A program made the translations under genes and the position numbers. This document shows positions 1-35,818 of a DNA stretch of 35,818 bases, piece by piece. Source of the stretch: an uncultured Elusimicrobia bacterium (GTDB lineage: Bacteria > Elusimicrobiota > Endomicrobiia > Endomicrobiales > CAIRNS01). Numbering within the stretch: position 1 is the first letter of the stretch; each line of letters opens with the position of its first letter. The DNA lies in NCBI GenBank assembly GCA_903880015.1, contig CAIRNS010000002.1:146867-182684 (forward strand), written 5' to 3'. Under the pieces are notes generated by a model. The model was not told where the DNA came from. It saw nothing but the letters and a program-made list of their open reading frames with translations, and did not search any database.

Positions 1-1
1 T

Positions 2-3000
2 TTTAAGCAGGTGTTGGCCGATCTTTCCGGCTTTACCTATTTTCGTTATTTGAGAGAGAACGGCATCCCCGCCGGAGTGGCGGTTATTGCGGCCATCAGT
101 TTGCCGGTCGCGCTGTCAGTATGGTTGTTCATTTTCACCGGTGCGGGCCCCGTCGTATCCATTGTGGCCGGGTTGGTGTTCGTATACGGGGTGTCAAAAA
201 TATCTGCTCAACTTTCTCGTGCGCGTATGTTGTATAGCCGGCAACTATCCGGGGTCAATCCGCGCTGGATGGTGCTTGTTTCTGTTGTGGCGGGGACCGC
301 TCTGCTGTGGGCAGCTCGCAGCACTCTTGCGCCGGTGGCTATGATAATCGGATCGCTTCTGGTCATAGTGATAGCTGCTTCAGGCATAACTATTTCAGCA
401 GTATCCCTGATGAAACCATCAACGCCCGCGCAGCTTTCCGGTGGCGATGCTGCTCGGTCCCGTAAAGCATTTATAATCGCATGGGTTGTTACGGCACTCT
501 TTGTAGTCATTGATATACTCCGCTTTAGTTATCTCTCAACTGTTTTGTCCTCCATTGCCGGGGTTTTCGGCGTGTCCCTTTTGGCAAGTTCCCCTGCGTC
601 AATCGTTATGGTGTTCTTTACAGCACTTATGATGCCGTTAGCATTGTATCGTTTGTTAAGCCGCCGCGAGAGGACGAACGGAATTGCGCAGACGGTGTCT
701 CCCCTTGGGCTGCGAGTGCCAAGCAGTGTCAGGCGCGATTCAGCGCAATCGCTCCTCGCATCAATGGCGCTTGACCGCGACTACGGCCCAGATCACCGGG
801 ACTTTGTTGATGATGCTCTGGCTGATCCGGTTGCCGGCAGTATTTTCCGTCTTAAATCATCTGACTGGCCCCGCTGGTCGCTGGCGGGATTGTACCTGCC
901 GGAAAATACTAATCCTTTTTCGCTTTCTGCCCCGTCCGGTAGGGCGGATGGTGCGAATACTCGTGTTCTGTGCGAAGAATTCATTCGGGAAACCCTTTCT
1001 GCAGATGTATGGAACGAAGACAAAGACCGCGGTATTTCCCGGCACGACTGGATTCGCGAAGTTGTCGGGTGCGCTGCACACATGAACAAAGCACAGGTGG
1101 CGGGTGCGGACATTTTAAGGTTCTTCGAGCTCATTCATGAGGACCCGTCGGGGATGACATTCAAGTCGCGTCAGATGCTTCTGCAGCGGCTCACGACGGT
1201 TTACGAAGTCACCGTGCGCGAAAGCAACGGGAAGGAAATGCTGCACGGGTACGATCTTCTCAAACGAGTGCCTCGGGACTCAGCTGAAAAAATTCCTGCG
1301 TTGCCTGCATATCTTAACAACTTGCTCAGCATGTTCAACAGGACGAGCAGAAAATTGATGACTCCTACAGTGCCCGCACTCGAGAAACTCTATGAATCAG
1401 TTTTCAACGGGAACATTCCGTTGTCGCGGTTTATTCGGACGGTCGGCGAAATGACAAAGAATGAAATCAACGGGGAGTATGAACGATTCCACCGATTCGA
1501 AATCAAGCCTTTGATGCTTGCTAAGGCTTTATATACCAGTTCCCCTGACGATGCCCTCGCCAATGCGCTTCTGGGCGCGCTGGCGCACTTTATACCTCCC
1601 GATTCGGAAAGATCTCCGGTAGAAAGCGCGCGTGCCTATCTTGTTGGATTCGCAATGCGAGATACCACCGGGGCCGGGGATAACCCTGCGGACAACAGTG
1701 AGCTTGCGCGCAATTTGTGTGGTGCGCTCAATACGGTGATGGCGACTTTCCAGCCGCAGCTGATGCAAAGACCTTTATTCCTTGGATCCGCAGAGCGCAG
1801 GCAGAATCGTCTTTTAATGGAATCCTCATTTAGCGGGGCGATACTCAGTGCGGAGCCAGGGTTTAGCCGACTTGAACGTGTCTGCAGGATAATGCAGGAA
1901 GATTTTTCATGGAATACCCAGGAAGACCCTGCTGTTCTGGGCAAGATTATCTATCAGGAGCGGGTTATCCCGGCCTGGCTGCGTGAGCTGGTCCAGAACG
2001 CCCGGGACGCGATCAAGGGTGCGGCTCGCATAAGTACTTCTAAAATAACCCCGAAAATAGTACTGCGCAGTGACGAATCTATCCCTGATACTGCGGGCCG
2101 TTCGTGGTGGTATGTGACCATCAGCGATCCTGTCGGTATGTTTCTTGCGACGGTAACCCAGGATCTGTTTTCTCCCGATGCAAGCACAAAGAATTTTCGC
2201 CGCGAGTTCGTCCGGATAGTCAATGAGAATGCACTGCTTCCGGCAAGCGAGCGCCTTGACATTACCCAGTTGGCAGAAAAACTCAGGTCTCTTTTCGTCA
2301 TGACCGACTTTAGGGATACGCCGGAAATAGTGTCCGTACAGGAAATAATAAATCTTCTCAATGATCCTCGTTTCTCTGCCGAACTTGCTGAAGAGACTAC
2401 CAAGGAAGACAGCATCATTTCCCGGTTTGAGCAGACGCACAAGGAACAACTCGCGCGTCTTTTTGCCGGAGAATTCGGGATGGGATTTTTTACCGTTTTT
2501 GCCGATTCAAACGAGGTTGTGGTGCGCAGCGGGCGAAACGGAAAACTGTATGATTTTGTGTTGGAGCCAATACGGGTCGAGGGAAAGCTTGTCCTGCTGC
2601 GATTGAAATCGACCACGGAATATGCTGACCCTAACGGAGAATATAAAGGGTCGTCTATTCGCTGGGGTTTTGAAATAACTAAGGACAATCGGGACTCACT
2701 TGAACGCCGTCAGCAGGAACTGGCTGATTATGTCCAAATTTTACTGGGGGGCGTTCAGGATTGCGAGATTTTGTTTGCCGAGAACGGCGCGGAAGAGGGG
2801 CGCGTATCCGATCAATTTGAAGAACCATGGGACAAAACTGAACAGCTTACGGTCAAGATGAGCAAATATCACATAGCGCGCGTAACCTGCGATCAGTTGT
2901 ATTTAACCGATCCCCGCTTGATGCTTGAACTGTTGCCTGAACAAATCGGACAATGGCTCATTCGTGAAGGCGTTAATCTGGACTTTGCGAAAACAGCACA

Positions 3001-6000
3001 GCTGAACATTGACCGGAACAGTTTTAATGATGCTCCTCATTGGCGGATGGTGGCGACTCAGCAATTAATTTTTGCGCTTGCCCGGCAGTGGCGTGCGGGA
3101 ACATGCGTGATTCCGGGTCTCCCATCTTATGCGGACTTTTTGCGCACGGCGCCCCGTGCCGATGATGTTTCCCCGGAAGATCGTGCAGCGGCAGATATGC
3201 TGATGAAGAGTACGGATGCGACCGCGTTCAATGAGCTGATGCGTAAGCGCTTCGCCGGGATGCAGGATTTTTCGCGTCTTTTGTGTCTCGCGGAGACACC
3301 CGGAACGGATAGTGCACTTGAGTCCAGAAGAAAACTGTGGTACGATTCCGCGCCTGCGGATCTTGCGCATACCGAACTACCCTCCGGCACGATGAACTCG
3401 CAGGACCCTTTCCACGATAGAGAAATCTTTTCTCATGAAGTGCTTCTCATGCTTATGACCGAATGGGCACGCCAGGCCGTCAAAGGGAAAGAAACGCTTC
3501 CGATTGACGGTGCTGAGGGAGAACAACTCGCACAGCAATTGCGCGCAAAAAATGTTGCTGTGGAACAAAGAATTCGCGAGGACACATCCCATTCCCTGTG
3601 GCGCTCAGTGGCCCTTCATCTGCCGATTCCCGAGATTGGCATGTCGGCATATGTGGCCGCGCGCGATCCCGGGACGGGGCTTGCTTTACGGCGGGCGCTC
3701 GACGCCAGCAATGGGCAGCCCGCGCTCATGCTATCCCTGCTGCTCGGAACTATCTTCCCTCCGGAGGACGGCAAAGAAGCGGTCACATGGACATTCACTG
3801 CCGCTGACAAAGATATTTTCTCTGCCTTGAAACGTTATTCACGCGGACTTAAGGGTTCGGATATTGCATTGGTTGAAGCTTTAGAATCAGCGTCGCACGC
3901 TCGTATGAAGGATGCGGATGCGCGTAAATCCAAGGAATACATTTCCGAGAATATGCGCGGGATGATTATGGACGGCAGGTTCAGGACTCTGCTCATCGGT
4001 GAGTTCGGATTGACCGGCGCTGAGGCTCAAGCAGCAAAGCTTCAGTCCTGTTTTGCCGATGCGCCATTGTTTGAAATGGAAGTAACTGCTCAATCGTCTG
4101 CCACACAACATCCCGTAAGCTCGCTCTGGCGCGGGCTGGGCGATTTCAATGTTTTCGGCGGCCGCGACAATGTTGTTCTTTCGGCAATAATTCTTATCGG
4201 ATTAGCGGTGTTTGGCCCCGTGGCCCTTATTTGGGTAGTTCCGACAGTTGCCGTACTTTATGGGATACTTATGGCTGCGCGCGAGGCCCGCAGGTTTCGC
4301 TCAGCGACCGAACAACGGCCGTTCTCGCCGAAAATGTTTATCCGTTATGCGGTCAATACGCTTTTCACTGATCCCCGCCATACTCCTTTTACGGTTGTTA
4401 CGGTTATCGCGGCCGCGATAACCGCTTTTAGCGTTCTACCGGTGGCAACGCTGTTCGGCATCCCGGTCTTTTTGCTTGTGCCGTCGCTGTCCCTGCTCGT
4501 TGTCTTTTTGTTCAAGTTTTTTTTGTACCGCCGTGCCGAGCATTTCGGCATTTCGCGCCACACTTTCGATCGCAGGGTTGTCAATGTGTTGAAAATAGCG
4601 CTTATGGTATGCGCATTCACCCTCAGTTTCTCTACTGCAATCGGTATTCCTTATCTGAGTATTCCGGGCGACCTTGTCGGTCTTTTCTTGACAACATATA
4701 TTCAATCTCTGCCCGCGGGGCTCCTTGTCGTCAGGGTGTTGAGCACGATCCTTGCATCGCCATTTCTGACGATTATTGTGTGGGTCTTCGCTGCCGAAAC
4801 CGTCGGACTTGTTCCCGAATCAATCCTGTGGTTGAGCGCTGAGGAAGATCATGTCAAAAAAGATATTCTGAGCATCGTCGATCGGGACGAAATCGTTCGG
4901 TTCCCCGGACTTACCCCGAACCTCAAGACCGCATATAAAACGACGCTTGCCCGGTTTCTTGCCCGCAATCCGGTCTTATTCGCCGCTGTCCGCGCCAAGG
5001 CAGCTGAAAAGCATACTGATGGTTTTTCCGCGCTTGAGCATGCGGTGCTTTTGCAAGAAGCTACCACTGTTCCCGGAGCAAGCCGCGCTGCCCGCAATGA
5101 AGCCGTCCGGCAAAGCGCGGCGTCCCTTCAAAATATTCCTGATGAGATCATCACCGATGCCCTTGCGGTGATGCAGGCAGAGATCGACGCGCGCATCTCG
5201 CGGATTCCCTCCGGACAGGCATGGAGCATGCATCTGTGGATGATGCAGGCGCAGCGCAAAGAACAACGGCGCCGGCTCAACCATGATTTCTCTCTTGGTT
5301 TTATAGATACTGATCATTCCACAATCTATCGTCGAATTGACGCAGCCGCCCGGCGGCAACAGGGCCGGATACCGTCAATCCTACTGGGGGCAGCCCGGTT
5401 TGGCTTCAAAGTGATGCTCAAGATAGTGCGTTGGACGGGTGAAGTTGTCCTCTTCATTCCGTTGGCGTATACATTCGTCCTTCAATATTATCTTGACGGA
5501 TTTACCGCCCTCCTGCCCATTCATCTCAATACCGAAGAATTGCTTTTCACGCATCCCTGGATAGATAGAAATTGGCCCTGGGCAAGCGGATTGATACGGA
5601 AGGCGCGGGCGCGGCTTTACCATCGGTCGGATGCCCCACCGGGCGCGGTTAGGCGCATTGGGTTGTGGCTTGAAAGACGACTGCCGCAGGGAGTCCCGCT
5701 TATAGATGCATGGGAAAGCCTGGAAATTACTGAAACGACCGGCAGAACCATTATCCCTCTCAATCGCCGCGTCGAGCGTGGATTGTCCCGTTCTCCGGTG
5801 TTCCGGCTTGCCGGGTTCTTCTGGGAACGCGGGGTTATGTTGAACGGCACCGTTAATTTCCTTATCCGCCGCGGGTTGGCATGGAGCATTGGGAACCTGT
5901 TTAGTCCGTTAATACAAATGCTTCCCGAAGCAGGGTTTAAGATAGGGCAATTTATCGTTGCTCTTCCCGGCACTGTCCGCTATAATTGGCAGGGGATTAA

Positions 6001-9000
6001 TTTTGTTTTTGACCTTTCTTTGCGCAAGATTGCGTCTGCGTATGTCCTGATTTCCGGCATCATGCTGACCGACCAGATAACGCGCGAAATCGATTGGTTT
6101 ACCGTTGCCTTTGATAATAATGTGAGATCACGCAAAGGCATGGGGCGTCAAGTTCTCGGCATTGCGCCGCTCATCTTGCTTTCATTCTGGCATCTGGTTC
6201 TGTCGCTGGCGATGATTCTTGTCCGCGCGCTGGTCATGTGGCCGCAGGTTTGGTTCACACAGACGGAAGTGAGCGGATTTCTCAGTTTCGGCGATATGTT
6301 GTCGGCCCGTACCGGGTGGGCGGGATTTAGAAACTTCTTTGCGGTTTTTGAAGGCCCGGGCGGGGCCATGGGTGTTTTTCCACTGATTGTAAAAGGTTTT
6401 TTTGCAGATACGGGAGATTCGTCGACACCAGTGCTATGGTCAGGAAAGTCCGAGCAGGGCAGTGCTGTTTACTATCCCCTGCACGATGTTGCTTATCGCG
6501 ACGGAACATGGATTGTTGATGGGAAAGCATTGTCGTCATCGGCAATTCCTGATTGTTCTATCCCGACCCCTCTTGAGGCCGGTTTCGGGTATTCCACCTT
6601 TGCAGCCGTAAAAATATTTAATGAAATTGAAGGAAAGGGCATCCCCTTCGCCGCCTGTTACGGTCCGGCTGTTTTCAATGCGCGGCAGGCGGATACAGCC
6701 TCGCCAGAAACGGGTTGGTCAGAGCATCAGGCGAGTAGTCCCTCGAATGCAACGGCTTGGTCAGCCTCAGGCAATGTATCTCTCCGGTTTATCGAACAGC
6801 TGGCGGGCGATCATGTCGTATTCGCTCAATATCTGTATGAAATAGGGCAATTGCCTGCTTCCTCAGACCTGCAGCATGATTCGCCGGCGTCATTCGCGCG
6901 GCTGGTTTCCTCGTCAGGAAATATGACTATCATTCAATCGATGTTCCAAATCGTTACAGACAATCGGGAGGCGCTCAACGCCGGCAACATTACGCCACAG
7001 GATCGCGCCGGTCTCGTAGAGTTCACGGACACGATTGAAATGGTCCTGCGGGTTGTTTTAAATGATCAGGCGGTAACCTATGCCGAACGGCTGAAGATTA
7101 ATAAAGCATTGGCTCCCGCCCCCATAAACAGTGTGGCGGAAGCAGCCGCACTAAATAACTCTTCCCCGCTGCCAGTCGAAAAGGAGCTTTACGCTAAATT
7201 TGCTGGTATGCCGCCCGCCGTGGGTACTTTTACAAATCTTTTACCAATGGCAACCATGCTTGATGATAATTGGTATGATTATCAGTATGGAAAAACCTCT
7301 TTGCGGGCATATATTGTTGACAATATCTTTGTCTTCGCCGGCAAAACACCTGATGATCCAGCGTTACGCCAGGCCGTGGTCCGCTTTTCTGCAGTCCCGG
7401 CGAATATATCACTTATTGTTGGTCCGTATGAACCCCGCGACGGCGGTATAGAAAATGCAAAAACACAGGCCCGGATCGGTCAATTTATGGTGCCTGCATT
7501 TCGAAATCCCCTTACTCCACCGGAAATACTGGAATGGTTTTTTTCCAACGCGAACACCACTGATTTGACACCGGAGAGAATGAGTATTCTTTTGGACAAT
7601 CCGAACATGAGCGAAAGAGTAGGAAAGCTTATTATCGAGCGGACAATCCATCCAGACCAAACAGCCGTGAAGCAGGATCCAAAACGAGAGATGAATGAAG
7701 TAGATACTACTCTTATTGCCAAATTGCTGACGCTTAGCTACATACCTCCGAGTCTGGTTGCCGCCTGGTTGCCGCTTCTTGATACGGGCGGGTCAATGCA
7801 AACAAAGGAAAGAGTTACCCTGGCGTTAACGACAAAATCGCCCATCGTGCGTGAAGCTCTTATGAATTCGACTACTGAAATTGTGCGCATTGCCTTCTTT
7901 GGCGGTAATGAAACATTGACCGCTGATGAATGGAAGAAAGGGATGTCCGATTCTGTCGATGTTCGCCGCGCGCTTTTGGGGCTTTTCCCGAATGTAACGA
8001 ATCAAGAGATTCAACAGTCAATTCTTCGCGAGCGCTCAGAAATCCGTTTGAAATCTCTGACGCCTGACATGCAGAAACTTATTCTTGAAGAGATGGCGGG
8101 CGCCACTGATCCAGCATTTGTTGACAAGCTCAGCGAAATCACGCAATCACCGGAAATACTTACCGAGCTCGCTCGCCGGGGCGCCTCGCCGGTGGTGGTG
8201 ATGAATAACCCGGTAGTAACTGATGAAGCTGTCAAGATGATTTTCGGAGGAATCCATGCTCCCGACAAGAATGGTAATTCTCTCCCTATCGATAATGCTG
8301 CCCATGCTCTTGCAGTGGAATCACTGCTCAAGATTACCGCTTCGCCTGAACTTATCTCGTTCGTTGCCGGAGATGATTCTCCCGCAGTTGCACAAACGGT
8401 CCTTGAGAAATTCGGTATAACCCGGGAAAAAATGGCTCGGATTTTTCTGTCAGATTCTCAGACACCTCTGTTAGTTGCCGGGTATCCAATGGGCAAGATT
8501 GACGGGCAAAAACAATATGTAATCGAAGCGGATTCGAAAAATAGCGGATTAATCAACGCTATGATTATGAACCCGCAAACCCCGGCTGAGGTGCTCCTTC
8601 ACCTAAAAATCTATAGTCAGCAGGGGTATATATTCCTGTGGCAGTTTGGGTGTGTGCGCGCAGCAGCCATATTCCCAGAAGCCTATCGTGCAATGCTTCA
8701 AGATCCTAATCACTTTGAAAAAATTACCCAACCTGATGGGGGTGTCTCAAAAGAAATATTTAATAAATACCTCGACCCGGCAGGGGGGATTTTCACAAGC
8801 CTTTTAAGTGATACGGAGCGCACTTTTGACACAATGACAGTTCAAGATAAGCTCAATCTCATAGACGCCGCACAGTCAGATGATTACGCGCATCTTTCCG
8901 ATCAAGAAAAAATGGCCATTTTCACTTTTTTTTCTACCGACCCCTCTCCCATCGTTTCCGGTCGTGCGGCGGCCCGTTTCTCAACCATTACCGGGACAGC

Positions 9001-10657
9001 ATCTCCCTTGGCGCCCGGGCGCCCGTCGGCATCTTCGGCATCGATTCTTGGAGCCCTGCCGTCTATAATAGTGGCCGGGACTGTTTTTTCGGTATGGATG
9101 TTGGTTCATCTCATAGTTCGGGCATTCGACAGAATTCCATCGATGGGTGTCATCGCGGGCCGCGTGAAGCATCTGGTTCAGTCTAGGCCGCGAACACTGT
9201 TTAGCAGGCAGCCGGTTCTTCACGTTGTCGAGACGCCCGCGGGGTCAGCGATGGCCGTTGTTTCAGAGAATCGACGGGGAAAAGAGATTGTTGCACAGCT
9301 TCCCACCATGGATTCTGTCATTATTTCCTTTGACAGACCGGTCTGGGGTGCCCGTACTGTCGAACATTTGTTGGTAGTAACTGAAGCGGGCAGAAGCATT
9401 TTGGTTCCCATTAAAATTTTGCGTCGCGGGAAAACCGTTTGGCTTTTTGTCGATGTGCGGGCCGCCGGTGTCAATCAAGCAAGCGCAGTCCTTAAAGAAA
9501 GATGCGTCGCCGGGATGGTGCGGATGTCCTATGGCGTGCCCGGTGTACACGGGTCGGCGGCGTTGAGAAAAGCGGTTAACGGGAGTTCCGATATCGAAAC
9601 CGTTTCTATGCAGGCGCGCCCCCCCGGCATGCTCATTGTCACCGAGAACGGGATATTCGACGGGGCGACACGCATATCCGCTGAGCTTGAAAGAACGGTC
9701 ATTTGCAGGATTGCCGCGAAAAACGATATTCCTTCGACTGTTGCAAAATACGATCTCCTCAGTACTGATGACCAGTTGGGCCGCGTCTGGCAGGACTACC
9801 CGTCGGCATTGTCCCGAAAAGAGAACAATGCCAGGGAACAGATAAAAAAATTGGTCATAGAAATTAAGGCAGAACGCACTTCAGATGAGATAGATATGCG
9901 CTTGGGCGCGGCACGCGGGGCAGGCAAAGATGTTCTGCTTTCATTCGGCCCGGATGCATCAATCGATCAAATCACCGGGACACTGACCGCTCTTCGAGCA
10001 CGGTATCATGACATCAGTATCACGGGAAGCATAGATTTCAGCCGACTCAAAAATGGCAAAGTGAGAGCATACCTGAAACGGCTTGCCGCCACGGAATGTT
10101 CCGCTGGCGGGCCTGGACTGTGCATCGACGGTGCCGGTCTCGCGCAGGACGATATCATAAAAATTGCTCAGGCAATTGAGGTGGAGCGTGAGGAAATCAG
10201 TGCGAACGACATTTTGCTTGGTGCGGTCCAAAAACAATCTGTTCAATATTCGAAACTCACGGTGATACTGCCCATTGGTATAGACGGATCCGTTATCTCC
10301 CGATTAAAAAATTCCGGCGTTGCAGTGATTATGGATGTCCCTGCCGCCGCTATCTCCTCAAGTGGGGTTGCTGCAGGAATTGCCGGCGTTCGTGTATCCG
10401 GATTGTCCAAAGATATCGATCCGTTTGCCTGTGCCTACGGTATCCGTCGGATAACAGTGTCGCTTGCCATCGTTGACGCATTTGAACTGGAAAGCATGGT
10501 TCGAGCCGCGAACGGCGCACTTGACGAGAAGCGCGCCATGGAGGGCGCTGCCTTGTTCACATTCCTTCAGAGCGATGCAGCTTTCGAAATAACTGTACAG
10601 GAATCGTTAAAAGTTGGCGATTCGCATATGACGGACCTCTTTCTTCAGGCCGCTTAA
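2..10657 (+). CDS. Giant multi-span membrane protein with Hsp90-like GHKL ATPase core and LRV-like repeats (5' end beyond window)
   Basis: At least 3548 residues. The frame stays open to the left edge, so the GTG at 11 (residue 1 here) may not be the start. Visible in order: hydrophobic spans at about 18-62, 84-133, 153-170 and 179-216; a soluble part; then a GHKL ATPase signature at about 640-930. This has an N-box LRELVQNARDAI with E659 and N663, an ISDPVGM box with D706 and G709, and the lid motif GEFGMGFF at 820-827, which closely resembles Hsp90 GQFGVGFY. More membrane spans lie at about 1387-1420, 1460-1507, 1527-1600, 1810-1837 and 2047-2082. Repeats of the type NPxTPxEVL at about 2490-2870 resemble leucine-rich repeat variants. 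A span at about 3012-3040 precedes a 500-residue C-terminal part that I do not recognise. ATP binding is inferred from motifs; the function is unknown. No frameshift is evident. Confidence 0.85.
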   Translation, partial: FKQVLADLSGFTYFRYLRENGIPAGVAVIAAISLPVALSVWLFIFTGAGPVVSIVAGLVFVYGVSKISAQLSRARMLYSRQLSGVNPRWMVLVSVVAGTALLWAARSTLAPVAMIIGSLLVIVIAASGITISAVSLMKPSTPAQLSGGDAARSRKAFIIAWVVTALFVVIDILRFSYLSTVLSSIAGVFGVSLLASSPASIVMVFFTALMMPLALYRLLSRRERTNGIAQTVSPLGLRVPSSVRRDSAQSLLASMALDRDYGPDHRDFVDDALADPVAGSIFRLKSSDWPRWSLAGLYLPENTNPFSLSAPSGRADGANTRVLCEEFIRETLSADVWNEDKDRGISRHDWIREVVGCAAHMNKAQVAGADILRFFELIHEDPSGMTFKSRQMLLQRLTTVYEVTVRESNGKEMLHGYDLLKRVPRDSAEKIPALPAYLNNLLSMFNRTSRKLMTPTVPALEKLYESVFNGNIPLSRFIRTVGEMTKNEINGEYERFHRFEIKPLMLAKALYTSSPDDALANALLGALAHFIPPDSERSPVESARAYLVGFAMRDTTGAGDNPADNSELARNLCGALNTVMATFQPQLMQRPLFLGSAERRQNRLLMESSFSGAILSAEPGFSRLERVCRIMQEDFSWNTQEDPAVLGKIIYQERVIPAWLRELVQNARDAIKGAARISTSKITPKIVLRSDESIPDTAGRSWWYVTISDPVGMFLATVTQDLFSPDASTKNFRREFVRIVNENALLPASERLDITQLAEKLRSLFVMTDFRDTPEIVSVQEIINLLNDPRFSAELAEETTKEDSIISRFEQTHKEQLARLFAGEFGMGFFTVFADSNEVVVRSGRNGKLYDFVLEPIRVEGKLVLLRLKSTTEYADPNGEYKGSSIRWGFEITKDNRDSLERRQQELADYVQILLGGVQDCEILFAENGAEEGRVSDQFEEPWDKTEQLTVKMSKYHIARVTCDQLYLTDPRLMLELLPEQIGQWLIREGVNLDFAKTAQLNIDRNSFNDAPHWRMVATQQLIFALARQWRAGTCVIPGLPSYADFLRTAPRADDVSPEDRAAADMLMKSTDATAFNELMRKRFAGMQDFSRLLCLAETPGTDSALESRRKLWYDSAPADLAHTELPSGTMNSQDPFHDREIFSHEVLLMLMTEWARQAVKGKETLPIDGAEGEQLAQQLRAKNVAVEQRIREDTSHSLWRSVALHLPIPEIGMSAYVAARDPGTGLALRRALDASNGQPALMLSLLLGTIFPPEDGKEAVTWTFTAADKDIFSALKRYSRGLKGSDIALVEALESASHARMKDADARKSKEYISENMRGMIMDGRFRTLLIGEFGLTGAEAQAAKLQSCFADAPLFEMEVTAQSSATQHPVSSLWRGLGDFNVFGGRDNVVLSAIILIGLAVFGPVALIWVVPTVAVLYGILMAAREARRFRSATEQRPFSPKMFIRYAVNTLFTDPRHTPFTVVTVIAAAITAFSVLPVATLFGIPVFLLVPSLSLLVVFLFKFFLYRRAEHFGISRHTFDRRVVNVLKIALMVCAFTLSFSTAIGIPYLSIPGDLVGLFLTTYIQSLPAGLLVVRVLSTILASPFLTIIVWVFAAETVGLVPESILWLSAEEDHVKKDILSIVDRDEIVRFPGLTPNLKTAYKTTLARFLARNPVLFAAVRAKAAEKHTDGFSALEHAVLLQEATTVPGASRAARNEAVRQSAASLQNIPDEIITDALAVMQAEIDARISRIPSGQAWSMHLWMMQAQRKEQRRRLNHDFSLGFIDTDHSTIYRRIDAAARRQQGRIPSILLGAARFGFKVMLKIVRWTGEVVLFIPLAYTFVLQYYLDGFTALLPIHLNTEELLFTHPWIDRNWPWASGLIRKARARLYHRSDAPPGAVRRIGLWLERRLPQGVPLIDAWESLEITETTGRTIIPLNRRVERGLSRSPVFRLAGFFWERGVMLNGTVNFLIRRGLAWSIGNLFSPLIQMLPEAGFKIGQFIVALPGTVRYNWQGINFVFDLSLRKIASAYVLISGIMLTDQITREIDWFTVAFDNNVRSRKGMGRQVLGIAPLILLSFWHLVLSLAMILVRALVMWPQVWFTQTEVSGFLSFGDMLSARTGWAGFRNFFAVFEGPGGAMGVFPLIVKGFFADTGDSSTPVLWSGKSEQGSAVYYPLHDVAYRDGTWIVDGKALSSSAIPDCSIPTPLEAGFGYSTFAAVKIFNEIEGKGIPFAACYGPAVFNARQADTASPETGWSEHQASSPSNATAWSASGNVSLRFIEQLAGDHVVFAQYLYEIGQLPASSDLQHDSPASFARLVSSSGNMTIIQSMFQIVTDNREALNAGNITPQDRAGLVEFTDTIEMVLRVVLNDQAVTYAERLKINKALAPAPINSVAEAAALNNSSPLPVEKELYAKFAGMPPAVGTFTNLLPMATMLDDNWYDYQYGKTSLRAYIVDNIFVFAGKTPDDPALRQAVVRFSAVPANISLIVGPYEPRDGGIENAKTQARIGQFMVPAFRNPLTPPEILEWFFSNANTTDLTPERMSILLDNPNMSERVGKLIIERTIHPDQTAVKQDPKREMNEVDTTLIAKLLTLSYIPPSLVAAWLPLLDTGGSMQTKERVTLALTTKSPIVREALMNSTTEIVRIAFFGGNETLTADEWKKGMSDSVDVRRALLGLFPNVTNQEIQQSILRERSEIRLKSLTPDMQKLILEEMAGATDPAFVDKLSEITQSPEILTELARRGASPVVVMNNPVVTDEAVKMIFGGIHAPDKNGNSLPIDNAAHALAVESLLKITASPELISFVAGDDSPAVAQTVLEKFGITREKMARIFLSDSQTPLLVAGYPMGKIDGQKQYVIEADSKNSGLINAMIMNPQTPAEVLLHLKIYSQQGYIFLWQFGCVRAAAIFPEAYRAMLQDPNHFEKITQPDGGVSKEIFNKYLDPAGGIFTSLLSDTERTFDTMTVQDKLNLIDAAQSDDYAHLSDQEKMAIFTFFSTDPSPIVSGRAAARFSTITGTASPLAPGRPSASSASILGALPSIIVAGTVFSVWMLVHLIVRAFDRIPSMGVIAGRVKHLVQSRPRTLFSRQPVLHVVETPAGSAMAVVSENRRGKEIVAQLPTMDSVIISFDRPVWGARTVEHLLVVTEAGRSILVPIKILRRGKTVWLFVDVRAAGVNQASAVLKERCVAGMVRMSYGVPGVHGSAALRKAVNGSSDIETVSMQARPPGMLIVTENGIFDGATRISAELERTVICRIAAKNDIPSTVAKYDLLSTDDQLGRVWQDYPSALSRKENNAREQIKKLVIEIKAERTSDEIDMRLGAARGAGKDVLLSFGPDASIDQITGTLTALRARYHDISITGSIDFSRLKNGKVRAYLKRLAATECSAGGPGLCIDGAGLAQDDIIKIAQAIEVEREEISANDILLGAVQKQSVQYSKLTVILPIGIDGSVISRLKNSGVAVIMDVPAAAISSSGVAAGIAGVRVSGLSKDIDPFACAYGIRRITVSLAIVDAFELESMVRAANGALDEKRAMEGAALFTFLQSDAAFEITVQESLKVGDSHMTDLFLQAA

Positions 10658-10732
10658 CCATTGGGATACCTCACCATCGCACCAATAAAACCAACCGGTA
10701 GCAAATCCCTGCAACAAAATAATAAAAAACCC

Positions 10733-10761
10733 TTGTGCAATACAGATAAAAAGATTATAAT
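10733..10761 (+). promoter_or_regulatory. gatC promoter, probably leaderless
   Basis: TTGTGC at 10733-10738 and a perfect TATAAT at 10756-10761 are separated by 17 bases. Only six bases lie between the -10 and the gatC ATG at 10768, so transcription should begin at or within a base or two of the start codon. No Shine-Dalgarno sequence could fit in such a message. Confidence 0.65.
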
Positions 10762-10767
10762 CCCTAT

Positions 10768-11061
10768 ATGGAAATTACGGTAAAAGAAGTTGATTATGTA
10801 GCGCGCCTGGCGCGGCTTAAATTAAGCGGTCAGGAAAAAGATGTTTTTGCCGGTCAAATGGCGTCAATTTTGGGATATATCGGACAGCTCAACACACTAG
10901 ATACGACAGTCGTTACGCCGACCAGTCATGCGCTTAATGTATCTAATGTGATGCGCGACGATGTTGTTCGCTCCACTGATCTCCGTCAGAGGGAACAGTT
11001 GCTTGATAACGCTCCGGAACGCGACGGCGATTTTTTCCGGGTTAAGAAAGTTATAGAATAA
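10768..11061 (+). CDS. gatC: Asp-tRNA(Asn)/Glu-tRNA(Gln) amidotransferase subunit C
   Basis: A 97-residue protein of normal GatC length, with the family's N-terminal helix ([13 protein letters not shown]) and the C-terminal pattern ending in [18 protein letters not shown]. GatC wraps around and stabilises the GatA-GatB complex, which amidates misacylated Glu-tRNA(Gln) and/or Asp-tRNA(Asn) in the cytoplasm. It is first in a gatC-gatA-x-gatB operon; gatA starts two bases after its stop. The start is fixed by the closely preceding -10 element, since any upstream start would lie inside the promoter. Confidence 0.95.
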
Positions 11062-11062
11062 C

Positions 11063-12526
11063 ATGAACGAAATCCTCGGGCTCTCGGCGGCAGAACTGGC
11101 AAAAAAAATACGGGGCAAAGAACTTTCAAGCGCGGAAGTGACCGCCGCGTTTCTCGACCATACTACCGCGTGCGAGCCGGGCATACATGCATTTGTGACG
11201 CGGCTGGCGGAAGATGCACTCCAGCAGGCCGCAGTTGTTGACGGAAAAATAAAACGCGGGGAATCGGTGGGTGCGCTTGCCGGTGTGCCCATTGCGGTAA
11301 AAGACAATATCATGGTCGCCGGCGCGCGGACGACGTGCTCGTCGAAAATATTGGAAAACTATATTGCTCCGTACGATGCGCATATCATAACCCGGTTACG
11401 CGCGGCGGACGCGGTGTTTGTGGGCAAAACTAATCTCGACGAATTTGCGATGGGTTCTTCGACAGAAAATTCAGCGTTCGGCGTCACCAGAAACCCCTGG
11501 AACAGGGAGTATATTCCCGGCGGGTCTTCGGGCGGCAGTGCGGCGGCGGTTGCCGCGCGGATGGCGCCGCTTGCCATTGGTTCAGATACCGGTGGGTCCA
11601 TTCGCCAGCCGGCTGCGTGTTGCGGGGTAGTGGGGTTCAAGCCCACCTACGGGCGGGTAAGCCGCTATGGGTTGGTGGCATTCGCGTCCTCTCTTGACCA
11701 GATCGGACCATTCTCCACGACGGTCGAAGACACGGCGTTATTGTTGTCGGCTATCGCCGGGCACGATGCGGGCGATTCAACCAGTGTGAACGCACCAGTA
11801 CCAGATTACCAAGCGGGATTATCACGCAGTATCAAGGGGCTGAAGATTGGTCTGCCGAAAGAGTATTTTATTGCCGGCGTTGACCGGGAAGTGGATACTG
11901 CGGTAAAAAACGCCATAGAGGTTTTTAGAAAGCTTGGCGCAGAAGTGCGCGAGATATCGTTGCCGCACACCGCATATGCGGTCGCGGTTTATTACATTCT
12001 GGCGCCGTCAGAAGCGTCGGCTAACTTGGCGCGCTACGACGGCGTAAAGTACGGGTTCCGGGCAGCATGCGACAACCTGCTTGAAGAATACGAGAACACC
12101 CGCGGCGAGGGATTTGGCGGAGAGGTCAAACGGCGTATTATGCTCGGGACCTATGCGTTATCGTCGGGATATTATGACGCCTATTACGGCAAAGCGCAAA
12201 AAGTCCGCACGCTCGTCAAACAGGATTTTGACCGTGCGTTTGCCGAAGTTGACCTTATCGTTACCCCGACGGCACCGACGACTGCATTTAAGATTGGCGA
12301 AAAATCGGCTGACCCTTTGCAGATGTATCTGTCGGATATTTTTACCATTTCTTGTAATCTTGCCGGTATTCCGGGCATATCAATGCCGTGCGGATTTTCC
12401 GGAAACGGTCTGCCCATCGGCATGCAAATGATGGCTGCCCCCTTCGCGGAAGAAACGATATTGCGTGCGGGGTATCAGTATCAACAGCAGACAGCGTGGC
12501 ATACAAAGCGGCCACCTCTTTCATAG
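11063..12526 (+). CDS. gatA: Asp-tRNA(Asn)/Glu-tRNA(Gln) amidotransferase subunit A
   Basis: A 487-residue amidase-signature enzyme that releases ammonia from glutamine and passes it to GatB. The Ser-cisSer-Lys triad is intact: K80 in AVKDNI, S155 in the GGSSGGS loop and S179 in [10 protein letters not shown]. Other typical GatA blocks are present, such as the tRNA-side segment [18 protein letters not shown] and [11 protein letters not shown]. The length is normal. The start ATG lies two bases after the gatC stop, so the two are probably translationally coupled. No sign of damage. Confidence 0.97.
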
Positions 12527-12616
12527 TTTTTAGTGGCAGTAGTTTCCGTACGAAAAGAGAGACAGCGAGAGATTTGACAGCAGAAATCTTTCCGTAGCCC
12601 CCAAACGAGGATGTTA

Positions 12617-13555
12617 ATGAAATGTAAATGGCTTGCATCAATCGCTATTATAGTCGCACTGATGGTAACCGGGGTCTATACCGTTTCCGCCGATAAGACC
12701 GCTATAGAGGCCGGCATGGTGCTCCACATCAATAATCAGCAGTGGGCAAATTACCGTCAACTGCAAATAGAGCTTCAAAAAGCCGCACTGAAATTTCGCG
12801 GGTCATCCGCCATATTGATTCAGGACCTTTCCTCGGACAACGACATAAAGATCAACGCGGACACGCTCTTTCCGAGCGCGAGCTTAGTGAAGATGCCAAT
12901 CATGGCGGCATATTATCAGGCGCAGGCGGAAGGAAAACTTTCGCTGGACGACAAGATTGTTTTGCGCCGCAACCATAAAATCAATAATTGCAGTCATCTG
13001 TATTTTGCACGGTGTGGGAGGGCCTTTTCGATCCGGGCGCTCATCGAGCGGATGATAACCGAAAGCGACAATACGGCGACCAACATGCTTGTTGAACACC
13101 TTGGCTTTGTGTATCTCAACGAGAAATTCGTAGGGTTTGGCCTCAAAAACACTGATATCCGCCGCGGCATTATGGACATGAAAGAGCGAAATGAGGGCGT
13201 AGAAAACTATACGACGGCGCAGGACATGGCGTTATTACTGGGCAAAATTTATCGGGGCGAACTGGTTTCCAGCGAGGCGTCGTCGCAAATGATCGCGGTT
13301 CTCAAGCGACAGAAGGTCAATGACCGTATCCCCCGCTGGCTGCCGGGCGATGTAACAGTGGCTCATAAAACGGGGTTGTTAAAGAATACGGTCAGCGATG
13401 TGGGGATTGTTTTTACGCCGCACGGGGATTTTATCATTTGCGTCATAACCGCGGATATTCGCGGATATCGGAGCGCAAAACGATTTATCAGCAAAATAGC
13501 GGCAGCTACCTATGACCGTTGTTATAGGCGCTCGAACGCCATAGCCAAAGGGTAA
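12617..13555 (+). CDS. Exported class A beta-lactamase-fold serine hydrolase
   Basis: About 312 residues. It starts with a signal peptide (MKCKW, a hydrophobic stretch, then a VSA cleavage-type site), so it acts outside the cytoplasm. It carries the three class A beta-lactamase motifs at the right spacing: S89-x-x-K92 (SLVK), S150-D-N and K251-T-G. The general-base Glu166 position is unclear; ERNEGVEN at about 190-197 is the nearest candidate. It could be a beta-lactamase or a related penicillin-interacting or peptidase-like enzyme of the Beta-lactamase2 family. The ATG at 12617 is chosen because GAGG at 12607-12610 is six bases before it; an in-frame ATG at 12611 touches the GAGG. It sits between gatA and gatB in one transcription direction, with 15 bases to gatB. 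Confidence 0.85.
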   Translation: MKCKWLASIAIIVALMVTGVYTVSADKTAIEAGMVLHINNQQWANYRQLQIELQKAALKFRGSSAILIQDLSSDNDIKINADTLFPSASLVKMPIMAAYYQAQAEGKLSLDDKIVLRRNHKINNCSHLYFARCGRAFSIRALIERMITESDNTATNMLVEHLGFVYLNEKFVGFGLKNTDIRRGIMDMKERNEGVENYTTAQDMALLLGKIYRGELVSSEASSQMIAVLKRQKVNDRIPRWLPGDVTVAHKTGLLKNTVSDVGIVFTPHGDFIICVITADIRGYRSAKRFISKIAAATYDRCYRRSNAIAKG

Positions 13556-13570
13556 GGGAACTCACTATAC

Positions 13571-15058
13571 ATGTCTCAGTTTGAAACGGTAATCGGCCTC
13601 GAGGTCCATGCGCAGCTTAAGACGGACAGTAAAATTTTCTGTGGTTGTTCGACACAGTACGGCGCCCCTCCCAACACGAATATCTGTCCCGTTTGCACCG
13701 GCCAGCCCGGCGTTTTGCCGGTGCTCAACAGAAAAGCCGTTTCGTTCCTGGTGACTACGGGACTGGCGTTGGGGTGTTCCATCAATCCCCGCTCATTGTT
13801 CGCCCGCAAACAATATTTTTATCCCGACCTGCCAAAAAATTATCAAATATCCCAGTATGAACTGCCGCTTGCCGAGCGCGGTTGTGTGGACATTGTCGTT
13901 GCCGGCGAGACAAAGCGCATCAGAGTTCATCGCATCCATCTCGAAGAGGATGCGGGCAAGCTGCTCCACGCGATTGGCGCCCGTACGCTCGATTATTCGC
14001 TTGTTGACCTTAACCGTACCGGCGTGCCCCTGATGGAAATCGTTTCCGAGCCGGATCTGCGGTCGCCGGAAGAAGCGGTTGCGTATCTGACGAAGTTAAA
14101 AAGCATTCTGGAATATCTGGGCGTCTCGGACTGCGATATGGAAGAAGGAAAATTCCGGTGCGATGCCAATGTCAGCATTCGTCCGGTTGGTCAAAAAGAA
14201 CTGGGGACGAAAGCGGAAATAAAAAACATGAATTCGTTTTCCGGCGTGCGCGACGCAATCGCGTACGAAGTCGAACGACAAAAGAATATCATTGCTTCCG
14301 GCGGGAAAATCGTTCAGGAAACCCGCTTGTGGAACGCCGATACGAAGGAAAGCCACTCTATGCGTTCCAAGGAAGAAGCGCACGACTATCGTTATTTTCC
14401 TGACCCCGACCTGGTACCCATAGAACTCGATGAGCGCTATCTGGATTCTTTGCGCAAGGAGCTTCCTGAGTTGCCCGAGGCGCGGTGTGCCCGCTTGGTC
14501 GGCGTGCTGGGTTTATCGGCGTACGACGCCGGTGTAATAACTGCCGAAAAAGCGTTGGCTGACTATTATGAAGAAGCCCTAAAAACCGCCGGCGGCGAGC
14601 CGCACGGGAAAACCACAACCCCGGACGCTGCGGAGACAAGTGCGGCAAAAATGCTTGCCAACTGGACCATCACCGAACTAATCGGCCGTCTCAACACGGC
14701 GGGAAAAACGATCGTGCAGTCGCCGGTTGTGCCGCAGCATCTGGGCAGATTGGTTTTTCTGGTTCGTACCGGAGCGCTGTCGGGCAAGATGGGAAAAACG
14801 GTCATTGAAGAGATGTTTATTTCCGGGCGTCCGCCGGAGGAAATCATCAAGGAAAAAGGGTTGGTTCAGATATCGGATGAAACGGCGATAGGCAAACTAT
14901 GCGACGAAGCCCTTACCGAAAGTCCCAAGGCAATCGAAGAATATAAGGCAGGCAAAGAACGCGCACTCGGCGCGCTCGTGGGCCTGGTGATGAAAAAGTC
15001 AAAAGGCCAGGCCAACCCGGCCGCGGTCAACAAAATCCTCAAAGAAAAACTTTCCTGA
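13571..15058 (+). CDS. gatB: Asp-tRNA(Asn)/Glu-tRNA(Gln) amidotransferase subunit B
   Basis: A 495-residue protein that phosphorylates and amidates the misacylated tRNA using ammonia from GatA. The start [19 protein letters not shown] is diagnostic, and two Cys pairs (FCGC and CPVC) form the expected zinc site. Further family blocks are [16 protein letters not shown], the [12 protein letters not shown] segment and [11 protein letters not shown] YqeY-like helical C-terminus (tRNA binding) ends in [13 protein letters not shown]. It is the last gene of the operon and converges on the minus-strand metallophosphoesterase with 18 bases between stops. Confidence 0.97.
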
Positions 15059-15076
15059 CCCTTCTGCAAAAAATCA

Positions 15077-16165
15077 TTACTCTTTTTCTAACATTATTTT
15101 CGCTATCGTGCAGCGCGAGAACAGGCGCATCGGGGGGCCCCACCATCCGGTTCCCGGGTTGGTGTAGAGCGTTGCGCCATCTTTCTCGTACAATCCTTCC
15201 GGATATTTGAAAAAGAACTGGACGATCGCATCCATAGGCGGTACCTGACCCGCGTGGGTGTGGCCGGACAACTGCAGGGTAATGCCTTTGGTGCGGGCAA
15301 AGTCAAATATGTCCGGCCGATGGCTCAACAGGATGGCCAGGGTTGTGCTTGACTGAACTATGGTTGAAAGATACGGCGGGTCGCTGGGGTTGTCGCTTAT
15401 GCCGATTAATTCTATCCCGTCTCCGGTTGCGACCGTTTGATTGTCTATGTCAATAATTCCCGTCTCTCGGGCGACCGCTGCAAACACTTCCATTCCGGCA
15501 TAGTATTCATGGTTCCCTGATATCGCATAGACGCCGTGTTTTGCCCGTAATTGCCGCAGCAGCGCGCACAGGTCCGGCCGTTTGGTAATATCGTTCTCTA
15601 TCAAATCGCCGGTGATGACAATGATGTCCGGTTGCAGGGCGTTGGTTTTTTTAACGACATTTTCCAGCCAGCCCGCGGCGGTCAGCAGGTTGAGATGCAT
15701 GTCCGTTAACTGTACTATCGTGACTGGGACGCTGGTCGTCAAGCGTGGTGAGCTGATAGAGATTTCTTTTACCCGTGGCCCGCGTGCGACAGTAATAAGG
15801 GAGTATCCCGTCAGCAGGATGGTGATGATTATCGATGCGGCGGTTGCCTGGTACCGGAATGCCGGTGCATGCACGAATAACCGCGCGATGTCGGCAATGA
15901 AAAAAACCGTCACTCCGATGGCCAGCATGCCCAGCCATATGTTGCCGAATACATAAAACGGTTTAAGAGCGTATGTCGCGAACCGGTGCGTGAGAAATTC
16001 CGACCCAATAAACGATACTGCGCCGAATAGAAACAGCAGTTTCATCCCAAGCGCTATGCTTCCCGCCACACACAACCCCGTCAGAATGCGCGACAGCACA
16101 TAATAATGCATCCCGATGAAAATCGAAAGAAAAACTGAAAAAAATACAATGAAGTGAAGTCCCAT
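15077..16165 (-). CDS. Membrane-anchored calcineurin-like metallophosphoesterase (YkuE/YaeI-like)
   Basis: 362 residues. The first ~125 residues hold about four hydrophobic spans. The catalytic domain follows with the full metallophosphoesterase signature: D155-M-H157, G186-D187, G217-N-H-E220 and G301-H302-T-H304-AGQ. It should be a two-metal phosphodiesterase at the membrane. Relatives in the YkuE/YaeI group act on lipid-linked substrates such as UDP-diacylglucosamine, but the substrate here cannot be told from sequence. It lies downstream of macB on the same strand; an 87-base gap with a possible promoter suggests it may be transcribed separately. Confidence 0.9.
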   Translation of the reverse strand: MGLHFIVFFSVFLSIFIGMHYYVLSRILTGLCVAGSIALGMKLLFLFGAVSFIGSEFLTHRFATYALKPFYVFGNIWLGMLAIGVTVFFIADIARLFVHAPAFRYQATAASIIITILLTGYSLITVARGPRVKEISISSPRLTTSVPVTIVQLTDMHLNLLTAAGWLENVVKKTNALQPDIIVITGDLIENDITKRPDLCALLRQLRAKHGVYAISGNHEYYAGMEVFAAVARETGIIDIDNQTVATGDGIELIGISDNPSDPPYLSTIVQSSTTLAILLSHRPDIFDFARTKGITLQLSGHTHAGQVPPMDAIVQFFFKYPEGLYEKDGATLYTNPGTGWWGPPMRLFSRCTIAKIMLEKE

Positions 16166-16213
16166 AATCAGTGGTCCCTTGGCTCTTTATTTTGTCCCCG
16201 CCCGTCTGTAAAA

Positions 16214-16243
16214 ATAGTATCAAAAGAAGGGAATCAAAAGCAA
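16214..16243 (-). promoter_or_regulatory. Possible promoter for the metallophosphoesterase gene
   Basis: On the minus strand, TTGCTT (16238-16243) and TACTAT (16214-16219) are 18 bases apart in the gap after macB. Transcription would start near 16207, about 40 bases before the ATG at 16165. Both boxes are imperfect. Confidence 0.35.
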
Positions 16244-16252
16244 GGATGGGGT

Positions 16253-18226
16253 TTATTCGTAGCGCAGTGCGTCGATGGGGTTTAATTGCGCGGCTTTGCG
16301 TGCCGGCCAGATGCCGAATACCAGTCCTATCATAACTGAGAATCCGAACGCCAATAGTACGGAAAATAAGGATACTTGTGTCGACCATCCGGCAAGCTTG
16401 GCGAGCAGAACCGATATGCCGGCGCCGAAAAGGATGCCAATTACCCCGCCCAGCGTGCAGATGACCACCGACTCGATCATGAATTGAAAGAGAATATCTT
16501 TGTTGTTGGCGCCAATGGCTTTGCGCAGCCCGATTTCGCGCGTGCGCTCAGACACGGAAACGAGCATGATATTCATGATGCCGATGCCCCCCACCAGCAA
16601 ACTGATAAACGCAATGGAACCCAGCAAATAGGAAAAAGCCTTGGTAGTTGAGGATATCGCTTCCTGAATATCCGCCATGTTGCGTACATCAATGGTATCC
16701 CGTTGCGACAGCGGCAGGCGGTGCAGTGTGGTAAGCAGATTGCGGATTTGGTCGCTTATTTCGTCCATGCGGTCCGCCTGGGCAACCTGTACATCCATGG
16801 AATCAATATATTCTTTGCCCAGCAGGCGGTACATCGCGGTGTTGAGCGGGACGCTTATCTTATCGTCCTCGTCCCGCCAGCCACTGGACCCTTTTTCCTT
16901 GTAAACGCCGATAACCTTAAAATCGATCCGTTTAATTTTTATATACTGGCCCAGAGGGGTTTCAGCGCCGAACAAATTCTTTACCACCGTCATCCCGAGG
17001 ACAGCCACTTTTGCCCGCGTAGTCACTTCCTGGCTGGTGAAAAATCTGCCTTGCGCCGGCACAGCGTTGCGTATCAGCGGATAGTCAGCGGTGGTCCCCT
17101 CTATCATGGTGTTACAGTTTTTGCCGTTAGCCAGAGCCTGTCCGCGCCCGCTTACATACGCGCCGACGCGTTCGATGCCAGCTATGCGTTCTCTGATTTC
17201 CTCAGCGTCTTGCGGGGTGAACCGCGTGACAGCGCCGCTCTCCATGGATACTCCTCCATGTGAATGCGAACCGGCGCGCACCATCAAAAGGTTTGAACCC
17301 AGCGAAGAAATACTTTTTTTAACCTGTTCCTGCGCGCCGGTGCCCAGCGCCATCATCGCAATCAAACTCGAGACGCCGATAAGGACGCCGAGAATGGACA
17401 AAATAGAGCGGGTCTTGTTCGACATCAGAGCCCGGAGCGCCTGAACGAAATAGTCCTTGACGCGGTGGATATTAAGAACGCTGACGGCGTTGGGATGAGT
17501 GATTGTCCCGGTATCCGTTTTCGCCCGCGTATTTGCATCAGTAGGCGTTGTTTTCGTATCCGAAATAATTGCCCCGTCCTGCAGTTTGATTATCCGGCTG
17601 GCGGCGCCGGCAAGGTCGGGTTCATGTGTGACCATGATGATGGTGATGCCGCTTTTGTTGAGTTCCTGGAGTATTTTAATAATCTCGGCGGTTGATTTTG
17701 AGTCGAGATTTCCGGTTGGTTCATCAGCGAATATCAGTAGAGGGTGGTTAACCAGCGCCCGCGCGATCGCTACTCGCTGTTGCTGCCCGCCGGACAATTC
17801 GTTTGGTTTGTGCATCACGCGGTCGGCAAGCCCCACTCGCGCGAGCAGGGCGATTTCATCAGCGGTTACCGTCGAAATTTTGTCTGCCACGTAAATCTTC
17901 GGCAGCGCCACATTTTCTTTCGCCGACATCCGTGGCAGGAGGTTGAACTGCTGAAAAACATAACCGATAAAATGGTTGCGCAGGACAGCCAGATCGTCGT
18001 CAGCCAGCCCGGAAATGTCGCGTCCGGATAGATGATAGGTCCCGCCGGTTGGTTTGTCCAGCAGGCCCAGCAGATGCAGCAGCGTAGATTTTCCGCTGCC
18101 GGAATGCCCCATTATTACGACAAACTCGCCCGCTTCGATGGTCAACGAAATATCGTGCAGGACAGGCAGCGCCATCGCGCCCATATAATATGTTTTTGAA
18201 ATATCTGCAAGTTCAATGATGTTCAT
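16253..18226 (-). CDS. macB: MacB-type ABC transporter, ATPase fused to permease
   Basis: 657 residues, normal MacB length. The N-terminal ATPase has Walker A GHSGSGKST (40-48, K46), the signature LSGGQQQRVAIARAL, Walker B LLIFADEPTGNLDSKS and an H-loop MVTHEPD. From about residue 258 comes the MacB permease: one span near 270-295, a large periplasmic domain, then three C-terminal spans including the FtsX-like motif ERTREIGLRKAIGA. MacB is a mechanotransmitter that drives substrates from the periplasm out through TolC. It lies 13 bases after macA and works with macA and the TolC homologue. The substrate is unknown; the family exports macrolides, peptides and siderophores. Confidence 0.95.
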   Translation of the reverse strand: MNIIELADISKTYYMGAMALPVLHDISLTIEAGEFVVIMGHSGSGKSTLLHLLGLLDKPTGGTYHLSGRDISGLADDDLAVLRNHFIGYVFQQFNLLPRMSAKENVALPKIYVADKISTVTADEIALLARVGLADRVMHKPNELSGGQQQRVAIARALVNHPLLIFADEPTGNLDSKSTAEIIKILQELNKSGITIIMVTHEPDLAGAASRIIKLQDGAIISDTKTTPTDANTRAKTDTGTITHPNAVSVLNIHRVKDYFVQALRALMSNKTRSILSILGVLIGVSSLIAMMALGTGAQEQVKKSISSLGSNLLMVRAGSHSHGGVSMESGAVTRFTPQDAEEIRERIAGIERVGAYVSGRGQALANGKNCNTMIEGTTADYPLIRNAVPAQGRFFTSQEVTTRAKVAVLGMTVVKNLFGAETPLGQYIKIKRIDFKVIGVYKEKGSSGWRDEDDKISVPLNTAMYRLLGKEYIDSMDVQVAQADRMDEISDQIRNLLTTLHRLPLSQRDTIDVRNMADIQEAISSTTKAFSYLLGSIAFISLLVGGIGIMNIMLVSVSERTREIGLRKAIGANNKDILFQFMIESVVICTLGGVIGILFGAGISVLLAKLAGWSTQVSLFSVLLAFGFSVMIGLVFGIWPARKAAQLNPIDALRYE

Positions 18227-18239
18227 ATATTTTCAACGG

Positions 18240-19184
18240 TTAATGCGGTCTGCCGCCGCCCATGCCGGGTAGTCCGCCCATTTTGTTTTTCTTTTTTACC
18301 GCGTCGCCGGTTTTTGCGACAACAAGGATGGTCTCGGTTCCATCAAGTCCGGAAACTATTTCGATGCGTTTCCCGTTGGATATCCCGGTTGTAACCGTCC
18401 GTGTTTCCGGGGATTTCCCCGCTCGTTTAATCATGACGGTCTGTTTGACGCCGGCGGTCGTGATCGCATCGAACGGCAGTGTCAGGATATTGCGTTTCGG
18501 CACCGATGTTACTTCGATGGTCGCTGTCATGCCGGCACGGAAATTCAGTGGCGGGTTCTCGGGGCGGATCTTAACGGTATAGACGGTCACATTATTGATC
18601 AGTTGTGATTCATACGCGATGTGCTCGATAATGCCCTTAAAGGGAATATCCGGATAAGCGTCCAAAAATGCATTAACCTTCATTCCCAGCGTAATATAGC
18701 GCAGGTCAGTTTCATCGACATCAGCTTCAATGATGAGCTTGTCCGCCATCACCAGCAGTGGGTCGGCCAGCGTTACCGTTTGCCCCGGTTCTTTACTGCG
18801 GACAATAATAAAACCGTCCAGAGGGGCCGTGATGGGCGTTGGTTTATAGATATCTTCCCAGCGTTTCACCTCATCGGCGCTTTTTGACAATGCGGCGTCA
18901 AGCAGGGCCGCGCGGTCGCTAGAACTGAGCCATGCGATTATCTCGCCCTTGGCTACCCGCTGACCCTCGACGACCAGCACATCCTCGATGCGTCCCTGCA
19001 CGGGTGGTTTTATCTCCAGGCGGTTGCGCGGGCTTACGGTGCCGGTCTCGCGGAAGTCCACCGCCATTTCGCCGCGCAGCGGTGCCATTTCCGTATACGA
19101 TATTTTTGCCGTTCTATTTTTTACGACGAAAAAAACCGCCGCTGCCGCCAAGACGATGACGCCGAGTATCATGTACCGTTTCAT
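18240..19184 (-). CDS. macA: MacA-like periplasmic adaptor (membrane fusion protein) with very short hairpin
   Basis: 314 residues: an N-terminal membrane anchor (5-21), a lipoyl-like half-domain (PVQGRIEDVLVVEGQRVAKG, 61-80), a second half from PITAPLDG (117-124), then beta-barrel and membrane-proximal domains. Between the lipoyl halves there are only about 25 helical residues (90-114), whereas classical MacA proteins have a long alpha-hairpin that meets TolC. The C-terminus is rich in Met and Gly after a Lys stretch. Its ATG overlaps the tolC stop as ATGA, and macB follows 13 bases later, so the three genes form one export unit. The family assignment is firm; the geometry of the complex is uncertain because of the short hairpin. 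Confidence 0.9.
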   Translation of the reverse strand: MKRYMILGVIVLAAAAVFFVVKNRTAKISYTEMAPLRGEMAVDFRETGTVSPRNRLEIKPPVQGRIEDVLVVEGQRVAKGEIIAWLSSSDRAALLDAALSKSADEVKRWEDIYKPTPITAPLDGFIIVRSKEPGQTVTLADPLLVMADKLIIEADVDETDLRYITLGMKVNAFLDAYPDIPFKGIIEHIAYESQLINNVTVYTVKIRPENPPLNFRAGMTATIEVTSVPKRNILTLPFDAITTAGVKQTVMIKRAGKSPETRTVTTGISNGKRIEIVSGLDGTETILVVAKTGDAVKKKNKMGGLPGMGGGRPH

Positions 19185-20431
19185 TTTAGTTCTCCCGATC
19201 CAAGATCGTTATCCCATTGCGCCAGCACAAGCGACGCGTCGCGCTGGGCGTTAAGCAGTGCTTTTTGGCCCGCCACATAGTCGTTTTCTATCACATACCA
19301 GTCCTGATAGGATGCAAGCCCATTTATATATTTGGCAGTCGTAATGCTTTCCTGTTCCGCGGCTGCGTGCGTCTGCATATTCTGGACGGCGACATTCTCG
19401 AAAGCGTCCATCAGACCATCGTGCGACCGGCTTAGTTTAATTTCCAGGTCGCGCGCGGCTGCTTGGAAGGTCGCCTCCGCCATGGTTTTGGCGACCGCCG
19501 CGATGCGAGCCGCATATATGTTTTTTCCGCCGGTGAAGAAGGGGAACGAAAGATTGAGCCCCGCGCTCCATTGATTGCTGTCCGGCATCCAGTCGGACCC
19601 GGTTTTTCCCGTACTGCCGGATACCGTCAGGTTTGGATAGAGTCCGCTGCGCGCCGCGGTAACGCCCAGAGCGGCTTTGTCGGCGGTGTATGAGGCGATA
19701 CGAAATTCCGGCAGGGTTGCCACCTGGTCTTTTGAAAAAGATTCCGCCGCCAGCGCGCCGGGGTCCAGTGTTCCGAGAGCCGATATCTCATCAATATCGT
19801 CACGGCCTATCAGGCGGGCTAATTGGCGTTGTGCGGTGATGGCTTTGCGCCGTGCTTGCGCGAGCTCGAATGTTGCCCGCAGTTTGTCGCCCTGCACGCG
19901 CAGCAACGCGCCTTTGTCTTCCGCTCCCGCATCGTATTTAAGTTCTATCATCGCGGCATTTTCTGTCCGCCGCTTAAGAATGTCGCCTGCCACCTTCACA
20001 TATTCCTGCGCCCACACAAGATTAATATATCCGGCGCGTAAATCGTACAAGACATCAGCGAAGACGCGCTGGTGCGCGGCGGCAGCAATCATCCGGTCGC
20101 AGTCGCTTATCCGCAGGGCGCTGAGATCGCTGAACCCCGAGAACAGGGACATCGACCCCGAGAATCCGTACGAGGCGCTGCGGCTAAATCCATTACTGTC
20201 GGATGCCGATTGGCCCGTGCCGGCGTTAGCGGAAAGCTGTGGCAGAAACCCGCCCATCGATTGCCGATAGCTCAGTTCCGCCTGCCGTAAAGATTGGTCG
20301 GCCTTTTTGAGCAGCGGATTATACAGACGCGCCTGTTTGACGATGTCGTCCCACGCCATGTTCACCGGCGCAGCGGAGGCCGCAGTTGCAAACAGCAAGC
20401 ACCACAAAAGAACAGTACGGTTTATGCGCAT
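19181..20431 (-). CDS. tolC: TolC-family outer membrane efflux protein
   Basis: 416 residues with a signal peptide (MRINRT, hydrophobic core, AASAA cleavage site). The body shows the two-fold repeat of outer membrane efflux proteins: coiled-coil helices with NPLLKKADQSLRQAELSYRQSMGGFLPQLSANAG in the first half and ARSGLYPNLTVSGSTG with YINGLASYQDWYVIENDYVAGQKALLNAQRD in the second. It should form a trimeric outer membrane channel with a periplasmic tunnel. An AAAGGG ribosome site precedes the ATG. It is first in the tolC-macA-macB operon, divergent from the HD-GYP gene. Confidence 0.92.
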   Translation of the reverse strand: MRINRTVLLWCLLFATAASAAPVNMAWDDIVKQARLYNPLLKKADQSLRQAELSYRQSMGGFLPQLSANAGTGQSASDSNGFSRSASYGFSGSMSLFSGFSDLSALRISDCDRMIAAAAHQRVFADVLYDLRAGYINLVWAQEYVKVAGDILKRRTENAAMIELKYDAGAEDKGALLRVQGDKLRATFELAQARRKAITAQRQLARLIGRDDIDEISALGTLDPGALAAESFSKDQVATLPEFRIASYTADKAALGVTAARSGLYPNLTVSGSTGKTGSDWMPDSNQWSAGLNLSFPFFTGGKNIYAARIAAVAKTMAEATFQAAARDLEIKLSRSHDGLMDAFENVAVQNMQTHAAAEQESITTAKYINGLASYQDWYVIENDYVAGQKALLNAQRDASLVLAQWDNDLGSGELK

Positions 20432-20484
20432 GCAGACCCTTTCACATCCGATTGACGCCTATGCCGAGATATGCGTTCAACCAA

Positions 20485-20523
20485 TTAGACAATCCTCGCC
20501 GGTCAAAAGTTCCTTAGACAATC
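20485..20523. repeat. 10-bp direct repeat, possible operator of the tolC operon
   Basis: TTAGACAATC occurs exactly at 20485-20494 and 20514-20523, 29 bases apart, in the divergent intergenic region. Both copies would lie in the early transcribed leader of the tolC operon if the predicted promoter is right. Regulator binding is an inference. Confidence 0.4.
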
Positions 20524-20532
20524 AGTCGTTAT

Positions 20533-20560
20533 ATAGTACGATATTACAAAACAATTACAA
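20533..20560 (-). promoter_or_regulatory. Possible tolC-macA-macB promoter
   Basis: On the minus strand, TTGTAA (20555-20560) and TACTAT (20533-20538) are 16 bases apart. Transcription would start near 20526, leaving a leader of about 95 bases that contains both TTAGACAATC repeats. Both boxes are imperfect. Confidence 0.35.
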
Positions 20561-20626
20561 AGACGCAAGAAAAATTCGCATGAATACTGCGTCTATTATC
20601 CGTCGATAAGGCATGATGCAGTTTTA

Positions 20627-20655
20627 TTGACAACCAGTGTGCTCTTTGATACAAT
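20627..20655 (+). promoter_or_regulatory. Promoter of the HD-GYP/pfkA/tyrS operon
   Basis: A perfect TTGACA (20627-20632), 17-base spacer and TACAAT (20650-20655) preceded by TGA, an extended -10. Transcription should start near 20662, only about five bases before the ATG at 20667, so the message is nearly leaderless. This promoter rules out the in-frame GTG at 20637 as the start. Confidence 0.75.
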
Positions 20656-20666
20656 GCAGTCAATCT

Positions 20667-21641
20667 ATGCGCAACATTCCCGCCATACTTATCGCCGACG
20701 ACGACGCACAGGCGCTCGGTGTTTTGGAGCAGATTCTGCGAGGACAAGGGTACGCTGTATCCGCATATCATGACGGCGTGTCTGCCTGCGAAGCTATCTT
20801 TGAAGAAAAACCCGATGTGATTATTATTGATAATTTTATGCCCGGCATGAGCGGGACCGAGGTGTGCCGGCAGGTAAAACTGCATCGTGAAACACGGATG
20901 ATACCCGTTATCATGTTGACCGGGTATGCGCGCAGCCGCGAAAAATTGGATGCCATCGAGGCCGGCGTCGATGATTTTCTCGACAAACCTTTTAAAGTCA
21001 TTGAGTTGACCACGCGGATAAAATCATTGCTCCGAGTCAAACGGATGAATGAAGAGCTTGATTCGGCTGAACGAGTGATATTCGCGCTCGCCGGCGCCAT
21101 AGAAGCAAAGGATGCCTATACGCAGGGGCACACCGAGCGCGTCAGTCAGCTCGCGCTGAAAATGGGGCGCTTCCTCGAGCTTTCTGAAGAGGATCAAAAC
21201 GCATTATACAAAGGCGGTATTTTGCACGATATCGGCAAAATCGCCATTCCTGACGCCATTTTGAACAAACCCGGTCGCCTCACTGAAGAAGAATTGATTA
21301 CCTTTCGCACGCACCCTGACCGCGGCGAGCGGATATGCAAACCGCTGCATTCCATTAAATCGGCGCTCTCGGTTATCCGGTCCCATCACGAGCGGTTGGA
21401 CGGTTCGGGCTACCCCGACCGGTTATCCGGCAGTCAGATTCCGGTTATTGCCCGCATCATGGCTATCGTCGATATTTATGATGGGCTGACCAGCGCCCGT
21501 TCGTATCGCGCCGCCCTGCCGCAGGGACAGGCGTTCTCCATTCTTGAAGAAGAAGCGGCACACGGATGGTGGGACACCGCTATCCTTGCCGAATTCAAAC
21601 GCATCGTCATGGTGCCTCAAAAGAGGTTGTTATTTGTATGA
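20667..21641 (+). CDS. Response regulator with HD-GYP cyclic-di-GMP phosphodiesterase domain
   Basis: 324 residues. The receiver domain (1-120) has acidic residues D11-D13, phosphoacceptor D55, T85 and K107 of LDKPF. The HD-GYP domain (about 133-315) has H155, the H187-D188-I-G-K191 metal site, HHERLDGSGYP at 240-250 with the GYP triplet, and ARIMAIVDIYDGLTSARSYR. It should hydrolyse cyclic di-GMP when phosphorylated by a sensor kinase that is not in this window. The start ATG 20667 gives a conventional receiver N-terminus and agrees with the promoter. Its stop overlaps the pfkA start by four bases (ATGA), which suggests coupled translation. Confidence 0.93.
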   Translation: MRNIPAILIADDDAQALGVLEQILRGQGYAVSAYHDGVSACEAIFEEKPDVIIIDNFMPGMSGTEVCRQVKLHRETRMIPVIMLTGYARSREKLDAIEAGVDDFLDKPFKVIELTTRIKSLLRVKRMNEELDSAERVIFALAGAIEAKDAYTQGHTERVSQLALKMGRFLELSEEDQNALYKGGILHDIGKIAIPDAILNKPGRLTEEELITFRTHPDRGERICKPLHSIKSALSVIRSHHERLDGSGYPDRLSGSQIPVIARIMAIVDIYDGLTSARSYRAALPQGQAFSILEEEAAHGWWDTAILAEFKRIVMVPQKRLLFV

Positions 21642-22612
21642 CAACAAAAAAAGTTCAACGCATCGGTGTTATCACATCCGGCGGCGATGCCCCGGGAATG
21701 AATGCGGCAGTGCGCGCTGTAGTGCGACAGGGGGTGCATCACGGCCTTGAGATTATCGGCATTCACCGTGGATTCAAGGGTTTGATTGAAGACCAGTTTT
21801 CCCGTTTGACGGCACGCTCGGTCAGCGGTATCATCAACCGGGGCGGCACGATGCTAAAAACCGGCCGATGCCCGGAACTCAAAACGCCCGCGGGCATGAA
21901 CCGCGCCATTGCCGTGCTACGCCAGCTCAACATAGACGGGTTGGTGGTCATCGGCGGCGACGGATCGCTCGCGGCGGGGGCAGCCATCAGCAAGCGTGGT
22001 ATTCCGGTCATTTCTATTCCCGGATCCATTGACAACGATATATACGGGACTGACGAAACCATCGGGTTTGACACGGCGCTCGATACCGCCGTCGAAGCGA
22101 TTGACAAGATCCGCGACACTGCAATTAGCCACGAGCGGGTGTTTATCGTTGAAGTCATGGGGCGGGAACACGGATTTTTGGCCTTGTCGGTCGGCATTGC
22201 ATCGGGTGCCGAGTTCATTTTGGTGCCGGAAATAAAATATGATACCGCTTCGTTGTGCCGGGACTTAAAAAAAGAACATCATCGCGGAAAGACATCCATT
22301 ATTATCGTGCTTGCCGAAGGCGTCGGCAATCCTTATCAGTTGGCGGAAAAAATTAAGCAAAACACTCTGCTGGAAGTGCGGGTCAGCACGCTGGGGTATA
22401 TTCAGCGGGGCGGAACGCCGTCGGGCCGGTCGCGCATTCTGGCGTGTCAATTCGGCGCGCGGGCGGTAGACCTGCTTGTGGCCGGCAAGCAAAATCGCTT
22501 GGTTGTTATCAAGCAAGGAGTCATTACCGACATCGCCGTTGCGGATGCCGTGAAAAAAGAAAAGAAATTCGATCATGCGCTGTATGCCGCGGCGCGCTAT
22601 CTTTCGATATGA
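21638..22612 (+). CDS. pfkA: ATP-dependent 6-phosphofructokinase
   Basis: 324 residues with start MTTKKVQRIGVITSGGDAPG. It phosphorylates fructose 6-phosphate in glycolysis. GGDGS at 106-110 has Gly109 where pyrophosphate-dependent enzymes carry Asp, so ATP use is predicted. PGSIDND at 128-134 holds the catalytic Asp132 (E. coli Asp127), and the fructose-6-phosphate segments GFDTALDTA and EVMGREHGFLA are present. ATG 21638 is chosen over an in-frame GTG at 21566 because it gives the correct family N-terminus; the longer version adds 24 residues that are translated in a different frame from the HD-GYP gene. An AGAGG lies about ten bases upstream. tyrS follows after nine bases. Confidence 0.96.
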   Translation: MTTKKVQRIGVITSGGDAPGMNAAVRAVVRQGVHHGLEIIGIHRGFKGLIEDQFSRLTARSVSGIINRGGTMLKTGRCPELKTPAGMNRAIAVLRQLNIDGLVVIGGDGSLAAGAAISKRGIPVISIPGSIDNDIYGTDETIGFDTALDTAVEAIDKIRDTAISHERVFIVEVMGREHGFLALSVGIASGAEFILVPEIKYDTASLCRDLKKEHHRGKTSIIIVLAEGVGNPYQLAEKIKQNTLLEVRVSTLGYIQRGGTPSGRSRILACQFGARAVDLLVAGKQNRLVVIKQGVITDIAVADAVKKEKKFDHALYAAARYLSI

Positions 22613-22621
22613 GGAAGATTC

Positions 22622-23800
22622 ATGGGCTTGACTGAACTGAATGTAGATGATCAGTTAAAAAAAATCTGCCGGGGAACCAACGAAGTCCTCCCCCTGCAGG
22701 AACTTAAAGATAAGCTGGCGTCCAACCGCCCTCTGCGCATTAAGCTGGGCGTCGATCCCACCGCGCCGGACCTGCACCTCGGGCATACCGTTCTCATCAA
22801 CAAACTGCGTACCTTTCAGGATCTCGGGCATCACATTATATTTATAATCGGCGATTTTACGGCCCGTATTGGCGATCCTTCCGGCCGTTCCGATACCCGT
22901 CCGATGATGTCTGAGGCCGATATTCTTAGCAACGCCCAAACGTATCAGGACCAGGTCTTTAAGATTCTCGATAGATCAAAAACCGAAGTAGTGTTCAACA
23001 GCTCATGGTTGTCGCCTCTGGGTATCGAGGGGCTTTTGAAACTCGCCGGGAAATACACCGTCGCGCAGATGCTGGTCCGCGACGATTTCGAAAAACGCTA
23101 TAAAAGCGACAGCCCGATAAGCATCGTCGAATTTCTCTATCCCTTGTTGCAGGGATATGATTCCGTTGCGGTGAAAGCAGACCTGGAAATGGGTGGCAAC
23201 GACCAAAAATTCAATCTTCTTGTCGGCCGGGAACTGCAAAAAGATTTCGGCCAGCCCCCGCAGGTGATTTTGACGATGCCGCTTTTGGAAGGCACCGACG
23301 GCACGCGAAAAATGTCAAAATCTTACGGCAATTACATCGCTCTCAACGATACCCCGAAAGACATGTTTGGGAAAATAATGTCCATTTCAGATGAATTGAT
23401 GTTTAAATATTATGAGCTCTTGACGGCGCACGACAGTGCGGCGATAAAAGTGCTCCATCCGCGGGAAGCCAAGGCGGCGCTTGCTGAAGAATTGACCGGC
23501 CGGTATCACGGTGCAGCGGCAACTGCTGCCCGCCAGGATTTTGATAATGTATTTTCTAAAAAGAATAATCCGGAAGACATGGCAACATTCTTTGCCCCGC
23601 AGAAAAGCATGCGCATTGTCGAACTTCTGCTGGTCGCCGGCCTTGTGACCAGCAAAAATGAAGCGCGGCGCCTCATCGAACAGGGTGGAATCAAGGTAAA
23701 CGGCATCAAGGCCGTGGAAGATGCAAATCTTTTTCTGGACAATGCAACTATCATCCAGGCCGGTAAGCGGAAGTTCATGAAGATTTTGCCTCCGCGCTAA
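22622..23800 (+). CDS. tyrS: Tyrosyl-tRNA synthetase
   Basis: 392 residues, class I aminoacyl-tRNA synthetase charging tRNA(Tyr). The ATP-binding signature is H52-L-G-H55, the second signature is K230-M-S-K-S234, and the tyrosine-side segments include LLQGYDSVAVKADLEMGGNDQKFN. The C-terminus carries an S4 RNA-binding domain (LLLVAGLVTSKNEARRLIEQGGIKVNG). The HLGH/KMSKSYGN combination suggests the TyrZ-like branch rather than the E. coli TyrS branch. A GAGGAAG ribosome site overlaps the pfkA stop, so the gene is the distal member of the HD-GYP-pfkA-tyrS unit. Confidence 0.97.
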   Translation: MGLTELNVDDQLKKICRGTNEVLPLQELKDKLASNRPLRIKLGVDPTAPDLHLGHTVLINKLRTFQDLGHHIIFIIGDFTARIGDPSGRSDTRPMMSEADILSNAQTYQDQVFKILDRSKTEVVFNSSWLSPLGIEGLLKLAGKYTVAQMLVRDDFEKRYKSDSPISIVEFLYPLLQGYDSVAVKADLEMGGNDQKFNLLVGRELQKDFGQPPQVILTMPLLEGTDGTRKMSKSYGNYIALNDTPKDMFGKIMSISDELMFKYYELLTAHDSAAIKVLHPREAKAALAEELTGRYHGAAATAARQDFDNVFSKKNNPEDMATFFAPQKSMRIVELLLVAGLVTSKNEARRLIEQGGIKVNGIKAVEDANLFLDNATIIQAGKRKFMKILPPR

Positions 23801-23925
23801 CCGGTGCGCACTTTTCAACCAATGCGGGAAATGTTTTGTGTAATAACTTTTTTATGCTGCGCTGACAAGCTGACGAAAATGTGGTATGGCGTAGCGAAAA
23901 GTACCCCTCCTCTCCTGGCGCCCTC

Positions 23926-25494
23926 ATGAACAAAAAAAATATATTGATCATTGTTGGTTTATTCTTTGGGTTAGTTCTTTTTGAGGCCGGCGCCCGCATG
24001 GCGTATGGTCCGCCATTGGCGTCCATGGATGCCAATTACAAAGAACACTACATCGATGTTTTTGACGATTTTTTCATAATCGATAAATCGCACAACCGTG
24101 TGATTAACGCTCATCCGTGGAGCCATGCTATTTCATTTCCCCTACGGCGATCCCCGCAGGAGAAACTGGTTGCCATCGTCGGAGAATCGGTCGCCTATTG
24201 TACTGATACCAGCTATCTGCAACGGTCGCTCGATACGGTGTTCCCTGAATGGAAATGGCAAATTATCAATGCGGGTATGTATGGTGCTGATATTTTTTCC
24301 ATCAGCAGAATACTGAAGGAAACACTGCGGTTCAAGCCGGACATGGTCATTGTCATGATGGGCAACAATCAATCGATGGTTCGTAATGTTTCCATATTTC
24401 TGTACACTCCTCGGATTTTTCGGCAATCGTGGACACTGCGATTGATTACACGGCTTTTTTTATCTACTGTCGATACCATCCCGCGCGTTACTTACCAGGA
24501 GTGGTTGAAGGACTACGAGCGACAGTTTCCGGTTGTCTGTAAAATCGCCGAATCGGCAGGGGTCCCGACCTTTATATGCCTGCTTCCTCGCAACAAGCGG
24601 TGTGTATCGCAAGCAATATGGACCCCGGGCAAATTTCCCTTCTGGTGGTTCTTATCCCGTGACCCGTGGCGGGTGCTTCATGCGGATCCCAAAGGGCAGA
24701 AGGGCATTACCGCTCGTGCGTACGAATTGGCGGGGCAGACAGATAAAGCTGATGCTTTCATTATTCAACAAGGCGATAGCAACCCGGATATACACCAGAT
24801 TATGGAAAATGCCGCATTGCGATATCCGCATGTCGCGGTTGTGCCATTTTCTCTCCGGGTCGATAACCGGGGATTGGGATTTGACTTTTTTATGGATTTT
24901 GTTCACTACTGGTCGCCGGGATATTGGTTGATGTCCGATGAAATATTCAGCGTGATGCATGAGCATCGCAATCGATTAGGGCTTCCCAATGATGATGTGC
25001 GCTGGCGCCGGTATCTGGCACAGCGGCCCAACATGGCGGGGATTTCCCGGGCCATCCGCCAGGAGATGGTTGCGACAACTGCCGAAAAAATACGGATAGA
25101 AGCACACAATCAGGGTGGGGAACAATACGAGATATATATTGACAGTCTTCGGTATTTGTGGAAAACGCAAAGGAGTGCTGTGCACAAGGGGATGAATGCA
25201 GCACTGGCACAGCCGCGCACCCACAAGAAGCAATTTTCCTGGCGCGTGCTCTGCCTGGCTGAAGTTTTGCGTCAGGAAAAATGCTATGCCGCGGCGGCAG
25301 CGTGCCTGCGGAAAGTTGCGTCGATGAATCCGGAGGATCCCTATCTGTATTTTTTCCGCGGTCTGTACTATTTTGACCGGGGCGACGAATCCCGCGCAGA
25401 TGCGGATTTCCAGGTTCTTTCCCGGATGAACAAAGATTTTTCCTGGTTGACGACTAAATACTTACACGAATTGGAGCGAACATTCGGAAAATAA
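23926..25494 (+). CDS. Membrane-anchored SGNH-hydrolase-like protein with TPR-like C-terminus
   Basis: About 522 residues. One N-terminal membrane span (5-20) followed by LFEAGARMAYG, a start common in secreted SGNH esterases. The SGNH core shows VAIVGESVAY with candidate nucleophile S88 (GES instead of the usual GDS), INAGMYGAD as block II, MMGNNQ as block III and DFVHYW as the D-x-x-H block V. The last 100 residues look like two TPR units (LAEVLRQEKCYAAAAACLRKVASMNP type). It probably acts outside the membrane as an esterase or transferase on glycans or lipids; the substrate is unknown. ATG 23926 is preferred over GTG 23881 because it gives a clean membrane anchor. No clear Shine-Dalgarno is visible. 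A related gene lies at 33791. Confidence 0.75.
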   Translation: MNKKNILIIVGLFFGLVLFEAGARMAYGPPLASMDANYKEHYIDVFDDFFIIDKSHNRVINAHPWSHAISFPLRRSPQEKLVAIVGESVAYCTDTSYLQRSLDTVFPEWKWQIINAGMYGADIFSISRILKETLRFKPDMVIVMMGNNQSMVRNVSIFLYTPRIFRQSWTLRLITRLFLSTVDTIPRVTYQEWLKDYERQFPVVCKIAESAGVPTFICLLPRNKRCVSQAIWTPGKFPFWWFLSRDPWRVLHADPKGQKGITARAYELAGQTDKADAFIIQQGDSNPDIHQIMENAALRYPHVAVVPFSLRVDNRGLGFDFFMDFVHYWSPGYWLMSDEIFSVMHEHRNRLGLPNDDVRWRRYLAQRPNMAGISRAIRQEMVATTAEKIRIEAHNQGGEQYEIYIDSLRYLWKTQRSAVHKGMNAALAQPRTHKKQFSWRVLCLAEVLRQEKCYAAAAACLRKVASMNPEDPYLYFFRGLYYFDRGDESRADADFQVLSRMNKDFSWLTTKYLHELERTFGK

Positions 25495-25496
25495 TT

Positions 25497-25505
25497 TGAT
25501 ATAAT
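25497..25505 (+). promoter_or_regulatory. lpoB extended -10 promoter
   Basis: TGATATAAT at 25497-25505 is an extended -10 with a perfect hexamer. No good -35 is seen at the proper distance, as expected for this promoter type. Transcription would start near 25512, giving a leader of about 32 bases with AAGGAGG ahead of the ATG at 25544. Confidence 0.6.
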
Positions 25506-25543
25506 ACGCTCTCAACATCGCATCATACTTAAGGAGGTCGTCT

Positions 25544-26146
25544 ATGCGTACATGGTTGGCAGTGCTGGTTGTGGCAGGGATGGTGGGTTTTTCGTCGTGC
25601 GCTTCAACGCCGAAAATAACGCGTGAAGATGCATCGCAGCAGATCGATATCTCGGGCGAATGGAACGATACGGATTCACAGCTGGTGTCAGCTGAAATGG
25701 TCAAAGATTCTTTGCTTCGTCCATGGGTTGATGATTTTGTCATGGCAAAAAGAGCCAAGCCGCGGGTAATCGTCGGCACGGTGCTCAACAAAAGCCATGA
25801 GCATATCAATACGGAAACATTCGTCAAAGACCTTGAGCGCGAGCTGACCAACTCCGGGCGCGTGAAATTTGTTGCGTCTAAAGACCAGCGGGATGAAGTC
25901 CGCGCGGAACGGGCCGACATGGCGCAGAACGCCAGCGCTGAAACCGCCAAGAGCGCCGGTCAGGAATACGCGGCCGACTATATGCTAAAAGGCCAGATTA
26001 ACACCATCATGGACGAAGCCGGTAAAAAAGCCCTCAAGTATTATCAGATAGAGCTTGAGCTCATCGATACGACCACCAACGAAAAGGTCTGGATCGGTCA
26101 GAAGAAGATCAAAAAGCTCGTTGAACGCAAAACATCAAAATTCTAA
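25544..26146 (+). CDS. lpoB: LpoB-type penicillin-binding protein activator lipoprotein
   Basis: 200 residues. Lipoprotein signal with lipobox FSSC and acylated Cys19, with no Asp at +2, consistent with an outer membrane location. The body matches the LpoB family: PRVIVGTVLNKSHEHINTE, FVKDLERELTNSGRVKFV, QEYAADYMLKGQI and KYYQIELELIDTTTNEKVW. In enterobacteria LpoB reaches through the peptidoglycan to switch on PBP1b; a similar role is inferred here, although no PBP gene is in the window. A strong AAGGAGG precedes the ATG. It heads a run of envelope lipoprotein genes. Confidence 0.88.
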   Translation: MRTWLAVLVVAGMVGFSSCASTPKITREDASQQIDISGEWNDTDSQLVSAEMVKDSLLRPWVDDFVMAKRAKPRVIVGTVLNKSHEHINTETFVKDLERELTNSGRVKFVASKDQRDEVRAERADMAQNASAETAKSAGQEYAADYMLKGQINTIMDEAGKKALKYYQIELELIDTTTNEKVWIGQKKIKKLVERKTSKF

Positions 26147-26153
26147 TTTTACA

Positions 26154-26285
26154 TCAAATCCCCCTTACTCCCCCTTTTTCAAAGGGGGAAATTAGTCCTT
26201 CATGGTGAGCAAAGACTTTTAGCATTTCAATGCAGGTCTTTTCAGTTGTTCCCCCTTTGAAAAAGGGGGATACAGGGGGATTTGA
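26154..26285. repeat. MITE-like palindromic element with 37-bp inverted ends
   Basis: The arms at 26154-26190 and 26249-26285 are inverted copies matching at 34 of 37 positions, both beginning TCAAATCCCCC when read inward. Each arm also contains its own hairpin (CCCCCTTT, loop TTC, AAAGGGGG). The 58-base centre shows no coding sequence. No target-site duplication is obvious. Such C/G-run palindromes recur as dispersed elements in many bacterial genomes; it may also act as a transcription barrier after lpoB. Confidence 0.8.
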
Positions 26286-26300
26286 GAAGCATAGAACTAT

Positions 26301-27719
26301 ATGATAACTCTTGGCAAATCTAAACTCGCGGGGTGTTTGCTTGCGGTTTGCATTATCGTTGCATGCGCCACCAATAATGCTTACTATAACAACCTCAACG
26401 GCCTGACCGCGCAGGGTCGTTATCTTGATGCTGCCACCCTGATAGAACAATCAAAACACGATGCGTACGGCGAAAAGAATGCCCTTCTTTTTTATCTCGA
26501 CAAGGCGATGTTGTTGCATCTGGGCGGCAATTACGCCGAAAGCAATGATTGTTTCGAGCAGGCCAAGAAACTTGCCGAGCAGTATTTCACCAAAAGCGTC
26601 ACCACCGAAGCGTCAACCCTTCTCGTCAGCGATACCATGCGCCCCTATTACGGCGAGGATTTCGAGCGGGCGCTGATCAATATTTTCGGCGCGCTCAATT
26701 ACCTCATGCTGGGCAGTCCGATGGAAGCGCTGGTCGAAGCCCGCCAGGTAGACCACTTTCTGACAACCCTGCAGGTCAATTACGGGGGAAAAAACAAGTA
26801 TAAAGAAGATCCTTTCGCCCGGTATCTCATGGGGATGATATATGAAAATCAAAATCAAATCAACGATGCGTTCATATCGTATCGCCAAGCGCTCGACGCG
26901 TACAAAAGCGGATTAAAAGCGTACGGGATGGCAGCGCCCCGCGCGTTGATCAACGATGCACTCCGCACGGCGCAGCAGCTCGGTTTTTCTGACGAAATAC
27001 GGGACATAACCCGCGCATGGAATATTTCTCTTGAGAAACTGCCGCCCGCCTCTGAAGGCGAGCTGATAGTGCTTGATTATAACGGGTTCTCGGCTGAAAA
27101 AGTTGAGACCATTTTTGAAATAGCGTTCGGCAAGGCGTGGGCGTACGCCGGCGCCATGACCGTCAAAGGCGGAGAACAGGCCCAGGTAGAACAAGCCGGT
27201 GCGATTGCCCGGTCTATTTTATTTGACGAACAGGTGCGTATGGCGTTCCCTAAATACGAGCGGGTGCCGTATCGCATAACGCGGTTTCGCGTCAGTACGC
27301 CTGACATTGAAGCGCCTTCAGAAGTGGTTGACGACATCAGTGCCATTGCTGTCAGATCGCTTGATGACCGTATAACTCGAGTGAGAGTGCGCACCATAGC
27401 GCGGGCGGCTATCAAATTCGCCTTGGCACACAAAATATCCGAGAAAGTAGAAGAACAATCCGGCAACGCAGCGCTCGGCTGGTTGGCAAAAAAAGCCCTG
27501 TCCGTCGCTTCAACAGCGACAGAGCACGCCGACCTGCGTTCGTGGCGTTCTCTGCCCGACAAGATATTGATGAGCCGCCTGCCGCTCTACGCCGGTGTGC
27601 ATACAGTAACCGTCCATTTTTATGACGACAATGGCGCGGAGATGCAAAGCGAAACCTTGAAAGACATAGTCATAAAGCCGGGAAAAAAGACATTCGCCAT
27701 TATTCGCACCGCACAGTGA
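26301..27719 (+). CDS. TPR-type lipoprotein of the COG3014 kind
   Basis: 472 residues. Lipobox IVAC with Cys22 indicates a lipoprotein. The N-terminal half is TPR-like (GLTAQGRYLDAATLIEQSKHDAY, LLFYLDKAMLLHLGGNYAESNDCFEQAKKLAEQ, ARYLMGMIYENQNQINDAFISYRQAL) and has the GEDFERALINIFGALNYLMLGSPMEALVEARQVD segment typical of the uncharacterised COG3014 family. The second half is predicted to be mainly beta-structure and ends in a small barrel-like part. COG3014-type proteins are often found beside LpoB and LPP20 lipoproteins, as here, so a role in envelope or peptidoglycan maintenance is inferred. The ATG lies 16 bases after the palindromic repeat, with only a weak ribosome site. Confidence 0.8.
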   Translation: MITLGKSKLAGCLLAVCIIVACATNNAYYNNLNGLTAQGRYLDAATLIEQSKHDAYGEKNALLFYLDKAMLLHLGGNYAESNDCFEQAKKLAEQYFTKSVTTEASTLLVSDTMRPYYGEDFERALINIFGALNYLMLGSPMEALVEARQVDHFLTTLQVNYGGKNKYKEDPFARYLMGMIYENQNQINDAFISYRQALDAYKSGLKAYGMAAPRALINDALRTAQQLGFSDEIRDITRAWNISLEKLPPASEGELIVLDYNGFSAEKVETIFEIAFGKAWAYAGAMTVKGGEQAQVEQAGAIARSILFDEQVRMAFPKYERVPYRITRFRVSTPDIEAPSEVVDDISAIAVRSLDDRITRVRVRTIARAAIKFALAHKISEKVEEQSGNAALGWLAKKALSVASTATEHADLRSWRSLPDKILMSRLPLYAGVHTVTVHFYDDNGAEMQSETLKDIVIKPGKKTFAIIRTAQ

Positions 27720-27745
27720 TCGATGCGGCCTTTGCGTTTGCTGTC

Positions 27746-27770
27746 ATCCCCGAGTGATTCTATCGGGGAT
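27746..27770. repeat. Small inverted repeat after the COG3014-like gene
   Basis: ATCCCCGA (27746-27753) and TCGGGGAT (27763-27770) form a perfect 8-bp stem with a nine-base loop. No T-run follows, so it is not a typical terminator. It resembles the short dispersed TCATCCCCG-type hairpin repeats of other genomes. Confidence 0.6.
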
Positions 27771-27790
27771 CTGGTTTGATAACGAAAGAA

Positions 27791-27799
27791 TGATATACT
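27791..27799 (+). promoter_or_regulatory. Extended -10 promoter of the LPP20-family gene
   Basis: TGATATACT at 27791-27799 is an extended -10 element. Transcription would start near 27806, inside the following hairpin, leaving a leader of about 55 bases before the ATG at 27862. No -35 is seen at a correct distance; TTGATA at 27776 is too close. Confidence 0.45.
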
Positions 27800-27802
27800 C
27801 GA

Positions 27803-27824
27803 TTCCCGATTATGCTTTCGGGAA
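27803..27824. repeat. Second small inverted repeat in the leader of the LPP20-family gene
   Basis: TTCCCGA (27803-27809) and TCGGGAA (27818-27824) form a perfect 7-bp stem. Sequence and context are similar to the hairpin at 27746-27770, and both are followed by TCTGG, so the two are probably tandem members of one repeat family. Confidence 0.5.
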
Positions 27825-27861
27825 AAACAATCTGGACGAATTCGATTTTAGAGGAGGAAGT

Positions 27862-28899
27862 ATGAAAAAACTGATGGTTTTGATGTGGTTAATCGCGGTG
27901 TCATTGTCCATACCTATATATGTGTATGCCGCAACCCCGGCGTGGATAAACGGGATTAGTGCCCAGTATCCGGCAAAAGATTATTTGATTGGCGTTGGGG
28001 TAGGCGACACCTTGGACAACGCCCGTTCATCGGCCCGGGCTGAAATTGCCAAGGTATTTAAGGCAAAAATCGTTCAGTCAGCGCAGGAAACGAAAAATGA
28101 GCAGACGACGCAGGCGGGTTCGTCCGCGAAGTTTTCATCTCGGCAGGATACCGCACTGAGCACATCGGTTTCAACCGATGAGTTGTTGCAGGGTGTCGAG
28201 ATTGCCGAAACATGGCAGGACAGAAAGAAAAAAAACTATTACGCGCTGGCTATTCTCAATAAGCGCAAAAGCAGCCAGGCATTGATGCAGCAAATCACCG
28301 ATCAGGAAGAAATCATTTCTGCCAAGAGAGCGCGTGCCGCGAGCGCGGCATCGACCATTGAAAAATTGCAAGCTCTCAACGGCGCGCTGGAAGCTCTGCA
28401 GAAAAAAGACGAGCTCGCCGCCCGGAAGCAAGTATTGGATCCCGTTGCGGTCAGCGACATCGGCGCCGGCAGTGTCCGGGCGGATATCGAAAACCAAAAA
28501 GCTGCATTGATCAGTAAGATTCATTTCATTGTGCAAACCGATGATACCCCCCATCTTGCCGCGAGCGTGTCCGAGAAAATAAGCAGTGTGGGGTTTGCGA
28601 CTTTTCCCGCGCCCGCTGAGGGAAAAGCCACCGGCATCACTGAAATAATGGTATACGCTAAAACAGCCATTGAGCTTGTTGAGAGAAACAATCCGCAGTG
28701 GATATTCTACGGGTGGCATGCAACGGTCTCGCTCACCGAGGGAGCTATGGGCGGCCGGGTTATTGCAACCGTTGTCAAAGACGGACAGTCATCGCAGATG
28801 ACGGCGAATGCAGCGAAGACAAAAGCGGTGGCGGATGCGACACGGGCGGCCGCCTTGGTTGCGGAGCAGGAAATCAATACCTATATTTTCGGTAAATAA
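27862..28899 (+). CDS. Exported LPP20-family protein
   Basis: 345 residues. Signal peptide MKKLMVLMWLIAVSLSIPIYVYA, cut before ATPAW; no lipobox, so probably periplasmic rather than lipidated. The LPP20 domain follows directly (PAWINGISAQYPAKDYLIGVGVG, DNARSSARAEIAKVFKAKI, ALAILNKRKSSQAL). A helical segment near 150-200 is rich in Ala, Glu and Lys, then comes a second alpha/beta domain that includes TEIMVYAKTAIELVERNNPQ. The ATG at 27862 is chosen for its AGAGGAGG ribosome site and proper signal peptide; upstream in-frame starts lie before the promoter. The biochemical role of LPP20 proteins is not known; its neighbours suggest cell-envelope work. Confidence 0.82.
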   Translation: MKKLMVLMWLIAVSLSIPIYVYAATPAWINGISAQYPAKDYLIGVGVGDTLDNARSSARAEIAKVFKAKIVQSAQETKNEQTTQAGSSAKFSSRQDTALSTSVSTDELLQGVEIAETWQDRKKKNYYALAILNKRKSSQALMQQITDQEEIISAKRARAASAASTIEKLQALNGALEALQKKDELAARKQVLDPVAVSDIGAGSVRADIENQKAALISKIHFIVQTDDTPHLAASVSEKISSVGFATFPAPAEGKATGITEIMVYAKTAIELVERNNPQWIFYGWHATVSLTEGAMGGRVIATVVKDGQSSQMTANAAKTKAVADATRAAALVAEQEINTYIFGK

Positions 28900-28937
28900 C
28901 CTGCCGGCGGATAGCCGGCTCATCAAGGAGGAGTTTT

Positions 28938-29477
28938 ATGAAGAAAGTAGCATTGGTTGCGTTAGCGGTTGCATTTGTATTTTTAGCGGGTTGTGCCAGC
29001 GGGCCCAAAAAGCCGGACTGGGTTATGAAGGGCGCCGGCGCGTTTGCCAAGGATAAAAAGGTGCTCTACGGTGTCGGTATCGCAGAAGGTATCAGATCCA
29101 TAGCGTTGCGCCGGACAACAGCGGACAACCGCGCGATTGCGGAAATTTCAAAACAGTTGTCTACGCTGTCGACATCCCTTATGCGCGACTATATGAGCTC
29201 AGCTAACGCCACGGAACAGGAAAAATCCAGCGGCGAGCAGTATGTCGCGAACACCGTCAAGACATTTGCCTCAAACACAATTTCCGGTGTCAAAATCATC
29301 GATCGTTCCGATGACGGAAAAGTGTGTTATTCTCTGGCAACATTGAATCTTGATGATCTCAAGGCCATGACCGAGCAAGTCAATCAGCTCAGCCAGCAAG
29401 TCCGCGATTACATCAAAGCCAACGCCGAAAAGGCCTTCGATAAACTCGATCAGGAACAAGAAAAAAACACGAAATAA
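28938..29477 (+). CDS. LPP20-family lipoprotein
   Basis: 179 residues. Lipobox FLAGC with Cys19 and a short Ala/Ser linker. The mature part fits the LPP20 pattern: KKPDWVMKGAGAF, VLYGVGIAEGIRSIALRRTTADNRAIAEISKQL, then GVKIIDRSDDGKVCYSLATLNLDDLK. A Gln/Glu/Lys-rich helical tail follows. A strong AAGGAGGAG precedes the ATG, 38 bases after the previous gene. It is a shorter relative of the protein before it, and a strong terminator follows, so the pair forms the end of the lipoprotein cluster. Confidence 0.85.
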   Translation: MKKVALVALAVAFVFLAGCASGPKKPDWVMKGAGAFAKDKKVLYGVGIAEGIRSIALRRTTADNRAIAEISKQLSTLSTSLMRDYMSSANATEQEKSSGEQYVANTVKTFASNTISGVKIIDRSDDGKVCYSLATLNLDDLKAMTEQVNQLSQQVRDYIKANAEKAFDKLDQEQEKNTK

Positions 29478-29502
29478 CGGTATCTTCTCTAGCTTTATTA
29501 AC

Positions 29503-29547
29503 CCCGCGGTATGGGCACATACACAAGCCCCCACCGCGGGTTTTTTT
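29503..29547 (+). terminator. Strong intrinsic terminator after the lipoprotein cluster
   Basis: CCCGCGGT (29503-29510) pairs perfectly with ACCGCGGG (29533-29540), with an inner GGGC/GCCC stem (29513-29516 with 29527-29530). Seven T follow at 29541-29547. Confidence 0.92.
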
Positions 29548-29691
29548 ATGATCACCGAATAAAGACAAGTGTGTATTGCTGAAAAAACTCTTGATATTTA
29601 AGGATTTTTGATAATAGCAGTGGTATGACTTCCAGAATGCAGGTGTATTGATTTTCTATGAGAATTCAGTTTTTCAGAAAATTTACACTTG

Positions 29692-29727
29692 TTCACATGC
29701 ATTTCACATGGTAATTAGTATTATAAT
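29692..29727 (+). promoter_or_regulatory. Promoter with direct-repeat activator-like site for the ChaN/PRPP-synthetase-like gene
   Basis: TATAAT at 29722-29727 has no recognisable -35 at 16-18 bases. Instead TTCACATG occurs twice, at 29692-29699 and 29703-29710, 11 bases apart (one helical turn), covering roughly -42 to -24. This looks like an activator-dependent promoter. A leader of about 70 bases would precede the ATG at 29803. The rest of the 325-base gap holds the upstream terminator and AT-rich sequence with no gene. Confidence 0.5.
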
Positions 29728-29802
29728 AAGCGTACAATGCTGTAGTTTTTTTCGATGTTGTCAGCTATTTCATCCAGATGTACGGTGTCCTAAAAAGGAA
29801 CA

Positions 29803-32800
29803 ATGAACGGGAAAAAAATCTGTGCCATCATTATCGCGGGAGTGTTCCTGCAGGAGTCGGTTCTGCAGCACGCGCTGCTTGCTGCCCAGCAATTGCTGCT
29901 GTCGGCACCGAGCCCCGTCAGGGGATCGATTCGTACTGTTGCCGAAGCCATTCCTGCTCGGTGGGGTACTGTCGTAGATCGTTACGATGGTTCTTCTGGC
30001 CGGCTGGTCGTACATATCCTGGATTTGCACGCTAATCCTCTTGCCCAGAAATCTATCGCACATATAATTCGCAATCTCCATGCAACACTTTCTGTTGACC
30101 GCATCCTTGTTGAAGGCGCACCCGCGGGGATTGTCGATCTCGGCACATTGCGGGCAATTCCCGCTCCTATGCAAGCGGGGGTCTATGATTTTCTTTTAGC
30201 GAAAGGGCTGATGAACGGCGCGGAATATGTATGTCTGCGGGATGGAATCAACCCCTTGGGGGGTCTTGAAAACTGGGAGGAATACCAAAAGGCCTGCCAG
30301 GAATATCGCGCACTACAGGACGCATGTGCATATTATGCCTCGACAGTTTCCGCCATGGACCGTGTGTGGTTTACCCGTGTTCGCCGCTACGGGTCATCGC
30401 GGTTGGCGCGATTTGAAAGCATGCGTGAGCGAGTGACTGATTCCCATAAACTGCTCGATCGGTTGGTGGCACTTTCCCGTTCCTGCAATATCCCCCTTAC
30501 GCCCTATCCCACTATTGTGCGCGTACAGGAAGCGCGCAACATGCAGCGTCATCTTAATATCCGCCGCATACAGGCGCAACTGCCACGCTATCTGCATATT
30601 CTTCAGAAGGATCTTCCAGCGGGGGCGTATAGAGACCTTGTAGGGGCTAGCGATGGTGTTTCATATTCCCGTCTCGCAGCGTTTGCTGTCGCCGATTCTC
30701 AGCGGAGAGAAGCGCTCTTTCCTGACCTCGCCCGGTATTTTTCCTATCTTGTTTTCAGCGAATCAATAAATCCGATAACGCTTCTAGATGAACAGGACGC
30801 CTTGACTGTGTCGATAGAAACGGCGATTGCGGTGACCCCGATTGATCAGCAACTTGCGGCAACAGGCAGTTATTTGCGCCTTCTGCGAGACGCGCTGAAC
30901 GCGAAACTAACGCCGCGTTCTCGTGATAGTTATGTGGCCGGCGCGATCGCAAACTGGCCGTTGGTCACTGCCTCGGCGTGGACCCCCGACAACGGGATGA
31001 TTGAATCGTTCATCGAAAGCAAAGCTATAGAATCATATTATGATACAGTCGCTGGCCGTAATGAGACATTCGCCCACACCATTATTTCCGCAGTATCCTC
31101 TGGGCCCGATATGAATACCGCGGTTCGCGGCTTACCGCAGGTTACCGTTGTGGTCACTGGCGGATTCCATCGGGATATCGCTCAATCGCTGCGGACAGCA
31201 GGAGTATCGTATGTCACAGTGGTGCCCGCAACTGCCTCCCCTGGCAACGATACGCTGTATCAGCACATCATGGCAGGCCACCTTGAAGCGTCAGATATTT
31301 CCGCGTCGGCGCTGATGCCTGTGTTGTTGGATATCGGCGTTGCGCAGGGCGATGTTACATCATTGGTCACCGTGTGCGCGGGAATGGTTGCTGAAAAGCG
31401 GAAACAGGGCCCCGTGACGCCAGAAATACTGTCCGCGTGCATCAATGAATGGGGAAAAAATATTACCGCTGCCGGGTTGATCAACAATAAACAGAAGATC
31501 AGCGCGCGGGTCGAGAACGGTGCATGCGTGGTGTCCGGCGGATGGGAAAACATCCGTATTCATTTGGACACCGTGGGTGCTATTTCTGGATACGAAAGCG
31601 TTGAAAGCGCACTAATCATTCGCGGGGCAGGGGCCGGCGAACCGTCATCCGTTCAGATTAAGCATCAGCGATTTCCCGATGGTGAAATGAACATTAGGAT
31701 TATGGATCCTGACGCGATTAAGGGCAAACCGGTAACGTTGTCCCATGCGGTGCGGACGGTTGACGATTTTATGGAAACAGTATTTATACTCGCGAACCTG
31801 CGCCGGTATGGCGCATCGCATGTGCGCCTGGAGGTTCAAGGCATTTTTCCGCGCAACGGGCTTGATGTTGTTCTTTCACTGTTGTGCAATGAAATATACG
31901 AACACGGCGCATTGGTTGCGGTTGAAAAATCATATGTGATTACACATGAAAAGAAAATAAAAAAACCGCGAAAAACCGATCTTGTTTTGTTTCAACATAA
32001 ACGATTGAAGCAAAATGCAATAGATACCGCCATGGATTTGCGCAATCATGGTTATTGGAACGTACCTGCGGAAAAAATTGAATTCAGTAAGCCCTCTGAC
32101 GATATCTCAAACTGGGAGATGGCAAGCACAGAAAAGCATAGAGGCCAGGATATTACTTTTATACACAGCACGGAAAATAACCTTGACATTGTCGAGTTGC
32201 TGCTCATGCTTGGACAGATGGCGAAAAACAATGCTACGCTTGCGGGCGAGACTGATATCAAGAACAGACCAAGCATACATTTAATGAATATATTTGAGGG
32301 CTATTCGCGTGCGGATAAGGAATTTGTACGCGGAGTCGGAATTAATGCGTGGACTCTCTTGAATATTATCGATCAGCTAACGGATTCTCACGCCACATTC
32401 AATGTTCATTATGGCAGCGAAAGCGGTAGGTTGTTCATTCAGGAAGGAACGGTTCGTGGGTTACGAGGACTCGATCCAGTTCATGCCAAAGATCTGCAGG
32501 AACCGGTCCCAAGGGGAACGATAGAACTTTTCAATTACAATGCATTCCCCAATTTGGCGGAAAAATTATTCGATACGATGGCGGTACAAATAGGGGTTGA
32601 TAAGAATATTTTGTCTGGAAAAACTACTGACTCCGCAGGAGCGCAAAGGATGCGGGACTTGCTGCTAAGTCATTTGAGGGAGCACAATGTTATTGCGATG
32701 GGCCCTGACAAAGGTTCCGAAAAATATGTCAAGGAGGCCGCTGTCATTGGGTTGCGCAAGTATGCCCGCGAAGTATATGGCATTTCAGAGGATGATGTGG

Positions 32801-33591
32801 AAAAATATATATTTTCTGGATCCATGGAGAAAGTGAGAACTGCCAGTGATCAGGTAACGATTGGTGCAGCACGTATTATTGATGCCCACGATAGGCTCGT
32901 GAAGGAAGAGGTAATTAAAAATGCGTGGATTTTTGTTTTAGATGATGAAACGGCAACAGGAGCGACAATTCTTTCGGTAGTATGGGCCTTGGTTAATACG
33001 CTTGGCGCAACATGGGGCAGAGTGTTCGGCGGAGTCGTTCATGGGAAATTCTCACGCGGCTGGGTGCCATTTCAAACAGGCATCTCTTTGGACCAACTGC
33101 GCGCTAATCCACAGCTCCGCCCCGAACCGCAGAATGCATTGGAGAATCGCCTGGCGCCCGCATTTATGGTGACGACCCTGTCCACGGCCATCCCTAAGGA
33201 TGTTCCCTCTAAAAATATTGTGAGCTTGGGCAAGATAATCCGTTATGCTGCGGAGCGTATACAGGGATTGCAAAATAAGGACATAGATGGGTTGATTCCT
33301 GATGCTGTCGAGTATGGATCGGCTCTCATTTTGTCCGGGATGACTGACGGGTCCTGGGGTATTTCTATCAACCATGGAGCATGGCCATTTGGAATTCCTC
33401 TCCTGTTTTTTGGTGTTGCGATCATGGTATTCTTTGGGGTTTATCTGAGTATCGAGCGTAGTGGAATACTCCCGTTCTGGCATTTGCAATCGCCCAATCC
33501 CATTGAACCTGGGGGTTACAAACAAGATTTTCACCCCCCTGCATTTCCGAATAGTATAGAAACATTCGCTGATGTTCTTGCGGCCGCATAA
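29803..33591 (+). CDS. Fusion of a ChaN/TraB-like domain and a PRPP-synthetase-like phosphoribosyltransferase domain
   Basis: 1262 residues with a hydrophobic, signal-like N-terminus. Domain 1 (about 60-480) has ILDLHANPLAQ with D74 and H76, a following ILVEGAP and a final VVTGGFH with H456, a layout like ChaN/TraB/TIKI-fold proteins. Domain 2 (about 600-1090) resembles ribose-phosphate pyrophosphokinase: RFPDGE at 623-628, GKPVTLSHAVRTVDDFMETVFILANLRRYGA, GPDKGS at 967-972 and the PRPP loop DDETATGATI from 1047. The RQDR-type ATP motif of true PRPP synthetases is missing (PRNGLD in its place), so the reaction is unclear. A membrane span lies at about 1197-1216. An AAGGA precedes the ATG. The enzymatic role is not known; the domain calls are by motif only. 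Confidence 0.75.
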   Translation: MNGKKICAIIIAGVFLQESVLQHALLAAQQLLLSAPSPVRGSIRTVAEAIPARWGTVVDRYDGSSGRLVVHILDLHANPLAQKSIAHIIRNLHATLSVDRILVEGAPAGIVDLGTLRAIPAPMQAGVYDFLLAKGLMNGAEYVCLRDGINPLGGLENWEEYQKACQEYRALQDACAYYASTVSAMDRVWFTRVRRYGSSRLARFESMRERVTDSHKLLDRLVALSRSCNIPLTPYPTIVRVQEARNMQRHLNIRRIQAQLPRYLHILQKDLPAGAYRDLVGASDGVSYSRLAAFAVADSQRREALFPDLARYFSYLVFSESINPITLLDEQDALTVSIETAIAVTPIDQQLAATGSYLRLLRDALNAKLTPRSRDSYVAGAIANWPLVTASAWTPDNGMIESFIESKAIESYYDTVAGRNETFAHTIISAVSSGPDMNTAVRGLPQVTVVVTGGFHRDIAQSLRTAGVSYVTVVPATASPGNDTLYQHIMAGHLEASDISASALMPVLLDIGVAQGDVTSLVTVCAGMVAEKRKQGPVTPEILSACINEWGKNITAAGLINNKQKISARVENGACVVSGGWENIRIHLDTVGAISGYESVESALIIRGAGAGEPSSVQIKHQRFPDGEMNIRIMDPDAIKGKPVTLSHAVRTVDDFMETVFILANLRRYGASHVRLEVQGIFPRNGLDVVLSLLCNEIYEHGALVAVEKSYVITHEKKIKKPRKTDLVLFQHKRLKQNAIDTAMDLRNHGYWNVPAEKIEFSKPSDDISNWEMASTEKHRGQDITFIHSTENNLDIVELLLMLGQMAKNNATLAGETDIKNRPSIHLMNIFEGYSRADKEFVRGVGINAWTLLNIIDQLTDSHATFNVHYGSESGRLFIQEGTVRGLRGLDPVHAKDLQEPVPRGTIELFNYNAFPNLAEKLFDTMAVQIGVDKNILSGKTTDSAGAQRMRDLLLSHLREHNVIAMGPDKGSEKYVKEAAVIGLRKYAREVYGISEDDVEKYIFSGSMEKVRTASDQVTIGAARIIDAHDRLVKEEVIKNAWIFVLDDETATGATILSVVWALVNTLGATWGRVFGGVVHGKFSRGWVPFQTGISLDQLRANPQLRPEPQNALENRLAPAFMVTTLSTAIPKDVPSKNIVSLGKIIRYAAERIQGLQNKDIDGLIPDAVEYGSALILSGMTDGSWGISINHGAWPFGIPLLFFGVAIMVFFGVYLSIERSGILPFWHLQSPNPIEPGGYKQDFHPPAFPNSIETFADVLAAA

Positions 33592-33601
33592 CCCCCCCCC
33601 C
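33592..33601. repeat. C10 homopolymer just after a stop codon
   Basis: Ten consecutive C directly follow the TAA of the fusion gene. Such tracts can slip in replication or sequencing, but this one is outside any reading frame seen. Confidence 0.6.
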
Positions 33602-33673
33602 ATTGAAGAACACACCATGTTCACACAATCGTCATCGTGCTGATAATGAATACCTAACAGTACACCTCCTTCC

Positions 33674-33701
33674 TTGACAAAAAAACAAGGTGTGCTATAA
33701 T
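33674..33701 (+). promoter_or_regulatory. Strong promoter of the second SGNH gene
   Basis: TTGACA (33674-33679), 16-base spacer, TATAAT (33696-33701) with TGC before it (extended -10). Transcription would start near 33708, giving a leader of about 83 bases. It is nearly identical to the first rRNA promoter at 35093. Confidence 0.85.
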
Positions 33702-33790
33702 CAGTAAAAGTCAACACAAACAAGAATATAAATCAGTTGAAAAAGGACACCAATATTCGCTATGCCAAAGAGTGAAAGGAACAATCCGGG

Positions 33791-35083
33791 ATGAAATCAA
33801 AGGTTTTTGCGGCGGTATCCGGCATCATCGCAGCCGCCATTTTATTTGAAGGCATACTGATACTAATTGGCATGGTGCATAAAAGCTGCTACAATGTTGT
33901 TCCGACTATGCAAAGCGGGACTACACGCATTATGTGTTTGGGAGATTCTTTTACTGAGGGCGCCGGTGCGATTCCCGCTAAGAGCTATCCTCGCCAGTTA
34001 CAAGAACTCCTGCGCAATACTTATCCCCATCGTCCTTTTTCCGTCCTCAATCTAGGTCGCAGCGGTACCAACACTACAGTAGTGCTGCGCGCTGTGCAGC
34101 ACAATCTATATGCCTATAAGCCGCAATTTGTTGTTCTCCTTACGGGAGGCAATAACCTATGGAACTATCGTGGTTACACCCAATATAAAGAAGAGGCAGG
34201 TATTTTCTTCTGGATCCGGGATTTGAAATATAGAATACATATCAAAATATTTTTTGATATTGTTTCCCATCAATTCATGAAAAAACGGGCTGCTCATTTC
34301 CGTCAAGAGAAAGCGGTGCCCTCCCGCATGATTCGTGACAAGTTGTCTGCGGACAAGATTTATGAGGCAAGTAGTCTTGTTGATGGTGGAAACGCATTTC
34401 TTCATCGATACGAATTAGATAAAGCATTGAAGTGTTTTCGTCAGGCATTGGGCAAAGATCCGAGAAGCTGGGAAAGTTACATGGGCATTGGGATGGTTTA
34501 TAAGTGGAATGGTAACTATGCTGCGGCAGCTGAGAATTTCAGGAAGTCGATTCAGATACAACCTACTAGAGAAGCGTATTTCAGTCTGGGAGATTCCCTC
34601 TTGGGCGCGGTAGATTTACATGCTCAATCGAGATATGCTGCCGCCATTCACGCGTTTGGCGCGGGAATCAGTTTGGATCCTCTGAATACCGATAACATAA
34701 ATTATACATGTAGGGCCATTGTCGAGCTTGGGGCGCCAGATATGCATACTGAAATCCGGCGCTGGATAGACCATGATATAACCGCTATTATTGCATGCTG
34801 TAAAAAGGCTAATGTAGAGGTGATTGTGATGGGCTATCCAAATTATGATCTGCGCGAACTCAATAGTCGCTTAAAAAACACCGCTGCAAAAAACGGCGTA
34901 GTTTATGTTGACAACGAACGCATATTCACTGCGCTTGTCAAGAATAGTTCTCTTGAAAAATATTTTGTACTCGACGGACATTGCAATGCAGATGGGTACG
35001 GAGTCATGGCGGCCAATGCGGCCGCGGCAATCGGAACATATATGGCTCGTGATGCATCTGCGGGAAAAACTTTCCGACAGTAA
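33791..35083 (+). CDS. Membrane-anchored SGNH hydrolase with internal TPR repeats
   Basis: 430 residues. An N-terminal membrane span (about 7-28) is followed by the SGNH core: block I IMCLGDSFTEG with S53, block II LNLGRSGTN, block III LLTGGNN and a C-terminal LDGHCNADGYG carrying the acid and histidine. About 120 residues of TPR repeats are inserted before the last block (ALKCFRQALGKDPRSWESYMGIGMVYKWNGNYAAAAENFRKSIQIQP). This is a plausible extracytoplasmic esterase or deacetylase on glycans; the substrate is unknown. It shares anchor-SGNH-TPR design with the protein at 23926 but places the TPRs inside rather than after the core. The start follows a GAAAGGAA site and gives a proper anchor. 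Confidence 0.82.
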   Translation: MKSKVFAAVSGIIAAAILFEGILILIGMVHKSCYNVVPTMQSGTTRIMCLGDSFTEGAGAIPAKSYPRQLQELLRNTYPHRPFSVLNLGRSGTNTTVVLRAVQHNLYAYKPQFVVLLTGGNNLWNYRGYTQYKEEAGIFFWIRDLKYRIHIKIFFDIVSHQFMKKRAAHFRQEKAVPSRMIRDKLSADKIYEASSLVDGGNAFLHRYELDKALKCFRQALGKDPRSWESYMGIGMVYKWNGNYAAAAENFRKSIQIQPTREAYFSLGDSLLGAVDLHAQSRYAAAIHAFGAGISLDPLNTDNINYTCRAIVELGAPDMHTEIRRWIDHDITAIIACCKKANVEVIVMGYPNYDLRELNSRLKNTAAKNGVVYVDNERIFTALVKNSSLEKYFVLDGHCNADGYGVMAANAAAAIGTYMARDASAGKTFRQ

Positions 35084-35092
35084 ATTACCCCC

Positions 35093-35121
35093 TTGACAAA
35101 AAAAATAGAGTGTGCTATAAT
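35093..35121 (+). promoter_or_regulatory. rRNA operon promoter P1
   Basis: TTGACA (35093-35098), 17-base spacer, TATAAT (35116-35121) preceded by TGC. Transcription would start near 35128. It begins ten bases after the stop of the preceding SGNH gene. Confidence 0.85.
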
Positions 35122-35198
35122 TGGCGAGCATTAGATTACAGATCATTGAACGCAATACTCCACCGGACAAGAAAATTTTCATGTTATACAATGGCTAC

Positions 35199-35287
35199 AT
35201 GGAGGAAGGCACACACTCTCTTTCGAATACAGTCGTCAGAGTTGCCTACCAGAAGACGCCCTGAAAAAGGGAAACAGTAACCTCCGT
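35199..35287 (+). other. Foldable leader element between rRNA promoters
   Basis: GGAGG (35201-35205) pairs with CCTCC (35281-35285), extended by two weaker pairs. Inside are GGCA...ACTCT (35208-35211, 35215-35219) with AGAGT-TGCC (35238-35246), and a CCCT/AGGG hairpin (35259-35262, 35268-35271). Together they give a three-way-junction shape present only in P1 transcripts. I do not recognise a known RNA family. Confidence 0.4.
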
Positions 35288-35306
35288 AAATAATTACATA
35301 AGGTAC

Positions 35307-35335
35307 TTGACAAATTTATTTTAACTTGTTATATT
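35307..35335 (+). promoter_or_regulatory. rRNA operon promoter P2
   Basis: TTGACA (35307-35312), 17-base spacer, TATATT (35330-35335). Transcription would start near 35342, about 180 bases before mature 16S rRNA. Confidence 0.75.
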
Positions 35336-35390
35336 ATGCGTCCTTTGTCAGCAAGGGCAAAGTGCGATGGAATATTTTTCTCTGTAAAAA

Positions 35391-35402
35391 TGCTCTTTGA
35401 CA
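35391..35402 (+). promoter_or_regulatory. boxA antitermination site in the rRNA leader
   Basis: TGCTCTTTGACA matches the bacterial rRNA boxA consensus TGCTCTTTAACA at all but one base, in the expected place upstream of 16S. NusB/NusE would bind it in the transcript. Confidence 0.8.
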
Positions 35403-35524
35403 ACTTAATAGACAACGCGTGCAAATAAGCGCCCTGTAGAATGTGCGAACGAGAGTTCAATTCTTAAAGGTTTTAAATTGCAGCAAACAAAAGTAATAGA
35501 GCTATATATGAACCTCTATATTTA

Positions 35525-35818
<294 letters not shown>

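Follow-up and report, generated by a model that had tools for sequence, protein, structure and literature searches.

Sacsin, a eukaryotic protein of 4,579 aa, contains three Hsp90-like GHKL repeats, and behind each of them lies a middle-domain part in which an Arg is conserved (PMC3629688). A sequence-only reading of the DNA analysed here, which took modest-sized proteins to be the normal setting of GHKL domains, overlooked this protein. In Hsp90, MutL and GyrB, GHKL heads close together on ATP binding (PMC12733681). Giant ORFs of Omnitrophota and Elusimicrobiota have been described as coats, adhesins or in connection with surface catabolism in the available portions of the relevant papers, and those portions were found to make no mention of Hsp90 or GHKL heads (PMC10066038, PMC11573180, PMC12057145). 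Here we describe a giant ORF from an Elusimicrobia bacterium with two unlike GHKL heads, termed GHKL-1 and GHKL-2. In GHKL-1 the ATP-site motifs stand in a rearranged order, of which no earlier description was found in the literature searched.

The giant ORF and its leader

The window, by which we mean the whole stretch of 35,818 nucleotides analysed (G000:C2:146867-182684), comes from a 1.8 Mb genome, G000, that is 99.9% complete; all features of the giant ORF located below lie on its + strand. The ORF at 2..10657 is open at its 5' end; in contig C2 it begins 6,749 bases before the window, with a GTG at C2:140118. The full-length ORF (C2:140118-157523, GTG start to stop) encodes 5,801 aa, and its C-terminal 3,551 codons fall in the window, with the stop at 10657. 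The protein is thus giant, as had been proposed, and the earlier figure of at least 3548 residues is an underestimate because the ORF continues upstream. Pfam scans of the 3,551-aa window part and of ten ORF pieces returned nothing above cut-off, the proposed HATPase_c-type domain included, and a HATPase_c_3 search of the ORF's own genome missed the gene, so standard annotation is blind to it; a family profile compared with the PDB does match Hsp90s, as detailed below.

Around the ORF, the window contains mostly housekeeping, efflux and lipoprotein genes, with no dedicated regulator operon and no defence genes among them. GHKL/sacsin-like ATPases occur in conflict systems, and an anti-phage or other conflict-system role would fit that background. 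This reading was rejected, and is barely plausible, given that PADLOC produced no match to GHKL-2, GHKL-1 or the domain between them and that defence neighbours are missing.

Residues 68-511 form a leader domain common to about 15 other large ORFs of G000, which range from about 900 to 8,400 aa (8,368 aa at most) and in which it is mostly preceded by a signal-peptide-like segment. The leader was found in 61 of 295 phylum genomes, within ORFs of up to about 12,600 codons (e.g. G002:C4:81667-82686, in a 12,656-codon ORF), and could be a marker for giant ORFs of Elusimicrobia-type bacteria. Its consensus, D.H..P.VQ.NI ... EG ... GGFHT, resembles the Tiki/ChaN superfamily; one of 14 leader domains matches Cofac_haem_bdg (5.1e-4), and a search of the leader against the PDB was negative. 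Members of the family lie at window 29803-33591 and on G000 contigs C2, C7, C10, C11, C20, C23, C28 and C30 (L089-L102), and their C-terminal parts are unrelated to one another. These parts include diverged relatives of UDP-glucose pyrophosphorylase with phosphoglucomutase, cytidylate kinase, the SecA P-loop, glycogen debranching enzyme, PRPP synthetase, ROK and AAA proteins, several of which are nucleotide-using enzymes of the cytoplasm. The member at 29803-33591 is a 1,262-aa protein with a PRPP-synthetase-like domain (PF13793, 9.8e-6), a PRPP-binding-like motif (DDETATGATI) and a C-terminal TM span. Two other members, L096 (C7) and L098 (C23), have in common a 650-aa C-terminal region (43% identity) that is without a Pfam match.

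An Hsp90/sacsin-like head in the window

GHKL-2 occupies window positions 1805..3361 (full-length residues 2852-3370) and comprises a Bergerat N domain and a middle-domain-like part, as assigned by profile, AF2/Foldseek and NCBIfam. Its motif order is canonical (N-box E..N, G1 D..G, G2 GxGxG). By motif reading and alignment, the N-box LRELVQNARDAI, with the catalytic E and the Mg-binding N, lies at 1979..2014, the G1 box ISDPVGM, with the adenine-binding D, at 2120..2140, and the G2/lid motif GEFGMGFF at 2468..2491. The sequence-only reading had located all three motifs correctly, together with E659, N663 and D706 (numbered from a GTG at 11). The family alignment keeps RELxQNaxDA, DxxGM and GxFGxGFFT, and the catalytic E, N and D and the lid glycines are retained in every relative that covers the motifs; the loss of E, N and D from homologues, named beforehand as a refuting outcome, was not seen. 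This retention, together with the Hsp90 profile match, indicates that the motifs are not due to chance.

Two departures from Hsp90 noticed earlier also hold. The G1 box is one residue shorter than DxGxGM, and the shortened form is common to all relatives except L028 (DEGIGM). The lid glycine follows D706 by 114 residues, owing to an insertion at 2165..2467 that is recognized by alignment and AF2 and predicted, with low confidence, to be helical. The insertion is present in the target ORF and in L022, L024, L026, L063 and L031, and missing in L025, L027, L028 and L035, where about 30-36 residues separate the D from the lid; it is therefore an add-on.

Compared with the PDB, the GHKL-2 family profile matched TRAP1 (1.1e-9) and HtpG (1.2e-9) best, with TRAP1, HtpG and Grp94 matches ranging from 1e-9 to 1e-6. 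The AF2 model is of moderate quality, with an overall pLDDT of 64.8 that drops in the insertion; it has the Bergerat-type fold that had been expected, and Foldseek placed TRAP1 first (2.5e-6, prob 1.00), followed by GyrB, SMCHD1 and MORC, at low TM-scores (~0.3); the alignment to TRAP1 spans 511 columns. An Arg at 3014..3016 (R1005 in window numbering) is invariant across the family and lies where the middle domain of Hsp90 or sacsin should have its catalytic Arg, and position and local pattern make it a candidate equivalent. Among NCBIfam models, that of the sacsin domain fits best (NF047352, 1.2e-6), at 28.9 bits against a cut-off of 50. Pfam HSP90 (PF00183) had no match on the ORF pieces, and the search of G000 with it found a separate HtpG only. 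By profile and predicted fold, GHKL-2 is an Hsp90/sacsin-type Bergerat ATPase domain.

A second head with rearranged motifs

BLAST of the full ORF against its relatives revealed two conserved blocks, at residues 963-1395 and 2832-3515. GHKL-1 covers full-length residues about 945-1396, upstream of GHKL-2 and outside the window. The single Hsp90-like core proposed earlier thus corresponds to GHKL-2, and a second GHKL domain and a TM-bracketed transglutaminase-like domain had been missed. BLAST detects no similarity between the two heads. To our knowledge, no GHKL group described so far departs from the order N-box, G1, G2, and the sacsin repeats are canonical in this respect as far as we know. 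In GHKL-1 the order is N-box, lid (G2) and then DxGxGM (G1) in eight sequences (the target, L022, L024, L026, L035, L063, L064 and L067). The N-box is separated from a GxFGxGG-type lid by 15-22 aa, a gap too short to hold the G1 box, and G1 follows G2 after 132-157 aa. A sequencing or assembly artefact was rejected as the cause, since the eight sequences come from eight different genomes. In the literature searched, no GHKL case of a permuted Bergerat/GHKL domain was found; the matches looked unrelated, 'Bergerat' apparently being matched as a surname.

All three ATP-site motifs are present in GHKL-1. Invariance among the eight divergent sequences is limited to E, N and D in the N-box, three glycines in the lid with a Q and an L just behind them, D.G.GM and one P. 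For a test of block order, the sequences were split into blocks A (N-box), C (lid and the next strands) and B (G1); the native order, A-C-B, cannot be turned into A-B-C by circular permutation. In native order, the GHKL-1 profile matched Hsp90 at 6.8e-7, essentially through block C alone; rearranged to the canonical A-B-C, it gave a single collinear match to the Hsp90 N-domain at 7.5e-9. With block borders that were set with the motifs already known, A-B-C was the best of the six possible orders against four canonical domains: the HtpG of G000 (31.9 bits vs 12.9 in native order), the GHKL-a (42.1 vs 20.5) and GHKL-2 (26.1 vs 15.9) domains of L028, and the GHKL-2 of L035 (23.5 vs 6.9). The gain over native order, 10-22 bits, was lost when the columns of block B were shuffled. 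A fifth target, the GHKL-2 of the window, gave no match to the GHKL-1 profile, whatever the order of the blocks.

These results bear on the alternative that GHKL-1 is something other than a rearranged Bergerat domain, its N-box and lid-like stretch being a remnant and its DxGxGM a convergent motif of another fold. Such a reading would account for the significant native-order match through one block only, and for the structural predictions: a GHKL-1 homologue reached a pLDDT of 47 in AF2 (three sequences) and Foldseek gave no fold match, a poor outcome that is probably due to the scarcity of sequences. However, the invariant positions coincide almost completely with the ATP-site residues of the three motifs, full collinearity appears in the canonical block order only, and the G1 blocks of the two heads are alike beyond the motif (E 0.0012, at a low hhalign probability). 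A canonical-order counterpart moreover exists at the same place in L028, and we regard the alternative as quite improbable. GHKL-1 is best described as a predicted Hsp90-like Bergerat domain, judged from its sequence, with segments ordered N-box, lid/G2, G1.

The counterpart in L028 (G223:C16), a 3,848-aa protein, is one of two GHKL domains, both of canonical order, and stands at the GHKL-1 position. Its leader and the L063 leader share about 32% identity, and the layout is similar. On this sequence comparison the domain is probably an ancestral-type counterpart of the rearranged GHKL-1; with the related leader and the canonical domain in corresponding position, the exchange of motif blocks probably arose within the giant-ORF family. 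A family with exchanged motif blocks, in which one relative of comparable layout has the canonical form, would offer a test of Bergerat site assembly and of lid wiring.

Distribution

Relatives were sought in 341 genomes of the same phylum and were found inside other giant ORFs. Rearranged GHKL-1 occurs in 8 of these genomes, and all eight also have GHKL-2, in the same ORF wherever the contig allows. The giant proteins that carry the pair are about 2,100-5,800 aa long and come from scattered genomes of Elusimicrobia. The survey bears out the presence of GHKL-2 in giant ORFs, while the membrane spans proposed with it vary among members. In a named genome collection, GHKL-2 relatives belong to Elusimicrobia bacteria, one other bacterium and one Candidatus Firestonebacteria contig, a spread that suggests a place for G000 itself within the Elusimicrobiota; no homologue was detected in the 59 same-order relatives sampled. 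G000 has a separate, genuine HtpG of 635 aa, and a role of the giant protein as a replacement for Hsp90 was rejected for this genome. For the other eight genomes that carry the family, several of them incomplete, the search yielded no HtpG.

Membrane spans and the domain between the heads

A hydropathy scan of the window part predicted multi-span membrane blocks of about six spans each before (92..646) and after (4172..4804) GHKL-2, and single TM spans at 6170..6226 and 9062..9118. Between the heads lies a domain in which Cys, His and Asp/Glu are aligned in five members (the target, L022, L024, L026 and L063); in the target they are C1824, H1869 and D1888, a set in transglutaminase order. Three of the five domains weakly match Transglut_core in Pfam, at best with 0.0021 and below cut-off (14.8 bits vs 23 in one member). 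A phmmer search with the target domain alone was empty, and the domain profile had no match in the PDB. TM spans flank the domain in all five members, with a single strong span found between the heads in L022. The charges at the TM flanks in the target, L063 and L026 follow the positive-inside pattern that would place both heads inside and the domain between them outside. L035 and L067 carry both heads with no TM span at all, L067 being cut at the ends of its contig. Insertion into the membrane is therefore secondary and not a core feature. The membrane-embedded Hsp90-like machine proposed by the sequence-only reading thus stands as an Hsp90-like Bergerat ATPase in a giant polytopic protein, and not as an architecture with constant spans.

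The heads are most likely cytoplasmic, given the kept ATP-binding residues and the positive-inside flanks. The main open conflict of this placement, and an argument for exported heads, lies in the signal-peptide-like N-termini of the target, L022, L024, L026 and L028, because cleavage and export would put GHKL-1 outside, where ATP is scarce. The protein might accordingly be an exported scaffold, with the leader and both heads extracytoplasmic and serving, without ATP turnover, as binding modules of a cell-surface or contact-dependent protein. The signal-like segment and leader at the head of at least 15 other large ORFs in G000 agree with export, as do proposals, in the available portions of two papers, that giant Omnitrophota ORFs are surface or predation proteins (PMC10066038, PMC12057145). 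The conservation of E, N, D, the glycines and the middle-domain Arg in divergent relatives would, however, be unexpected in dead scaffolds, and the charges around the inter-head domain point the opposite way. The many nucleotide-using enzyme-like domains of the leader family are also hard to fit to an ATP-free exterior, and we consider export of the heads rather unlikely. An ATP/ADP translocase, considered as a source of periplasmic ATP, is absent from G000.

A possible clamp across the membrane

With the heads placed in the cytoplasm, the 5,801-aa polytopic chain would present two Hsp90-family-like heads on one side, and the transglutaminase-like domain, being bracketed by TM spans, would lie on the opposite membrane face. 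Binding of ATP might then close the two heads on each other, in an intramolecular version of the Hsp90/MutL/sacsin clamp, and hydrolysis would reopen them. The TM helices on their flanks could transmit this movement to the domain on the opposite face, or movement of that domain to the heads. An arrangement with two unlike heads on one membrane side and the intervening domain on the opposite one suggests an intramolecular clamp whose closing would move these helices. By analogy with known clamps, an ATP-driven, two-headed clamp in one chain that is coupled across the membrane is the most likely function, at about even odds. A more specific version is possible, though we put it forward tentatively: GHKL-1 may be a functional Bergerat ATPase with its last two blocks swapped and the unlike partner of the canonical head, the two forming a heterodimeric clamp that acts across the membrane on the transglutaminase-like domain. 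If true, this would be a new class of transmembrane Hsp90-type machine.

The same topology, with ATP-binding heads on one side and a bracketed domain on the other, is also sensor-like. The transglutaminase-like domain could sense outside and modulate the heads, giving a nucleotide-dependent output without mechanical work, as in sensor histidine kinases. But GHKL-2 resembles Hsp90, sacsin, GyrB and MORC and not histidine kinases, Pfam found no DHp/HisKA, receiver or HATPase_c match on the ORF pieces, and the genes around it in the window include no regulator operon; signalling of this kind is improbable. The function of giant ORFs in Elusimicrobia-type bacteria is an acknowledged gap. For some of them, an architecture in which a TM-bracketed enzyme-like domain separates two unlike heads of Hsp90 type in one chain offers a concrete hypothesis, with the clamp as the preferred reading.

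Comparison with known systems

The protein resembles sacsin as a giant chain with several Hsp90-like GHKL modules, and no NCBIfam model matches GHKL-2 better than the sacsin one. In contrast to sacsin, that match falls below the curated cut-off, one head is rearranged, the heads are unlike by BLAST, and a TM-bracketed transglutaminase-like domain lies between them in five members. Hsp90s (HtpG, TRAP1, Grp94, Hsp82) are the best sequence and fold matches to GHKL-2 and share with it the Bergerat N domain, RELxxNaxDA, G1 and the GxFGxGFF lid; behind these, GHKL-2 has a middle-domain-like part whose invariant Arg is a candidate counterpart of theirs. Unlike them, the protein is a polytopic giant with no Pfam HSP90 match, a shortened G1 and a variable G1-lid insertion, and no C-terminal dimerisation domain was identified in the giant ORF. 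MORC, SMCHD1, GyrB and MutL likewise combine a Bergerat fold with a transducer in an ATP-driven closing clamp, and GyrB, SMCHD1 and MORC appear in the GHKL-2 Foldseek list; the giant ORF differs in having two unlike heads in one chain and no DNA-processing partner domains.

The inter-head domain shares with the Transglut_core superfamily the order and spacing of Cys, His and Asp/Glu as well as the bracketing by TM spans, whereas it scores below the Pfam cut-off, has no PDB match and is fused between two GHKL heads. In its great length, few recognisable domains and several TM helices, the protein is like the giant ORFs of Omnitrophota and Elusimicrobiota, as far as the available portions of the descriptions go (PMC10066038, PMC11573180, PMC12057145). 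The lack of an HSP90 Pfam match, the missed sacsin cut-off and the failure of GHKL-1 to follow the GHKL motif order keep it from being filed with Hsp90 or sacsin. It would work like a clamp of the Hsp90/sacsin type, and counts as a new variant of the GHKL kind.
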